Source: Paracoccus sigandri (lineage in GTDB: Bacteria; Pseudomonadota; Alphaproteobacteria; Rhodobacterales; Rhodobacteraceae). From it: DNA of 64,000 nt. How positions within the stretch are numbered: the first letter of the stretch is position 1; each line of letters begins with the position of its first letter. Under the pieces are notes generated by a model. The model ran no database searches. It was not told the origin of the DNA and was given only the letters and a program-made list of their open reading frames with translations. A program made the position numbers and the translations under genes. The stretch lies in contig NZ_QNRC01000002.1 in NCBI RefSeq assembly GCF_003709565.1, forward strand, positions 124,001 through 188,000, given 5' to 3'. Of the stretch, positions 1 through 64,000 are shown piece after piece.

Positions 1-162
1 ATCGACCAGGGTGATCCGCCCCACGCCCGCCGCCGCCAGATATTGCACCACCGGCACGCCAAGCCCGCCCGCGCCGACGACCAGCAGATGCGCGGCCCCG
101 ATCCGTGCCTGACCCTCGGCGCCGATCTCGGGCAGGATCACCTGGCGGGCGTAGCGGTTCAT
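1..162 (-). CDS. thiF: ThiF/MoeB-family adenylyltransferase, partial (C-terminus outside window)
   Basis: Only the first 54 codons lie in the window. The peptide begins [18 protein letters not shown], followed by a glycine-rich nucleotide-binding turn ([15 protein letters not shown]) and ends in ITLVD, which is typical of the E1-like ThiF/MoeB/HesA family. In thiamine synthesis the enzyme adenylates the C-terminal Gly-Gly of ThiS before sulfur transfer. Its start codon overlaps the thiE stop in an ATGA arrangement, so it is the sixth gene of the thi operon. A MoeB-type role cannot be excluded because the zinc site and any rhodanese domain are not visible, but the operon position favours ThiF. 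Confidence 0.85.
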
Positions 163-755
163 GCCGTCACCCGCAGCCAGTCGCGCACGCGGCCCTCGGG
201 GTCGGGGTTCAGGGTGATGTCGGTCACGACCGAGACCACATCGGCGCCGGCGGCGAAGGCTTCAGGCGCGCGGTCGATGTTCAGCCCGCCGATGGCGATC
301 AGGGGGATGGTGCCGATCCGCGCCTTCCATTCGGTCAGCTTCGCGACGCCCTGCTGGTGCCATTTCATCTTCTTCAGGATCGTCGGCCAGACCGGCCCCA
401 GCGCGACGTAATCGGGCGACAGCGCCAGCGCGCGCTCCAGCTCGGCCTCGTCATGGGTCGAGACGCCCAGCTTCAGCCCGGCGGCGCGGATGGCATCCAG
501 GTCGGCATCGTCCAGATCCTCCTGCCCCAGATGGAGCCAGTCGCAGCCTTCCTCGATAGCGATCCGCCAGTGGTCATTGACCACCAAGATCGCGCCGTGG
601 TCGCGGCACAGCTCGCGGGCGCGGCGGATCTGGGCGCGGGTTTCGGCGTCGGAACGGTCCTTGACGCGCAACTGCACCAGCTTGACGCCAAGCGGCAGCA
701 TCCGTTCCAGCCAGTCGGCAGATTCGAAGATCGGATAGAAACGCGGCAGGGTCAT
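159..755 (-). CDS. thiE: thiamine-phosphate synthase ThiE
   Basis: A 198-residue TIM-barrel protein that couples hydroxymethylpyrimidine diphosphate to the thiazole phosphate to give thiamine monophosphate. Family signatures are visible: VQLRVKD (27-33), LVVNDHW (57-63), HLGQED (75-80), the phosphate-binding stretch [10 protein letters not shown] (116-125), AIGGLN (154-159) and VSVVTDI (174-180). Length is slightly short for the family (about 210) but covers the whole barrel. The start overlaps the thiG stop by four bases and its own stop overlaps the thiF start, so translation is probably coupled. Confidence 0.93.
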
Positions 756-1516
756 GACAGGAACGCCTTTCCGATGACGGGGGTCGAGGGGGCGGCCATG
801 TCGCGCGGCTCCATCGGGTCGGCTTCATGGGCGGCGCGGCCGGCCTCGACGGCCAGCGCCATGGCCCGCGCCATCGCCGCCGGATCGCCCGCGTGGGCGA
901 CGGCGGTGTTCAGCAGCACGGCGTCGAACCCCATCTCCATCGCCTGCGCGGCATGGGACGGCAGGCCGATCCCCGCATCCACCACCAGCGGCACATCCGC
1001 GAAATGCGCCCGCAGGCTGCGCAGCCCATAGGCGTTGTTGATCCCCAGGCCCGAGCCGATCGGCGCGCCCCAGGGCATCAGCACCTGGCAGCCCGCGTCC
1101 AGCAGCCGCCCGCAGACGGTCAGGTCCTCGGTGCAATAGGGGAAGACCTGGAAGCCGTCCCCGGTCAGGATGCGGGCGGCCTCGACCAGTCCGAATACGT
1201 CGGGCTGCAGCGTGTCGGTATGGCCGATCACCTCCAGCTTGATCCAGTTCGTGTCGAACAGCTCGCGCGCCATATGGGCGGTGGTGACGGCTTCCTTGAC
1301 CGTGTGGCAGCCCGCCGTGTTGGGCAGGATGCGGGCGCCAAGGCCCTGGACCAGCGACCAGAAATCCTGCCCGCCGCCCTGCTCGCGACGCAGGGAGACG
1401 GTGGCGATGCCGGCCTTCGAGGCGCGGAAGGCCTCGGCCAGGATCGCGGGCGAGGGATATTGCGCGGTGCCCAGCATCAGGGGGCTGGCGACCTCGACCC
1501 CGTAGAAGACCGGCAT
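752..1516 (-). CDS. thiG: thiazole synthase ThiG
   Basis: A 254-residue thiazole synthase that assembles the thiazole phosphate ring from 1-deoxyxylulose 5-phosphate, dehydroglycine and the ThiS thiocarboxylate. The N-terminus ([20 protein letters not shown]), the Schiff-base lysine in [16 protein letters not shown] (K93 by count) and the C-terminal phosphate-binding LVVDAGIG and [13 protein letters not shown] segments match the family. The start lies 3 bases after the thiS stop, an order that fits the direct ThiS-ThiG interaction. The glycine-derived substrate would come from ThiO, encoded two genes upstream. Confidence 0.95.
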
Positions 1517-1519
1517 GGC

Positions 1520-1714
1520 CTAACCCCCCTGCATGGGCGCGACGACCTCGATCCGGTCGCCGTCATGGATCGGGGTGGCGGCGCGCAACCCGGCGGGCAC
1601 GAAATCGCCGTTGCGGGCGGTGGCGAGCTTGCCATTGAGGCCCTGTTCGGCAAGCAGGTCGGCAAGGGTCGCGGCCTCGGTTTGCCGCGCCTCGCCGTTG
1701 AGGGTGATGTTCAT
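1520..1714 (-). CDS. thiS: sulfur carrier protein ThiS
   Basis: A 64-residue ubiquitin-like protein starting [17 protein letters not shown] and ending in the required Gly-Gly (VVAPMQGG). The C-terminal glycine is adenylated by ThiF and converted to a thiocarboxylate that donates sulfur to ThiG. The ATG overlaps the thiO stop as ATGA, which fixes the start. A much longer open frame runs through from upstream in the same register, but it is the shadow frame of thiO and is not needed. Confidence 0.95.
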   Translation of the reverse strand: MNITLNGEARQTEAATLADLLAEQGLNGKLATARNGDFVPAGLRAATPIHDGDRIEVVAPMQGG

Positions 1715-2688
1715 CGGGATACCTCGTCCATGAATTCGGGGGTGATGCCGGTTTCCAGATGATCCGCCGCCATCGCGGCCACGGCGGGCGACAGCAGGAA
1801 ACCGTGGCGATAGAGGCCGTTGGCGAAGATCGTGGCGCCGCGCCGCCGCAGCCTGGGAAGGTTGTCGGGGAAGGCCGGGCGGGCATCGGCGCCGGTCTCC
1901 AGCACCTCGGCCTCGCCGAAGGCCGGGTGCAGCGCATAGGCGGCGGACAGCAGTTCCAGCAGCGAGCGGGCGGTGACGATGCCGCGCCGGTCGCTTTCGA
2001 TCATCGTCGCGCCCAGCATGAACACGCCATCGCCGCGCGGCACGATATAGAGCGGGATGCGCGGATGCAGCAGCCTGACGGGGCGCGAGAGCGTCACGTC
2101 GGGGCAACGCAGCACCAGCATCTCGCCGCGCACGCCGCGCAGGTCGGCAAGCCGGTCGCGGGCGGCGAGGCCGCGGGCGTCGATCAGGGTTTCCGGCGCG
2201 GCTTCGGGGGGCGTGCGGTGGAAAGCCACACCCTGCGCCACCAGCCGGTCGCGCAAGGCCGACAGCGCGGCGCGGGGGTCCAGATGCGCCTCGGCCTCGT
2301 AGAACAGCCCCGCGGCGAAGCGCCCCGCCAGATCCAGCTCCAGCGCGGCGATCTGATCGCCGTCCACCGTCCGGTGCCCGGTCGAGCGGCGGGCGAAGCG
2401 GGCCAGCTCGCCCCGGTCGCGGTTCAGGGTCAGGACCAGCGTGCCGTTGCGCTGGACGCCGCCCGCATGACGGTCCCACCAGTCGATGGCTGCCAGGCCG
2501 TGGCGCTCGACCGGTTCCTCGGCGGATTCGCGTTCGCAATGCGGGGCCAGCATCCCGCCCGCCCACCATGAACAGCCATGTGGGCCGGGCGCGGGTTCGG
2601 GATCGACCAGTTCGACCGGATGCCCGCGCGCAGCCAGTTCCGAGGCGATCACCAGACCCATGACGCCCGCGCCGAGGATGCGGATCAT
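1711..2688 (-). CDS. thiO: glycine oxidase ThiO (FAD-dependent)
   Basis: A 325-residue DAO-family flavoprotein. It opens with [20 protein letters not shown], a dinucleotide-binding GxGxxG fold, followed by [11 protein letters not shown]. The [12 protein letters not shown] segment is typical of ThiO, and [14 protein letters not shown] near the C-terminus contributes to the FAD and substrate pocket. It oxidises glycine to the imine used by ThiG, replacing the anaerobic tyrosine lyase ThiH. The chosen ATG overlaps the thiD stop as ATGA; an in-frame ATG five codons upstream would lie inside thiD. Confidence 0.92.
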
Positions 2689-3488
2689 ACCCCTGCCCCC
2701 CACAGCGCGTGGAAGTGATGCACCGGCCCGTGGCCCGAACCGACGCGCAGCCGGTCGGCGGCGGCGATGGCGCCCTGCAGATAGGAATGCGCGCGGGTCA
2801 CGGCCTGCGGGACCTCCATGCCCTGCGCCAGCCCCGCCGCGATGGCCGCCGACAGCGTGCAGCCGGTGCCATGGGTGTTGCGGGTCTCGATGCGCGGCGC
2901 GACCAAGGCATGGCGCTGCGGGCCGACCAGCAGGTCGGTGCAGATGGCGCCGCTGTCATGGCCGCCCTTCATCAGCACCCATTCCGGTCCCAGCGCCAGC
3001 AGCGCGGCACCCTGGGCCTCTCGCGCCTCCAGATCGGCGGCGGGGGACGCGCCCAGGATCTCGGCCGCTTCCGGCAGGTTCGGGGTCAGCACCGTGGCCA
3101 GCGGCAGCAGTTCCGCGCGCAGCGCCGCGATGGCCTCGGCGGCCAGCAGCCGGTCGCCGGATTTCGCCACCATCACCGGGTCCAGCACCACCGGCAGGCC
3201 GCACCCGCGCAGCCCCTCGGCCACCGCGCGGATCACCTGCGGATCGCCCAGCATCCCGATCTTGACCGCGCCGACCGCAAGATCGTCGAAGACCGCCGCG
3301 ATCTGCGCCCCCACGATGGCCGGCGACAGCGCCTGAACCGCCGTCACCGCGCGGGTGTTCTGCGCGGTGACCGCGGTCAGCACGCTGGCCCCATAGGCGC
3401 CAAGCGCGGAAAACGCCTTCAGGTCGGCCTGGATCCCGGCGCCCCCGCCGCTGTCGGACCCCGCGATGGTCAATGCGATTGCTGTCAC
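2685..3488 (-). CDS. thiD: hydroxymethylpyrimidine/phosphomethylpyrimidine kinase ThiD
   Basis: A 267-residue ribokinase-fold kinase that phosphorylates HMP and then HMP-P. Visible signatures are [20 protein letters not shown] near the N-terminus, [11 protein letters not shown] in the middle and the anion-hole/catalytic segment [16 protein letters not shown] near the C-terminus. I assign a GTG start (GTG ACA GCA ATC), because homology begins immediately after it and the result has the usual family length; the frame stays open upstream into the riboswitch, which should not be translated. It is the first gene of the operon, 78 bases downstream of the TPP aptamer. Confidence 0.92.
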
Positions 3489-3566
3489 GTCGCCCCCATA
3501 TCGACCGACGGATGGTGCGGGGGGCCTGGGGCACGGCAGAAGGCTGCCATGCACCGTCGAGCTACC

Positions 3567-3652
3567 CGTTCCCTCCGCCGGTATTAACCGGATCAGGTTC
3601 GATGGGTCGGCATGCCGCCTCTCAGCCCCGGTCTTGCGGGGCACCCCAACGA
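3567..3652 (-). ncRNA. TPP riboswitch (THI element) upstream of thiD
   Basis: On the minus strand the segment carries the conserved pyrimidine-sensor core GGGGCTGAGAGG and the pyrophosphate-sensor strand ACCTGATCCGG with GGAGGGAA at the 3' end, joined by a GC-rich P3 stem (CCCCGCAAGACCGGGG). This is the canonical thi-box. Thiamine diphosphate binding should lower expression of the whole thi operon. The sequence between aptamer and thiD start is short (about 78 bases), which permits either translational or transcriptional control; I cannot tell which. Confidence 0.95.
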
Positions 3653-3821
3653 GTAAGTGCCAGCAAGCTAATGCGCCAAGGCGCGATCGGCAAGGGGGCA
3701 TGTCGGCGGGGAATGTCGGCCAGGCCCCGCCGGGCCTTCGGCAAGCTGCCCTTTGTTAACGGAACGGCGGCCCGCCCCCGCGCGTTCCCCCAGCCCCACC
3801 AAGTCAACAGGAGGAATTGGC

Positions 3822-4118
3822 ATGGACCACACCAGGCACACCCGACTGACCGAGGCGGAACTGACCGACGCGGTGCTGACCGGGGCCACGATCTTCGGCC
3901 CGGACAACGAGAATGTGGGCTATGTCTCGCATGTCCATGGCCGCGGCGCCGATGCGCAGGTTGTCATCGATGTCGGCGGCTTTCTGGGCATCGGCTCGAA
4001 GCCGGTCCTTGTCCCGGCGCGGGAACTGGACTTCATGCGCGACGAAAGCAACGCGGTTCACGCCGTCGCCCGCTGGACCAAGGACGAGATGAAGGCCCTG
4101 CCCGAGCATGTGGACTGA
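3822..4118 (+). CDS. PRC-barrel domain protein
   Basis: A 98-residue soluble protein. The central part (TDAVLTGATIFGPDNENVGYVSHVHG through VVIDVGGFLGIGSKPVLVPARELDFM) is a PRC-barrel with the usual pattern G-x-x-I/V-G-x-V and a G-x-x-K-x-V-x-V-P strand. The chosen ATG follows a strong AGGAGG ribosome-binding site eight bases upstream; longer readings of the frame would start inside the upstream noncoding region. It is transcribed divergently from the thi operon. Such proteins are often stress-induced in Alphaproteobacteria, but the function here is unknown. Confidence 0.8.
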   Translation: MDHTRHTRLTEAELTDAVLTGATIFGPDNENVGYVSHVHGRGADAQVVIDVGGFLGIGSKPVLVPARELDFMRDESNAVHAVARWTKDEMKALPEHVD

Positions 4119-4223
4119 CCTGCCCGCCCGCGGCCGGTTCCGCTGCGGGCGCGCGATCCCTCATTTGCGTCGCGGGCGGCGCTGTGCTTTCATCGCCGCG
4201 TCAGCAACCGGGGAGACTGACAG

Positions 4224-4379
4224 ATGCCCGAACCATCAGAGATACGGATCGATGTGACGGACGCCCACAAGGCGATTTTCATCGCCATAACCAGGGCCTG
4301 CGACGAGCAGGGACTGGACAAGGCCCTGGCCAGGCAGATCGCCACGCGGGCCCTGGACCTTCTCGACACGCCGAAATGA
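4224..4379 (+). CDS. small hypothetical protein, 51 aa
   Basis: An ATG preceded by GGGGAGA opens a 51-codon frame, MPEPSEIRIDVTDAHKAIFI and onward, ending LDLLDTPK. The peptide is predicted to be soluble, mostly helical and acidic, with no cysteine pair or membrane segment. I do not recognise a family. It lies 105 bases downstream of the PRC-barrel gene on the same strand and could be co-transcribed. Support comes from the Shine-Dalgarno sequence and a protein-like composition only. Confidence 0.5.
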   Translation: MPEPSEIRIDVTDAHKAIFIAITRACDEQGLDKALARQIATRALDLLDTPK

Positions 4380-4528
4380 CCGGCAGGAAATACCCCCGCC
4401 CGATGCGTTCGGGCGGGTCGAACCGGCTGGCGGGCTGCTGGCGGGAATCGATGGGCTGGGCGCAACTGAGTGCCTGGCGGGGCGAAAGGCGGTGCCGGAT
4501 GACCGCCTGACGCGATTTCATGCAAACA

Positions 4529-4765
4529 TCAGGCAGACTGGGCTTCGATGCGCGCGGCGTTTTCCTTGATCGCGTTCAGGGCCGCAAGCTCGGTCCAGGC
4601 CTGCCCCGAGGCCTGCGGTTCCGTCCAGACGGTCCACAGCCACGGTTCGATGCCGGGTTTCTGGGGTTCATGACGGATGCGACCGACAGGGACCCCGTCA
4701 CGGCAGATCGTCCAGTCATTCGCCTCGGACCTGCCGTCGACAATCGTTTTGATACGTGTCCACAT
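4529..4765 (-). CDS. small conserved-looking hypothetical protein, 78 aa
   Basis: A 78-residue frame starting MWTRIKTIVDGRSEANDWTI with the segment CRDGVPVGRIRHEP, then several tryptophans (WLWTVWTEPQ) and a helical C-terminus (ELAALNAIKENAARIEAQ). The composition looks like a small beta-sheet domain with a helical tail, and it reads like short hypothetical proteins common in Alphaproteobacteria. No catalytic motif is visible. It is transcribed convergently with the 51-residue gene upstream of it and lies 69 bases downstream of the oxidase operon in the same direction. Confidence 0.6.
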   Translation of the reverse strand: MWTRIKTIVDGRSEANDWTICRDGVPVGRIRHEPQKPGIEPWLWTVWTEPQASGQAWTELAALNAIKENAARIEAQSA

Positions 4766-4834
4766 GGGGGCGATTTACAGCGACGACCGCACCAGAGTCC
4801 AGCGAAACCGTCATGACGTCGCGGCGCCCCGCGA

Positions 4835-4993
4835 TCACGGACTGAGCCCCGCCAGCCCCATGATCCAGCGCACGCCCAGGGCGACGGCCCCCAGCGCGCC
4901 GACGCCGAGCGCCCAGATCAGCACCAGCCATCCCAGCCGCTTCCAGATGGATTTCGGCGCCTGCGAGCGGCGCCCCATGCGCACGGGCTTCAT
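4835..4993 (-). CDS. DUF2474 small membrane protein, CydX-like oxidase subunit
   Basis: A 52-residue peptide starting MKPVRMGRRSQAPKSIWKRL, with one hydrophobic segment (GWLVLIWALGVGALGAVALG) and a short polar end. Its first base is the last base of the cydB stop (TGATG), so it is translationally coupled to the oxidase genes. Small single-pass proteins at this place (CydX, CydS, DUF2474) stabilise bd-type oxidases, and the same role is inferred here. It is easily missed because of its size. Confidence 0.8.
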   Translation of the reverse strand: MKPVRMGRRSQAPKSIWKRLGWLVLIWALGVGALGAVALGVRWIMGLAGLSP

Positions 4994-6003
4994 CAGTGAT
5001 AGCCCTCGCCCGCCCGCACCTTGCCCCGGAAGACGTGATAGGACCACGCGGTATAGGTCAGGATCACCGGGATGATCAGCAATGCGCCGACCAGCGCGAA
5101 GCCCATGCTCTGCGGCGGGGCGGCGGCCTCGCGGATCGAGATGTCGGGCGGGATGATGTTCGGCCAGATGCTGATGCCCAGGCCCGAATAGCCCAGGAAC
5201 AGCAGGAACAGCACCAACAGGAAGGGCGTGGCCCCCGGATCGCCGCCCCGCAGCGCGCGGATCAGCAGAAGCGCGGTCAGCCCGACCAGCAGCGGCACCG
5301 GCGCGAAGAAGAACAGGTTCGGCAGGCTGAACCAGCGTTCCGCCACCGCCGGATGGGCCAGCGGCGTCCACAGGCTGACCATGGCGATCACCGCCAGCAG
5401 CGCCAGCAGCGCCGGGCGGGCCAGCGCGACCATGCGGTCATGCAGCGCGCCCTCGGTCTTGATGATCAGCCATGTCGCGCCCAGAAGCGCATAGGCGACC
5501 ATCAGCCCCAGCCCGGTAAAGACGCTGAACGGCGTCAGCCAGTCCATCGGCCCGCCGAGGAAGCGCGGCCCCTCGGTCTGGAACCCGTTCAGGAACGCCC
5601 CCAGCGAGGCGCCCTGGAAGAAGGTCGCCACGGCCGAGCCCAGCATGAAGGCCTTGTCCCAGAAGGGCTTGTGATGCTCGTCGGCCTTGAAGCGGAACTC
5701 GAAGGCCACGCCGCGCCAGATCAGGCCCAGCAGCATCAGCGCCAGCGGGATATACAGCGCGGACAGCACCACCGCATAGGCCAGCGGAAAGGCCGCCATC
5801 AGCCCGGCGCCGCCAAGGACCAGCCAGGTCTCGTTGCCGTCCCAGGCCGGGGCGACGGTATTGACCATCACGTCGCGATCCTCGCGCCGCGGCACGAAGG
5901 GGAACAGGATGCCAATGCCCAGGTCGAACCCGTCCATGATGACATACATCATCAGCCCGAAGGCGATGATGACGGCCCAGATGATCGGCAGGTCGATGCC
6001 CAT
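4993..6003 (-). CDS. cydB: cytochrome bd-type quinol oxidase subunit II
   Basis: A 336-residue integral membrane protein beginning MGIDLPIIWAVIIAFGLMMY, with the family-typical DGFDLGIG and WDGNETWLVLGG segments and about eight to nine hydrophobic stretches. It pairs with CydA in the cytoplasmic membrane to reduce oxygen with quinol electrons without pumping protons. The short Q-loop of the partner suggests the cyanide-insensitive (CioB) subgroup. It lies three bases downstream of cydA and is coupled to the DUF2474 gene at its stop. Confidence 0.95.
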   Translation of the reverse strand: MGIDLPIIWAVIIAFGLMMYVIMDGFDLGIGILFPFVPRREDRDVMVNTVAPAWDGNETWLVLGGAGLMAAFPLAYAVVLSALYIPLALMLLGLIWRGVAFEFRFKADEHHKPFWDKAFMLGSAVATFFQGASLGAFLNGFQTEGPRFLGGPMDWLTPFSVFTGLGLMVAYALLGATWLIIKTEGALHDRMVALARPALLALLAVIAMVSLWTPLAHPAVAERWFSLPNLFFFAPVPLLVGLTALLLIRALRGGDPGATPFLLVLFLLFLGYSGLGISIWPNIIPPDISIREAAAPPQSMGFALVGALLIIPVILTYTAWSYHVFRGKVRAGEGYH

Positions 6004-6006
6004 GTC

Positions 6007-7413
6007 TCAGCCCTCCTTCGGGTCGGGCGCGGCCGAGAGCGGCCGGGCCGGGCGCCGCGCGGGATCGTCGCCCGCGGTCGCGGGCTCGTCCTCGCCCGCC
6101 TCGGGTCCCTTGCCGACCAGTTTCAGCATGTAGCTCGTGCCGATGCCGAAGACGATCAGATAGGCGACGACGAAGGTGACCAGCGTGACGCTCATGGTCA
6201 GGGCAGAGTGATCCGACACCGCCTCGCTGGTGCGCATCACGCCGTGGATGATCCAGGGCTGGCGGCCGATCTCGGTCGTGTACCAGCCGGCCAGGATCGC
6301 GATCAGCCCGCTTGGCCCCATCAGCGCGGCGAAGCGCAAGAACCAGCGCCCCTCGTAGAGCCGGCCGCGCCAGCGCCGCCAGGCCGCCCACAGGCCAAGC
6401 GTCACCATCAGCATCCCCAGCCCGACCATGGTGCGGAAGGTCCAGAACACAACCACGACCGGCGGGCGGTCCTCGGGCGCGAATTCCTTCAGCCCCGGAT
6501 AATGGCCGTCCCAGCTGTGGGTCAGGATCAGGCTGGAGAGGTTCGGGATCTCGACCTTCCAGCGGGTCACCTCGGCCTGCTGGTCGGGCCAGCCGACGAG
6601 GATCAGCGGCACGCCCTGGCCCGGCGTGTTTTCCCAATGCCCCTCCATCGCGGCCACCTTGGCGGGCTGGTGTTCCAGCGTGTTCAGCCCGTGCTGGTCG
6701 CCGATCAGCACCTGCAGGGGCGCGACGGCCAGAAGCATCCACATCGCCATCGACAGCATCCGCCGCACCATGGGATTGTCGTTGCCGCGCAGCAGGTGCC
6801 AGGCCCCCGAGGCGCCGACGAACAGCGCCGTTGCCAGGTAGGCCGCCGTCAGCATATGCGCCAGCCGATAGGGGAAGGACGGATTGAAGATCACCGCCAG
6901 CCAGTCGACCGGCACGACCACGCCCTCGACGATCTCGAAGCCCTGCGGCGTGTGCATCCAGCTGTTCGAGGCCAGGATCCAGGTGGCCGAGATCACCGTG
7001 CCGATGGCCACCATCACGGTCGAGAAGAAATGCAGCCCCGGCCCGACCCGGTGCCAGCCGAACAGCATGACGCCCAGGAAACCGGCCTCCAGGAAGAAGG
7101 CCGTCAGCACCTCGTAGGCCAGCAGGGGCCCGGTGATCGAGCCCGCGAAGGCCGAGAAATAGCTCCAGTTCGTGCCGAACTGATAGGCCATGACCAGCCC
7201 CGAGACGACCCCCATGGCGAAGTTCACCGCGAAGATCCTGGACCAGAAATGGTAAAGATCGCGATAGACCGCGTCCTTCTTCCACAGCCACATGCCTTCC
7301 AGCACCGCCAGATAGCTGGCCAGCCCGATGGTGATCGCCGGATAGATGATGTGGAACGAGATGGTGAAGCCGAACTGGATCCGGGCCAGCTCAAGCGCGG
7401 TCAGGCCGAACAT
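6007..7413 (-). CDS. cydA: cytochrome bd-type quinol oxidase subunit I, short Q-loop (CioA-like)
   Basis: A 468-residue membrane protein. Haem ligands of the family can be placed: H21 (SFHIIYP), H186 (YRLAHM) and a methionine near 329 (FRTMVGLG); the acidic pair E101 and E109 lies in AYEVLTAFFLEAG. Compared with E. coli CydA (about 520 residues, third ligand M393) the region between H186 and the methionine is about 64 residues shorter, the mark of the CioA subgroup with a truncated quinol loop. The C-terminus is a polar, acidic tail. No assembly genes cydCD are next to it. Confidence 0.95.
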   Translation of the reverse strand: MFGLTALELARIQFGFTISFHIIYPAITIGLASYLAVLEGMWLWKKDAVYRDLYHFWSRIFAVNFAMGVVSGLVMAYQFGTNWSYFSAFAGSITGPLLAYEVLTAFFLEAGFLGVMLFGWHRVGPGLHFFSTVMVAIGTVISATWILASNSWMHTPQGFEIVEGVVVPVDWLAVIFNPSFPYRLAHMLTAAYLATALFVGASGAWHLLRGNDNPMVRRMLSMAMWMLLAVAPLQVLIGDQHGLNTLEHQPAKVAAMEGHWENTPGQGVPLILVGWPDQQAEVTRWKVEIPNLSSLILTHSWDGHYPGLKEFAPEDRPPVVVVFWTFRTMVGLGMLMVTLGLWAAWRRWRGRLYEGRWFLRFAALMGPSGLIAILAGWYTTEIGRQPWIIHGVMRTSEAVSDHSALTMSVTLVTFVVAYLIVFGIGTSYMLKLVGKGPEAGEDEPATAGDDPARRPARPLSAAPDPKEG

Positions 7414-7759
7414 CTGCGGTCTCCTCGGGGCGCGGTCGGCTGCGGGCGGGACATTCGGTCGAAGGCTAGCACGGATCCGGGCCGAAGATCGACCGCCAGC
7501 GGGAAAATATCGCGGGCGGCCGCGACGGCCCGGCGGATCCGGGTCGGGGATGCCGCAGGATCATGCGCATCGCCGATGGCCAGGCCGCGCAGTCACCCGC
7601 ACGGCCCGAGGCGGTATCACCACGCCCGCAGTTTCGGTCCTGTCCGCCACACCGTCGCCGGCAACACTTTGCGGAGGCTGGCGCGGGCCAGGGAAGAGAG
7701 CCGCAGGCAGCGCGCGCCATCACCCAGTGACCTGAACCGGAAGGATTTTTTGGATGAAA
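7414..7759. other. 346-base intergenic region upstream of cydA
   Basis: This lies between the cydA start and the tRNA 3' end, both on the minus strand. It should hold the cydA promoter, but I find no clear FNR/NNR palindrome (TTGAT-N4-ATCAA type) and no convincing -35/-10 pair. Open frames here are antisense or run into the tRNA and are not protein-like. Confidence 0.5.
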
Positions 7760-7836
7760 TGGTAGCGGAGGAGGGATTTGAACCCCCGACACAAGGATTA
7801 TGATTCCTCTGCTCTAACCAGCTGAGCTACTCCGCC
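7760..7836 (-). tRNA. tRNA-Met, anticodon CAT (elongator type)
   Basis: A 77-base cloverleaf including an encoded CCA. Acceptor arms GGCGGAG and CTCCGCT pair with one G-U, the D-arm GCTC/GAGC is intact, the anticodon stem GAGGA/TCCTT carries the loop ATCATAA (anticodon CAT at 7800-7802), and the T-arm GGGGG-TTCAAAT-CCCTC is canonical. The acceptor and anticodon stems resemble alphaproteobacterial elongator tRNA-Met; it lacks the three G-C pairs of an initiator anticodon stem. A lysidine-modified Ile2 tRNA is less likely. Confidence 0.93.
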
Positions 7837-7850
7837 ACGGGTGAGGGGCG

Positions 7851-7878
7851 ATGTAAGCGAGGCGGCCGGGGGCGTCAA
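7851..7878 (-). promoter_or_regulatory. promoter of the tRNA-Met gene
   Basis: Read on the minus strand: -35 TTGACG (7873-7878), a 16-base spacer, and -10 TTACAT (7851-7856), ending 14 bases before the mature tRNA 5' end. This is close to the CTTGAC/TATAAT-like promoters of stable RNA genes in this group. Confidence 0.7.
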
Positions 7879-8131
7879 GCGCTTTTCTGCGCTTTTTGCG
7901 TCGATCGCGGCAGCCTCGCCGGATGGGGGCGGCATCCCTTCTCCACCCGCGGCCGGGCAGGCGTTTCGGACAGCAGTTTCAAGCCGTTCCCCGGTCGGGG
8001 CCTGGTTTCAGGCGCCTGGCAGCGCGCAGCCGGGCAGCCCGCCGTGCGGGGTCCGCGATCCTTGATCCGCGCGCCCGGATCCGGCGCCGGAGAAAGCCCC
8101 GCGCGCCCGTGGAATGCCTGTCGCGCGCCGT

Positions 8132-9457
8132 TCAGCCGCGGGCGCGCACGACCTGCAGAAGCGGCATCACCTCGGACATGTCGGGCCCGTGGGCCTGGCC
8201 GGTCAGCGCCTTGCGCAGCGGCATGAACAGGCCCTTGCCCTTGCGGCCGGTCTGCGCCTTGACCTCGGCGGTCCATTCGCCCCAGGTCGCGTCCGTATAG
8301 GGCGGCGGCGGCAGCAGGCGCAGCGCCTCGGCGACGAAAGCGGCATCCTCGGGGTCGATCTGCGGCTCGGCGCCGTCATGGAAGATGCGCCACCAATCGG
8401 CCAGGTCCTCCAGCCGGGTGATGTTCTGCGAGGCCACGCGCCAGAAACGCTCGGCCAGGTCGGCGGGCACGCCAAGCGCGGCGATGCGGTCGCGCACCGC
8501 CTCGAAGGGCAGCGACTGGTTCAATTCGCGGGTCAGCGGCCACAGGTCCTCGGCATCGAATTTCGTGGGCGAGGCGCCGAAATGCGACAGGTCGAACCCC
8601 GCGGCCAGCTCGTCCAGGCTGGTCTTCAGCGCGACCGGCTGGCTGGAGCCGAGATGCGCCATCATCGACAGCAGCGCCTCGGGCGCGACGCCCGCCTCAC
8701 GCAGGTCGCGGATCGACAGCGCGCCAAGACGCTTGGACAGTTCCTCGCCCTTCGCGCCGGTCAGCAGGCTGTGATGGGCGAAGGCCGGCGGCGTGCCGCC
8801 AAGCGCGCGGATGATCTGGATCTGCGTCGCGGTATTGGTGACATGATCGGCCCCCCGCACGATATCGGTCACGCCCATGTCGGTATCGTCGACGGAGGAC
8901 GCGAAGGTATACAGCACCTGCCCGTCGGCGCGGATCAGCACCGGGTCCGACACGCTGGCCGCGTCGATGGAAATATCGCCCAGGATGCCGTCGGTCCATT
9001 CGATGCGCTCGTGATCCAGCCGGAAGCGCCAATAGCCCTCGCGCCCCTCAGCCCGCAGCTTCTGCTTCTCGGCCTCGGACAGGTTCAGGCCGGTGCGGTC
9101 ATAGACCGGCGGGCGGCCCATGTTCAGCTGCTTCTTGCGCTTCAGGTCCAGTTCGGTCGGGGTCTCGAAGACCTCATACAGCCGGCCCGCGCCGCGCAGC
9201 CCGTCGGCGGCCTCGGCATAGCGGTCCAGGCGCAGCGACTGGCGCTCGACCCGGTCCCAATGCAGGCCCAGCCAGTCCAGGTCGCGCTTGATGCCGTCGG
9301 CATATTCCTCCTTCGAGCGCTCGCGGTCGGTATCGTCCAGGCGCAGGATGAAACTGCCGCCCGCCTTGCGCGCGATCAGATAGTTGAACAGCGCGGTGCG
9401 CAGGTTGCCGACATGGATGTGGCCGGTGGGCGACGGTGCGAAGCGGGTGATGGTCAT
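8132..9457 (-). CDS. gltX: glutamate--tRNA ligase
   Basis: A 441-residue class I aminoacyl-tRNA synthetase. The nucleotide-binding HIGH equivalent is HIHVGN (13-18) after RFAPSPTG, followed by RLDDTDRERSKEEY. The KMSKS equivalent is ELSKRLG near residue 240. The C-terminal half is an all-helical anticodon-binding domain. Many Rhodobacteraceae carry two gltX copies, one of which may mischarge tRNA-Gln for amidation; a second copy lies outside this window if present, so the exact tRNA specificity is not decided. The start has a strong AGGAGA site (AACAGGAGACGTCCC-ATG). Confidence 0.94.
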   Translation of the reverse strand: MTITRFAPSPTGHIHVGNLRTALFNYLIARKAGGSFILRLDDTDRERSKEEYADGIKRDLDWLGLHWDRVERQSLRLDRYAEAADGLRGAGRLYEVFETPTELDLKRKKQLNMGRPPVYDRTGLNLSEAEKQKLRAEGREGYWRFRLDHERIEWTDGILGDISIDAASVSDPVLIRADGQVLYTFASSVDDTDMGVTDIVRGADHVTNTATQIQIIRALGGTPPAFAHHSLLTGAKGEELSKRLGALSIRDLREAGVAPEALLSMMAHLGSSQPVALKTSLDELAAGFDLSHFGASPTKFDAEDLWPLTRELNQSLPFEAVRDRIAALGVPADLAERFWRVASQNITRLEDLADWWRIFHDGAEPQIDPEDAAFVAEALRLLPPPPYTDATWGEWTAEVKAQTGRKGKGLFMPLRKALTGQAHGPDMSEVMPLLQVVRARG

Positions 9458-9537
9458 GGGACGTCTCCTGTTGAGGCTGCTCTTTCACAGACGGCGGATT
9501 TTGTCCATATGAGGGGCGGATGACGCAGGAGGCGCGG

Positions 9538-9945
9538 ATGAGTGACTGGAACGGCCTGACGGCCCCCGATGCGGCCGAGATGGAGGCGATGGCGCGCGCC
9601 GCGCTGCAGGCGCTGCCGCCCGAATTCGCCGGTCATGCCGCCGACGTGGCGATCCGCGTGGCCGAATTCGCCCCCGAGGAGGTGCTGGACGAATTGCAGA
9701 TCGACGACCCGTTCGAGCTGACCGGCCTCTATGACGGCATCCCCGTGACCGAGAAATCGGTGCTGGACCAGCCGGGCGGCCCCGATATCGTCTGGCTCTA
9801 TCGCCGGCCGCTGCTGGACGAATGGGCCTCGCGCGGGGACGTGACGCTGGGGGAGCTGGTCGGCCATGTCGTCACCCACGAGCTGGCGCATCACTTCGGC
9901 TGGTCGGACGACGACATCGCCACCATCGACCGGTGGTGGGAATGA
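9538..9945 (+). CDS. small zinc metallopeptidase, zincin-like family
   Basis: A 135-residue protein of the possible-zincin metallopeptidase family (DUF1025-like). The zinc motif HELAHHFG supplies H114, E115 and H118 near the C-terminus. The start at MSDWNGLTAPD is chosen because AGGAGG lies upstream at the right spacing; an in-frame ATG six codons earlier has a poorer site. The stop overlaps the start of the following kinase gene as ATGA. Substrate unknown; the family is widespread in Actinobacteria and Alphaproteobacteria. Confidence 0.85.
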   Translation: MSDWNGLTAPDAAEMEAMARAALQALPPEFAGHAADVAIRVAEFAPEEVLDELQIDDPFELTGLYDGIPVTEKSVLDQPGGPDIVWLYRRPLLDEWASRGDVTLGELVGHVVTHELAHHFGWSDDDIATIDRWWE

Positions 9946-10892
9946 GCCAGGACCCGATCCTGACCGTCACGCTGAACCCGGCGCTGGACCTGTCGACCTC
10001 GGCCGACGAGGTGCGCCCGGACCTGAAGCTGCGCTGCGACAAGCCGGTGGTCGATCCGGGCGGCGGCGGCATCAATGTCAGCCGGGCGATCAAGGTCATG
10101 GGCGGGCAGTCCACCGCCATGGTCGCGCTTGGCGGCGCCACCGGGCAGCGCATCGCGGAACTGCTGAAGGCCGACGGGCTGTCGCTGGTCCGGCTGACCG
10201 CGCCGGGCGAGACGCGGCAGTCGCTGGCGGTGAACGACCGCGCGACCGGCGGGCAATACCGTTTCGTGCTGCCGGGGCCGGAATGGCACCGCGCCCATGT
10301 CGCCGACATGACCTCGGCCATCGCCGAGGGCGCGCGGGCGGGCGGCTGGGTGGTCGTGTCGGGATCGAACCCGCCGGGCGTGCCGGACGGGTTCGAGCAG
10401 ATGCTGACCGTGCGGCTGAAGGACAGCGCCGCGAAGCTGGTCGTCGACACCTCGGGCGAGGCGCTGCGGGTGCTGGCGGGGTCATCGACCCCGGTCGACG
10501 TGCTGCGCATGGACAGCCACGAGGCCGAGGGGCTGGCCGGCCGCCCCCTGCCGCTGCGCAGCGACAGCGCGGGCTTCGCGGCGGGGCTGGTGCGCGACGG
10601 CGCGGCGCGTTCGGTGATCGTGGCGCGGGGCGCGGACGGGTCGGTCATCGCCGGGCCGGACGGCGCCTGGCACGCCGAGGCGACGCCGGTGCAGGTGGTC
10701 AGCGCGGTCGGCGCGGGCGACAGTTTCGTGGCGGGCTTCGTGCTGGCCTCGGCCCGCGGCTGGCGCGTGGAGGAAGCCCTGGCGCTTGGCGCGGCGGCGG
10801 CCTCGGCGGCGGTGATGACCCCCGCGACCGAGCTGTGCCATGCCGATGACGTGGAACGCTTCTATGCCGGCCGCGTCGTCAGCCGGCTTTGA
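9942..10892 (+). CDS. PfkB-family hexose kinase, 6-phosphofructokinase 2 / 1-phosphofructokinase type
   Basis: A 316-residue ribokinase-fold sugar kinase. The N-terminal part (LTVTLNPALDLSTSADEV, LRCDKPVVDPGGGGINVSRA) closely resembles E. coli PfkB, and the C-terminal AVGAGDSFVAGFVLA is the PfkB signature with the catalytic aspartate. Known members phosphorylate fructose 6-phosphate, fructose 1-phosphate or tagatose 6-phosphate. No fructose PTS gene is nearby, so 6-phosphofructokinase 2 activity is my preferred reading. It overlaps the preceding protease gene by four bases, so the two form an operon whose logic is not obvious. Confidence 0.85.
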   Translation: MSQDPILTVTLNPALDLSTSADEVRPDLKLRCDKPVVDPGGGGINVSRAIKVMGGQSTAMVALGGATGQRIAELLKADGLSLVRLTAPGETRQSLAVNDRATGGQYRFVLPGPEWHRAHVADMTSAIAEGARAGGWVVVSGSNPPGVPDGFEQMLTVRLKDSAAKLVVDTSGEALRVLAGSSTPVDVLRMDSHEAEGLAGRPLPLRSDSAGFAAGLVRDGAARSVIVARGADGSVIAGPDGAWHAEATPVQVVSAVGAGDSFVAGFVLASARGWRVEEALALGAAAASAAVMTPATELCHADDVERFYAGRVVSRL

Positions 10893-10931
10893 GAAGCCCC
10901 CCGCACAGCATAGCGCGGCGCGGAAACGCAA

Positions 10932-10954
10932 AGGCCGCCCCGGAAGGGCGGCCT
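10932..10954 (-). terminator. hairpin terminator after the DUF6280 gene
   Basis: A perfect 9-base-pair stem (AGGCCGCCC/GGGCGGCCT) with loop CGGAA. On the minus strand it is followed by TTGCGTTT, a weak T-run. It sits 30 bases past the minus-strand stop and also 39 bases past the stop of the kinase gene on the plus strand, so it may serve both. Confidence 0.65.
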
Positions 10955-10984
10955 GCGGGGCCTGGTTGGTCAAGTGACGTGCGG

Positions 10985-11308
10985 TCAGGCCGCTTCGGCC
11001 TCGGCCTCGGCGGCCATGCGGCGCTCGCTCTCCTCGCGCGACAGCGCGACCGAGGTGCGCACGCCCTTCGAGACGAATTCCATCAGCCCCTTCACCACGC
11101 GTTCGTTCGGGTCGATCCCGGCGCAGCTCAGCACCTCGCGCCCGTCGCGCGACCGCGCCCAACGCGCGATCTGCTCGGGGCCGTTGCCATATTTCTTGTC
11201 ATCGGCAATGGCGTCGTCCAATGCCGCCAGCACCACGGCCGCGAAAAGCTTGCGGGCACGCTGGCCTTGTTCAAAATTGAATGCAGAGCCGTCAACAAAA
11301 TCGCGCAT
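10985..11308 (-). CDS. DUF6280 family protein
   Basis: A 107-residue soluble protein starting MRDFVDGSAFNFEQGQRARK, with the segment KKYGNGPEQIARWARSRDGREVL and a C-terminal alanine/glutamate-rich tail. I recognise it as the small Rhodobacteraceae family DUF6280, which has no assigned function. The start is preceded by AGGACGA. It is divergent from efp, separated by a long intergenic region. Confidence 0.8.
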   Translation of the reverse strand: MRDFVDGSAFNFEQGQRARKLFAAVVLAALDDAIADDKKYGNGPEQIARWARSRDGREVLSCAGIDPNERVVKGLMEFVSKGVRTSVALSREESERRMAAEAEAEAA

Positions 11309-11667
11309 ATCGTTCGTCCTGGTTCAGTTCCCGCAGGCAGACACGGGAAAAGCGGGAAGACTTGACGCCAACCCTTCGTTATTCATTCCGTTTCTTCGAC
11401 GGTGCCGCCTGCAATAGCCGTGACGGCGCCGATTCGGTATTCCCTGTCTCGCATGGCTGTCATGCATTACCTGCATGTCATGCAAAAATCAGGTGAAATC
11501 TGCCATACCCACGTCACTTCGGCAAAGCTCCGCCCCCGGGTCCTGCCTTGACAACGCCGCAATTCCGTATTGGTTGCCAGACATCGCAGGCCCCGATATA
11601 GGGGCGCGGCAGCGCCGTTCAACCGTTCGGACGGCGACATTCCCATATCATTTCCAAGGTCCGTCCC
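11309..11667. other. 359-base divergent intergenic region before efp
   Basis: Holds the promoters of the DUF6280 gene (minus) and efp (plus). On the plus strand TTGACA begins at about 11550, followed about 40 bases on by GATATA in a GC-rich setting; this is not at normal spacing, so the efp promoter is not assigned. A nine-base direct repeat TGTCATGCA occurs at 11458-11466 and 11476-11484, with the second copy inside GCATG-T-CATGC. No gene is visible. Confidence 0.5.
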
Positions 11668-12231
11668 ATGCCCAAGATCAACGGCAACGAAATCCGCCCC
11701 GGCAATGTGCTGGAGCATGACGGAGGCCTCTGGGCCGCCGTGAAGGTCAGCCACGTCAAGCCCGGCAAGGGCGGCGCCTTCGCCCAGGTCGAGCTGAAGA
11801 ACCTCCGCGACGGCCGCAAGCTGAACGAGCGTTTCCGCAGCGAAGACAAGGTGGAACGCGTGCGCCTGGACCAGAAGGACCAGCAATTCCTGTATGAAAC
11901 CGACGGCAAGCTGGTCTTCATGGACAGCGAGACCTTCGAGCAGACCGAGCTTGACGCCGAGCTGCTGGGCGACCGCCGCCCCTTCCTGCAGGACGGCATG
12001 ACCGCCACCATCGAATATTACGGCGAGGAAGCCCTGTCGGTCGCCCTGCCCCAGAAAGTGACCTGCACCGTCGCCGAGACCGAGCCGGTGGTGAAGGGCC
12101 AGACCGCCGCCAACAGCTACAAGCCGGCGATCCTCGACAATGGCGTGCGCATCATGATCCCGCCCTTCGTCGGCGAGGGCGAGGCCATCGTGGTCAATAC
12201 CGAACTGTTCGAATACAGCGAACGCGCCTGA
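11668..12231 (+). CDS. efp: elongation factor P
   Basis: A 187-residue three-domain beta-barrel protein that relieves ribosome stalling at polyproline. The modifiable lysine is K34 in the loop VKPGKGGAF. The OB-fold domains follow, and the C-terminus ([30 protein letters not shown]) is canonical. No epmA or epmB modification gene is nearby. A GC-rich hairpin with a T-rich tail follows the gene. Confidence 0.97.
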
Positions 12232-12263
12232 TCCGGCATCTGCCCCGATCACATTGATTTGAA

Positions 12264-12288
12264 ACGCCCCGGCCCCGCGCCGGGGCGT
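12264..12288 (+). terminator. rho-independent terminator after efp (probably bidirectional)
   Basis: A 10-base-pair stem ACGCCCCGGC/GCCGGGGCGT with loop CCCGC, followed by TCTTT on the plus strand. On the opposite strand it ends in TTTCAAATC. It lies between the convergent genes efp and dinB, so it can end both transcripts. Confidence 0.85.
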
Positions 12289-12291
12289 CTT

Positions 12292-13437
12292 TCACCTGTG
12301 GCGCGGGCTCGGGTCCAGCCCGTCGTCCCCGAACAGCTCCAGCTGGCCGTCGGGCGGCGCCTCGTCATGGTCGAAGCCGGACAGGGTGATCCCCAGCAGG
12401 CGCACGCCGCGCGGGTCGGGCAGGACGGTATCGGCCAGCTCGCAGGCCAGCGCCAGCATCTCGGCTTCGCAATCCACCATGCGCGGCAGCGTCCGGGCGC
12501 GGGTGATCTGCTGGAAATCGGAGAACTTCACCTTCAGCGTCACCGTCCGGCCGCGCAATTCGTGCCGCGCGACATGGCGCCAGACCTTCTCGGCCAGCGG
12601 GGCCAGCGCCTCATGCGCCTGACCCAGGGTCATCAGGTCGGTGAAATAGGTGTTCTCGGCCCCGACCGACTTGCGGATCCGGTCCGGCCGCACCTGCCGG
12701 TGGTCGATCCCGCGCGAGATGTTCCAGTAATACCGCCCCGACTTGCCGAAGCGGCGGGTCAGGAACTCCAGCTCCTGCGCGCGCAGGTCGGCGCCGGTAT
12801 GGATGCCCATCGCGTTCATCTTGCGCGCCGTGGCCGGGCCGATGCCGTGGAACTTGCCGACCGGCAGGCTCAGCACGAAATCCGGGCCGCGCTCGGGGGT
12901 GATGACGCACAGCCCGTCGGGCTTGTTCTGGTCCGAGGCCAGCTTGGCCAGGAACTTGTTGTAGCTGACCCCGGCGCTGGCGGTCAGCTGCGTCGCCTCG
13001 CGGATGCGGGCGCGGATCTCCTTCGCGACCTGGGTGGCGGTCTGGCCGGGCCACAGGTGGTCGGTCACGTCCAGATAGGCCTCGTCCAGCGACAGCGGCT
13101 CGACCAGCGGAGTATAGTCGGCGAAGATGTCGCGGATCTGGGCACTGACCGCGCGATAGACATCGAAGCGGTGGCGCACGAAGATCAGGTCCGGGCACAG
13201 CCGCCGTGCCGTGACCGAGGGCATGGCCGAGCGCACCCCGAAGGCCCGCGCCTCGTAGCTGGCCGCCGCGACCACGCCGCGCAGCGAGGCCCCGCCCACC
13301 GCCACCGGCTTGCCGCGCAGCTGGGGATCGTCGCGCTGCTCGACCGAGGCATAGAAGGCATCCATGTCGATATGGATGATCCTGCGCGGCGCCGACCCGT
13401 CGGCCGCGTCCGGGGGCGTATCCGCCCCGCCGGTCAT
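12292..13437 (-). CDS. dinB: DNA polymerase IV (Y-family)
   Basis: A 381-residue translesion polymerase. The catalytic carboxylates are visible in IIHIDMDAFYASVEQRD (D24 by count) and in EPLSLDEAYLDVT near residue 115. The little-finger region ends in a LLGITLSGFD segment, and the C-terminus EDGLD/FGDDGL-like tail (QLELFGDD) resembles a beta-clamp binding motif. The start at MTGGADTPPD lies 13 bases after the ygfZ stop; a longer frame would overlap ygfZ. It is presumably transcribed with ygfZ. Confidence 0.93.
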   Translation of the reverse strand: MTGGADTPPDAADGSAPRRIIHIDMDAFYASVEQRDDPQLRGKPVAVGGASLRGVVAAASYEARAFGVRSAMPSVTARRLCPDLIFVRHRFDVYRAVSAQIRDIFADYTPLVEPLSLDEAYLDVTDHLWPGQTATQVAKEIRARIREATQLTASAGVSYNKFLAKLASDQNKPDGLCVITPERGPDFVLSLPVGKFHGIGPATARKMNAMGIHTGADLRAQELEFLTRRFGKSGRYYWNISRGIDHRQVRPDRIRKSVGAENTYFTDLMTLGQAHEALAPLAEKVWRHVARHELRGRTVTLKVKFSDFQQITRARTLPRMVDCEAEMLALACELADTVLPDPRGVRLLGITLSGFDHDEAPPDGQLELFGDDGLDPSPRHR

Positions 13438-13450
13438 TCGGCCCGGCTTG

Positions 13451-14170
13451 TCATTCGGCGGAAAGGCGGGCCTCGCCGGCCTCCATCCCCTCGCCCAGCC
13501 GGTCGAAGCGGACATGGGCGATGGCACGGCCGCCCGACCGGGTGAACAGCGTGCCGACCTCGCGCCCCTCGCGCAGGATCTTCGTGCCGACCGGCGCCGC
13601 GCCCTCGATGCGCAGCGTCGTCAGCCCCTTGCGCAGTTCGGTCTTGTGCTTCATCCGCGCGGTGACCTCCTGCCCGACATAGCAGCCCTTGCGGAAATCG
13701 ACGCCATGCAGGCGCTCGAACCCGGCTTCCAGGATGAAGGTCTCGTTGGGGATCAGCTCGACCAGCGTTTCCGGGATGCAATGGGCCACGCGGATCGCGT
13801 CCCAGTCGCTGCCGTCATCGCCGCCCTTGCCATAGAGCCGCCAGCCGAGCGCCTCGTGCCGCGGATCGGCGATGGCGCCCTCGGGGGCCGGGCTGGTGCC
13901 GCGGGCGACGGCCATCTCGACGGGTTCCAGCGCCACCTTCGAGCGCAGCCTGTACATGCCCAGCCGCCGCATCAGGTCCCCGGCCAGATCCGCATGGACA
14001 TCCAGCAGCAGCGCGTCGCCCCGCGGAATGATCAGGAAATCGGCCAGGTATTTCCCCTGCGGCGTCAGCAGCGCCGCCCAGCAGGGGGCGCGGCGGACGT
14101 CATTCGTCACCAACCCCTGCAGGAATTCCAGGCGATCCTCGCCGGTGACGCGGATGATCTGGCGGCTCAT
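13451..14170 (-). CDS. ygfZ: folate-binding protein YgfZ (Fe-S cluster / tRNA modification)
   Basis: A 239-residue GcvT-like protein. The defining motif K-G-C-Y-x-G-Q-E is present as KGCYVGQE (K161-E168, with C163). Family members bind tetrahydrofolate and help maintain certain iron-sulfur enzymes, such as the MiaB tRNA methylthiotransferase. Its ATG overlaps the stop of the upstream ABC exporter gene by four bases. Confidence 0.92.
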   Translation of the reverse strand: MSRQIIRVTGEDRLEFLQGLVTNDVRRAPCWAALLTPQGKYLADFLIIPRGDALLLDVHADLAGDLMRRLGMYRLRSKVALEPVEMAVARGTSPAPEGAIADPRHEALGWRLYGKGGDDGSDWDAIRVAHCIPETLVELIPNETFILEAGFERLHGVDFRKGCYVGQEVTARMKHKTELRKGLTTLRIEGAAPVGTKILREGREVGTLFTRSGGRAIAHVRFDRLGEGMEAGEARLSAE

Positions 14171-15921
14171 GTGTCCTCTCCGAATTGCAGCGCGACCAGG
14201 CGGGCATAGGCGCCGCCCTTCGCCATCAACTGGTCATGGCTGCCCTCTTCGACAACCCTGCCCGCCTCGATCACCACGATCTTGTCGGCATTGCGGATCG
14301 TGGACAGGCGATGCGCGATCACCAGCGTCGTGCGGCCCCGCGACAGCCGGTCCAGCGCATCCTGCACCAGCCGCTCGCTGGCGGTGTCCAGCGCGCTGGT
14401 GGCCTCGTCCAAGAGCAACACCGGCGCGTCGCGCAGGATCGCGCGGGCGATGGCCACGCGCTGGCGCTGCCCGCCCGACAGGCTGGAGCCGCGCGGCCCC
14501 ACCGGCTGGTCCAGCCCCAGGGGCTGGATGCTGGCGAATTCGGTGACATGGGCGGCGTCCAGCGCCCGCGCCAGGGCGTCCGGCCCGGCATCGGGCCGCC
14601 CCATCAGCACGTTCTCGCGCAGGGATTCGTCGAACAGCGCCGCCTCCTGCGCCACGGTGGAAAACTGGTCGCGCAGCACGCCCAGGTCATAGTCCGAAAC
14701 CGGCACGCCGCCCAGCAGGACCTGCCCGCGATCGGGATCGACCATTCGCGTCAGCAGGTTGAAGACGGTCGACTTGCCCGCCCCCGAAGGCCCGACCAGC
14801 GCGGTGGTCCGCCCGGCCTCGGCCGCGAAGGACAGGCCGTGCAGCACCGTATGGCCTTCATAGGACAGCCAGACATCCTCCAGCCGGATCGAGGTCTCCT
14901 CGGGCGGCGCCTTGCGCGGCCCCGAGCGGATCGTGGGCCGCGTATCCAGCACCTGGTAGATCCGCTCCAGGCTGGCGGCGGCGGTCTGCCAGCTGCCGGC
15001 CAGCGTGCCCAGCCGGCGCATCGGCTGGAAGGCCAGCGCCAGCGCGCTGAAGAAGGCCATGAAATCGCCGACGCTGCGCTCGCCCTCCATCACCTGCGCG
15101 CCGCCAAGCGCCAGGACCGAGACGAAGCCGATGCCGGTGACGATATCGGTCAGCGCCGGGATCACCACGCTGGTCGCGGCCACCTTCACCTCGGCCTGGC
15201 GGATGCGGTCGACGATCTCGCCGAAGCGGCGGTTCTGGACATCCTCGGCGCGGTTCAGCCGGATCGAGGCGATGCCATGCAGCACCTCGTCCAGCCGGGT
15301 GGCGCGCGCGCTGGCATTGACCCGGCTCTGGGCGACCTTGCGGCGGATGTAGCGCTGGACCAGCGCGGCAGGCGCGATCAGGATCGGCGCGCCGATCAGC
15401 GCGGCCACGGTCCAGACCGGGTCGATGGTGACGGCGACCGCGAACAGCATGAACAGGGCGATGATGTCGCGGGTCGCGCCGGTGATCAGCGTGGCCCAGA
15501 CCCCCTGCACCGCGATCGTGTCGCCCTGCACCCGCTCGATCAGCGCGCCGGGCGGGTTGTCGCGGAAGAAGCGGCCGTCCAGCAGCATGATATGGGCCAG
15601 AAGGTCGCGCTGCATCAGGGTCGAGATCCCCAGCGAGATCCGCGTCAACAGCGACCGCCCCGCCACCAGCGTCAGCGCCCGGAGCAGGAAGATGCAGAAG
15701 ATGGCGCCGCCGACCCACCAGATCGCGCCCTCCTCGCGCCCGACGAAGACCCGGTCGAAAAGCGGCTTCAGCATCCACGAGATCAGCGCCAGGGTAGAGC
15801 CTTCCAGCGTCATCAGCAGGAAGGCCACCACCATGCTGCCGCGATGCCGGCGCAGGTAATCCGTCCAGAAGCGGCGGAACAGGGACGGGGTTTCGACGGT
15901 CTGGGGCACGGCTTCCTGCAT
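14167..15921 (-). CDS. MsbA-like ABC exporter (fused permease and ATPase)
   Basis: A 584-residue half-transporter with an N-terminal six-helix domain (residues about 20-320) and a C-terminal ATPase. Walker A is GPSGAGKST, the signature is [15 protein letters not shown], Walker B is VLLLDEATSALD and the switch histidine lies in VIAHRLST. The arrangement and the DNPPGALIERVQGD-type coupling region fit lipid A/lipid exporters of the MsbA type, but multidrug export is possible. I chose MQEAVPQTVETPS as the start; longer versions run into the repeat-rich intergenic region. The ribosome-binding site is weak. Confidence 0.85.
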   Translation of the reverse strand: MQEAVPQTVETPSLFRRFWTDYLRRHRGSMVVAFLLMTLEGSTLALISWMLKPLFDRVFVGREEGAIWWVGGAIFCIFLLRALTLVAGRSLLTRISLGISTLMQRDLLAHIMLLDGRFFRDNPPGALIERVQGDTIAVQGVWATLITGATRDIIALFMLFAVAVTIDPVWTVAALIGAPILIAPAALVQRYIRRKVAQSRVNASARATRLDEVLHGIASIRLNRAEDVQNRRFGEIVDRIRQAEVKVAATSVVIPALTDIVTGIGFVSVLALGGAQVMEGERSVGDFMAFFSALALAFQPMRRLGTLAGSWQTAAASLERIYQVLDTRPTIRSGPRKAPPEETSIRLEDVWLSYEGHTVLHGLSFAAEAGRTTALVGPSGAGKSTVFNLLTRMVDPDRGQVLLGGVPVSDYDLGVLRDQFSTVAQEAALFDESLRENVLMGRPDAGPDALARALDAAHVTEFASIQPLGLDQPVGPRGSSLSGGQRQRVAIARAILRDAPVLLLDEATSALDTASERLVQDALDRLSRGRTTLVIAHRLSTIRNADKIVVIEAGRVVEEGSHDQLMAKGGAYARLVALQFGEDT

Positions 15922-16035
15922 CTGTGATCGATCGGGCAGCGCGTCGGGCCGGGCCGGGCAAGGTCCGCGCGTCCGCCACAGCATTAACCCGTCCGGCCGA
16001 CCCGGGGCAAGCCGCTGGCCGGAAAGGGGAAGAAA

Positions 16036-16096
16036 GGGGGCTCGCCGCCCCCTCTTGGCCTGCGGCCAATTCACCCCGCAGGTATTTCGAAAGGAG
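16036..16096 (+). repeat. dispersed hairpin repeat, copy A1
   Basis: Layout shared with the other copies: a G5/C5 hairpin (GGGGGCTCGCCGCCCCC), a second hairpin (TTGGCC-TGC-GGCCAA), then CACCCCGCAGGTATTTCGAAAGGAG. It forms an inverted pair with copy A2: its tail AGGTATTTCGAAAGGAGCG is matched on the other strand by AGGTATTTGGAAGGAGCG. Confidence 0.7.
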
Positions 16097-16134
16097 CGCG
16101 AGGGCCCATGCCCTCGATCGGCCCGCCCCTCGCG

Positions 16135-16188
16135 CTCCTTCCAAATACCTCGGGGGGAGCCGCGCAGCGGCGGGGGGCAGCGCCCCCC
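16135..16188 (-). repeat. dispersed hairpin repeat, copy A2
   Basis: On the minus strand: GGGGGGCGCTGCCCCCC hairpin, a short GC hairpin (CCGCTGCGCGG), then CTCCCCCCGAGGTATTTGGA and AGGAG. It has the same order and tail as copies A1, B and C. Confidence 0.7.
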
Positions 16189-16254
16189 TGCCCAGGTTGA
16201 CGCCGGGCGGGCGGCGGACTACCGATCGGCGATTGCACCCGCGAAAGTCCCGCC

Positions 16255-17427
16255 ATGAGCCTTGCTTCCGGCCGCCCTATTCTCTCGATCCCCGGTCCCT
16301 CGCCCCTGCCCGACCGCGTGCTGCGCGCCGCCCATCGCGCCTCGCCCGACATCTACGGCGACGAGCTGGCCGAGCTGAACCTGTCGGTCATGGCGCAGCT
16401 GAAGCGGCTGGCGGGCACGCGCGCCCATCTGGCGCCCTATATCGGCAACGGCCATGTCGGCTGGGAGGCCTCGGCCGCCAACCTGTTCGATGCGGGCGAG
16501 CGGGTGCTGGCGCTGACCTCGGGCCATTTCGGCCGCAGCTGGGCGGCGCAGCTGGCCGAGATGGGGATCGCGGTCGAGCTGCTGGATTTCGGCCTGGCGC
16601 CGCCCGATCCGGCCCGGCTGGCCGAGCGGCTGGCGGCGGACAAGGCGCAGGATATCCGCGCCGTGCTGGTCTGCCAGATCGACACCGCCAGTTCGGCCAG
16701 CGCCGATATCGCGGCGATCCGGGCGGCGATGGGCGATCATCCGGCGCTCTTGGTGGTGGATGCCATCGCCTCGCTCGGCTCGGCGCCGATGAAGATGGAC
16801 GAATGGGGCGTGGACGTGCTGATCTCGGCCAGCCAGAAGGGGCTGATGTGCCTGCCGGGGACCTGTTTCCTGTGGTTTTCCGACCGGGCGGCGGCGCGCG
16901 GCCGGACCAGCCTGACCACGCCGGTCTGGGACTGGCATCTGCGCGCCAATGCCGAGGCGCTGTGGCGGTTCTGGGGCGGCACGCCGCCGGTCCAGCAGAT
17001 CCACGCCCTTGACGAGGCGCTGCGCATGATCCTCGACGAGGAGGGCTTGGAGGCCGTCTGGGCGCGCCATCATGCGCTGGCCGAGACGGTCTGGGCCGCG
17101 GTCGACGCCTGGGGGCGCGGCAATCCGGCGATCCGGCTGGCGGTCGCCGATCCGGCGCGGCGGGCGGCCTCGGTCACGGCGATCCACCTGCCGGGCGCCG
17201 AGGAGCTGCGGGCCTGGACCGCGGCGAAGGCGGGCGTCACGCTCGGCATCGGCCTGGGGGCCGAGGATCCGCCGAACGCCTTGCGCGTGGCCCATATGGG
17301 CCATTGCAACGCGGCGATGGTCATGGGCGTCCTGGGTGCGATGGAGGCGGGCATGTGCGCGCTGAAGGTGCCGCATGGCACCGGCGGGCTGGAGGCGGCC
17401 GCCGCGGTGATCGCGGCGCGGGCCTAG
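16255..17427 (+). CDS. class V aminotransferase, serine/alanine--glyoxylate type
   Basis: A 390-residue PLP-dependent fold-type I enzyme. It begins with PILSIPGPSPLPDRVLRAA and has the PLP-binding segment LVVDAIASLGSAPMKMDEWGVDVLISASQKG, with the Schiff-base lysine at K195. The C-terminal GIGLGAEDPPNALRVAHMGHCN contains the substrate carboxylate-binding arginine. Family members convert serine or alanine plus glyoxylate to hydroxypyruvate or pyruvate plus glycine; the exact donor is not decided. Its stop codon overlaps that of the convergent rsmD within CTAG. Confidence 0.85.
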   Translation: MSLASGRPILSIPGPSPLPDRVLRAAHRASPDIYGDELAELNLSVMAQLKRLAGTRAHLAPYIGNGHVGWEASAANLFDAGERVLALTSGHFGRSWAAQLAEMGIAVELLDFGLAPPDPARLAERLAADKAQDIRAVLVCQIDTASSASADIAAIRAAMGDHPALLVVDAIASLGSAPMKMDEWGVDVLISASQKGLMCLPGTCFLWFSDRAAARGRTSLTTPVWDWHLRANAEALWRFWGGTPPVQQIHALDEALRMILDEEGLEAVWARHHALAETVWAAVDAWGRGNPAIRLAVADPARRAASVTAIHLPGAEELRAWTAAKAGVTLGIGLGAEDPPNALRVAHMGHCNAAMVMGVLGAMEAGMCALKVPHGTGGLEAAAAVIAARA

Positions 17428-17990
17428 GCGTCCGGCATCCGCGCCAGCGTCACGATGCTGTCGCCATAGCGGCGCTGGTCGATCTGGACCAGCGGCGCGG
17501 GAACGACGGGCGGGCGCGATTCCTCCCACACGATCATGGCGCCGGGCGCGATCCAGCCGCCGGCCAGCGCCGAGGCGATCGCGGCTTCGCCGCGGCCCTG
17601 CCCATAGGGCGGATCGAGGAAGACCAGCGTGAAACCCGCGCCGCGGTTCTGGCCCAGCCGGGTGGCGTCGCGGCGCCAGAGATCGGTTGCGCCCATGGCG
17701 CGGGCGCGCTCGACATTGGCGCGGATCAGCGCGCGGGCGCGAGTGCCCTCATCGACGAAGGCCACCCGCGCGGCGCCGCGCGACAGCGCCTCGAGCCCCA
17801 GCGCGCCGGTGCCCGCGAAGAGGTCCAGCACCCGCGCGCCGGGGACCGGGTTGCCGTGGCTGCCATTAACCAGCAGGTTGAAGATCGATTCGCGCACCCG
17901 GTCGGTGGTCGGGCGCAGATGCGCGGCCAGGTCGCCCTCGCCCAGCTCGGCCAGCTTCAACCCGCGCAGGCTGCCGCCGACGATCCTCAT
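17424..17990 (-). CDS. rsmD: 16S rRNA (guanine(966)-N2)-methyltransferase RsmD
   Basis: A 188-residue Rossmann-fold methyltransferase. It begins MRIVGGSLRGLKLAELG, carries RPTTDRVRESIFNLL, the SAM-binding LDLFAGTGALGLEALSRGA and the catalytic DPPY within VFLDPPYGQG. These are diagnostic for RsmD. The start is set by homology; a longer frame runs into dispersed repeat copy B. It is convergent with the aminotransferase gene. Confidence 0.93.
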   Translation of the reverse strand: MRIVGGSLRGLKLAELGEGDLAAHLRPTTDRVRESIFNLLVNGSHGNPVPGARVLDLFAGTGALGLEALSRGAARVAFVDEGTRARALIRANVERARAMGATDLWRRDATRLGQNRGAGFTLVFLDPPYGQGRGEAAIASALAGGWIAPGAMIVWEESRPPVVPAPLVQIDQRRYGDSIVTLARMPDA

Positions 17991-18021
17991 GGGCGGGAAC
18001 CCGGTTGCGTCCCGCGATGAC

Positions 18022-18083
18022 GGGGGGCCGTCTGCCCCCCGGCCCCTGCGGGGCTCCCCCCGAGGGTATTTGCGCAACGAAGA
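18022..18083 (+). repeat. dispersed hairpin repeat, copy B
   Basis: Plus strand: GGGGGGCCGTCTGCCCCCC hairpin, then GGCCCCTGCGGGGCTCC hairpin, then CCCCCGAGGGTATTTGCGCA followed by ACGAAGAAG. It lies between the ferredoxin reductase stop and the rsmD start, both on the minus strand, and so probably separates them transcriptionally. Confidence 0.7.
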
Positions 18084-18087
18084 AGCA

Positions 18088-19290
18088 TCATGCGAGCAGC
18101 GCCTTGAGATCGGGGGCGGAGGGGATGAGGTCGGGATCGGGAGAGCGGCCGGCCTCGATCAGGCGCTTGCCGATCATGTAGGCGCGGGCGTCGTTCAGCG
18201 CGTCCACGGCGATCAGCCGGGCGTCGCGGAAATACCAGACCGAGCCGCCATGCTGGCCGTCGCCGGGGCGGGTGACGATGCGGTCATGGCCGCTGTTCAG
18301 CCCGGCGATCTGCAGCTTGGCGTCGAACTGGTCGGACCAGAACCACGGCCGGGCGGCATAGGGGCGGTTCGCCCCCAGCATGTTGTCGGCCACGCATTCG
18401 GCCATGTCGATGGCGCCGCCGACGCTTTCCAGGCGGAGGCGCCCGCCCGGCTGGGGAAAGCTTGCGCAATCGCCCGCCGCCCAGATCGCCGGGTCGGAGG
18501 TCCGGCCGAAGGCGTCGGTGGCGATGCCGTCCTGCAGCGTCAGGCCCGCGGTCGCGGCCAGCGTGGTCTCGGGCAGGACGCCGATCCCCATCACCACCAG
18601 GTCGGCCGGCAGCTGGCGGCCGTCGGCCAGCGCGACGCCCTCGGCGCGGGTCGTGCCGGCGATGCGTTGGATCGGGGCGCCTTCGAGAATCTCGACCCCA
18701 TGCGCCAGGTGCAGCGCGCGGATCATCTCCGCCGTTTCCGCCGCGGCCACCCGGCCCAGGATGCGCGGCGCGGCCTCGACCAGCGTGACCTCGAGCCCCA
18801 GCTTGCGGGCCACGGCGGCGGCCTCCAGCCCGATATAGCCGCCGCCGATCACCACCAGCCGCCGGCCGGGCCGCATCTGGGCGGCCAGCGCATCGACATC
18901 GGCCAAGCCGCGGATCACATGGGTGCCCGGCAGATCGCCCCCCAGGGCGGCCGGCAGGCGGCGCGGCGCGGCGCCGAGCGTCAGCGCCAGCGCGTCATAG
19001 GGCAGCTGCCCCGCGCTGGTCGTCACCCGTTTCGCGGCCCGGTCGATCGCCGTCGCGGTTTCGCCCAGGCGCAGCTCGATCCGTTGCTCGGCCCACCATT
19101 CGGGCGCACGCAGCAGCAGGCGGTCCAGCCCCATCTGGCCCAGCAGATAGGCCTTGGACAGCGGCGGGCGCTGGTAGGGCGCGACCGGCTCGGCCCCGAT
19201 CACGGTCAGCGGGCCGTCATGCCCCTTCGCGCGCAGCCGCGCCGCCATCGAGGCCGCCGCCTGCCCCGCCCCAAGGATCACGATGCGCAT
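18088..19290 (-). CDS. NAD(P)/FAD-dependent oxidoreductase, ferredoxin-reductase type
   Basis: A 400-residue flavoprotein with two nucleotide-binding folds: FAD site MRIVILGAGQAAASMAARL at the N-terminus and NAD(P) site VVIGGGYIGLEAAAVARKLG around residue 150. It also has PYQRPPLSKAYL, the WAAGDCASF FAD segment near 280 and a C-terminal reductase-type domain with RPWFWSDQFDAKLQIAGL. These are typical of putidaredoxin/rhodocoxin-type reductases. No ferredoxin or P450 gene is adjacent, so its partner is unknown. Confidence 0.88.
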   Translation of the reverse strand: MRIVILGAGQAAASMAARLRAKGHDGPLTVIGAEPVAPYQRPPLSKAYLLGQMGLDRLLLRAPEWWAEQRIELRLGETATAIDRAAKRVTTSAGQLPYDALALTLGAAPRRLPAALGGDLPGTHVIRGLADVDALAAQMRPGRRLVVIGGGYIGLEAAAVARKLGLEVTLVEAAPRILGRVAAAETAEMIRALHLAHGVEILEGAPIQRIAGTTRAEGVALADGRQLPADLVVMGIGVLPETTLAATAGLTLQDGIATDAFGRTSDPAIWAAGDCASFPQPGGRLRLESVGGAIDMAECVADNMLGANRPYAARPWFWSDQFDAKLQIAGLNSGHDRIVTRPGDGQHGGSVWYFRDARLIAVDALNDARAYMIGKRLIEAGRSPDPDLIPSAPDLKALLA

Positions 19291-19390
19291 TCCCGTCTCC
19301 GTCGCTCTGGCCAGCGGCCCTATCACACTGGCCCATCACCGGGCGGCACCCTATAGTCGCCGCGAATCCGTTGCAATTCAGGAGGACGCC

Positions 19391-19876
19391 ATGACCATCA
19401 CCGTCGGAGACAAGCTGCCAGCGGGCCAAGCCCTGCGCGTGGGCGAGAACGGCCCCGAAGCGGTCGACCTGGCCGGGCTGGCCAGCGGCCGGGTGGCGAT
19501 TTTCGGCCTGCCGGGCGCCTTCACCGGCACCTGCACCAATGCGCATATGCCCAGCTTCATCCGCAGCGCCGACGCCTTCCGGGCCAAGGGCGTCGACCGG
19601 ATCGTCTGCCTGACCGTGAACGATCCCTTCGTGACCGATGCCTGGGCCAGGGCGACCGGCGCCGACAAGGCCGGGATCGAGGTCCTGGCCGATGCCGATG
19701 GCAGCGTCACCCAGGCGCTTGGCCTGTCCTTCGACGCGCCGCCCGCCGGGCTTTACGGCCGCTGCAAGCGCTTTGCCGCGCTGCTGAAGGATGGCCGCTT
19801 CGAGGTGGTCGACATCGAGGATTCCCCCGGCACCTGCAGCGTCAGCGCCGGCGAAGCCCTGCTGGAAAAGGCCTGA
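19391..19876 (+). CDS. peroxiredoxin, Prx5/PMP20 type
   Basis: A 161-residue thiol peroxidase. The peroxidatic cysteine is C48 in the motif PGAFTGTCTNAHMPSF, which is diagnostic for the Prx5 (AhpE-like/redoxin) group. Additional cysteines occur near residue 124 (GRCKRF) and 151 (GTCSV); the latter may act as the resolving cysteine. The start follows GGAGGA. It is divergent from the reductase gene with about 100 bases between starts, suggesting but not proving a shared redox role. Confidence 0.9.
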   Translation: MTITVGDKLPAGQALRVGENGPEAVDLAGLASGRVAIFGLPGAFTGTCTNAHMPSFIRSADAFRAKGVDRIVCLTVNDPFVTDAWARATGADKAGIEVLADADGSVTQALGLSFDAPPAGLYGRCKRFAALLKDGRFEVVDIEDSPGTCSVSAGEALLEKA

Positions 19877-19891
19877 CAAGGCCCCCTCGCA

Positions 19892-19954
19892 CTCCTTGAA
19901 AATACCTTCGGGGGGAGTTCCCGGAACGGGAACCGGGGGGCAGACAGCCCCCCC
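19892..19954 (-). repeat. dispersed hairpin repeat, copy C (between convergent genes)
   Basis: Minus strand: GGGGGGGCTGTCTGCCCCCC hairpin, a central hairpin (GTTCCC-GTTCC-GGGAAC), then TCCCCCCGAAGGTATTTTCA and AGGAG. It occupies the gap between the convergent peroxiredoxin and pgi stops and is well placed to terminate both. Confidence 0.7.
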
Positions 19955-19961
19955 GCCTCGC

Positions 19962-21572
<1,611 letters not shown>

Positions 21573-21605
21573 GCGGATGTCCCTCTTTCTTTCGGACCAG
21601 AGGGC

Positions 21606-22283
21606 CTATTCGGCCCAATGGACGGTGGCCGCGTCCAGAAACGCCCGGATCGGCGCCTCGGTCGGGTCCAGCTTCTGCGCCCGTTCCAGCGCCTCGCGCT
21701 TTTCCGGGCCCATGATCAGCAGATGGAGATGCATCGCCTTCGACAGGACCGGCCGGGTCAGCGTCAGGCGCGGCTCCTCGGCGCCGGGCGCGCGGATCGC
21801 CATCAGCGGCGGCGCGTCCGAGGCCAGCGCCTCGGCCAGCCGGTCGGCGCCGGGAAACAGGCTGGCGGTGTGCATGTCGTTGCCCATGCCCAGCAGCGCC
21901 ACGGTGATCGGCAGATGCTCGGCGATGCGCTGCGACAGCACGTCCGCCGCGTCCTCGGGCCGCTCATGGCCGGTATAGAGGTCGATATGGCTGGCCGCCG
22001 CCGCCCGGTCGCGCAGCAGGTGCCGCCGCAGAAGCCGCCCGTTCGAGCGCTTGTGCTCGCCATCCACCCAGCGTTCGTCGCCCAGAAAGATCGTCACCCG
22101 CTCCCAGTCGATATCGGCGCCGCTCAGCGTCTCGAAGACCGGGATCGGGGTCGAGCCGCCGGGAACACACAGCGAGGCGGCCGGATTGGTGCGCAGATGC
22201 TGGCCCAGCTGGCCGGCGATCCGGTCGGCCAGCGACAGGGCCAGCATTTCCCGGTCGGGATATTCCTTGAATTCCATGCTCAT
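21606..22283 (-). CDS. pgl: 6-phosphogluconolactonase
   Basis: A 225-residue NagB/DevB-fold protein that hydrolyses 6-phosphogluconolactone made by Zwf. Signatures are LCVPGGSTPIPVFETLSG, IFLGDERWVDGEHKRSNGRLLR and LLGMGNDMHTASLFPGA. The start at MSMEFKEYPD overlaps the zwf stop as ATGA; an in-frame ATG two codons later is an alternative. The gene order zwf-pgl-pgi follows the pathway. Confidence 0.95.
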   Translation of the reverse strand: MSMEFKEYPDREMLALSLADRIAGQLGQHLRTNPAASLCVPGGSTPIPVFETLSGADIDWERVTIFLGDERWVDGEHKRSNGRLLRRHLLRDRAAAASHIDLYTGHERPEDAADVLSQRIAEHLPITVALLGMGNDMHTASLFPGADRLAEALASDAPPLMAIRAPGAEEPRLTLTRPVLSKAMHLHLLIMGPEKREALERAQKLDPTEAPIRAFLDAATVHWAE

Positions 22284-23731
22284 GCGCGAATCTCCCTCCA
22301 TCGGCGGTTGTCGCGATGCATCAGGCGCAGCGCCTCTTCGGGCCCCGAGGAGCCCGCGTCATAGGGTTCGGGCCGCTGCTTGCCTTCCTCCCATGCGGCG
22401 ATGATCGGATCGGTCCAGGCCCATGCCGCCTCGACCTCGTCACCGCGCATGAACAGCGTCTGGTTGCCGCGGATCACGTCCATGATCAGCCGTTCATAGG
22501 CGTCGGGCATGTCGGCGCCCTCGGGGCCAAGCGCGTCGGCGAAGGACATGTCCAGCGGCACCTGCACCAGCCGCATCCCGCCCGGACCCGGCTCCTTGAT
22601 CATCACCTTCAGGTTCATACCTTCGTTCGGCTGCAGGCGAATGACAAGCTCGTTCGCCTTGGGCTCGCCGCTGTCGTCGAAGATCGAATGCGGCGGCTCC
22701 TTGAAGGTGATGGCGATCTCGCTGGTGCGGGCGCGCAGCTTCTTGCCGGTGCGCAGGTAGAAGGGCGTGCCCTGCCAGCGCCAGTTCGAGATGCGGACCT
22801 TCATCGCGACATAGCTTTCGGTGCGCGAATCGGGGTTCTCGGCATCGGCCAGATAGCCCGCGCCCTCGCCGTCGGCCTGGTACTGGCCGCGCACGATGTC
22901 GACGGGCGCGACCGGCTCCAGCGCGCGGATCACCTTCAGCTTCTCGTCGCGCACCGCATCGGGGTCGAAGTGATAGGGCGGCTCCATCGCGATCAGGCAC
23001 AGAAGCTGCATCATGTGGTTCTGCACCATGTCGCGGATCGCGCCGGACTTGTCGTAATAGCTGCCGCGCCCGGCGACGCCCACGGTTTCGGCCACGGTGA
23101 TCTGCACATGGTCGATGAACTGCGCGTTCCACAGCGGCTCGAACAGGATATTGGCGAAGCGCACCGCCATCAGGTTCTGGACGGTCTCCTTGCCCAGGTA
23201 ATGGTCGATCCGGTAGATCTGATGCTCGTCGAAATGCCGCGCCAGCGTGGCGTTCAGCGCCCGCGCCGTCGCCAGGTCGCGGCCGAAGGGCTTTTCGACC
23301 ACGATGCGGCTGTCGGCATCGGCGATGCCGTGCCCCGCCAGCCTTTCGGCAATGTCGCCGAACAGCGCCGGCGCGACCGAGAAATAGAAGGCATGGACCA
23401 CGCCGCCGCGCATCTTCTGCTTCAGCGCCGGCCAGCCGTCCTCGCCCTTCGCGTCGATGGCCACATAGCTGAGGTGGCGCAGGAATTCCGTCAGTTGCGG
23501 ATCGCCCTTGGGCACGCTGCCGAATTCCCGGATCGCCGCCGCCGCCGCGTCGCGAAAGCCCGCGTCATCCTGCTCGGTCCGGGCAGCGCCGATGATCTGG
23601 GCGCCTTCGGGGATCTGACCCGCAACATAGCGCCGGAAAAGCCCCGGCAGGATCTTGCGCTGCGCCAGATCGCCGGTTGCACCAAAGATCACGAGATCGA
23701 ATTCATCGACCGGGATCACACGCGAGACCAT
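22280..23731 (-). CDS. zwf: glucose-6-phosphate 1-dehydrogenase
   Basis: A 483-residue enzyme oxidising glucose 6-phosphate to the lactone with reduction of NAD(P). The N-terminal coenzyme fold FDLVIFGATGDLAQRKILPGL and the active-site segment YRIDHYLGKETVQNL are diagnostic. The start is fixed by AAGGAGGA eight bases upstream. The promoter (TTGTTG, 17-base spacer, TATTCG) contains a LacI-type palindrome. It leads the operon zwf-pgl-pgi. Confidence 0.97.
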   Translation of the reverse strand: MVSRVIPVDEFDLVIFGATGDLAQRKILPGLFRRYVAGQIPEGAQIIGAARTEQDDAGFRDAAAAAIREFGSVPKGDPQLTEFLRHLSYVAIDAKGEDGWPALKQKMRGGVVHAFYFSVAPALFGDIAERLAGHGIADADSRIVVEKPFGRDLATARALNATLARHFDEHQIYRIDHYLGKETVQNLMAVRFANILFEPLWNAQFIDHVQITVAETVGVAGRGSYYDKSGAIRDMVQNHMMQLLCLIAMEPPYHFDPDAVRDEKLKVIRALEPVAPVDIVRGQYQADGEGAGYLADAENPDSRTESYVAMKVRISNWRWQGTPFYLRTGKKLRARTSEIAITFKEPPHSIFDDSGEPKANELVIRLQPNEGMNLKVMIKEPGPGGMRLVQVPLDMSFADALGPEGADMPDAYERLIMDVIRGNQTLFMRGDEVEAAWAWTDPIIAAWEEGKQRPEPYDAGSSGPEEALRLMHRDNRRWREIRA

Positions 23732-23756
23732 GCCGTCCTCCTTGTCGTCCGCGTCC

Positions 23757-23785
23757 CGAATAACGCTTGTTAGCGATAACAACAA
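23757..23785 (-). promoter_or_regulatory. zwf promoter with LacI-type operator in the spacer
   Basis: On the minus strand: -35 TTGTTG (23780-23785), a 17-base spacer and -10 TATTCG (23757-23762). The palindrome TTGTTAGCGATAACAA (23767-23782) covers most of the spacer and half of the -35 box. Its core GTTAnCGnTAAC, with a central CpG, is the form of LacI/GntR-type operators and is repeated at the edd promoter. Confidence 0.7.
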
Positions 23786-23806
23786 GTCCTTCACCTTTCG
23801 GGTCCC

Positions 23807-24343
23807 CTATCCTTTCAGAGCCTTGGCCAGCCGCGGCAACCTTGCCCGTTTCAGCATCATCGCCAGCGCCATGTCGCCGCCCATCCGCGCCGCCTTGTCG
23901 CGCGCGGCCTGGGCTGCACGCTGGACCACCTGCTGGCCGTCCGCCAGCAGCTCCAGCAGGAAGGCGTCGGGATGGATCGCCCGCAGCCCCAGCGAGGCCA
24001 TCGCCCCGCGCGGAAAATCGCGCAGATTCGCGGTCACGATCAGGGCAGCCTTTCCGGCAAGCGCGGCCTCGACCACATGGGCATCGGCCGGGTCGGGCAG
24101 ATCGATCGCCAGGACCGTGCCCTGCGGCGCGACGCAGGCGGCCGGAAAGCGGTCCTGCAGCAGCGCGATCTCGGCCCCCGCAACGGAGCCCGCCTCGGGT
24201 CCCAGCCGGGCAGCGGCGTGGCGCCATTCGTCAAGGATGCGCTGCGACCACAGCGGCTGATAGAGCCCCGCCGCCGCGACATCGGCCAGGATCTCGCGCA
24301 GGATGGTCGGGAACAGGACATTGGCGTCCAGAACCGCCCTCAT
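23807..24343 (-). CDS. PIN domain protein (RSP_2648-type)
   Basis: A 178-residue PIN-fold protein. It starts MRAVLDANVLFPTILREILAD with the first catalytic aspartate D6; further acidic residues lie in DLPDPADAHVVEAAL, and NLRDFP supplies the C-terminal acidic group. This makes it a probable Mg-dependent ribonuclease, longer than a typical VapC toxin and without an antitoxin gene beside it. I recognise the pairing with the next gene as a conserved Rhodobacteraceae pair (RSP_2647/RSP_2648 in Rhodobacter sphaeroides). Its ATG overlaps the methyltransferase stop as ATGA. Confidence 0.82.
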   Translation of the reverse strand: MRAVLDANVLFPTILREILADVAAAGLYQPLWSQRILDEWRHAAARLGPEAGSVAGAEIALLQDRFPAACVAPQGTVLAIDLPDPADAHVVEAALAGKAALIVTANLRDFPRGAMASLGLRAIHPDAFLLELLADGQQVVQRAAQAARDKAARMGGDMALAMMLKRARLPRLAKALKG

Positions 24344-25536
24344 CCGTCCAGCCGGAAGAACAGCGCCTTCAGATATCCGGTCTCGGCCAGCTGCGGCAGC
24401 GTCGGATGGTCCGGCCCGGCCTGCCCGCTATGGATCAGCACGCCGCGCCGCCCGCCCCGGCCGATGCCGCGCGCGCTGGCATTGCGGAAGGCGGTCAGGT
24501 CGGCGGCATGGGAACAGCTGCACAGGCCCAGATAGCCCCCCGGCGCCACCAGCGGCGCGGCCAGCTTCGCCACCCGCTCATAGGCGCGCAGCCCCGCCTC
24601 CAGCGCCTGTTTCGAGGGCGCGAAGGCCGGCGGATCGCAGATCACCAGATCGAAACGGCGATCCCCGGTGGCCAGCTCCTCCAGCGCCTCGAACGCGTCC
24701 GAGCGCATCACCGCCAGCCGCGCGCCCGCGCCCATCGCCCGCGCGCCCCCGGCGGCCAGTTCCAGCGCGGCGGCGCTGCCATCGACGCAGGTGGCATGAT
24801 CCGCCCCCGCCGCCAGCGCGGCCAGGCCGAAGCCGCCGACATGGCTGAACACGTCCAGCACCCGCGCACCCATCGCCAGGCGCTGCGCGAAGGCGTGGTT
24901 GGGGCGCTGGTCATAAAACAGCCCGGTCTTCTGCCCGCCCAACAGGTCGGCCAGGTAGATGGCGCCGTTCATCGCGACCTCTACCGGCGCCTCGGGCGCG
25001 ATGCCCCGCAGCACCTCCATCCGCTCGTCCAGCCCCTCCAGCCCGCGCGCGCGGCCCTGGCCGTTCAGGATCACCGTCCCGACCCCCGCGACCTCGGCCA
25101 GCGCATCGGCGATCCGGTCGGCCATCGCATCCGCCCAGGCCGCATTGGGCTGGATCACCGCGGCATCGCCGAAACGGTCGATGACCAGGCCGGGCAAGCC
25201 GTCGGCCTCGGCATGGGCCAGCCGGTAGAAGGGCTGGTCGTAAAGCCGCTGCCGCATCGCCAGCGCCCGGCCGATCCGCGCCCGCAGCCAGGCGTCGTCG
25301 ATCCGCGCCCCCGCATCGGGGTCCATCACCCGCGCCACGATCTTCGAGCCGGGATTGACCGTCACCAGCCCCAGCGGCCGGCGCTCGGCATCCTCCAGCA
25401 CCGCGAAGCCGCCGGCCGGTATGTTGCGCGTCCTGCGGTCCAGCACCGCCTCGTCGGCGAAGACCCAGGGAAAACCATGTCGGATCGCCTGCGGCTTCGA
25501 TTTCGGGCGCAGGCGGATGACGGGCAGTTCGCTCAT
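24340..25536 (-). CDS. class I SAM-dependent RNA methyltransferase, RlmI-like (RSP_2647-type)
   Basis: A 398-residue protein with an N-terminal PUA-like part (VIRLRPKSKPQAIRHGFPWVFADE) and a C-terminal Rossmann methyltransferase. The SAM site is VLDVFSHVGGFGLAALAAGA and the catalytic segment is LVICDPPAFAPSKQAL. The layout matches 23S rRNA cytosine-C5 methyltransferases of the RlmI group, although the target base is not known here. The start follows the homology. It is divergent from edd, 132 bases apart, and is co-transcribed with the PIN gene. Confidence 0.85.
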   Translation of the reverse strand: MSELPVIRLRPKSKPQAIRHGFPWVFADEAVLDRRTRNIPAGGFAVLEDAERRPLGLVTVNPGSKIVARVMDPDAGARIDDAWLRARIGRALAMRQRLYDQPFYRLAHAEADGLPGLVIDRFGDAAVIQPNAAWADAMADRIADALAEVAGVGTVILNGQGRARGLEGLDERMEVLRGIAPEAPVEVAMNGAIYLADLLGGQKTGLFYDQRPNHAFAQRLAMGARVLDVFSHVGGFGLAALAAGADHATCVDGSAAALELAAGGARAMGAGARLAVMRSDAFEALEELATGDRRFDLVICDPPAFAPSKQALEAGLRAYERVAKLAAPLVAPGGYLGLCSCSHAADLTAFRNASARGIGRGGRRGVLIHSGQAGPDHPTLPQLAETGYLKALFFRLDG

Positions 25537-25613
25537 GTCAGCATTCCTTTCCCCGCCGATCTGACACGGGCGCCCGCAAGGCACAAGCACCCCGCGGCCG
25601 ATGACGGCGGCGG

Positions 25614-25642
25614 TTGAACCGTTAACGCTAACGGTCTATATT
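25614..25642 (+). promoter_or_regulatory. edd promoter with LacI-type operator in the spacer
   Basis: Plus strand: -35 TTGAAC (25614-25619), a 17-base spacer and -10 TATATT (25637-25642), about 27 bases ahead of the edd ATG. The palindrome CCGTTAACGCTAACGG (25619-25634) fills the spacer and shares the core GTTAnCGnTAAC with the zwf site. The methyltransferase/PIN operon starts 78 bases to the left and may also respond. Confidence 0.75.
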
Positions 25643-25668
25643 CCCTGCAAGAGCCAGAGGAGCCAGCC

Positions 25669-27471
25669 ATGTCCCTTCACGCCACGATCGACCGCGTCAC
25701 CGACAGGATCCGCGAGCGTTCGGCGAAAACCCGCGCCGCCTATCTTGCCAAGATCGCCCGCGCCGCCGAGGACGGCCCGCGACGGGCGCATCTGTCCTGC
25801 GGCAACCAGGCCCATGCCTATGCGGCCATGCCCGACAAGGAGGACATGGCGAGGACGCGCAAGCCCAATATCGGCATCGTGACCGCCTATAACGACATGC
25901 TCTCGGCGCATCAGCCCTATGAGCGGTTTCCCGACATCATCCGCCGCGCCGGCCATGCGGCGGGGGCGACGGTGCAGGTCGCGGGCGGCGTGCCGGCCAT
26001 GTGCGACGGCGTCACGCAGGGCCGCGCGGGGATGGAGCTGTCGCTGTTTTCCCGCGACGTGATCGCGCTGGCCGCCGGGGTGGGGCTGTCGCATGACTGT
26101 TTCGACGCGGCGCTTTACCTGGGGGTCTGCGACAAGATCGTGCCGGGGCTGGTCATCGCGGCGGCGACCTTCGGCCATGTCCCCGCGGTCTTCATCCCGG
26201 CCGGCCCGATGCCCTCGGGCCTGCCCAATGACGAAAAATCCAGGGTCCGCCAGCAATTCGCCACCGGAGAGGTCGGCCGCGACGCGCTGATGGCGGCCGA
26301 GATGGCCTCCTATCACAGCCCCGGCACCTGCACCTTCTACGGCACCGCGAATTCCAACCAGATGCTGATGGAGTTCATGGGGTTGCACCTGCCCGGCTCC
26401 AGCTTCGTCAACCCGAACACGCCCCTGCGCGAGGCGCTGACGGTGGCCGGCGTCCAGCGCGCGGCGGCCATCACCCGGCTGGGCAACGACTTCCTGCCCG
26501 CGGGCGAGGTCCTGGACGAGCGCGCCTTCGTCAACGGCATCGTCGGGCTGATGGCGACGGGCGGCTCGACCAACCTGGTGCTGCACCTGCCCGCCATGGC
26601 CCGCGCGGCCGGCGTGCTGATCGACATCGAGGATTTCCACGACATCTCGGAATCGGTGCCGCTGATGGCGCGCGTCTATCCCAACGGGCTGGCCGACGTG
26701 AACCATTTCCACGCCGCCGGGGGCCTGGGCTACATGATCGGGCAGCTGCTGGAGGCCGGGCTGCTGCATCCCGACGTCAAGACCATCAACGGCACCGGCC
26801 TCGACGGCTACACCGCCGAACCCAAGCTGGACGGCGACCGGATCCGCTGGGAGGCCGGGGCAAGCGAGACGCTGAACGACAAGATCCTGCGCCCCGCCAC
26901 CGATCCCTTCGCGCAGACCGGCGGGCTGAAGCAGCTCCAGGGCAACCTGGGCCGGGGCGTCATCAAGGTCAGCGCCGTCGCCCCCGAACGCCATGTCATC
27001 GAGGCGAAGGCCCGCGTATTCAGCGACCAGGAACAGGTCAAGGCCGCCTTCAAGGCCGGCGAATTCACCGAGGACACGATCGTCGTCGTCCGCTTCCAGG
27101 GCCCGCGCGCCAACGGCATGCCGGAACTGCATTCGCTGACGCCGACGCTGGCGGTGCTGCAGGATCGCGGGCTGAAGGTGGCGCTGCTGACCGACGGGCG
27201 GATGTCGGGCGCCTCGGGCAAGGTGCCGGCGGCGATCCATGTCTCGCCCGAGGCTTCGGTTGGCGGGCCGCTGGCGCGGGTCCGCGACGGCGACGTGATC
27301 CGCCTCGACGCGGTGACCGGCCGGATCGACTGCCTGGCGGCGGATTTCGACGACCGCCAGCCCGCCGCCTTCGACCCCTCGACCAGCTCCGAAGGCATGG
27401 GCCGAGAGATGTTCGCGGCCTTCCGCGCCGTCGCCGGCCCCGCGACCGAAGGCGCCGCCGTCGTCGTCTGA
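25669..27471 (+). CDS. edd: phosphogluconate dehydratase (Entner-Doudoroff)
   Basis: A 600-residue IlvD/Edd-family iron-sulfur dehydratase converting 6-phosphogluconate to 2-keto-3-deoxy-6-phosphogluconate. Visible family marks are [38 protein letters not shown] (cluster cysteine), [21 protein letters not shown] (cluster cysteine), [13 protein letters not shown] and [19 protein letters not shown]. The start has AGAGGAG upstream. KDPG aldolase (eda), which often follows edd, is not in the 100 bases downstream nor elsewhere in this window. Confidence 0.96.
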
Positions 27472-27491
27472 TACCCATCCCAACCCGGCCG

Positions 27492-27571
27492 CTTTCATCT
27501 TGGCGAAAATATCCCGGGGGAAGCCCTCATGACCCCGTCGAGGGGTCATGAGGGCTGGGGGCAGAGCCCCC
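27492..27571 (-). repeat. dispersed hairpin repeat, copy D (between convergent genes)
   Basis: Minus strand: GGGGGCTCTGCCCCC hairpin, a perfect 15-base-pair hairpin (AGCCCTCATGACCCC, loop TCGAC, GGGGTCATGAGGGCT), then TCCCCCGGGATATTTTCGCC and AAGATGAAAG. This is the longest copy, lying between the convergent edd and lysR stops. Confidence 0.75.
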
Positions 27572-27575
27572 GGGC

Positions 27576-28442
27576 TCAGGCCGCCGCCGCCGCGACCTCG
27601 CAGACCGCGCGCCGCAGATAGCCCGCGAAATCGGCCGCCTCGCGCCGGGCCGGGCCATCGGCGACATAGACGTTCAGCCAGGTCGGCGGCAGGGGCGGCA
27701 GCGCGCCGCCATGCTCGACCGGCTCCAGCCCCGACTGGGAAATGCCGCGCGGCAGGATGGTGACGCCCAGATCCGCCGCCGCGCTGACCTTCCAGGTGTC
27801 GCTGCCGCCATCGGCCACGCCCTGGACCCATTCGATCCCGCAGCGATCCAGCGCCGCCATGCCGATCGGGTAATAGGCGCAATGCGGCGAATTCGCGATC
27901 GGCAGCGGCCGCTGGGTCCAGGCCTGGCCGCCGATCGCGCCGAACCAGGCCAGGTCGACCTTGGCCAGGTGGATCGCCCCCGGCGGCGCCTCGAATTCCG
28001 TGGTCAGGATCACGTCATGGTCGCCGCGCTTCATCTGCTCGCGCAGGTCCTTGCTGCGGGCATCGTTGATGATCAGCGCGACGGAGGGGTTGTTCTGGCG
28101 GAAATCCCGTACCGCCTGCGCGACCTTGGCGAACAGCCAGTCGCTGGTCAGCCCGACGCGCAGCCGCCGCTCGGGACGTTCGTCGGTGAAGCGCGCCAGG
28201 ATCGAATCGTTCAGCGCCACCAGCTTGCGGCCCTCGATCAGAAGCTCGGTGGCGAAGTCGGACAGCACCACGCCGCGCCCCTGCTTGACCAGCATCGGCT
28301 CGCGGAACAGCTCCTCCAGCCGCTTCATCTGCATCGACAGCGCGCTTTGCGTCATGTGCAGCGTCTCGGCCGCGCGGGTGACCGAGCCGTATTCGGCCAC
28401 CGCCTGCAACGAGCGGATCGTGGCGATGTCGAGATTTCGCAT
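27576..28442 (-). CDS. LysR-family transcriptional regulator
   Basis: A 288-residue LTTR. The N-terminal winged helix-turn-helix is clear (LDIATIRSLQAVAEYGSVTRAAETLHMTQSALSMQMKRLEE), and the rest is a periplasmic-binding-protein-like effector domain. It is transcribed divergently from a DUF1127 gene. The shared intergenic region carries a T-N11-A palindrome (28515-28529), suggesting that it regulates itself and the DUF1127 gene. Effector unknown. Its leader, including the start codon, is nearly the same as that of the DUF1127 gene. Confidence 0.88.
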   Translation of the reverse strand: MRNLDIATIRSLQAVAEYGSVTRAAETLHMTQSALSMQMKRLEELFREPMLVKQGRGVVLSDFATELLIEGRKLVALNDSILARFTDERPERRLRVGLTSDWLFAKVAQAVRDFRQNNPSVALIINDARSKDLREQMKRGDHDVILTTEFEAPPGAIHLAKVDLAWFGAIGGQAWTQRPLPIANSPHCAYYPIGMAALDRCGIEWVQGVADGGSDTWKVSAAADLGVTILPRGISQSGLEPVEHGGALPPLPPTWLNVYVADGPARREAADFAGYLRRAVCEVAAAAA

Positions 28443-28514
28443 GGTTCAATCTCCGTGATGCTTCGGATCAAAATCATTCGTTTCACAAATACGACGCGAC
28501 GGCCTATTTATCAA

Positions 28515-28529
28515 TTGTCAAAATGACAA
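28515..28529. promoter_or_regulatory. LysR-type operator palindrome
   Basis: A perfect inverted repeat TTGTCA-AAA-TGACAA in the divergent lysR/DUF1127 region. The inner TGTCA-N3-TGACA fits the T-N11-A box of LysR regulators. It is 73 bases from the lysR start and 50 bases from the DUF1127 start. Confidence 0.6.
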
Positions 28530-28579
28530 ACGGATAACCCATCATTTGACATGATGGAATTCATCATCGGAGTTGAACC

Positions 28580-28807
28580 ATGGCACAGAAATCCCTTGCA
28601 ATGCTGCCCGTCGCGACCGGCCAGGGTATCGTGCCGCGCCCGAACTGGCTCGCACGCGTCCTGACCATGTTCGATGTGCGGCGCACCCGCATCGAGCTGG
28701 CGCGACTGGACGACAGCCAGCTGCACGACATTGGCCTGACCCGCGACCAGGTCCAGGCGGAACTGGAACGCCCGGTCTGGGACGTTCCCGCGAACTGGCG
28801 CCGCTGA
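28580..28807 (+). CDS. DUF1127 (YjiS-like) small protein
   Basis: A 75-residue protein. The C-terminal half RRTRIELARLDDSQLHDIGLTRDQV is the DUF1127 motif (R-T-R-x-E-L-x-x-L-x-D-x-x-L-x-D-I-G-L-T-R). In other Alphaproteobacteria, short DUF1127 proteins bind RNA or take part in phosphate and stress responses; no role is shown for this one. It is divergent from the LysR gene and followed by a strong hairpin. Confidence 0.88.
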   Translation: MAQKSLAMLPVATGQGIVPRPNWLARVLTMFDVRRTRIELARLDDSQLHDIGLTRDQVQAELERPVWDVPANWRR

Positions 28808-28844
28808 GCGCTCCCTGCCCAGTCAAGACACCGGGCGCCAGAAC

Positions 28845-28883
28845 GGGGCCTGGCGGGACGGGAAAACCGCCCTGCCAGGCCCC
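28845..28883 (+). terminator. hairpin after the DUF1127 gene
   Basis: Outer stem GGGGCCTGGC/GCCAGGCCCC (10 base pairs), continued inward by an imperfect GGG-CGG/CCG-CCC stem with loop GAAAA. There is no T-run, so it may act as a 3'-end stabiliser or a factor-dependent terminator. Confidence 0.55.
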
Positions 28884-28970
28884 GCCCATCTGGACGGGGC
28901 CGCGCCGTCCGGGATAGATTTTGCCGGAAGAAATCCGCGCCCAGGGCGCGCGAGAGGCAAGGCAGGCCGG

Positions 28971-29900
28971 ATGTCGAACCAAGGACGGAAGCTGGAACAG
29001 GCGGCGCGGGCGGCATGGCTGTCCCATGTCGCCGGCAAGACCCAGGACGAGATCGCCGGGCTGATGGGCGTGTCGCGCCAGACCGCGCAGCGGCTGGTGG
29101 CCCAGGCCACGGCCGAGGGCCTGGTCAAGATCCGCATCGATCACCCCTTCGCCGATTGCCTGGAACTGGCCGCGAAGCTGCGCGCGCGCTGGGGTCTGCG
29201 GCTTTGCGAGATCGCCCCCGCCGACGCCCCCGAGGCCGGGGTCGCGCATATGCTGGCCGACGTGATGGAGGACTGGCTGCGCCGGCCCGATCCCCTGACC
29301 CTCGCCATCGGCACCGGGCGCACGCTGCGCGCCGCGCTGGCCGCCCTGCCCCATATCGACTGCCCCCGGCACCGGATCGTTTCGCTGACCGGAAACATCG
29401 CGCCCGACGGCTCGACCGCCTATTACAACGTTCTGTTTTCCATGTCGGAACTGGTCACGGCCCGCAGCTTCCCCCTGCCCCTGCCGGTGATCGCGCCCAG
29501 CCCCGCCGAATGCGCCGCCATCACCGCCCAGCCCGGCATCCGCCGGGTGATCGAGATGTCGGCCTCGGCCGAGGTGGCCTTCGTGGGCATCGGCACGCTG
29601 GACCGCAACGCGGCGCTGATGCAGGACGGCTTTCTCAGCTCGGCAGAGCTGGAGCTGCTGGTCGAAGCCGGCGCCGTGGGCGAGATCACCGGCTGGGCCT
29701 ATGACGCCTCGGGGCGGTTGATCCAGGGGCTCAGCAACGACCGCGTCGCCTCGGCCCCGATCCCGCCGCGCGACACGACGCTGGTGGTCGGCGCGGCCTT
29801 CGGAGCCGAGAAGATCCCGGCGATCCGCGCCGCGCTGGAGGGCGGGCTGATCAGCGGGCTGATCACCGACGCGACGACCGGCGCCGCGCTGCTGGACTAG
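28971..29900 (+). CDS. smoC: SorC/DeoR-family sugar-binding transcriptional regulator (SmoC-like)
   Basis: A 309-residue regulator with an N-terminal helix-turn-helix (AWLSHVAGKTQDEIAGLMGVSRQTAQRLVAQA) and a C-terminal sugar-binding domain of the SorC type (ALGTGRTLR-like LAIGTGRTLRAAL, VGIGTLDRNAALMQ, GGLISGLITDATTG). It lies at the far end of the polyol cluster and is convergent with the kinase gene, as expected for SmoC of the Rhodobacter smo operon. Its probable operator is the palindrome 37742-37770 in front of smoE. The symbol is by analogy. Confidence 0.82.
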   Translation: MSNQGRKLEQAARAAWLSHVAGKTQDEIAGLMGVSRQTAQRLVAQATAEGLVKIRIDHPFADCLELAAKLRARWGLRLCEIAPADAPEAGVAHMLADVMEDWLRRPDPLTLAIGTGRTLRAALAALPHIDCPRHRIVSLTGNIAPDGSTAYYNVLFSMSELVTARSFPLPLPVIAPSPAECAAITAQPGIRRVIEMSASAEVAFVGIGTLDRNAALMQDGFLSSAELELLVEAGAVGEITGWAYDASGRLIQGLSNDRVASAPIPPRDTTLVVGAAFGAEKIPAIRAALEGGLISGLITDATTGAALLD

Positions 29901-29904
29901 CGGC

Positions 29905-31362
29905 CTACATCCCCGCGATCTCGTCCCGGTGCTGCTGCATCCGCAGGAAGATGCGCCAGTCGCGTTCGCGCGCCGCGCGCCGGCCCGGATCGGGGCGCGT
30001 GACCTGGACGGGACGGGCGAATGCCGCCCGCGCCGCGCGGATCCCGCCCATCAGCGGCGCGGCGGCGGCAATGGCCGAGCCGCGCAGCACCGCGTCCTCG
30101 GGCTGCCAGTGGATCTCGGCCCCGGTCGTGTCGGCATAAAGCTGGCGCATCAGACCCGCACGCGCCTGCCCGCCCGCCATGGCCAGCGCGTGGGGCTGCA
30201 GGCCCATATGCCCGATCACCTGCCGCGTTCCCAGCGCGATCCCGACCGCCGCCCGCCAGTAGAGACGGTCCAGCGCCGGAATGTCGCGATCCAGCGGCAG
30301 GCCATGGATCACCCCGCGCATCAGCGGATCGGCGAAGGGCGCGCGGTTGCCCTTGAAATCGGGCAGCACATGCAGGTCTTCGGGCAGGTCCCCGGCCCGG
30401 CCATCGGGCGCGCGGGCGATGCGGGCCAGGATCGCGTCATGCGTCTGGGGCCCCGGATAGAGGCGGCGGATCGCCTCCAGCACCGCGCCGGTCGCGGACT
30501 GGCCGCCCTCGGTCACCGCCTCGCCGGACAGGATGGCGCCGGGATAGGGACCCCAGAGGCCCGGCCGCCGCGGCACGTCGCGCGCCATCACGCAATTCGA
30601 GGTGCCCGCGATCAGCGCCGGCATGTCGGGCGCGGCCCCCAGCGCCCCGGCGAAGGCGTCGATCAGCCCGGCCGCGACCACGGTGTCGCGGTCCAGCCCC
30701 AGTTCCGCCGCGCCGCGTTCGGACAGGCAGCCGATGCGGTCGCCGGGCGCCAGGACCTTGCCGGGGCGCGGAAAGCCGTCGATCCCGACCCGGCGCATCA
30801 GGTCGCGCTGCCAGCCGCCGCGATCGGGCAGCCAGGGCCATTTCGCCGCCGCCGCGCAGAGCGAGCGCGCCTCGATCCCCGTCGCGCGCCAGGCCAGCTG
30901 GTCGCACAGGTCGCGGATGCCGCGCAGCGCGGCCCAGGTCTCGGGGCGGCGGCGGGCCAGCCACATCAGCTTGGGCGTCTGCATCTCGGGCGAGACCGAG
31001 CCGCCGGCCCGCGCCACCACCTCATGCGCGATCCGGCCCAGTTCCGCCGCCTCGGCCAGCGCGCGATGGTCATGCCAGGCGATCACGTCGGGCGCGAAGC
31101 CGGGCGCATCGACGACCAGCGAGCAGGTCGCGTCGAAGGCCAGCGCGCGCAGCTGCGAGGGCGCCGCCCCGGCCATGCGCCGCGCCTCGGCCAGCGCATC
31201 GGCCACGCCCTGCCAGATCTCGGCGAAATCATGGCCCGCCTGGCCGTCCGGGCCGGGGATCAGGGAAAACCCGCGGCTGGCCCGCGCCAGCAGCCTGCCG
31301 TCCGGCGCGAAAAGCCCCGCACGCACACAGGCCGAGCCCACATCCACGGCGCCAAACAGCAC
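29905..31362 (-). CDS. FGGY-family carbohydrate kinase (D-ribulose/pentulose type)
   Basis: A 485-residue kinase of the acetate/sugar kinase fold. It begins LFGAVDVGSACVRAGLF, with the phosphate-1 loop, and carries DVIAWHDHRALAEA, PEMQTPKLMWL and ALIAGTSNCVMA. This pattern is characteristic of the FGGY pentulose kinase subgroup (D-ribulokinase like) rather than classical XylB. It would phosphorylate the ketose formed by oxidation of a pentitol or related polyol. It is the last gene of the smo-type operon, 20 bases after the phosphatase. Confidence 0.85.
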   Translation of the reverse strand: MLFGAVDVGSACVRAGLFAPDGRLLARASRGFSLIPGPDGQAGHDFAEIWQGVADALAEARRMAGAAPSQLRALAFDATCSLVVDAPGFAPDVIAWHDHRALAEAAELGRIAHEVVARAGGSVSPEMQTPKLMWLARRRPETWAALRGIRDLCDQLAWRATGIEARSLCAAAAKWPWLPDRGGWQRDLMRRVGIDGFPRPGKVLAPGDRIGCLSERGAAELGLDRDTVVAAGLIDAFAGALGAAPDMPALIAGTSNCVMARDVPRRPGLWGPYPGAILSGEAVTEGGQSATGAVLEAIRRLYPGPQTHDAILARIARAPDGRAGDLPEDLHVLPDFKGNRAPFADPLMRGVIHGLPLDRDIPALDRLYWRAAVGIALGTRQVIGHMGLQPHALAMAGGQARAGLMRQLYADTTGAEIHWQPEDAVLRGSAIAAAAPLMGGIRAARAAFARPVQVTRPDPGRRAARERDWRIFLRMQQHRDEIAGM

Positions 31363-31382
31363 GTCTCTCTCCCTTTACGGTC

Positions 31383-32081
31383 TCAGTCCAGACGCGCCAG
31401 AGTGTTGGGCAAATCCGCGGCATGTTCAATCAGCGCATCGGGCCGCAGTTCGGCCAGCCGTTCGGCCAGCCGCGCCTGCCCGGCATGGCTGCCGCCCAGA
31501 AAGCCGATCACCCGCATCCCCGCCGCGCGGGCGGCGCGGATGCCCGAGGGGCTGTCCTCGATCACGATGCAGTTTTCGGGCGCCACGCCGATGCCGCGCG
31601 CGGCGTGCAGGAACAGGTCGGGGGCGGGCTTGCCGCGCGCGACCATCGCCGAGGAATAGACATGCGTGCCGAAGAACCGCCCCAGCCCGGTCAGCCGCAA
31701 GGACAGCGCCAGCCGCTCGGGGCCGCTGGACGAGGCGACGGCGCGCGGCCCGGCCAGCGCCTGCAGCGCCTCGGCCATGCCGCGGATCGGGCCCAGCCGG
31801 CGGCGAAAGGCGGCCTCCAGCCGCGCGGCGAAGCCCGGCATCGCGGGGCGCAGGTCGGTGCCGTGGTCGCGCAGCGCGGTCTCGATCAGCACCTCCACCG
31901 AGCGGCCCAGGAATTCGTCATAGATCCGCTGGGTGCCGATGGGCAGGCCAAGCCCGCGCAGGGTGGCGGCCAGTTCCTCGGCCGCCAGCGGCTCGGAATC
32001 GACCAGCACGCCGTCGCAATCGAAGATCAGCCCGCAGCCATCGTCCCGCCGCACCGCATCGGCCCCTGCCCGCCCGATCAT
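31383..32081 (-). CDS. HAD-superfamily phosphatase, beta-phosphoglucomutase-like
   Basis: A 232-residue HAD hydrolase. Motif I is GLIFDCDGVLVDSEPLAAEE, motif II is VASSSGPERL, motif III is RGKPAPDLFL and motif IV is CIVIEDSPSGIRAARAAGM. The arrangement matches sugar-phosphate phosphatases and beta-PGM-like proteins. The start at MIGRAGADAV lies 10 bases after the mtlK stop, with GAGGGCGG upstream. In the polyol cluster it may dephosphorylate stalled sugar phosphates; this is inference. Confidence 0.85.
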   Translation of the reverse strand: MIGRAGADAVRRDDGCGLIFDCDGVLVDSEPLAAEELAATLRGLGLPIGTQRIYDEFLGRSVEVLIETALRDHGTDLRPAMPGFAARLEAAFRRRLGPIRGMAEALQALAGPRAVASSSGPERLALSLRLTGLGRFFGTHVYSSAMVARGKPAPDLFLHAARGIGVAPENCIVIEDSPSGIRAARAAGMRVIGFLGGSHAGQARLAERLAELRPDALIEHAADLPNTLARLD

Positions 32082-32091
32082 CCGCCGCCCT

Positions 32092-33555
32092 CTAGCGGCC
32101 CAGATAGGCGGCAAGCGTCGCGGGCGTGCCCTCGCGCCACAGCCGGGCCAGCCAGTCGGCGAAGGCGCCCGCGAAGACCGGATCGCGGCCGGTTTCGCCA
32201 TAGATCTCGGACATGGCCAGCCAGGCCGCCGGGTCCTGCCGCGCGGCCTGTGCCACCCGGGTCAGCCGGTCCCAGTTCGGATCATTGGGCTCGATCACCG
32301 CGCCGCTGTCGCTGACGCCCGCGCAATAGCGGCACCACAGCGCCGATTCCAGCGCCAGGCCGGTGACCGGCAAGCCCCGCGCCAGCCGGTCGGCGATGGT
32401 CGGGATGATGAATTTCGGCTGCCGGTTCGAGCCGTCGAGGCACAGCCGGCGCACCGTGTCGCCGATCTTGGAATTGGCGCAGCGTTCGGCCACGCGGGCG
32501 AAATAGGCGGCCAGATCGGTGCCGGGCACCGGCGGCACGGCGGGGATGATCTCGTCGGCCTCGACCTTTTCCAGGAAGCCGCGCACCAGCGGGTTCTCCA
32601 TCGCCTCGTGGACGAAATGGATGTCCATCAGCCCGGCCGGATAGGCGATGACCGCGTGACCGCCGTTCAGGATGCGGATCTTCATCAGCTCCCACGGGGT
32701 CACATCAGCGACGAATTCCACGCCGGCCTGTTCCAGCGGCGGGCGGCCGGCGGGGAAGCTGTCCTCCAGCACCCATTGGGTGAAATCCTCGCAGAAGACC
32801 GGGACCTGGTCGGGGATGCCGAATTCCTCGCGCACCAGCCGCCGTTCGCGGTCCGAGGTGGCGGGCGTGATCCGGTCCACCATCGCGTTGGGAAAGGCCA
32901 CCCCGGCCTCGATCCAGGCGGCAAGATCCGGGTCCGAGAGCCGCGCGGTTCCCACCACCGCCTCGCGCGTGACGGCGCCGTTATGGGGGATGTTGTCGCA
33001 GCACATGACGGTGAAGGGCGGATGGCCCGCGGCGCGACGTGCCTTCAGCCCGGCCACGATCAGGCCGAAGACCGTGGCCGGCGCCTCGGGGGTCTGCCCG
33101 TCCGCCGCGATGGCCGGATGGGCGGGATCGAAATGGCCGGTCGTGGCGTCGATGAAATAGCCGCCCTCGGTGATGGTCAGCGAGACGATGCGGATCGCCG
33201 GGTCGGCCATGGTCGCGATCAGCCGCGCGGCATCGCCCGGCGCGATGAAATCCACGACCGGCCCCAGCACCCGCGCCTGCGACCGTTCGGCGGATTGCTC
33301 GACCAGCGTATAGAGGTGATCCTGCGCCGCCAGCGCCTGGCGCATCGCCTCGTCGCCCGGCATGACGCCCGCGCCGATGATGGCGAAATCCTGCGCCAGC
33401 CCCATGTTCATCAGCCGGTCCAGATAGGCCGCCTGATGGGCGCGGAAGAAATTGCCGACGCCGAAATGCAATATCCCCGCCCGCAGCCCGGCACGATCAT
33501 AGAGGGGGCCGGGCTGGCCCAGCCGCCCCAGGCTGGCATTCGACAATCCGTCCAT
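32092..33555 (-). CDS. mtlK: mannitol 2-dehydrogenase family protein (polyol dehydrogenase)
   Basis: A 487-residue long-chain polyol dehydrogenase oxidising mannitol (and often arabitol or sorbitol) to the ketose with NAD+. The coenzyme-binding start ILHFGVGNFFRAHQA and the catalytic segment ELMKIRILNGGHAVIAY are present; K292, N297 and H300 match K295, N300 and H303 of the Pseudomonas enzyme with a constant offset of three. It follows smoK by 66 bases, matching the Rhodobacter smo/mtlK order. The short-chain sorbitol dehydrogenase smoS that often accompanies it is absent. Confidence 0.92.
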   Translation of the reverse strand: MDGLSNASLGRLGQPGPLYDRAGLRAGILHFGVGNFFRAHQAAYLDRLMNMGLAQDFAIIGAGVMPGDEAMRQALAAQDHLYTLVEQSAERSQARVLGPVVDFIAPGDAARLIATMADPAIRIVSLTITEGGYFIDATTGHFDPAHPAIAADGQTPEAPATVFGLIVAGLKARRAAGHPPFTVMCCDNIPHNGAVTREAVVGTARLSDPDLAAWIEAGVAFPNAMVDRITPATSDRERRLVREEFGIPDQVPVFCEDFTQWVLEDSFPAGRPPLEQAGVEFVADVTPWELMKIRILNGGHAVIAYPAGLMDIHFVHEAMENPLVRGFLEKVEADEIIPAVPPVPGTDLAAYFARVAERCANSKIGDTVRRLCLDGSNRQPKFIIPTIADRLARGLPVTGLALESALWCRYCAGVSDSGAVIEPNDPNWDRLTRVAQAARQDPAAWLAMSEIYGETGRDPVFAGAFADWLARLWREGTPATLAAYLGR

Positions 33556-33621
33556 CGCTATCGCTCCTGTCCGGGGCGTCGCCGCGCCCCCTTGTGCTGA
33601 AGTCCAATCCGGGCGCGCGGC

Positions 33622-34620
<999 letters not shown>

Positions 34621-34635
34621 GGTTCCTTCCCCTTC

Positions 34636-35466
34636 CTATTTCACCGCGCCGAAGGTCAGGCCGCGGACAAGTTGCTTCTGGCTGAACCAGCCCAGGATCA
34701 GGATCGGGGCGATGGCCATGGTGCTCGCCGCCGAAAGTTTCGCATAGAACAGCCCCTCGGGCGATGAATAGCTGGCGATGAAGGTCGTCAGCGGCGCCGC
34801 CTGCGAGGTGGTAAGGTTCAGCGTCCAGAACGCCTCGTTCCATGCCAGGATGACGTTCAGAAGCAGGGTCGAGGCGATGCCCGGCACGGCCATCGGCGTC
34901 AGCACATAGAGGATCTCGTTCTTCAGGCTGGCGCCGTCCATCCGCGCGGCTTCCAGGATCTCGCCCGGGATCTCGCGGAAATAGGTATAGAGCATCCAGG
35001 TGATGATCGGCAGGTTGATCAGCATCAGCACGACGGTGATGCCCAGCCGCGTGTCCAGAAGGCCCCAGCTGCGAAACAGCAGGTAGATCGGGATCAGCAC
35101 GCCCGCGGCCGGCATCATCTTGGTGGAGAGCATCCACATCAAGAGGTCCTTGGTGCGCTTGGCGGGCTGGAAGGCCATCGACCAGGCGGCCGGGATGGCG
35201 ATCAGCAGGCCCAGCAGCGTCGAGCCGATCGAGATCACCACCGAGTTCGAGAAATGCCGGAAATAGGGCGACCGCGCCTGCACCTCGGAATAGTTCCGCG
35301 TCGTCCAGTCGAAGAACAGGAACTTGGGCGGGCTGGCGATGGCGTCGGCCTCGGACTTGAAGCTGGTCAGGATCGTCCACAGGATCGGGAAGAAGATCAC
35401 CAGCGCGATCCCCCAGGCGATGAAGGTGACGGTCCAGCGGCGGGTTTCGGAAACATTGCGTGCCAT
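34636..35466 (-). CDS. smoG: polyol ABC transporter permease (SmoG-like)
   Basis: A 276-residue permease of the MalG class with about six membrane segments. The EAA loop that contacts the ATPase is visible as EAARMDGASLKNEILYVLTP. The N-terminus has a long hydrophobic segment (VTFIAWGIALVIFFPILWTIL). It pairs with SmoF. The start lies three bases after the smoF stop, so the two are probably translated together. Confidence 0.92.
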   Translation of the reverse strand: MARNVSETRRWTVTFIAWGIALVIFFPILWTILTSFKSEADAIASPPKFLFFDWTTRNYSEVQARSPYFRHFSNSVVISIGSTLLGLLIAIPAAWSMAFQPAKRTKDLLMWMLSTKMMPAAGVLIPIYLLFRSWGLLDTRLGITVVLMLINLPIITWMLYTYFREIPGEILEAARMDGASLKNEILYVLTPMAVPGIASTLLLNVILAWNEAFWTLNLTTSQAAPLTTFIASYSSPEGLFYAKLSAASTMAIAPILILGWFSQKQLVRGLTFGAVK

Positions 35467-35469
35467 GGC

Positions 35470-36339
35470 TTACTCCAGCGTCTTGCCGATCATCCGCATC
35501 AGGAAGATCGCAACGATATTGGCAAGGATCACGGCGACGATGCCGCCGGCCGAGGCACCGCCCACGTCGAATTGCAGCAGGGCCTGCGAATAGACCAGGA
35601 AGGTCAGGTTGGTGGACTGATAGCCCGGTCCGCCATTGGTGGTCACCAGGATCTCGGCGAAGACCGACAGAAGGAAGATCGTCTCGATCAGGATCACCAC
35701 GGTGATGGCCCGCGACAGATGCGGCAGGACCAGGTAGGTGAACTTGCTGAAGGCGCCCGCGCCGTCCATCTCGGCCGCCTCCATCTGCTCGCTGTCCAGC
35801 GATTGCAGGGCGGTCAGCAGGATCAGCGTGGCGAAGGGCAGCCATTGCCAGGACACGATCAGGATGATCGACATCAGCGGCGCCTCGGCCAGGAAGTCGA
35901 TGGGCTGGGCGCCGACCGCCTTGGCCATCCAGGCAAAGAGCCCGTTCACAGGGTTCATGAACATGTTCTTCCAGACCAGCGCCGAGACGGTGGGCATGAT
36001 GAAGAAGGGCGCGATCACCAGGATGCGCACCATCCCCTGCCCGCGCATCGGCTGGTCCAGCAGCAGCGCCAGCGCGATGCCGCCGCCCACGGTGATGACC
36101 AGGACGCCCCCGACCAGCATCAGCGTGTTGCGCATCGAGGTCCAGAAGGCCGGGTCGGACAGGAAGTATTCGTAGTTCAGAAAGCCGATGAAGCGTTCCA
36201 TCCCCGGCGACAGCAGGTTGTAGCTTTGAAAGCTGAACCAGAGCGTCATCCCCAGCGGCACGATCATCCAGCCCAGAAGCAAGAGGACCGAGGGCGCGAC
36301 CATCAGCCGCGCAAGCGTTGTCTGGTGCCTTGTGGCCAT
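35470..36339 (-). CDS. smoF: polyol ABC transporter permease (SmoF-like)
   Basis: A 289-residue permease of the MalF/UgpA class. It starts MATRHQTTLARLMVAPSVLL with GGGAGG upstream. The EAA loop is EAAEMDGAGAFSKFTYLVLP. Six hydrophobic segments can be counted. It follows the binding protein gene by 72 bases, a gap that often holds an mRNA-stabilising hairpin, allowing more binding protein than permease. Confidence 0.92.
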   Translation of the reverse strand: MATRHQTTLARLMVAPSVLLLLGWMIVPLGMTLWFSFQSYNLLSPGMERFIGFLNYEYFLSDPAFWTSMRNTLMLVGGVLVITVGGGIALALLLDQPMRGQGMVRILVIAPFFIMPTVSALVWKNMFMNPVNGLFAWMAKAVGAQPIDFLAEAPLMSIILIVSWQWLPFATLILLTALQSLDSEQMEAAEMDGAGAFSKFTYLVLPHLSRAITVVILIETIFLLSVFAEILVTTNGGPGYQSTNLTFLVYSQALLQFDVGGASAGGIVAVILANIVAIFLMRMIGKTLE

Positions 36340-36411
36340 CGCTGCGCCTCCCCACGCGATTTCCCGGATCGGACCGGGGGCGGATGGCCCGCCCCCGGCG
36401 ATGTCATCCGC

Positions 36412-37719
36412 CTATTTCGGATAGCCCGCGCGGGTCATCTCGCGCTCGGCGATCTGCTGGGCCATCTGCAGGGCCTGCTCGACCGTGGCCTGCCCGGCCA
36501 GCGCGGCCGAGAATTGCTGCCCGACCGTGGTGCCGATCGCCTGGAATTCCGGGATGCCCACCCATTGCGTGCCGATATAGGGCACCTCGACCGTGGTCGG
36601 GTTCGCCAGGTCGGCCGACATGATGCTGTCCAGCGTCGTCTGGGCGAAGGGCGCGGCCTCCTGGTATTCCGGGTTCTCGTAAAGCGAGGTCCGGGTGCCC
36701 GGCGGCACATTGGCCCAGCCGTCGGCGGCCGCGATCTCCTCGGCATAGGCCTTGGACGTGGCCCAGGCGACGAATTTCTTCGCCGCATCGGGCGACTGGG
36801 TCGAGGACGGGATCGCCAGCGTCCAGGCCCAGAGCCACATCGCCGGCTTCTCGCCTTCCGGCGCCAGCGCATAGCCCACCTTGTCGGCCACAGTGCTGTC
36901 ATCGGGGTTCGACACGAAGCTGGCGGCCACGGTGGCGTCGATCCACATGCCGCATTTGCCGGTCTGGAACAGCGCCAGGTTCTCGTTGAAGCCGTTCGAG
37001 GAGGCGCCCGGAGGCCCGGCCTCGTTCATCACCGCCACATAGTCGCTCAGCGCCCTGTTCCAGGCCTCGCCGTCGAATTGCGGCTTCCACTCGGCATCGA
37101 ACCAGGCCGCGCCATAGCTGTGCGCCATCGAGGTCAGGAAGGCCATGTTCTCGCCCCAGCCCGCCTTGCCGCGCAGGCAGATGCCATAGATCTCGTTCGG
37201 CCGGTCGGTCATCTTGCGCGCCGCGTCGAAGACGAAGTCCCAGGTCGGGCGCTCGGGCATTTCCAGCCCGGCGGCCTCCATCAGGTCGGTGCGATACATG
37301 ATCATCGCCGATTCGCCGTAGAAGGGCGCGGCGAAAAGCTGGCCGTCGCGCGACAGGCCGGCGGCGATCGGCGGCAGGATGTCCTCGGCGTCGTATTCCT
37401 CGCCCATGTCCTCCAGCGGCAGCAGCCAGTCCTGGGCGGCCCAGATCGGCACCTCGTAATTGCCGACGGTGACGATGTCGTATTGCCCGCCCCGCGTGGC
37501 GATGTCGGTGGTGACGCGCTGGCGCAGGACGTTTTCCTCCAGCGTGACCCATTCCAGCTGAATGTCGGGATTGGCCTCGGTGAAGGACGAGGTCATCCGC
37601 TGCATGCGGATCATGTCGCCATTGTTGACGGTGGCGATGGTCAGCGTCTCGGCCAGAACCGGAGCGCCCATCGCCGTCACCGCGCAGGCCCCCATGAGGG
37701 CGCGCCACATCATGCTCAT
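36412..37719 (-). CDS. smoE: polyol ABC transporter substrate-binding protein (SmoE-like)
   Basis: A 435-residue periplasmic binding protein of the family that includes SmoE (sorbitol/mannitol). The signal peptide MSMMWRALMGACAVTAMGAPVLA ends at about residue 23, and the mature protein starts ETLTIATVNNGDMIRMQRM. PFYGESAMIMYRTDLMEAAGLEMP is the hinge-side segment typical of the polyol subgroup. The start is chosen from GGAGGA at proper spacing. It heads the operon smoE-F-G-K-mtlK-HAD-FGGY. Confidence 0.93.
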   Translation of the reverse strand: MSMMWRALMGACAVTAMGAPVLAETLTIATVNNGDMIRMQRMTSSFTEANPDIQLEWVTLEENVLRQRVTTDIATRGGQYDIVTVGNYEVPIWAAQDWLLPLEDMGEEYDAEDILPPIAAGLSRDGQLFAAPFYGESAMIMYRTDLMEAAGLEMPERPTWDFVFDAARKMTDRPNEIYGICLRGKAGWGENMAFLTSMAHSYGAAWFDAEWKPQFDGEAWNRALSDYVAVMNEAGPPGASSNGFNENLALFQTGKCGMWIDATVAASFVSNPDDSTVADKVGYALAPEGEKPAMWLWAWTLAIPSSTQSPDAAKKFVAWATSKAYAEEIAAADGWANVPPGTRTSLYENPEYQEAAPFAQTTLDSIMSADLANPTTVEVPYIGTQWVGIPEFQAIGTTVGQQFSAALAGQATVEQALQMAQQIAEREMTRAGYPK

Positions 37720-37741
37720 ATCGTCTTCCTCCCTACGGATC

Positions 37742-37770
37742 AGCATTTGCCAAACTGCTGGGCAAATGCT
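37742..37770. promoter_or_regulatory. putative SmoC operator upstream of smoE
   Basis: A perfect 10-base inverted repeat AGCATTTGCC (37742-37751) and GGCAAATGCT (37761-37770) with a 9-base spacer. It lies 23-51 bases before the smoE start and just downstream of a TTGACA element (minus strand, 37790-37795), the place expected for a repressor site. It is long and exact, unlike anything else in the region, and fits a SorC-family tetramer site. Confidence 0.65.
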
Positions 37771-37949
37771 CACACAAGCAGGGCGAGCCTGTCAAGGGGG
37801 TATGACAAGCACGTCGCCGCCGACAGGCGACGGAGCGTCGGGCGCCAATTCTCGGGCATTGATGGTATAGAATTTCCGTTTACAAACGTGGTATTGCGGT
37901 CAAATTCTCATACAGGACTTCATGTCGCACCGCCCCGCGCAAGGCGCGT

Positions 37950-38390
37950 TCAGGACGCCGGCCCGCCGATGCTCTCGATCCCGAACAGCTGCCGCAGCGC
38001 GTCGGGCCTGGTCGCGACATCGGCCAGCCGATAGCGGTCCAGAACCGCCAGGAAGGCCTCCATCGCCTCGGCGAAGATGGCGGGCAGGTCGCAGGCCGGC
38101 GCGATCAGGCAGCCGGCGCAATCGACCAGCGGGCAATGGCCCTCGGTATGGCGGACCAGCGCCCCCAGCGTGATCTGATCGGCCGGCCGCGCCAGCCGCA
38201 GCCCGCCATTGCGGCCGCGGATCGTCTCGACAAATCCCGCGTGGCCAAGGTCCTGCACGATCTTCATCAGGTGGTTCTGCGAGATGCCGTAGATCGCGGC
38301 GATCTGGCGGATCGAGGCCAGGTCGTCCCGGCGCATCGCCAGGTGGATCATCACGCGCAGCGCATAATCGGTATAGCGGGTCAGCTTCAT
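37950..38390 (-). CDS. nsrR: Rrf2-family nitric oxide sensor NsrR
   Basis: A 146-residue Rrf2 regulator. It begins MKLTRYTDYALRVMIHLAMR, with the winged helix continuing through IRQIAAIYGISQNHLMKIVQDL. The cluster-binding region HCPLVDCAGCLIAPAC has C86, C91, C94 and C100; C94-x5-C100 matches NsrR, while the first spacing differs slightly from E. coli. The divergent hmp gene and two NsrR-type palindromes between them support a role as NO-sensing repressor of hmp-nnrS and itself. Confidence 0.9.
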   Translation of the reverse strand: MKLTRYTDYALRVMIHLAMRRDDLASIRQIAAIYGISQNHLMKIVQDLGHAGFVETIRGRNGGLRLARPADQITLGALVRHTEGHCPLVDCAGCLIAPACDLPAIFAEAMEAFLAVLDRYRLADVATRPDALRQLFGIESIGGPAS

Positions 38391-38401
38391 TTTGTCACAT
38401 T

Positions 38402-38422
38402 AGATGCATTTCATTTGCATGT
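38402..38422. promoter_or_regulatory. NsrR box 1 (nsrR-proximal)
   Basis: AGATGCAT-TTCAT-TTGCATGT matches the NsrR consensus AGATGCATTT-n-AAATGCATCT with one mismatch in the outer arm. It starts 12 bases before the nsrR ATG, so it would give autoregulation. Confidence 0.75.
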
Positions 38423-38438
38423 ATATAGCGCCCCGATT

Positions 38439-38459
38439 AGATGTATCCAGAATACATCT
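38439..38459. promoter_or_regulatory. NsrR box 2 (hmp-proximal)
   Basis: AGATGTAT-CCAGA-ATACATCT is a perfect 8-base inverted repeat of NsrR type, centred 37 bases upstream of the first box and ending 16 bases before the hmp ATG, where binding would block transcription initiation or elongation. Confidence 0.85.
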
Positions 38460-38474
38460 TTAACGGAGAGCGCC

Positions 38475-39668
38475 ATGCCCGCACAGCCATCCCCCGAAAC
38501 CGTCGCCCTGGTGAAGGCGACCGTCCCCGCCCTGGCCGAACATGGCGCCAGCATCACCGAGGCGATGTATCGTCGGCTGTTCCGGGACCCCGAGATCGCC
38601 GCGCTGTTCAACGACGCGAACCAGAAAAGCGGCGCGCAGCGTTTCGCGCTGGCCGGCGCGGTGCTGGCCTATGCGCAGAACATCGACAACCTGGGCGCCC
38701 TGGCCGGCGCGGTCGAGCGGATGGCCCAGAAACATGTCGGCTATGCGATCCTGCCCGAACATTACCCGCATGTCGCCACCGCCCTTCTGGGCGCGATCGA
38801 GGAGGTGCTGGGCGATGCCGCCACGCCCCAGATCCTGGCGGCATGGGGCGAGGCCTACTGGTTCCTGGCCGAAATCCTGAAGGAGCGCGAGGCGGCGATC
38901 CGCGCCGGGATCCTGGCGCAGCCGGGCGGCTGGACCGGCTGGCGGCGCTTCGCCATCATCGACAGGCGGGCGGAAAGCGACACCATCATGTCCTTCACCC
39001 TGCGCCCCGAGGATGGCGGCCCGGTCATCGCCCACCGGCCCGGCCAATACCTGACCCTGCGCTTCGACGCGGCAGGCCGGCCGGGGATCAAGCGCAACTA
39101 CACCATCTCCTGCGGGCCGAACCGGGACCATTACCGGATCACCGTCAAGCGCGAACCGCGGGGCGAGGCCTCGTGCTTCCTGCATGACGACACCACGCTC
39201 GGCACGGTCCTGGAATGCACCCCGCCCGCCGGCGATTTCCACCTGCCCGCCGCGCCGCGCCGGCCGGTCGTGCTGCTGTCGGGCGGCGTCGGGCTGACGC
39301 CCATGGTCAGCATGATGGAAGAGATCGCCGCCCATCACCCGGACCTGCCGGTCTATTACGTCCACGGCACCACCGGCCGCGCGACCCATGCGCTGGATCC
39401 GCAGATCCGCCACTTGGCGCGGCGCCACGGCCGGACCACGGTCGCGACCTTCTACGAACAGCCCGACCCGGCCGGCGGCGCCAATGACGGGCTGATCACG
39501 CTGGACTGGCTGCGCGACAACGTCCCGCTGTCCGACGCCGACATCTACCTCTGCGGCCCCAAGCCCTTCCTGCGGCATTTCGTGTCGGGCCTGGTCGGCG
39601 AGGGCATCCCGGCCAGCCGGATCCATTACGAATTCTTCGGGCCCGCCGACGAGGTGCTGGCGGCCTGA
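38475..39668 (+). CDS. hmp: NO dioxygenase, flavohemoglobin Hmp
   Basis: A 397-residue flavohaemoprotein converting NO and oxygen to nitrate. Residues 1-140 are a globin domain (LVKATVPALAEHGASITEAMYRRLF; proximal haem histidine in AQKHVGYAILPEHYP), followed by an FAD domain (RPGQYLTLRF, IKRNYTISCGP) and an NAD(P) domain (VVLLSGGVGLTPMVSM, LCGPKPFL). The ATG after GGAGAGCGCC is the true start; the frame stays open upstream across nsrR but that part is noncoding. It is followed 19 bases later by nnrS. Confidence 0.96.
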   Translation: MPAQPSPETVALVKATVPALAEHGASITEAMYRRLFRDPEIAALFNDANQKSGAQRFALAGAVLAYAQNIDNLGALAGAVERMAQKHVGYAILPEHYPHVATALLGAIEEVLGDAATPQILAAWGEAYWFLAEILKEREAAIRAGILAQPGGWTGWRRFAIIDRRAESDTIMSFTLRPEDGGPVIAHRPGQYLTLRFDAAGRPGIKRNYTISCGPNRDHYRITVKREPRGEASCFLHDDTTLGTVLECTPPAGDFHLPAAPRRPVVLLSGGVGLTPMVSMMEEIAAHHPDLPVYYVHGTTGRATHALDPQIRHLARRHGRTTVATFYEQPDPAGGANDGLITLDWLRDNVPLSDADIYLCGPKPFLRHFVSGLVGEGIPASRIHYEFFGPADEVLAA

Positions 39669-39687
39669 CCCATCGCGGAGACGCAAC

Positions 39688-40902
39688 ATGTCCACGTCGC
39701 AACGGATGCGCAGCTACCGCGGGCCGGCGCTGTTCAGCCACGGCTTCCGGCCGTTCTTCCTGCTGTCCTCGGCCTGGGCGGCGCTGGCCATGGGGCTGTG
39801 GATCGCCATGCTGGCCGGCGCCGCGCCCCTGCCGCTGGCGATGGACCCGTTCAGCTGGCACGCGCATGAATTCCTCTATGGCTATCTGGGCGGCGTGATC
39901 GGCGGCTTCGTGCTGACCGCCGTGCCCAACTGGACCGGGCGGCTGCCGGTGACCGGCGCGCCGCTGGCCGGGCTGGTCGGGCTGTGGCTTCTGGGGCGCG
40001 TCGCCATGGCCCTCTCGGGGCTGGCCGGCTGGCTGCCGGTGATGCTGGCGGACCTGGCGCTGGGGCTGGCGCTGCTGGGCTTCCTGGCGCGAGAGATCGT
40101 CAGCGGCCGGAACTGGCGCAACCTGCCGGTCCTGGCGCTGATCGGGGTCTTCGCCGCCGGCAACGCACTGTTCCACCTGGAGGCGGCCGGCGGGGGCGCC
40201 GCCTTCGAGGGCATGGGGATGCGGCTGGGTCTTGCCGCCGCGCTGGCACTGATCGCGCTGATCGGCGGGCGGATCATTCCCAGCTTCACCCGCAACTGGC
40301 TGGCGGCGCGCAAATCGCCGCATCTGCCGGTGCCCTTCAACCGCCGCGACGGCATGGTGCTGGGCCTGACCCTGGCCGCGCTGGCGGGTTTCGTCGCCGC
40401 GCCCCAGGCCGCGCCGATGCCCTGGCTGATGCTGGCCTGCGGCGCGGCGCATCTGTGGCGGCTGTCGCGCTGGCAGGGCCCGCGCACCCGGCCCGAGCCG
40501 CTTCTGTGGGTGATGCACCTGGCCTATGCGGCGCTGGCCCTTGGCTTCTGGGCCGAGGCCGCCGCCGGGCTGGGCCTGGTCGCGCCCGGCGCCGCGCGCC
40601 ATGTCTGGCTGGCGGGCGCGATCGGGATGATGACGCTGGCGGTCATGAGCCGGGCGAGCCTTGGCCATAGCGGCCGCCCCCTGCATGCGGGCGGCGGGAC
40701 GGTCGCGCTGTATCTGGCGCTGCTGGGCTCGGTCGCGGCGCGGCTTCTGGCCGGGCTGCTGCCGGGCCAGCCCTGGCTGCTGCACCTGTCGGGGCTGCTG
40801 TGGATCGCGGCTTTCGGCGGCTTCGCCTTGCTTTACCTGCCAGTGCTGGCGGGGCCGAAACGCGCCGCCAAGGCGGTCTCGGGGCGACCGGGCGCGGCCT
40901 AG
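39688..40902 (+). CDS. nnrS: NnrS family haem-copper membrane protein
   Basis: A 404-residue integral membrane protein with about 12 hydrophobic segments. The N-terminal LFSHGFRPFFLLSSAWAAL and FSWHAHEFLYGYLGGVIGGFVLTAVPNWTGR are the NnrS signatures, and IGGRIIPSFTRNWL and MTLAVMSRASLGHSGRPL continue the pattern. NnrS proteins are tied to NO stress and denitrification; they ease the effect of NO on metabolism. Co-transcription with hmp under NsrR is likely. The stop is shared with the convergent DUF2478 gene in CTAG. Confidence 0.92.
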   Translation: MSTSQRMRSYRGPALFSHGFRPFFLLSSAWAALAMGLWIAMLAGAAPLPLAMDPFSWHAHEFLYGYLGGVIGGFVLTAVPNWTGRLPVTGAPLAGLVGLWLLGRVAMALSGLAGWLPVMLADLALGLALLGFLAREIVSGRNWRNLPVLALIGVFAAGNALFHLEAAGGGAAFEGMGMRLGLAAALALIALIGGRIIPSFTRNWLAARKSPHLPVPFNRRDGMVLGLTLAALAGFVAAPQAAPMPWLMLACGAAHLWRLSRWQGPRTRPEPLLWVMHLAYAALALGFWAEAAAGLGLVAPGAARHVWLAGAIGMMTLAVMSRASLGHSGRPLHAGGGTVALYLALLGSVAARLLAGLLPGQPWLLHLSGLLWIAAFGGFALLYLPVLAGPKRAAKAVSGRPGAA

Positions 40903-41408
40903 CCCGCCACCCGGCAGGCGTCCAGGCACCAGTCCAGCACCAGCGCCTCGTCGCCGGGCAGAGGCGTGGCAAGCCCCTCGGCGAAGGCCTCGAAGGCCGG
41001 CAGGTTCAGCCCGTTGACCCCGGCCAGGACCGGGATGCCGCGCGACAGGGCCTCGGCGATCAGCGGGGCAAGCCCGCGCCCCTCGGCTTCCTGCTTGCCG
41101 AACTTGTTGACCAGCAGCAGGTCCGCCTGCGGCAGCGCCGCGGACACGCCCAGCACCGCGGCCTCCAGCACGCCCGCATCCAGGCGGCAGCCGCGCGCGC
41201 CATTGCCGCGATCCTCGCTGATGCGCAGGACCGGGCCGTTGGGCAGCACGCGCAGGTCCATGTCGCATCTGACGCGCCCCTCGCGCCGGATATTGACCTG
41301 CACGGTCCCGGCCAGCCGCAGCCCCGCCGCCTGCAGGCCCCGCGCGACGCCGGCCAGGAACAGGTCGTTCGCCCCCCGGCCGGGCAGGCTGACATAGCCA
41401 AGCGTCAT
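40899..41408 (-). CDS. DUF2478 domain protein
   Basis: A 169-residue protein beginning MTLGYVSLPGRGANDLFLAG, with GVARGLQAAGLRLAGTVQ, DLRVLPNGPVLRISEDRG, DLLLVNKFGKQEAEGRGL and PVLAGVNGLNLPAFEAFAEG. The order fits the DUF2478 family, a P-loop-related (THEP1/MobB-like) fold often found beside molybdenum genes; here the usual P-loop is degenerate (LPGRGANDL). It overlaps the PPIase stop by four bases and is the last gene of the nar operon. A role in molybdenum cofactor supply to NarG is inference. Confidence 0.75.
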   Translation of the reverse strand: MTLGYVSLPGRGANDLFLAGVARGLQAAGLRLAGTVQVNIRREGRVRCDMDLRVLPNGPVLRISEDRGNGARGCRLDAGVLEAAVLGVSAALPQADLLLVNKFGKQEAEGRGLAPLIAEALSRGIPVLAGVNGLNLPAFEAFAEGLATPLPGDEALVLDWCLDACRVAG

Positions 41409-42214
41409 CGCCCTGCCCCGTCCTCGAAGGAAACGCCAAGGATCTCGGCCCCGGCGATCAGCCCCTGGACGTAATCGCGGCTGGCCCTGGCCCAGGCGGC
41501 CTTCTCCTGCGCCTCGCGCAGGCGGGGCAGCACGGCGTCAAGCGGCAGGACCTCGCCCCGCGCGCGGGCGTCGAGGCGGATGACGTGGAGGCCATAGCGC
41601 GTCTCGACCAGCGACAGCGCCCCTTCCTGCATCGAGGCCAGCGCCGCCTCGAATTCCGGCACGGTATCGCCCGCGCTCAGCTGCCCCAGCACGCCACCCG
41701 AGGTCCGGGACGAACAGGCGCTGTGGCGCGCGGCCAGTTCGGCGAAGCGGCGCGGCTGGGCGGTGATCTCGGCCAGGACCGCCTCGGCATTGCTGCGCGC
41801 GCGGCTGCGCGCCTCGGCGTCGTCCGGCGCGGCGGCGAACAGGATATGCGCCGCCTCGTAGAGCGAGGGCGCGCGGAACCGATCGGGATGGGCCGCGTGG
41901 ATCCGGGCCAGTGCGGCGTCGTCGACCGGATCGGGCCGGATCGCGCGTTCCAGCAGGGCGCGGATCATCGCCTCGTCCTCGGTTTCCCATTGGCCCGGCG
42001 CCAGTTCGGCCGGATCGGCGGCGATGCCCTGGGCGCGGGCCTCTTGCAGCAGAAGCTCTCGCACCGCCAGCGCGCGGGCGGCGGCGCGCCAGGCATGGCC
42101 GGGCTTGCCCTTCGGCGCGGGATGGTTCTGGGCCTCGGCCGCGATGCGGCCGGGGTCGATGGTTGCGCCATTGACGATGACGGGGGGCAGAAGCGGTTTC
42201 ATCTGCATGGCCAT
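41405..42214 (-). CDS. parvulin-type peptidyl-prolyl isomerase of the nar operon
   Basis: A 269-residue protein with a helical N-terminal part (IVNGATIDPGRIAAEAQNHP, then a SurA/NifM-like helical region) and a C-terminal parvulin domain (YEAAHILFAA, FAELAARHSACSSRTSGGVLGQL, YGLHVIRLD). It has no signal peptide, so it acts in the cytoplasm, probably in folding or maturation of the NarGHI complex. A similar gene follows narI in Pseudomonas. The first base of its ATG is the last base of the narI stop (TGATG). Confidence 0.87.
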   Translation of the reverse strand: MAMQMKPLLPPVIVNGATIDPGRIAAEAQNHPAPKGKPGHAWRAAARALAVRELLLQEARAQGIAADPAELAPGQWETEDEAMIRALLERAIRPDPVDDAALARIHAAHPDRFRAPSLYEAAHILFAAAPDDAEARSRARSNAEAVLAEITAQPRRFAELAARHSACSSRTSGGVLGQLSAGDTVPEFEAALASMQEGALSLVETRYGLHVIRLDARARGEVLPLDAVLPRLREAQEKAAWARASRDYVQGLIAGAEILGVSFEDGAGR

Positions 42215-42900
42215 CACTTCGCCGGATGCCGCTTGGTGCGCACGATCTGATAGCCCGGCCGCCACAGATAGCGCACCGGGGCCGAGATCATGTGGACCAG
42301 CCGGGTGAAGGGAAACAGCAAAAAGATCGTCAGGCCCAGGAAGATGTGCAGCTTGAACAGCCAATGCACGCCGGTGATGTGATCGGCCGCGCCGGCCTGG
42401 AAATAGGCGATCCCCTGCGCCCAGGACATCAGCAGCAGCATCTCGTGCCCGTCCAGGTGCTGCACCGAGACCAGGATGGTCATCAGCCCCAGCACCAGCT
42501 GCGCAAGCAGCAGGATCAGGATGCCGTTGTCGGCCAGCGACGAATGGGCGCGGACGCGCGGATCGGTCAGGCGCCGGTGCAGCAGCATCCCGCCGCCGAC
42601 CAGCGCCATCACCCCGGCGATGCCGCCCGCCGCCATCGCCAGGACCTGCTTGGCGCCGTGGCTGATGCCCAGCGTGTCGAAGACCACGACCGGCGTCAGC
42701 AGCCCGACCAGGTGGCCGAAGAAGATCACCAGCACCCCGACATGGAACAGGACCGAGCCGATGACGAATTGCCGCCGCCGCAGAATCTGGCTGGATTTCG
42801 ATTTCCAGCTGAACGGATCGGAATCATAGCGGATGATCGAGCCCAGGATCATCACGGTGATGGCGATATAGGGATAGATCCCGAACAGGAAGTTGTGCAT
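42214..42900 (-). CDS. narI: respiratory nitrate reductase gamma subunit (cytochrome b)
   Basis: A 228-residue membrane protein with five hydrophobic segments, starting MHNFLFGIYPYIAITVMILG. Haem-ligand histidines can be seen in GSVLFHVGVLVIFFGHLVG and in the late segment VHWLFKLHIFLGLTIFLLFPFTRLVHM. It oxidises quinol on the periplasmic side and passes electrons to NarH. The start has AGAGGAGG upstream, 11 bases after narJ. Confidence 0.96.
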   Translation of the reverse strand: MHNFLFGIYPYIAITVMILGSIIRYDSDPFSWKSKSSQILRRRQFVIGSVLFHVGVLVIFFGHLVGLLTPVVVFDTLGISHGAKQVLAMAAGGIAGVMALVGGGMLLHRRLTDPRVRAHSSLADNGILILLLAQLVLGLMTILVSVQHLDGHEMLLLMSWAQGIAYFQAGAADHITGVHWLFKLHIFLGLTIFLLFPFTRLVHMISAPVRYLWRPGYQIVRTKRHPAK

Positions 42901-42911
42901 CGAAGCCTCCT

Positions 42912-43601
42912 CTAGCTGGCGGTCGCGGGGGCGCGCGGGGCGTCCATGCGGGCAAGGATGTCGCGGCTGACCGGGCAGCCGGCATTGGGATCGGGGCCGA
43001 AGGTCACCTGCGCCTCGGCCCAGACCGCGTCCAGCGCGGCCAGGTCCTCGGGGTCGTCGTCGGGGATCTCGGCCAGCGCGGCGGGCAGGTCGGCGGGTTC
43101 GGTCGCGGCCAGCCCGGCCAGCGCGGTCAGCACGGCGGCATAACGGGTTTCACGGCGCAGCAGCCGTTCCGACAGCGCCACCAGGATATGCCCGGCATCG
43201 GCCAGCATCGCCTGCGCCTCGGCCAGGGGCCGGGTGGACAGGTATTCCAGCAGCACCGGCAGGTGGTCGGGCAGTTCCGTCCCGGCCAGGTCGAAGCCAT
43301 GGGCGCGATAGGTCTCCAGCAGGTCGACCATCGCCCCGCCCCGGTCGCGGCTTTCGCCATGGACATGCTCGAACAGGTTCAGCGACAGCGTGCGCGAGCG
43401 GTCGAACAGCAGCACATAGCGTTCCTGCAGGTCATAGAGATCGCCGTCACGCAATTCGCGCAGCAGCTGGCCGATCTCTTCCATGCGCTTGGGTCCCAGC
43501 AATCCCTCGGCGTGCAGCACCGCGTCGATTTCGGGCAGCGCGGCGATCAGGTCGGCCTCGGGATAGGACAGCAATGCGGAAAGTGCCTTGAAGGTCTTCA
43601 T
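42912..43601 (-). CDS. narJ: nitrate reductase molybdenum cofactor assembly chaperone NarJ
   Basis: A 229-residue TorD/NarJ-fold chaperone needed to insert the molybdenum cofactor into NarG. Family marks include LSALLSYPEADLIAALPEI, LYDLQERYVLLFDRSRTLSLNLFEHVHGESRDRG and DHLPVLLEYLSTRP. It is cytoplasmic and not part of the final enzyme. Its start overlaps the narH stop by four bases. Confidence 0.95.
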   Translation of the reverse strand: MKTFKALSALLSYPEADLIAALPEIDAVLHAEGLLGPKRMEEIGQLLRELRDGDLYDLQERYVLLFDRSRTLSLNLFEHVHGESRDRGGAMVDLLETYRAHGFDLAGTELPDHLPVLLEYLSTRPLAEAQAMLADAGHILVALSERLLRRETRYAAVLTALAGLAATEPADLPAALAEIPDDDPEDLAALDAVWAEAQVTFGPDPNAGCPVSRDILARMDAPRAPATAS

Positions 43602-45115
43602 GCGATGAACTCCTGCGGGCTGCGGAACTTCTTGCCGCCGAAAAGCGAGGGCGTGTCGCCCGAAGAACAGCCGTGCCCGTCGGTAAAGCCGCAGCCGCCC
43701 TTCAGGTCATAGGCATCCTCGACCACCTCGCGATGGGTGGTGGGGATGACGAAGCGATCCTCGTAATTGGCGATGGCCAGCAGGTGATACATCTCGTCGA
43801 TCTGGTGCGGCGTCAGGCCGACGCGCTTGGCCACGCCCAGGTCGACCACCCCGTCGATGGTCTTCGCCCGCATGTAGGAGCGCATGGCCAGCATCCGCTC
43901 CAGCGCGGTGGCCACCGGCGCCTCGTCCCCGGCGGTCAGCATGTTGGCCAGATAGCGCAGCGGGATGCGCAGCGACCGCACGTCGGGCATGTCGTCCTGC
44001 GCGGCGATCCTGCCCGCTTCGGCCGCGTTCTGGATCGGCGACAGCGGCGGCACGTACCAGACCATCGGCAGGGTGCGGTATTCCGGGTGCAGCGGGAAGG
44101 CGATCTTCCATTCCATCGCCATCTTCCAGATCGGGCTGTTCTGCGCGCCCCTGATCCAGTCCTCGGGCACGCCCTCGGCGCGGGCGGCGGCGATCACCTC
44201 GGGGTCGCTGGGGTCCAGGAAGACGCCCAGCTGCGCGTCATAGAGATCCGTCTCCGCCTCCGACGAGGCGGCCTCGGCGATCCTGTCGGCGTCATAGAGC
44301 ATCACCCCCAGATAGCGGATGCGGCCGACGCAGGTTTCCGAACAGACCGTCGGCTGGCCCGATTCCAGGCGCGGATAGCACAGGATGCATTTCTCCGACT
44401 TCCCGGTGGACCAGTTGTAATAGATCTTCTTGTAGGGGCAGCCCGAGACGCACATCCGCCAGCCCCGGCACTTGTCCTGGTCGATCAGCACCACGCCGTC
44501 CTCCTCGCGCTTGTAGATCGCGCCGGACGGGCAGGAGGCCACGCAGGTCGGGTTCAGGCAATGCTCGCACAGCCTGGGCAGATACATCATGAAGGTGTTC
44601 TCGTATTCGCCATAGATCTCCTTCTGGATGCCCTCGAAGTTGTAGTCCTTGCCGCGCTTCTCGAATTCGCCGCCCAGGATCTCCTCCCAGTTCGGGCCCC
44701 ATTCGATCTTCTCCATGCGCTGGCCCGAGATCTTCGAACGCGGCCGGGCGGTCGGGAAGGCCCGCATCTCGGGCGCGGATTTCAGGTGGTCATAGTCGAA
44801 ATCGAAGGGCTCGTAGAAATCGTCGATCTCGGGCAGGTCGGGATTGGCGAAGATATTGGCCAGGATCCGCCACTTGCCGCCCTGCTTGGGTTGCAGATGC
44901 CCCGAGCGGGTCCGCACCCAGCCGCCGTTCCAGCGCTTCTGGTTTTCCCAGTCCTTGGGATAGCCGATGCCGGGCTTGGTCTCGACATTGTTGAACCAGG
45001 CGTATTCGACCCCCTCGCGAGAGGTCCAGACGTTCTTGCAGGTCACCGAACAGGTATGGCAGCCGATACACTTGTCCAGGTTCAGCACCATGCCGATTTG
45101 CGCGCGCACTTTCAT
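43598..45115 (-). CDS. narH: respiratory nitrate reductase beta subunit
   Basis: A 505-residue iron-sulfur protein. Four cysteine groups are visible: CIGCHTCSVTCKNVW near the N-terminus, CEHCLNPTCVASCPSGAIY, CRGWRMCVSGCPYKK (the tryptophan in place of a cysteine marks the [3Fe-4S] cluster) and CILCYPRLESGQPTVCSETC. It carries electrons from NarI to NarG. The start overlaps the narG stop by four bases. Confidence 0.97.
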   Translation of the reverse strand: MKVRAQIGMVLNLDKCIGCHTCSVTCKNVWTSREGVEYAWFNNVETKPGIGYPKDWENQKRWNGGWVRTRSGHLQPKQGGKWRILANIFANPDLPEIDDFYEPFDFDYDHLKSAPEMRAFPTARPRSKISGQRMEKIEWGPNWEEILGGEFEKRGKDYNFEGIQKEIYGEYENTFMMYLPRLCEHCLNPTCVASCPSGAIYKREEDGVVLIDQDKCRGWRMCVSGCPYKKIYYNWSTGKSEKCILCYPRLESGQPTVCSETCVGRIRYLGVMLYDADRIAEAASSEAETDLYDAQLGVFLDPSDPEVIAAARAEGVPEDWIRGAQNSPIWKMAMEWKIAFPLHPEYRTLPMVWYVPPLSPIQNAAEAGRIAAQDDMPDVRSLRIPLRYLANMLTAGDEAPVATALERMLAMRSYMRAKTIDGVVDLGVAKRVGLTPHQIDEMYHLLAIANYEDRFVIPTTHREVVEDAYDLKGGCGFTDGHGCSSGDTPSLFGGKKFRSPQEFIA

Positions 45116-48100
45116 TCCGCTGCCTCCGTCGCTTGGGTTGCGGGTCCCGTTTCCAGGGGTTCGTCCAGCCAGTCGATCCTGTCCATCTTGCGGACGATGA
45201 CGAATTCGTCGCGGTTCGCGCCGACCGTGCCGTAATAGTTGAAGCCATAGCTCTGCTGCGCATAGCCGCCGATCATGTGGGTGGGCTTGGGCACGATGCG
45301 CGTGACCGAGTTGTGGATGCCGCCGCGCTGGCCGGTGATCTGGCTGCCCGGCGTGTTCACGATCTTTTCCTGCGCGTGATACATGAACATGCTGCCTTCC
45401 TTCATCCGCTGGCTGACCACCGCGCGGGCGGCGATCACGCCGTTGCTGTTGAAGACCTCGACCCAGTCGTTATCGACCAGCCCGGCCGTGCGGGCGTCGG
45501 TTTCCGACAGCCAGACCACCGGCCCGCCGCGGTTCAGCGTCAGCATCAGAAGGTTGTCGGTATAGGTCGAATGGATGCCCCATTTCTGGTGCGGGGTCAG
45601 GAAGTTCAGCACCACATGCCTTTCGCCGCTGGCCAGCGATTTCGTGGCATCCGCGCCGATGGTCTTCAGGTCCACCGGCGGGCGCCAGGTCACGAAGCCC
45701 TCGCCAAAGGCCCGCATCCATTCGTGGTCCTGATAGAGCTGCTGGCGCCCCGTCAGGGTCCGCCAGGGGATCAGCTCATGCACGTTGGTCCAGCCGGCGT
45801 TATAGCAGACCTCCTCGCTTTCGATCCCCGACCAGGTGGGCGAGGAGATGATCTTCCTCGGCTGGGCGGCGATGTCGCGGAAGCGGATCTTCTCGTCCTC
45901 CTTCACTTCGGCCAGGTGCTTGTGATCGCGGCCCGTCGCCTTGGACAGCGACTGCCAGGCCTTCACGGCGACCTCTCCGTTCGTCTCGGGGGCCAGCATC
46001 AGCACCACCTCGGCCGCGTCGATGGCGGTCTCGATCCGCGCCATGCCGCGCGTCGGGCCGTCCTCGGTCACGCGGCCGTTCAGGGCCTGCAGGTGATGGA
46101 CCTCCTCGGCCGTGTCCCAGCTGATCCCCTTGCCGCCATTGCCCAGCTTCTCCATCAGCGGGCCCAGCGCGGTAAAGCGCCGGTAGAGGTTCGGGTAATC
46201 GCGCGTCACCTCGATATAGGCGGGCGCGGTTTTGCCGGGGATCAGCTCGCATTCGCCGCGCTTCCAGTCGCGCACGGCGGGCTGGGCGATCTCGCCGGGG
46301 CTGTCATGCTGCAGGGGCAGCTGCACCACGTCCGTCTCGACCCCCAGGATCTCGGGCGCGATTTCCGAGAACTTGCGGGCGATGGACTTGAAGATCTCCC
46401 AGTCGGAGCGCGATTCATAGGCCGGGTCCACCGCCGCCTGCAGCGGGTGGATGAAGGGATGCATGTCCGAGGTGTTCATGTCGTCCTTTTCGTACCAGCT
46501 GGCGGTCGGCAGGACGATGTCGGCATAGACGGCGGTGGTCGACATGCGGAAGTCGATCGTCACGAGCAGGTCCAGCTTGCCTTCCGGCGCCTGGTCGTGC
46601 CAGGCGGCCTCGACCGGCTTCTGGCGGCCCTCCTGCCCCAGGTCCTTGCCCTGCACGCCGTGATCGGTGCCCAGCAGGTGCTTGAGGAAATATTCATGCC
46701 CCTTGCCCGAGGACCCCAGCAGGTTCGAGCGCCAGACGAACAGGTTCCGCGGCCAGTTTTCCGGCGCGTCGGGATCCTCACAGGACATCTGCAACCCGCC
46801 GGATTTCAGCTCGCGCGCGACGTAATCCTTGACGGCGATGCCCTCGGCCTTGGCCGCGCGGCCGACCTCCAGCGGGTTGGTCTTCAGCTGCGGGGCCGAG
46901 GGCAGCCAGCCCATCCGTTCGGCGCGGATGTTGTAGTCGATCAGGCTGAGCCGGTTCCAGTCGCCCTCGGGCGCGGTGGGCGACAGGATTTCCTGCGCGC
47001 TGACCGTCTCGTAGCGCCACTGGTCGGTATGGGCATACCAGGCGCTGGTCGAGTTCATGTGCCGCGGTGGCCGTGCCCAGTCCAGCGCGAAGGCCAGCGC
47101 CGTCCAGCCGGTCTGCGGGCGCAGCTTTTCCTGGCCGACGTAATGCGCCCAGCCGCCGCCCGACTGGCCGACGCAGCCGCACATCACCAGCATGTTGATG
47201 ACCGCGCGGTAATTCATGTCCATGTGGAACCAGTGGTTCATCGCCGCGCCGATGATGATCATCGACCGCCCGTTGGTCTTTTCGGCATTGGCGGCGAATT
47301 CGCGCGCCACCTGGATGATCTTGTCGCGGCGCACGCCGGTGATGCGCTCGGCCCAGGCCGGGGTGAAGGGCACGTCGGCGTCATAGTCGCGGGCGACATT
47401 TTCGCCGCCCAGGCCCCGGTCCAGACTGTAATTGGCGCAGAGAAGGTCGAAGACCGTGGCCACCAGCGCCTCGCTGCCATCGGCCAGCACCACCCGGCGG
47501 GCGGGCACGTTGCGGGTCAAGACCTCGCCCCGGTCGTCCAGCGCGAAGCCGTTGGTGGCCGCGCCGCCGAAGAAGGGGAAATCCACCGCCGCGACCTGGT
47601 CGTGATCGCCCTCCAGGATCAGGCTCATCTTCAGGCGCACGTCGCGCGCGCCGGCCTTCTGCTCAAGGTTCCAGCGCCCGGTCTCCATGTCCTTGCCGCC
47701 CGAGGTGCCGGTCTCGGCCACCCCCGCCGCCTTGCTGGGCGCGACGCCGCCCTCGGCCGTCCAGCGATAGCCGATCGAGCCGTTCGGCGCGACCAGATCG
47801 CCGCTGGTCTCGTCGATCGCCACGGTCTTCCAGTCCGGGTTGCCGCGCTGGCCCAGGGCATCGGGCAGGTCGGAGGCGCGCAGCTGCCGCCCCGCCACCA
47901 GCCGGTCGCCCTGCCGGTCCAGCACCACCAGCATCGGCATGTCGGAATAGCGGCGGCAGTAATCCTCGAAATACTCGGCCTGCCGGTCCAGGTGGAATTC
48001 GCGCAGGATGACGTGGCCGAAGGCCATGCCAAGCGCCGCGTCGGTGCCCTGCTTGGCGTTCAGCCAGATGTCGCCGAATTTCGCGGCCTCGGAATAGTCG

Positions 48101-48948
48101 GGGCAGATCACCGCGGACTTGGTGCCCTTGTAGCGCACCTCGGTATAGAAATGCGCGTCGGGCGTGCGGGTCTGCGGCACGTTCGAGCCCCACAGCAGCA
48201 GATAGCCCGCATTGTACCAGTCGGCCGATTCCGGCACGTCGGTCTGTTCGCCCCAGGTCATCGGCGAGGCCGGCGGCAGGTCGCAATACCAATCGTAGAA
48301 GGACATGCAGGTCCCGCCCAGAAGCGACAGATAGCGCGTCCCCGCCGCATAGGAGATCATCGACATGGCCGGGATGGGCGAGAAGCCGAAGACCCGGTCG
48401 GGGCCATATGTCTTGGCGGTATAGGCATTGGCGGCGGCGGTGATCTCGGTCGCCTCGTCCCAGGTCGCGCGCACGAAGCCGCCCTTGCCGCGGATGCGGG
48501 TATAGCTGGCGCGGGCCTGCGGATCCTCCTGGATCGCGGTCCAGGCCTGGATCGGGGTCATGGTCTTGCGCTTCTCGCGCCACAGCTTCATCAGCCGGCC
48601 GCGGATCAGCGGCGTCTTCACCCGGTTCGCGGAATAGAGATACCAGCTGTAGGAGGCGCCGCGCGCGCAGCCGCGCGGCTCGTGGTTCGGCAGGTCCGGC
48701 CGGGTGCGCGGATAGTCGGTCTGCTGCGTCTCCCAGGTGACGATGCCCGACTTGACATAGATCTTCCAGGAGCAGGAGCCGGTGCAGTTCACCCCATGGG
48801 TGGAGCGGACGATCTTGTCGTGGCGCCAGCGCGAGCGATAGGTCTCTTCCCAGTCGCGGTTCTCGGTCGTGGTCTGGCCATGCCCTTCCGCGAACACGTC
48901 CTTGCGGGCGGGTTTCAGGAAGTTCAGGCGATCCAGCAGATGGCTCAT
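45112..48948 (-). CDS. narG: respiratory nitrate reductase alpha subunit
   Basis: A 1278-residue Mo-bisMGD enzyme reducing nitrate to nitrite on the cytoplasmic side. The [4Fe-4S] FS0 ligands are H51, C55, C59 and C94 in HGVNCTGSCSWKIY and PRGCARGASY. The Mo-ligand aspartate region is SFYDWYCDLPPASPMTWGEQ. There is no twin-arginine signal, as expected for Nar rather than Nap. Slightly longer than the E. coli protein (1247). It begins 14 bases after narK with AGGAGACAGCC before the ATG. Confidence 0.97.
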   Translation of the reverse strand: MSHLLDRLNFLKPARKDVFAEGHGQTTTENRDWEETYRSRWRHDKIVRSTHGVNCTGSCSWKIYVKSGIVTWETQQTDYPRTRPDLPNHEPRGCARGASYSWYLYSANRVKTPLIRGRLMKLWREKRKTMTPIQAWTAIQEDPQARASYTRIRGKGGFVRATWDEATEITAAANAYTAKTYGPDRVFGFSPIPAMSMISYAAGTRYLSLLGGTCMSFYDWYCDLPPASPMTWGEQTDVPESADWYNAGYLLLWGSNVPQTRTPDAHFYTEVRYKGTKSAVICPDYSEAAKFGDIWLNAKQGTDAALGMAFGHVILREFHLDRQAEYFEDYCRRYSDMPMLVVLDRQGDRLVAGRQLRASDLPDALGQRGNPDWKTVAIDETSGDLVAPNGSIGYRWTAEGGVAPSKAAGVAETGTSGGKDMETGRWNLEQKAGARDVRLKMSLILEGDHDQVAAVDFPFFGGAATNGFALDDRGEVLTRNVPARRVVLADGSEALVATVFDLLCANYSLDRGLGGENVARDYDADVPFTPAWAERITGVRRDKIIQVAREFAANAEKTNGRSMIIIGAAMNHWFHMDMNYRAVINMLVMCGCVGQSGGGWAHYVGQEKLRPQTGWTALAFALDWARPPRHMNSTSAWYAHTDQWRYETVSAQEILSPTAPEGDWNRLSLIDYNIRAERMGWLPSAPQLKTNPLEVGRAAKAEGIAVKDYVARELKSGGLQMSCEDPDAPENWPRNLFVWRSNLLGSSGKGHEYFLKHLLGTDHGVQGKDLGQEGRQKPVEAAWHDQAPEGKLDLLVTIDFRMSTTAVYADIVLPTASWYEKDDMNTSDMHPFIHPLQAAVDPAYESRSDWEIFKSIARKFSEIAPEILGVETDVVQLPLQHDSPGEIAQPAVRDWKRGECELIPGKTAPAYIEVTRDYPNLYRRFTALGPLMEKLGNGGKGISWDTAEEVHHLQALNGRVTEDGPTRGMARIETAIDAAEVVLMLAPETNGEVAVKAWQSLSKATGRDHKHLAEVKEDEKIRFRDIAAQPRKIISSPTWSGIESEEVCYNAGWTNVHELIPWRTLTGRQQLYQDHEWMRAFGEGFVTWRPPVDLKTIGADATKSLASGERHVVLNFLTPHQKWGIHSTYTDNLLMLTLNRGGPVVWLSETDARTAGLVDNDWVEVFNSNGVIAARAVVSQRMKEGSMFMYHAQEKIVNTPGSQITGQRGGIHNSVTRIVPKPTHMIGGYAQQSYGFNYYGTVGANRDEFVIVRKMDRIDWLDEPLETGPATQATEAAE

Positions 48949-48962
48949 GGCTGTCTCCTATG

Positions 48963-51680
48963 TCAGGCTGGATTGGCGGCGCCGTCGGGGGCGCGGCGAT
49001 GTTCGATGTCGTGCAAAAGCCCGCCCGGCCGGGTGTAGAAGACCCAGGTCACGGCAAGGCAGACGACGTAGAAGGCAAGGAAGGCCCACAGCGCGCCAAG
49101 CGCCGATCCGGTCATGGCGATCGAGCTGCCATAGGCCTTGGGGATGAAGAAGCCGCCATAGGCGCCGATCGCGCTGGTGAAGGCGATGATCGCGGCGGAT
49201 TCGCGGTCGGACTGGCGGCGGCGCTCCTCGGGCGACAGCTGCGGCTCCAGCCGGGCGACTTCCTTGCGCATGATCACGGGGATCATCTGGAAGGTCGAGG
49301 AATTGCCGACCCCGGTGAAGAAGAACAGCGCCATGAAGCCCGCGAAGAAGCCCGCGAAGGACAGCGCCTGCAGCGAGACGATCACCAGCGCGACCGACAC
49401 GATCATGCCCGCGAAGACCCAGAAGGTGACGCGCCCGCCGCCGACCCGGTCGGCCAGCCAGCCCGAACCCGCCCGGCTGAGCGCGCCGACCAGCGGCCCC
49501 AGGAAGACGAATTGCAGCGCGTTCACCTCGGGGAAGGCCAGCCCGATCAGCAGCGGGAAGCCCGCCGAATAGCCGATGAAGCTGCCGAAGGTGCCGATAT
49601 AGAGGACGCACATCACCCAGTTATGCTTGCGCGTGAAGATCACCGCCTGTTCGCGGAAACTGGCGCGGGCATCGGTGATGTCGTTCATGCCCAGCCAGGC
49701 GGCCACGGTCGCGGCGATGACGAAGGGCACCCAGACGAAGCCCGCGTTCTGCATCCACAGCTGCCCGCCATCGGACAGCTGCTGCGGCGCGCCGCCCATG
49801 GCGCCGAAGACGCCCATGGTGATGACGATGGGCACCAGGAACTGCAACAACGACACGCCCAGGTTGCCCAGCCCGGCATTCAGCCCCATCGCGTTGCCCT
49901 TTTCCGATTTCGGGAAGAAGAAGCTGATATTGGCCATGGACGAAGCGAAGTTGGCCCCGCCCAGCCCGCAGAGCAGCGCCAAGGCGATGAAGATCAGATA
50001 GGGCGTGGTCGGGTCCTGCACCGCATAGCCGATGCCCATGGCCGGGATCAGCAGCGAGGCGGTCGACAGCGTCGTCCACAGCCGCCCGCCGAAGATCGGC
50101 ACCATGAAGCTGTAGAAGATCCTCAGCGTCGCCCCCGACAGCGCCGGCAGCGCCGCCAGCCAGAACAGCTGGTCCTGCGAGAAGGCGAAGCCGATCGAGG
50201 GCAGCCGGGCGACGACGACCGACCAGACCATCCAGACCGCGAAGGCCAGCGTCAGCGCCGGGATCGAGATCCACAGGTTGCGCCGCGCGACCTTGCGGCC
50301 CTTCTCGGCCCAGAAGACCGGGTCCTCGGGGCGCCAGTCCTCCAGCACGCGCGGCATCACGGTCCGCTCGGGGTCGTGGACCTCGGCCAGTTCGGGGAAG
50401 CTGGGCAGCCGGTCCAGCGCAGCGCCGTGGGCGCGCCGCTCCATCGCGCGGATCGACAGGTGCATCCAGGCCATCGACACGGCGACGACCAGCAAGAGCA
50501 GCGCGAAGCTGGAGGTCCAGATGCCGGTCAGGTCCAGAAGCGCGCCGAAGACGATGGGCAGGATGAAGCCGCCCAGCCCGCCGATCATGCCGACAAGCCC
50601 GCCGACCGCGCCGACATGGTTCGGATAATAGACCGGGATGTGCTTGAAGACCGCGGCCTTGCCCAGGCTCATGAAGAACCCCAGCGCGAACAGCGTCACC
50701 ACGAAGGGCCACAGCCCCATCTCGGTCGAGAAGGTGATGATCCCGTCCTTGCCGCGGATCGCGTAATCGGTCGGCGGATAGGACAGCATGAACAGGAACA
50801 GCGCGCAGAAGCCGAAGGTCCAGTACATGACCGTGCGGGCGCCGAAACGGTCCGACAGCACGCCGCCATAGGCGCGGAAGACGCTGGCCGACAGGCTGAA
50901 GGCCGCCGCCGCCATCCCGGCGACGCGCAGATCGACCCCGTAGACCTCGGTCAGGTAATGCGGCAGCCACAGCGCCAGGGCGACGAAGCCGCCGAAGACG
51001 AAGAAATAATAGAGCGAGAAGCGCCAGACCTGCAGCTTCCTCAGCGGCGCGAATTGCTGGGCCAGCGTGGGCGCGGCGATCCCCTGCGCGCGGCGGGCCT
51101 CGAAATCGGGATCGTCGCGGGCGGCCAGCAGGAAGAACAGGCCCATCAGCGCGATGCCGACGGCCCAGATCTGCGCCACGGCCTGCCAGCCCCAGGCGAC
51201 CAGCACGAAGGGCGCCAGGAACTTGGTCACCGCCGCGCCGACATTGCCCATCCCGAAGATGCCAAGCGCGGTGCCCTGCCGCTCGGTCGGGAACCATTTC
51301 GACACATAGGCGACGCCGATGATGAAGCTGCCCCCGGCCAGCCCGACGCCGAGCGCCGCCAGCAGGAAGCCGGCATAGGTGCTGGCCCAGGTCAGCGCCC
51401 AGGTCGCCAGCGCCGTGAACAGCATCTGCAGCGAGAAGACCAGCCGCCCGCCATAGCGTTCCGTCCAGACGCCCAGGATCAGCCGGCTCAGCGATCCGGT
51501 CAGGATCGGGGTGGCGATCAGCAATCCGTATTGGAACTCGGTCAGGCCGAGATCCTCCTTGATGGTGATCCCGATGATCGAGAAGATCGTCCAGACGGCA
51601 AAGCACAGCGTGAAGGCGGTGGTGCTGAGCCACAGCGCCTTCTGCTGCTGCATCGGGGACGGAGAATGTAGATCCGGCAT
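48963..51680 (-). CDS. narK: fused NarK1-NarK2 nitrate/nitrite transporter
   Basis: A 905-residue membrane protein made of two major-facilitator domains. The N-half (about 1-400) carries the nitrate signature GVGLAGGSFIIGVAYVSKWF and GMGNVGAAVTKFL; the C-half (about 460-900) carries GLGGANFASSMANISFFFPK and GLNAGLGNLGVSLLQF. A polar linker (ERRAHGAALDRLPSFPE onward) joins them. In Paracoccus the NarK1 half is linked to nitrate uptake with protons and the NarK2 half to nitrate/nitrite exchange. I chose MPDLHSPSPM (GGAG upstream); an ATG 12 codons earlier lies very near the transcription start predicted from the FNR/NarR box. Confidence 0.92.
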   Translation of the reverse strand: MPDLHSPSPMQQQKALWLSTTAFTLCFAVWTIFSIIGITIKEDLGLTEFQYGLLIATPILTGSLSRLILGVWTERYGGRLVFSLQMLFTALATWALTWASTYAGFLLAALGVGLAGGSFIIGVAYVSKWFPTERQGTALGIFGMGNVGAAVTKFLAPFVLVAWGWQAVAQIWAVGIALMGLFFLLAARDDPDFEARRAQGIAAPTLAQQFAPLRKLQVWRFSLYYFFVFGGFVALALWLPHYLTEVYGVDLRVAGMAAAAFSLSASVFRAYGGVLSDRFGARTVMYWTFGFCALFLFMLSYPPTDYAIRGKDGIITFSTEMGLWPFVVTLFALGFFMSLGKAAVFKHIPVYYPNHVGAVGGLVGMIGGLGGFILPIVFGALLDLTGIWTSSFALLLLVVAVSMAWMHLSIRAMERRAHGAALDRLPSFPELAEVHDPERTVMPRVLEDWRPEDPVFWAEKGRKVARRNLWISIPALTLAFAVWMVWSVVVARLPSIGFAFSQDQLFWLAALPALSGATLRIFYSFMVPIFGGRLWTTLSTASLLIPAMGIGYAVQDPTTPYLIFIALALLCGLGGANFASSMANISFFFPKSEKGNAMGLNAGLGNLGVSLLQFLVPIVITMGVFGAMGGAPQQLSDGGQLWMQNAGFVWVPFVIAATVAAWLGMNDITDARASFREQAVIFTRKHNWVMCVLYIGTFGSFIGYSAGFPLLIGLAFPEVNALQFVFLGPLVGALSRAGSGWLADRVGGGRVTFWVFAGMIVSVALVIVSLQALSFAGFFAGFMALFFFTGVGNSSTFQMIPVIMRKEVARLEPQLSPEERRRQSDRESAAIIAFTSAIGAYGGFFIPKAYGSSIAMTGSALGALWAFLAFYVVCLAVTWVFYTRPGGLLHDIEHRRAPDGAANPA

Positions 51681-51752
51681 GGCGGCTTGCTCCGATTGGT
51701 CTGTCGCGCGTTCCATTTGCCTCGAAGCAGCATGGTAAGGTGACAGGGCGAT

Positions 51753-51766
51753 TTGATCTCGGTCAA
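51753..51766. promoter_or_regulatory. FNR/NarR-type box upstream of narK
   Basis: TTGAT-CTCG-GTCAA is an FNR-family palindrome with a single T/C asymmetry. Its centre is 79 bases from the chosen narK ATG; a class II promoter (box at -41.5) would start transcription near 51718, leaving a leader of about 38 bases. Confidence 0.7.
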
Positions 51767-51888
51767 TCCGCGGATTCGGCGCCGGGAAAAGCGCGCTCTT
51801 TTGGATTTTGACAAATGACCGCCACGAAAGCGTCAAATCCTGGGGGCGCATTCGCCTGTCGGCCGGGCGACAAATCCGGCCAATGCAA

Positions 51889-51902
51889 TTGACAAAAGTC
51901 AA
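51889..51902. promoter_or_regulatory. FNR/NarR-type box upstream of narR
   Basis: TTGAC-AAAA-GTCAA is a perfect palindrome of the FNR superfamily (NNR/DNR-type TTGAC half-sites). Its centre is 65 bases before the narR ATG; with a -41.5 geometry transcription would start near 51937. It suggests control of narR by itself, FNR or NNR. Confidence 0.7.
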
Positions 51903-51960
51903 AAATGCCGCGAGGGTGAATCACCGCTCCCGCCAGCCATCCCGCCGCCAAGGACAGCCC

Positions 51961-52665
51961 ATGCGCGAAGAAGACCGGGCCGAAATCCGCAACCTGCCGC
52001 TGTTTCGCGACATGGCCAGCCCGGCCTTCGACGCGCTGATGCACGCGGCCTATGACCAGGTCTTTCCCGCCCAGCTGGAGCTGATCCGCCAGGGCGAAGG
52101 CGCGAATTTCCTGCATGTCGTGCTGGAGGGCGCGGTCGAGCTCTATGCCCGGTGGCGCGAGCACGAGACCACCATGGCGGTGGTCCAGCCGGTCGCCACC
52201 TTCATCCTGGCCGCCTGCATGCGCGACGCGCCCTATCTGATGTCGGCGCGCACGCTGCAGCGCTCGCGGATCGTGCTGATTCCGGCGGTGGACGTGCGCG
52301 CCGCCTTCGCCCGCGATCCGGGCTTCGCGATGGCGGCGGTCCAGGAACTGTCCGAGGGCTATCGCAGCCTGGTACGCCACGCCAAGAACCTGAAGCTGCG
52401 CAATGCCCGCGAAAGGCTGGGCGCCTATCTGCTGCAGAAATCCCAGGAGGCGGGCGAGGCGAAGGGCTTCGTGCTGCCGCAGGAAAAGCGGCTGCTGGCC
52501 TCTTACCTGGGGATGACGCCGGAAAGCCTGTCGCGGGCCTTCAAGGCGCTGAAGGCGCATGGCGTCCATATCGACGGGATGCGCGTCATCATCACCGATC
52601 CCGCCGCGCTCAGGGCGCTGGCCCAGCCCGACAGCCTGCTGGACGCGGTGCTGAACATCCCCTGA
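51961..52665 (+). CDS. narR: Crp/Fnr-family nitrate/nitrite-responsive regulator NarR
   Basis: A 234-residue Crp/Fnr protein. Residues 1-140 form a cyclic-nucleotide-binding-like barrel (LIRQGEGANFLHVVLEGAVELYARW) and the C-terminus a helix-turn-helix (KRLLASYLGMTPESLSRAFKALKAHG). The N-terminal cysteine cluster of FNR is missing, with only C113-like cysteine in LAACMRDAP, which fits NarR of Paracoccus rather than FnrP. Divergent position next to narK supports this. The ATG is set by homology, since the frame is open far upstream through both boxes. Confidence 0.87.
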   Translation: MREEDRAEIRNLPLFRDMASPAFDALMHAAYDQVFPAQLELIRQGEGANFLHVVLEGAVELYARWREHETTMAVVQPVATFILAACMRDAPYLMSARTLQRSRIVLIPAVDVRAAFARDPGFAMAAVQELSEGYRSLVRHAKNLKLRNARERLGAYLLQKSQEAGEAKGFVLPQEKRLLASYLGMTPESLSRAFKALKAHGVHIDGMRVIITDPAALRALAQPDSLLDAVLNIP

Positions 52666-52765
52666 CGCACGGGCCGACTCGGGCCCCGACGCGCGGGCCG
52701 TCATCTACAACCCAAGACGGGCTTTTCCCGGTTCTGCCTTCGCGATATGCAGCGACGGCTTGGGC

Positions 52766-53944
52766 ATGTTCATTCTGGCGGCAAATGACGTGAAACTGCT
52801 TGCGAATTCGGCTTTTCGGGCGCTTGGCCCCGCCATCCCGCCCGGCTCGCCGCGCGAGGCGGTGCGGGCCGGCATCGGCGCGCTGATCGGGGTGGCGCTG
52901 GCCGGGCTGCTGCTGCTGACCTTCACCGAGGACCAGCGGCTGGGCCTGTGGCTGATCGCGCCCTTCGGCGCCACTTCGGTGCTGGTCTTCGCGGTTCCCA
53001 GCAGCCCGCTTGCCCAGCCATGGTCGGCCGTGGTCGGCAACACGCTGTCGGCGCTGTGCGCGGTGCTGGTCTGCATGTTGGTCGCCGATCCCTTCATCCG
53101 GGTTCCGCTGGCGGTCGGGCTGGCGATCGCGGCGATGATCCTTCTGCGGGCGCTGCACCCGCCCGGCGGCGCCGTCGCGATGACCGCCGCGCTCAGCCCC
53201 GACACGATCCGCGAGCTGGGCCTCGGCTTCGCGCTGTGCCCGGTCGCGCTGGGAACCGCGATCCTGGTCCTGGTCGCGGTCCTCTACAGCCGCCTGACCG
53301 GCCGCCACTATCCGTTCCGCCAGTTCGAGCAGAAGAACGTCCACGGCACTGACGACCACGAGCCGCTCGAGCGGATCGGGCTGAGCGAGGCGGAACTGAC
53401 CGACATCCTGACCCAATACCGCCAGACGCTGAACCTGGGCGTCGAGGACCTGGTCCGGCTGATCTCGGCGGCCGAGCTGCGGGCGGCCGGGCACCGGGCC
53501 GGGCCGCTGACCGCGTCAGACATCATGTCGCGCGACCTGGTCACGGTCGGCCCCGAGACCGTGCTGAACGACGTGGCCCAGCTGTTCCAGCGCCACGGCT
53601 TCATCTCATTGCCCGTGGTCGAGAAGGACGACCGCTTCCTGGGCGTGATCTACCAGATCCACCTGATCCGCAAGGTCTCGGACGAGAGCCGCGGCATCGG
53701 CGGCAGGTTCCGGGCGGTGCTGGCGCGGCAGCTGCGCGACCGGCGGCTGCGCGCGGCGCAGATCATGTCGACCGACGTGCCCACGACCACGCCGGACGCG
53801 CCCATCGCCACGCTGCTGCCGAAACTGGCCGATGGCAGCTGCGACGCGGTTCCGGTGCTGGACGGCGGCCGGATCGTCGGCATCGTGACCCGCACCGACC
53901 TGATCGCCGCGCTGGCCCGCCAGAGCCTGCGGCAGCCGGCCTGA
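52766..53944 (+). CDS. HPP family membrane protein with two CBS domains
   Basis: A 392-residue protein. The N-terminal half has about four to five hydrophobic segments and the name-giving HPP motif at 131-133 (ALHPPGGAVAMT). Residues from about 248 to 390 are two CBS domains (ASDIMSRDLVTVGPETVLND and AAQIMSTDVPTTTPDAPIAT), which usually bind adenine nucleotides. Some plant and cyanobacterial HPP proteins transport nitrite; the place next to narR and narK makes a nitrogen-oxide role worth considering. The ATG has no clear ribosome-binding site; a GTG eight codons later is an alternative. Confidence 0.85.
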   Translation: MFILAANDVKLLANSAFRALGPAIPPGSPREAVRAGIGALIGVALAGLLLLTFTEDQRLGLWLIAPFGATSVLVFAVPSSPLAQPWSAVVGNTLSALCAVLVCMLVADPFIRVPLAVGLAIAAMILLRALHPPGGAVAMTAALSPDTIRELGLGFALCPVALGTAILVLVAVLYSRLTGRHYPFRQFEQKNVHGTDDHEPLERIGLSEAELTDILTQYRQTLNLGVEDLVRLISAAELRAAGHRAGPLTASDIMSRDLVTVGPETVLNDVAQLFQRHGFISLPVVEKDDRFLGVIYQIHLIRKVSDESRGIGGRFRAVLARQLRDRRLRAAQIMSTDVPTTTPDAPIATLLPKLADGSCDAVPVLDGGRIVGIVTRTDLIAALARQSLRQPA

Positions 53945-53965
53945 GCCGGCCAGCCGCGAGACCGG

Positions 53966-54937
53966 TCAGCCGGCCTTCGCGGCGGCGCTTTCCGGCAGTT
54001 CCTCGTCGAACAGGCGCTGATAGAACTCGGCCACGGTCTGGCGCTCCAGCTCGTCGCATTTGTTCAGGAAGGTCAGCCGGAAGGCATAGCCGACATTGTC
54101 GAAGATCCGCGCGTTCTGCGCCCAGCTGATGACGGTGCGCGGCGACATGACCGTGGACAGGTCGCCCTGCATGAAGGCGGTCCGCGTCAGGTCGGCCAGC
54201 GTCACCATCTGGCTGATCAGCTTGCGGCCCTTTTCCGTGTTGTAGGTCGGGTTCTTGGCCAGCACGATGTTCGTCTCGGCGTCATGCGACAGATAGTTCA
54301 GCGTGGCGACCAGCGACCAGCGGTCCATCTGGCCCTGGTTGATCTGCTGGGTACCGTGATAGAGCCCGGTCGTGTCGCCCAGGCCGACGGTGTTGGCGGT
54401 GGCGAACAGGCGGAACCAGGGGTTCGGCGTGATGACCTCGTTCTGGTCCAGCAGCGTCAGCTTGCCGTCGGCCTCCAGCACGCGCTGGATCACGAACATC
54501 ACGTCGGCGCGGCCGGCGTCGTATTCGTCGAAGACGATGGCGGTCGGGTTGCGCAGCGCCCAGGGCAGGATGCCCTCGTGGAAGACCGTCACCTGCTTGC
54601 CGTCGACCAGCTTGATCGCGTCCTTGCCGATCAGGTCGATCCGGGAAACGTGGCTGTCCAGGTTCACCCGCACGCAGGGCCAGTTCAGCCGCGCCGCCAC
54701 CTGCTCGATATGGGTCGATTTGCCGGTGCCGTGATAGCCCTGGATCATCACCCGGCGGTTATAGGCGAAGCCCGCCAGAATCGCCATGGTGGTGTCGGGG
54801 TCGAACTTGTAGGTCGTGTCGATCTCGGGCACGCGGTCGCTGCGCTCGGCGAAGCCCTTCACCTTCATGTCGCTGTCCAGACCGAACACCTCGCGCAGGT
54901 CGATCTCTTCGGTGGGTTTCGCGTTCTGCTCCAGCAT
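53966..54937 (-). CDS. cobS: aerobic cobaltochelatase subunit CobS
   Basis: A 323-residue AAA+ protein. Walker A is GYHGTGKST (67-75), Walker B is [10 protein letters not shown] (about 133-142), and [26 protein letters not shown] is the CobS/MoxR-type sensor region. With CobN and CobT it inserts cobalt into hydrogenobyrinic acid a,c-diamide. CobT, often the next gene, is not downstream here: the HPP gene ends in the opposite direction 21 bases away. The start follows GAAAGGGCCC. Confidence 0.95.
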
Positions 54938-55114
54938 GGTCGGGCCCTTTCATCGCAACGCCGCCTTGATCGCGCATTCGCAGGCCGCGCGCAAGCGGGG
55001 CGCGCAGCCTTCCGGCCCCGACCGCGCCCCGACCTCGCCCCGGCCTCGCGTTGACGCGCCGGGCAGCGCCCCATAAGGTCGGCCCGGCAAGAGGAACGGC
55101 AGACGAGGCACGAG

Positions 55115-55582
55115 GTGCAGCAAGCGCGACAGACCCAGATCGGAGGCCTGCTTTCGCGTGTGGCTTCGGGCGACCGGGCGGCCTTCGACATGCTCTACGA
55201 GGCGACATCGGCCCAGCTGCACGCGCTGGGGGTCTCGATCCTGAAGGACCGCCCCATCGCCGAGGATGCGCTGGAGCAGGTCTATCTGCGGATCTGGTCC
55301 GAGGCCGGCCGGCAACCCGAAAGCGGGCTTTCGCCGATGGCATGGCTGCTGACGCTGACCCGCGAGATGGCGCTGGAACGGATGCGGGCCGAGGGCCTGC
55401 CGGGCGGGCTGACCCGCCCCGACCCGGTCGAGGCGCTGTGGCTGGAAGGCGCCAGCCTGCAGGCGCTGGCCCGGCGCGAGGGGCGGACCGCCCCGGCGAT
55501 GCGCGAATTGCTGCGCGCGCGGCTGGCCGCCCTGCGCGGCGGCAGGGCACCGCAGGAAGCGGCGCAAGGGGCGGCGAGATGA
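55115..55582 (+). CDS. compact ECF-type RNA polymerase sigma factor
   Basis: A 155-residue sigma-70-like protein with a GTG start preceded by CACGAG. Region 2 is present (AFDMLYEATSAQLHALGVSI, AEDALEQVYLRIWSEAG, WLLTLTREMALERMR). Region 4 is short: the helix-turn-helix EGASLQALARREGRTAPAMRELLRARLAALR remains, but the first helix (usually L-P-x-x-x-R-x-x-x-L) is largely missing. Its stop overlaps the start of a one-pass membrane protein as ATGA, the usual sigma/anti-sigma arrangement. Length is below that of most ECF factors (170-200). Confidence 0.8.
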   Translation: MQQARQTQIGGLLSRVASGDRAAFDMLYEATSAQLHALGVSILKDRPIAEDALEQVYLRIWSEAGRQPESGLSPMAWLLTLTREMALERMRAEGLPGGLTRPDPVEALWLEGASLQALARREGRTAPAMRELLRARLAALRGGRAPQEAAQGAAR

Positions 55583-56037
55583 GCGACGAGACCACCCCGC
55601 CCCCTGCCCCGAAGGAACCGGACCCGAAGGAACCGGACCCCAAGGATGCTGTGCCGAAGGATGCTGTCCCGAGGGATCCGGCTCCGACCGATCCCGTCCC
55701 CGCCGATTACGACGAGATCCTGGCGGCCGAGCTGGCCCTGGGCCTGCTGGAGGGCGAGGAGGCCGCCGCCGCCGTCGCGCGGCTTTCCGCCGACCCGGTC
55801 TTCGCCGAGGATCTGCGCGCCTGGCAGGAACGGCTGGCCGGGACGGCGCTTGGGCTGACCCCGGTCATGGCCCCGGCCCGCGCCCGCCAGCGCATCCGCG
55901 AGAAACTGGGCCATGCCGCCGCGCCGCTGAGTGTCGATCCGCTGGAAAAGCCCTCGCGCTGGCCGCGGCTGCTGGTCGTTCTGGCCTTGCTGGCCGTCGG
56001 CGCCGCGATCTGGTGGGTCCTGGCGCAGCCCGGCTAG
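55579..56037 (+). CDS. anti-sigma factor (RskA-like), single-pass membrane protein
   Basis: A 152-residue protein. Residues 5-40 are a proline-rich, charge-alternating repeat (KEPDPKEPDPKDAVPKDAVP), then an anti-sigma-like helical domain (EILAAELALGLLEGEEAAAAVARLSADP, AWQERLAGTALGL), a short linker and one membrane helix near the C-terminus (LLVVLALLAVGAAIWWVL). The periplasmic part is only about four residues, far shorter than in typical RskA proteins. It overlaps the sigma gene by four bases and should hold the sigma factor at the membrane. Confidence 0.8.
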   Translation: MSDETTPPPAPKEPDPKEPDPKDAVPKDAVPRDPAPTDPVPADYDEILAAELALGLLEGEEAAAAVARLSADPVFAEDLRAWQERLAGTALGLTPVMAPARARQRIREKLGHAAAPLSVDPLEKPSRWPRLLVVLALLAVGAAIWWVLAQPG

Positions 56038-56061
56038 GCAGGAACAGCGAAAGAGGGCGGG

Positions 56062-57057
56062 ATGAGCGGACTGATCGCGCTGCTGGACGATGTGGCAAGC
56101 ATTGCGAAGGTGGCGGCGGCCTCGGTCGACGATGTCGCGGGACAGGCGGCCAAGGCGGGGGCCAAGGCGGCCGGCGCGGTCATCGACGACGCGGCGGTGA
56201 CGCCGAAATATGTCCATGGCTTCGATGCCGGCCGCGAATTGCCGATCGTGTGGAAGATCGCGAAGGGGTCGATCTTCAACAAGCTGGTGATCCTGCTGCC
56301 GGTGGCGCTGCTGCTGTCGGCCTTCGCGCCCTGGGCGATCTCGCCGCTGCTGATGCTGGGCGGGGCCTATCTGTGCTTCGAGGGGGCCGAGAAGATCGCC
56401 CATGCCTTCGGCCATGGCGACCGGCACGACAGCGACAGGCACACCAACCCCGAAGGCGACGGCGCCGCGCTGGAAGAGGCGCGGGTGGCCGGCGCGATCA
56501 AGACCGATTTCATCCTCTCGGCCGAGATCATGACCATCGCGCTGTCCACCATCCCCGCTGACGACGCGCTGTGGATGAAGGCGATGATCCTTGCGGTGGT
56601 CGGGCTGGGCATCACCGCGGCGGTCTATGGCGCGGTGGCGCTGATCGTGAAGGCGGACGATGTCGGGCTGCACCTGGCGACCCGGCGCCGGGGCGCGACG
56701 GCGGCGCTGGGGCGCGGGATCGTCAAGCTGATGCCGGGGCTGATGCGGGTGCTGACGGTGGTCGGCACGGCGGCGATGCTGTGGGTCGGCGGGCAGATCA
56801 TCGTCCACGGGCTGCACGAGCTGGGCTGGCACGTCCCGTATGACTGGATCCGCCAGCTGGCCCAGACCGCGGCGGCGGCCCTGCCGCAGGCGCCGGGCGT
56901 CGTCGCCTGGATGGTCACGGCCATCCTCGACGGCCTTCTGGGGCTGATGCTGGGGCTGGCGCTGATCCCGGTGGTGGAACGGGCCATCAACCCGCTGCTG
57001 GCCGCCACCGTGCTGCCGCTGATCGCGACCTTGCGCGGGACGCCAGGCAGGGACTGA
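56062..57057 (+). CDS. DUF808 family membrane protein (YedI-like)
   Basis: A 331-residue integral membrane protein with the family start MSGLIALLDDVASIAKVAAASVDD and the segments KAAGAVIDDAAVTPKYVHGF and LLMLGGAYLCFEGAEKIAHAF. About seven hydrophobic segments follow. Function is unknown across the family. It lies 24 bases after the anti-sigma gene and may be co-transcribed with it, which makes it a possible target of the sigma factor. Confidence 0.9.
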   Translation: MSGLIALLDDVASIAKVAAASVDDVAGQAAKAGAKAAGAVIDDAAVTPKYVHGFDAGRELPIVWKIAKGSIFNKLVILLPVALLLSAFAPWAISPLLMLGGAYLCFEGAEKIAHAFGHGDRHDSDRHTNPEGDGAALEEARVAGAIKTDFILSAEIMTIALSTIPADDALWMKAMILAVVGLGITAAVYGAVALIVKADDVGLHLATRRRGATAALGRGIVKLMPGLMRVLTVVGTAAMLWVGGQIIVHGLHELGWHVPYDWIRQLAQTAAAALPQAPGVVAWMVTAILDGLLGLMLGLALIPVVERAINPLLAATVLPLIATLRGTPGRD

Positions 57058-57132
57058 GCCGCCGCCGCAAGACATTGCATCGGCGCGCGATCGGCGCAAG
57101 GATGGTGCCGTCAACCTGCCGGGAGCCGTGCC

Positions 57133-57759
57133 ATGCCGATTGAGACGCTGATCCTGTTCATCCCCGCCTGTTTCGCGCTGAACATGGCCTTCGGACCCAA
57201 CAACCTGCTGTCGCTGACCATCGGCGCGGGGCACGGGATGCGGGTGGCGATGCTGGGCTCTCTGGGGCGGCTGGTCGCCTTCGCGCTGATGATCGCGATA
57301 TCGGCGCTTGGCATGGGGGCGCTGCTGATGGCGTCCGAGCTGGCCTTCACGCTGGTCAAGCTGGCGGGCGCGGCCTATCTGGTCTGGCTGGGCCTGCGCC
57401 TTCTGCGCTCGGGCGGGGCCATCGACGCCCGGGCGCTGCGCGCGCCGCAGGGCCGGCCGCGCGATTTCATGCGGCAGGAATTCCTGGTCGCGGCGGGCAA
57501 TCCCAAGGCGATCCTGATCTTTACCGCCTTCTTCCCGCAATTCGTCGCCCCGCTGGCCTATTGGCAAAGCTTCCTGCTGCTGGGGGCGGTCTTCCTGCTG
57601 CTGGAAGTGATCGCCATCGCCGTCTATGCCTATTTCGGCACGCGGCTGACCGGGCTGATGCGCAATGCCCGCAGCCTGCACTGGATCAACCGCATCAGCG
57701 GCGGCACGATGATCGCCTTCGGCGCCGCGCTGGCCCTGTCGCGCCGCCCGGCGGGGTGA
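57133..57759 (+). CDS. LysE/RhtB-family exporter
   Basis: A 208-residue membrane protein with about six hydrophobic segments. It begins LILFIPACFALNMAFGPNNLLSLTIGAGHGMRVAMLG, the G-P-x-x-x-x-x-x-x-x-G-x-x-x-G pattern of LysE translocators, and continues with AGAAYLVWLGLRLLRSG and GNPKAILIFTAFFPQF. Substrates of the family are amino acids and derivatives; none can be assigned. GGGAGCC precedes the ATG. Confidence 0.9.
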   Translation: MPIETLILFIPACFALNMAFGPNNLLSLTIGAGHGMRVAMLGSLGRLVAFALMIAISALGMGALLMASELAFTLVKLAGAAYLVWLGLRLLRSGGAIDARALRAPQGRPRDFMRQEFLVAAGNPKAILIFTAFFPQFVAPLAYWQSFLLLGAVFLLLEVIAIAVYAYFGTRLTGLMRNARSLHWINRISGGTMIAFGAALALSRRPAG

Positions 57760-57823
57760 TCGCCGGGGCGTTCGGCGGGCCCTCCGGTGACGTAACGCAT
57801 CGCGTTGACCAAACAGTCAAAGA

Positions 57824-57841
57824 CTGTCACATTCCGTTCAC
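57824..57841 (+). promoter_or_regulatory. probable Pho box upstream of ugpB
   Basis: CTGTCAC-ATTC-CGTTCAC has the 7-4-7 layout of two PhoB half-sites (consensus CTGTCAT). A weaker element, ACAGTCA, lies 11 bases earlier in the same phase. The site ends 72 bases before the ugpB ATG, suitable for PhoB activation of glycerol phosphate uptake. Confidence 0.6.
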
Positions 57842-57913
57842 AATAATGTTGCGAGACCGTCACCGGGCACCGCTAGGCCGGGCGACGAAACGCAACTCCA
57901 TTGGGAGGAAAAC

Positions 57914-59233
57914 ATGTCTCGACTTCTCACCGCCTCTGTCGCGGCTCTGATCGCGTCGCTGACCGCCGCGCAGGCGCAAACCGACATCCAGTGGTGGCAC
58001 GCCATGGGCGGCGAGCTGGGCGCCAAGCTGGAAGAGATCACCCGCAACTTCAACGACAGCCAGGACGAATACCGCGTGGTGCCGTCCTACAAGGGCACCT
58101 ATCCCGAGACGATGACCGCCGCCATCGCGGCCTTCCGCGCCCGCCAGCAGCCCGCCATCGTGCAGGTCTTCGAGGTCGGCACCGGCACCATGATGGCCGC
58201 CGAGGGCGCCGTCGTCCCGGTCCACCAACTGATGGCCGACCATGGCGAGAGCTTCGACCCGCAGGCCTATCTGCCCGCCGTCGTCGGCTATTACAGCGAC
58301 ACCGAGGGCAACATGCTGTCGCTGCCCTTCAACAGCTCGACCCCGATCCTGTATTACAACAAGGACGCGTTCGAGAAGGCCGGGCTGGACCCCGAGCAAC
58401 CGCCCGAGACCTGGGCCCAGCTGGAGGAATTCGCCACCCGGATCCGGGAATCGGGTGCGGCCAGCTGCGGCTTCACCTCGCGCTGGATCAGCTGGATCCA
58501 GACCGAGAATTTCAGCGCCTGGCACAACCAGCCCATCGGCACGCTGGAAAACGGCCTTGGCGGACAGGATGCGCGGCTGACCCTGAACGGCCCGGCGCAG
58601 GTCAAGCATTGGGAAAACCTGAAGCGTTGGGCCGACGAGGGGCTGTTCAAATATGGCGGCCCGGTGGCGGGCGACGGCGCGGCGCCGCTGTTCTATTCGC
58701 AGGAATGTGCGATCTACATGGAAAGCTCGGGCGGGCGCGCCGGGATCATCGCCAACGCCACCGATTTCGAGGTCGGCTTCGGCATGCTGCCCTATTACGA
58801 CGACATCGAGGGCGCGCCGCAGAACTCGATCATCGGGGGCGCGACGCTGTGGGTGCTGTCGGGCCGGCCGGACGCGGAATACGAGGGGGTCGCGCGCTTC
58901 TTCGAATATCTCTCCAGCCCCGAGGTCCAGGCCGAATGGCACCAGTTCACCGGCTATCTGCCGATCACCCAGGCGGCCTATGACCTTGGCAAGGAACAGG
59001 GCTATTACGAGCAGAACCCCGGCACCGAGGTCAGCATCCAGCAGATCACGCTGAACGAGCCGACCGAGAATTCCAAGGGCCTGCGCTTCGGCAACTATGT
59101 CCAGATCCGCGGCATCATCGACGAGGAGTTCGAGCAGCTTCTGTCGGGCGCCAAGGATGCGCAGGGCGCGCTGGACAGCCTGGTGCAGCGCGGCAATGCG
59201 CTGATCGAGGAATTCCAGGCCCAGAACCAGTAA
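57914..59233 (+). CDS. ugpB: sn-glycerol-3-phosphate ABC transporter substrate-binding protein
   Basis: A 439-residue periplasmic protein. The signal peptide [21 protein letters not shown] is followed by [21 protein letters not shown], typical of UgpB. Other family marks are [41 protein letters not shown] and the ESSGGRAGI phosphate-side region. It binds glycerol 3-phosphate or its diesters. First gene of ugpBAEC, with GGGAGGA upstream and a probable Pho box. Confidence 0.95.
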
Positions 59234-59309
59234 CCGCCGACGCAAGGGGCCGTGTCACCGCGACGCGGCCCCTTCCTTCGTCCGCCGCCCACCGCCAACC
59301 GGAGTGCCG

Positions 59310-60188
59310 ATGAAGCGCACGATCTTCAGCAACCAGCTGCTGCCCTGGCTTCTTCTGGCGCCGCAGCTTGCCATCACCTTCATCTTCTTCCTGTGGCCCG
59401 CCGCGCAGGCGATCCGGCACAGCGTGCTGCGGCAGGACGCCTTCGGCATCAACACGAACTTCGTCGGGCTGGCCAATTTCCGGGCGCTGATGAACAGCGC
59501 CCAATACCTGAATTCGCTGCAGGTGACGGTGGTCTTCGCGATCTCGGTCACGCTTCTGTCGATGGGCTTCTCGCTGCTGCTGGCGGTGGCGGTGGACCGG
59601 ATGATCCGCTCGACCAGCGTCTATACGACGCTGCTGGTCTGGCCCTATGCGGTGGCCCCCGCCGTCGCGGGGATCCTGTGGTGGTTCATCTTCAACCCGA
59701 CCATCGGCGTCATGCCCTATGTGCTGGACGTGGTCGGCTACAACTGGAACCACATGACCTCGAAGACCGACGCGATGATCCTGGTGGTGATCGCCAGCGC
59801 CTGGAAGCAGATCAGCTACAACTTCCTGTTCTTCGTGGCCGGGCTGCAATCGATCCCCGCCAGCCTGCGCGAGGCCGCGGCCATCGACGGCGCGGGACCG
59901 GTGCGGCGCTTCTTCGACATCACCTTCCCGCTTCTGTCGCCGACGACCTTCTTCCTGATGGTGGTCAATATCGTCTACGCGATGTTCGACACTTTCGCGG
60001 TCATCGACGCCACCACCGAGGGCGGCCCGGCGCAGGCCACCAATATCCTGGTCTACAAGGTCTATTTCGACGGCTTCGTCGGCCAGAACATGGGGTCCTC
60101 GGCGGCGCAGTCGGTGATCCTGATGCTGATCGTGATCGCGCTGACCGCCATCCAGTTCCGCTATGTCGAGAAGAAGGTGGCCTATTGA
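59310..60188 (+). CDS. ugpA: sn-glycerol-3-phosphate ABC transporter permease UgpA
   Basis: A 292-residue permease with six membrane segments, starting [20 protein letters not shown] after GGAG. The EAA loop is [20 protein letters not shown]. The ATG was preferred over an in-frame GTG two codons earlier that overlaps the ribosome-binding site. Its stop shares one base with the ugpE start. Confidence 0.95.
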
Positions 60189-61036
60189 TGATCGAGAACC
60201 GCCCCTTCCTGAACCTGCTGGCGCATCTGACGCTGATGCTGGGCGTCGCCATCGTCGCGCTGCCGGTCTGGCTGGCCTTCGTCGCCTCGACCCACGGCCC
60301 GACCGACTTCATGTCCGGCACCGTGCCGATGTGGCCCGGCCCGCGCCTGGTCGAGAATTACAGCCGGCTGCTGGAGACCGGCGTCTCGACCAGCGGGACG
60401 CCCCCGGTCGGCACGATGATGGTGAACAGCCTGATCATGGCGCTGTCCATCGCCATCGGCAAGATCGTCATCTCGATCACCTCGGCCTTCGCCATCGTCT
60501 ATTTCCGCTTTCCCTTCCGCAACCTGGCCTTCTGGTGCATCTTCATCACCATGATGCTGCCGGTCGAGGTCCGCATCGTGCCGACCTTCCAGGTGGTGGC
60601 GGATCTGGGGATGCTGAATTCCTATGCGGGCCTGTCGATCCCGCTGATCGCATCGGCCACCGCGACCTTCCTGTTCCGCCAGGTCTTTCTGACCATCCCG
60701 GACGAGCTGACCGAGGCCGCCCGCATCGACGGCGCCGGCCCGCTGAAATTCTTCCGCGACATCCTGCTGCCGCTGTCGCGCACCAATATCGCGGCGCTGT
60801 TCGTGATCCTGTTCATCTATGGCTGGAACCAGTATCTGTGGCCGCTGCTGATCACGACCAGCGCGGATTACTATACCATCGTCGCGGGCATCAAGCGGAT
60901 GGCCGACGCGGTGGACGGCGTGCCGCAGTGGCACCTGGTCATGGCGACGGCGATGCTGGCCATGCTGCCCCCGGTGGCGGTGGTGATCGGGATGCAGCGG
61001 CTGTTCGTCAAGGGCCTGGTCGAGACGGAGAAATAG
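60188..61036 (+). CDS. ugpE: sn-glycerol-3-phosphate ABC transporter permease UgpE
   Basis: A 282-residue permease beginning [20 protein letters not shown], with six membrane segments and the EAA loop [20 protein letters not shown]. Segments [18 protein letters not shown] and [16 protein letters not shown] are typical of UgpE. The start overlaps the ugpA stop by one base (TGATG), and ugpC follows after four bases. Confidence 0.95.
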
Positions 61037-61040
61037 AAGA

Positions 61041-62048
61041 ATGGCATCCATCACCCTCTCGAATGTCGGCAAGGTCTATGCCGGCGGCACCCGCGCCATC
61101 GGCGACGTGAACCTGGAAATCGCGGATGGCGAGTTCATCGTGCTGGTCGGGCCGTCGGGCTGCGGCAAGTCCACGCTGCTGCGGATGATCGCCGGGCTGG
61201 AAAGCATCACCGACGGCGAGGTGCGCATCGGCGACCGCGTGGTCAACCAGGTCGAGCCGGCGGACCGCGACATCGCCATGGTGTTCCAGAACTACGCGCT
61301 CTATCCGCACATGTCGGTGCGCCAGAACCTTGCCTATGGGCTGAAGAACCGCCGCACCCCCAAGGCCGAGATCGAGCGCCGCGTGGCCGAGGCCGCCGAG
61401 ATCCTGCAGATCGGTCCCTATCTGGACCGCAAGCCCCGCGCCCTGTCGGGCGGGCAGCGCCAGCGGGTGGCGATGGGCCGGGCCATCGTGCGCGAACCGG
61501 CCGCCTTCCTGTTCGACGAGCCGCTGTCGAACCTGGACGCCAAGCTGCGCGTCGCCATGCGGCTGGAGATCAAGCAGCTGCAGCAGCGGCTGGGCACGAC
61601 CTCGATCTACGTGACCCATGACCAGCTGGAGGCGATGACGCTGGCCGACCGGCTGGTGGTTCTCAGCGCCGGGCGGGTCGAGCAGATCGGCACGCCGCTC
61701 GAGGTCTATCGCCGCCCCGCCACCGCCTTCGTCGCCGGCTTCATCGGCAGCCCGGCCATGAACCTGATCCCGGCCCGCGCCGTCGGCCACCTGCCGGGCA
61801 CCGCCCATGCCGGGCTGGTCGGCATCCGCCCCGAGGACCTGACCATCACCCCCGAGGGCAATATCGAGATGCAGGTCCAGGCGATCGAGGAACTGGGCGC
61901 GCAACGCCTGGTCCACGGGCTGACCGGCGGCGAGACGCTGACCGTGACCATGCCCTCGGACATGCCGGTCTCGGACATGCTGCGGCTGTCGGTGCGGCGC
62001 GAGGCGCTGCACCTGTTCGAGGCCGAAAGCGGCCGGCGCATCGGCTAG
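61041..62048 (+). CDS. ugpC: sn-glycerol-3-phosphate ABC transporter ATPase UgpC
   Basis: A 335-residue MalK-type ATPase. Walker [11 protein letters not shown]-loop [13 protein letters not shown], signature [16 protein letters not shown] and Walker [15 protein letters not shown] are intact, followed by a TOBE-type C-terminal domain ([10 protein letters not shown]). Last gene of the operon; no glycerophosphodiesterase (ugpQ) follows. Its stop lies in a 19-base palindrome with the stop of the convergent DUF192 gene. Confidence 0.94.
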
Positions 62049-62062
62049 GCGGGCCGCCTAGC
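62044..62062. repeat. palindrome holding both stops of a convergent pair
   Basis: GCTAGGCGG-G-CCGCCTAGC is a perfect 9-base inverted repeat with one central base. It contains the ugpC stop TAG (plus strand) and the DUF192 stop TAG (minus strand). It may act as a small bidirectional terminator hairpin. Confidence 0.65.
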
Positions 62063-62570
62063 GGCAGGGCCAGGCGGCGCGCGCCGCATCCAGGCGCGGA
62101 TGGGCCAGCGCCTGCCCCACGCGCAGCCCCAGCCGCGCGGCCTCGCCGCCGCCGATTTCCAGCACCATCAGCCGTTCGGGATCGGGGTCGCCCGGCGCGG
62201 CGCCGGGGATCGGGGTCTCGTCCAGCGGGCGGGCCTGGGGGTGGATATGGCGGATCACGCCGCGGTCATCGATGAAGACGATGTCCAGCGGAATGAAGGT
62301 GTTGCGCATCCAGAAGAACAACGGCGCGGGGCGCGGATAGACGAACAGCATCCCCTGCCCCCGCGGCAAGGACCGCCGGAACATCAGCCCCTGCGCCCGC
62401 GAGGCGGCATCGTCGGCGATCTCGACCCGGATCTTCAGCGGCGCCGAATCACCCTGCAGCAGCACCAGATCGTCGGCGCAGACCGGCGCGGTCGCGAAAG
62501 CCGCGCTGCCCGAAAGCAGCGCGGTGAAGGCAAGTGTCAGAAAGGCAGATCGAATCCTATTCGGCCACAT
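62058..62570 (-). CDS. DUF192 domain protein, exported
   Basis: A 170-residue protein. A signal peptide (MWPNRIRSAFLTLAFTALLS through SAAFA) is followed by the DUF192 domain: IRVEIADDAASRAQGLMFRR, GMLFVYPRPAPLFFWMRNTFIPLDIVFID and a C-terminal MVLEIGGGEAARLGLRVGQAL. The fold is a small beta-barrel of unknown function. The start overlaps the end of the cold-shock gene by 14 bases; an alternative ATG 12 codons earlier would increase the overlap. Confidence 0.87.
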   Translation of the reverse strand: MWPNRIRSAFLTLAFTALLSGSAAFATAPVCADDLVLLQGDSAPLKIRVEIADDAASRAQGLMFRRSLPRGQGMLFVYPRPAPLFFWMRNTFIPLDIVFIDDRGVIRHIHPQARPLDETPIPGAAPGDPDPERLMVLEIGGGEAARLGLRVGQALAHPRLDAARAAWPCR

Positions 62571-63162
62571 GGGCCAGATCTTCGACCTGTTCGCCGACTT
62601 TGTCATCCTTCAGGCCTGCGGCGACGGCCTTATGGGAGGGGCAGTTGGCGCTGTCCCAGCTGCAGATCTGCGCCGCCATCAGGCCGCGCGGGCCCTCGAT
62701 GACGCGGATGCAGACGGCCTCGCCGATGGCAAGGTCGCCGAAGCCGGAATGGCGCAACACCTCGATATGGATGAAGACGTCGTCCCCATGCCCGAAGATA
62801 TTGGCAAAGCCGAAGCCCTTCGCCTTGTCGAACCATTTCACCCGTGCCGGGCGCAGCGGCAGGTCATCGATCTGCTCGATCACCTCCTTGCCCAGATCGG
62901 CGATCGGCGGCGTGCCGTCGCTGGCCGGAGGCTCGATGCTGACGATCTCGCTGGCCTGGAGGCCGCGCGACGTCGGCTGCACCCAGGCGCTGATGCGCGA
63001 CTGGTCCGCCACCGAGCTGCGCCCGAAATTGCGCAGCACGTTCGCGTGAAGAAGAATGTCCGACTGACCGTCTCCGTTCACGATGAACCCGTAACCCTTG
63101 GCAGGGTCATACCATTTCACAAGCCCTGTTATCAGGAACGGCTTGTCTTCATCCTTTGTCAT
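62557..63162 (-). CDS. tandem cold-shock domain protein
   Basis: A 201-residue protein with two cold-shock domains. Domain 1 (about 10-80) has LVKWYDPAKGYGFIVNGDG and DILLHANVL; domain 2 (about 110-175) has RVKWFDKAKGFGFANIFG and DVFIHIEVLRHSGF. A roughly 30-residue acidic linker and an acidic C-terminal tail separate and follow them. The start MTKDEDKPF follows GGTGAAG; the open frame extends 29 codons further but without support. Two-domain Csp proteins occur in Alphaproteobacteria such as Caulobacter and bind single-stranded RNA. Confidence 0.88.
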   Translation of the reverse strand: MTKDEDKPFLITGLVKWYDPAKGYGFIVNGDGQSDILLHANVLRNFGRSSVADQSRISAWVQPTSRGLQASEIVSIEPPASDGTPPIADLGKEVIEQIDDLPLRPARVKWFDKAKGFGFANIFGHGDDVFIHIEVLRHSGFGDLAIGEAVCIRVIEGPRGLMAAQICSWDSANCPSHKAVAAGLKDDKVGEQVEDLAHVAE

Positions 63163-63332
63163 CACTTCACCGTCATGCGCGGGACGCGTTCTGAGGTCGG
63201 AGACCGGTATCGGTGCGATACACCGTTCAGTTGGGTTTACTTCGACCAAAGACCGCGCGGGCTGGTGGTGCCACCGCGCTTGTTTGTTGCCTTAAAGGGG
63301 GATGTTGAGCCGCCTTTTCGTCGCCGTCAACC

Positions 63333-63935
63333 TTAAGGTGAAAGTCTTTTGACCGACCAGCGATTGTTTGCCTGCAGTTCCCAGCAAAAACGATCATGCA
63401 GGCGGAAGGCGCCATCGGCCCAGAACTCGATCTGCACAGGCCGGATGCAAAATCCCCCCCAGAAGGGCGGCCGCAGCGGGTTGGTGCCGTGAATCAGCCC
63501 CTGCCGCGCGGCCTCGGCCATCAGCGTGGCGCGACTCTCCAGCGGCCGCGACTGCGCCGAGGCCCAGGCGCCCAGCCGGCTTTGCAGCGCCCGGCTGGCG
63601 AAATAGGCATCGGCCTTCGCGCCCTCCTCGCGCGTCACCGTGCCGCGCACCCGGATCTGGCGGCGCAGCGATTTCCAGTGCATCACGAAGGCCGCCTTGC
63701 CGGTCGCCGCGATCTGCCGGCCCTTGGCGCTTTCGTAATTGGTATAGAAGACGAAACGGTCCGCGCCGATCTCCTTCAGCAGGACCATGCGCACATCGGG
63801 CATCCCCGCCTCGTCCACCGTCGCCAGGGCGATGGCGTCGGGATCGTTCGGCTCGGTTTTCTCCGCCTCTGCCAGCCAATTGCGGGCGATGGCGAAGGGA
63901 TCCTCTCCTGCAAAGATACCACTGCGATCTGCCAT
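63333..63935 (-). CDS. pdxH: pyridoxine/pyridoxamine 5'-phosphate oxidase
   Basis: A 200-residue FMN enzyme converting pyridoxine 5'-phosphate or pyridoxamine 5'-phosphate to pyridoxal 5'-phosphate. Family marks are [66 protein letters not shown] and the C-terminal ending. The start [14 protein letters not shown] follows GGGGGAAAC; an in-frame ATG 15 codons upstream is unnecessary. The gene is 170 bases upstream of the cold-shock gene on the same strand. Confidence 0.93.
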
Positions 63936-64000
63936 GTTTCCCCCTTGCGCTTGATGCCGCCAGACCTTTCGCCTAAGCACATCACAAAGGGTTGAAACCG

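Follow-up and report, generated by a model that had tools for sequence, protein, structure and literature searches.

Genes of the locus

The window, the whole stretch of 64,000 nucleotides of Paracoccus sigandri DNA that was analysed, contains the minus-strand genes zwf-pgl-pgi and the plus-strand gene edd, with an RNA methyltransferase gene and a PIN-domain gene between their upstream regions (Table 1). Gene identities were assigned from NCBIfam equivalog scores over the cut-off. The ATG at 23731 was taken as the zwf start, as it gives the conserved beginning MVSRVIPVD and is preceded by AGGAGG; the GTG at 23794, which opens a longer ORF and would put the operator described below inside the coding sequence, was not taken as the start. 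A LysR-type regulator gene follows edd on the opposite strand (27471-28442) and eda is not there; it sits on another contig (C51).

Table 1. Genes, promoters and predicted operators of the zwf-edd region (positions in the window)
Feature	Coordinates	Strand	Details
pgi, glucose-6-phosphate isomerase	19962..21572	minus	NF001211, over cut-off
pgl, 6-phosphogluconolactonase	21606..22301	minus	TIGR01198, over cut-off
zwf, glucose-6-phosphate dehydrogenase, first gene of zwf-pgl-pgi	22280..23731	minus	TIGR00871, 559.9 bits, over cut-off
zwf promoter	23757..23785	minus	-35 TTGTTG (23785-23780), 17-bp spacer, -10 TATTCG (23762-23757)
Predicted CceR operator of zwf	23769..23780	minus	GTTAGCGATAAC; coding strand GTTATCGCTAAC; 37 bp upstream of zwf ATG (23731)
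RNA methyltransferase gene (RSP_2647 family) and PIN-domain gene (RSP_2648 family), between the operators	23807..25536	minus	NF046099, NF046100, over cut-off
Promoter-like element of the methyltransferase gene	25558..25586	minus	TTGTGC (25586-25581), 17 bp, CAGATC (25563-25558)
edd promoter	25614..25642	plus	-35 TTGAAC (25614-25619), 17-bp spacer, -10 TATATT (25637-25642)
Predicted CceR operator of edd	25621..25632	plus	GTTAACGCTAAC; 36 bp upstream of edd ATG (25669)
edd, 6-phosphogluconate dehydratase	25669..27471	plus	TIGR01196, 941.6 bits, over cut-off

Palindromes within the zwf and edd promoters

Two palindromes, 1852 bp apart, were located upstream of zwf and edd where an earlier note on this DNA had placed them. 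The promoters at both genes have the form TTGnnn-N17-TAnnnn, and a mechanical scan returned that of edd (TTGAAC-17-TATATT, 25614-25642) as the sole sigma-70-like promoter in 2 kb. The same note had called both promoters recognisable, and their key bases proved to be kept at fixed spacing across the genus: with the operator as the anchor, the edd promoters of 57/57 Paracoccus genomes carry TTG at -7 to -5 with TA at +16/+17, and in the zwf promoters TTG occupies -5 to -3 (42/43) and TA occupies +18/+19 (41/43). The statement that the palindrome fills the 17-base spacer was exact for edd but one base off for zwf, where the operator is shifted upstream by 2 bp relative to its place in the edd promoter and so includes the final base of the -35 hexamer. 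An operator between -35 and -10 would have the geometry of repression, judging from established operator positions.

The window contains 2 matches to GTTANCGNTAAC with at most one mismatch, as against 0.17 expected from shuffles. In the whole 4.9-Mb genome, exact GTTAnCGnTAAC occurs four times (twice for the reversed pattern), namely at zwf, at edd, upstream of a sugar-binding protein gene that resembles part of an alpha-glucoside transporter (contig C83) and in the gap that separates a GH13 glucosidase-like gene from a glgB-like gene (contig C1).

Conservation of the sites

Upstream regions were compared among 61 Paracoccus genomes, 57 of which have the edd start; zwf was counted in 60. The earlier note had proposed such a comparison. 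At edd the site is exact in 57/57 genomes, and at zwf it is exact in 36 of the 60, has one mismatch in 7 and two mismatches, at the same place, in 1 (G021). The zwf operator is absent in the remaining 16 (e.g. L111, L116, L121, L124-L126 and L128-L132); among these, zwf and edd are non-neighbours in ten and edd is missing in three. Outside Paracoccus, one genome was taken from each of 28 other genera of the family; 25 of these have an exact edd site, 2 have one that deviates by a single base and 1 has none. Such conservation goes far beyond chance.

Since the reversed pattern gives two matches, one or two exact sites per genome would be expected by chance, and the palindromes might have arisen in this way in a promoter-rich stretch. 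We assign this explanation a vanishingly small probability: it is refuted by the conservation (57/57 and 43/60) and conflicts with the fixed spacing to the promoter hexamers, as well as with the exact sites of P. denitrificans, 6/6 of which lie at glucose, gluconate or glycogen genes.

CceR as the predicted regulator

GapR (RSP_1663) was predicted in 13/13 Rhodobacteraceae studied, with targets that include zwf-pgl-pgi and edd-eda (PMC4052901), and the motif [AGT]GTT-N6-8-AAC[ACT] was inferred for RSP_1663 (PMC4344238). CceR, the present name of this protein, senses gluconate-6P (6-phosphogluconate), as cited in PMC5507952. A cceR deletion strain of P. denitrificans DSM 413, grown on glyoxylate, had raised levels of Zwf, Pgl, Pgi, Edd, Eda and the gluconate transporter (PMC11323563). 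Both palindromes of the window agree with the core of this motif, with GTT-N6-AAC present in TGTTATCGCTAACA at zwf and in CGTTAACGCTAACG at edd; the outer bases fit at zwf, whereas at edd they are C and G, one base off on each side. We conclude that both palindromes are, with a probability of about 0.94, operators of CceR, as predicted here for this species. This LacI-family protein governs central carbon metabolism in Rhodobacteraceae, as the master switch of the family between sugar breakdown and sugar synthesis. As CceR/GapR was described in Rhodobacteraceae in 2014-2015 and followed by a deletion test in P. denitrificans in 2024, the regulator and its site are already known, and the observation is real but ordinary.

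The genome contains 17 LacI genes, among which L007 is the candidate CceR ortholog; it sits on contig C21, in accordance with the proposal that the repressor gene lies outside the window. Its product is 82–83% identical to that of the single LacI gene of three genomes (G044, G053 and G054), and the edd operators of all three are exact. Exact GTTAnCGnTAAC was also found just upstream of L007 orthologs in 19/32 non-Paracoccus loci, and the genomes of Sinirhodobacter and Gemmobacter each have just three exact sites, at zwf, edd and the CceR gene. The sites, their overlap with the promoters, their conservation and this association of the motif with the CceR gene are established here. The orthology of L007 and RSP_1663 is suggested by conservation, the single-LacI genomes, the self-sites and the work on P. 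denitrificans. The closest solved structure to the L007 product is 3kjx, a LacI-family protein named by family only.

In P. sigandri itself the site upstream of cceR has been lost and only a CGCTAAC half-site remains (L082); the P. denitrificans group has a one-mismatch site about 23 bp upstream of the cceR start. The cceR gene of this species (L082, 8255-10506) adjoins an integrase-like gene and a tRNA-like stretch.

With 17 LacI genes in the genome, another repressor that recognizes the same motif might control zwf and edd, for example L008, which lies near gluconate genes on contig C2, with gntP about 8 kb away; the operator of E. coli GntR is moreover very similar. However, the remaining 16 genes are not general in the genus, the edd operator is still exact in G044, G053 and G054, which have only CceR, and self-sites occur upstream of the CceR orthologs, so that we consider another LacI repressor very improbable. 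The view of the earlier note that one LacI-family repressor serves zwf-pgl-pgi and edd is supported, and CceR supplies the name that had been left open there. From sequence alone, all examined Paracoccus genomes with an edd start are seen to have one repressor site within the edd promoter.

The methyltransferase/PIN operon

The methyltransferase/PIN operon had been put forward as a third target, and as a CceR target it found no support and was rejected on three grounds: i) it has its own promoter-like element, which stands out as a conserved block when 23 intergenic regions are aligned and does not keep a constant distance to the edd operator (about 35 bp in this genome), ii) within Paracoccus the operator and the methyltransferase start are separated by anything between 72 and 171 bp, and iii) the methyltransferase gene is parted from the edd operator by a different gene in Gemmobacter and Sinirhodobacter.

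The operon would again become a third target if one tetramer looped both operators and enclosed it in the loop, an arrangement that might account for zwf and edd adjoining in most Paracoccus genomes. Against this, exact sites are kept where zwf and edd are far apart (G014, G018, G019, G029 and G043), edd sites are kept where zwf has none, the element and variable distance noted above belong to the methyltransferase gene itself, and CceR, with a length of 341 aa, would not be longer than a dimeric LacI-family member. Looping is accordingly rated as extremely unlikely, and separate binding of CceR at each promoter is preferred.

Operator asymmetry in Paracoccus

On the coding strand, all 93 exact zwf and edd sites of Paracoccus read GTTA[ATC]CGCTAAC, and the symmetric form GTTAGCGCTAAC occurs in 0/93. 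Read inwards, the gene-proximal half-site is always GTTAGC and the other half is GTTA[A/T/C]C, never GTTAGC. Changes among A, T and C were counted on trees, with at least 11 for 30 edd loci and at least 7 for 27 zwf loci (at least 18 in all). Outside Paracoccus the perfect palindrome GTTAGCGCTAAC is found in 22/25 exact edd sites, and the DNA-binding region of CceR looks alike in Paracoccus and the other genera.

This symmetry rule of the Paracoccus operators is a new detail beyond the known CceR sites and can be measured directly in vitro. Tentatively, the zwf and edd operators could be held off symmetry by selection, either for a sub-maximal, oriented grip of the repressor or for promoter function, although we hold this explanation to be somewhat doubtful. 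Avoidance of a restriction site (AGCGCT) explains the difference poorly, because depletion is nearly equal in the genera that keep the symmetric site (0.41 of expectation in Paracoccus, 0.24 in the window and 0.49 in the other genera with the symmetric site).

Targets beyond zwf and edd

P. denitrificans DSM 413 has six exact sites, located upstream of zwf, edd, eda, gntP (gluconate permease), gnd and glgP, with glgP and eda named from translated sequence. In the genome under study, scanned for the motif near eda and gluconate genes as had been proposed, one-mismatch sites lie upstream of eda (C51), gnd (C25), gntP (C2) and a fructokinase-like gene (C28), and pckA (C61), which is on a different contig from cceR, has two in tandem, 19 bp apart and about 100-130 bp upstream. 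In the known CceR/GapR regulon pckA, a gluconeogenic gene, is a target that is activated from upstream. Taken together, one-mismatch sites show no enrichment in the whole genome (27 vs 61 for the reversed pattern), and the extra targets are therefore candidates only, supported by gene identity. Since sites also occur at eda, gnd, the gluconate permease gene and pckA, the CceR regulon is predicted to be global, and the local Entner-Doudoroff regulon of the earlier note has to be widened. Candidate targets added here are gnd, gntP and glgP in P. denitrificans and alpha-glucan genes in this genome.

CceR may control glycogen breakdown. An exact CceR-type site lies upstream of the glycogen phosphorylase gene of P. 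denitrificans DSM 413 (L306, 1501-1512), and another lies between the glgB-like gene and the GH13 gene of this genome (L001). The exact site at the sugar-binding protein gene lies upstream of an alpha-glucoside-type transporter gene (L004, 1501-1512), with no LacI gene on its contig. In relatives (L309-L331) the transporter site is present with one mismatch in 6/22 and absent in most, and it is only a lead. The AglR motif tcAAAGCGCTTTga (PMC4052901) was not found at the two alpha-glucan sites, which read GTTAnCGnTAAC. A one-mismatch site, GTTAGCGCAAAC, was seen about 250 bp upstream of sdhC (L286, 1564-1575); for R. sphaeroides, CceR has been predicted to act on succinate dehydrogenase (PMC4344238).

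Proposed mechanism

During growth on acids, a CceR dimer on each operator would block RNA polymerase sterically, rather than through a loop, and zwf-pgl-pgi and edd would be off. Upon entry of sugar or gluconate, 6-phosphogluconate, which Zwf/Pgl produce and Edd consumes, would bind CceR and release it, and the two transcription units would then be turned on together. The effector is taken from PMC5507952 and the derepression from the work on P. denitrificans (PMC11323563).

Comparison with known systems

The sites described here resemble the CceR/GapR regulon (RSP_1663; PMC4052901, PMC4344238, PMC11323563) in the motif, in the targets zwf-pgl-pgi and edd and the candidate targets eda and pckA, and in the predicted repression of the Entner-Doudoroff route by a LacI-family regulator. 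They differ in that i) cceR of this species is without a site of its own, ii) a 1.9-kb interval holding the methyltransferase/PIN pair separates zwf and edd, iii) the operators of this species are asymmetric, and iv) exact sites occur at an alpha-glucoside-type transporter gene and in the glgB/GH13 gap. E. coli GntR is likewise a LacI-family protein of the phosphogluconate/gluconate pathway, with a near-identical recognition helix (MTVSR) and a GTTA...TAAC operator. However, the target set of CceR is global, and L007 scores below the curated NCBIfam GntR/IdnR equivalog cut-offs (181 of 433 bits; 286 of 400 bits).

In gamma- and beta-proteobacteria, zwf, edd and eda are under the control of HexR, but this protein belongs to the RpiR family, senses KDPG, uses another motif and is not the alphaproteobacterial regulator (PMC5507952), in line with its dismissal for these genes in the earlier note. 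PckR of Rhizobiales and GluR of Caulobacter, like CceR, are LacI-family global regulators of the same pathway, although they are non-orthologous to GapR and recognize different motifs (PMC4052901).
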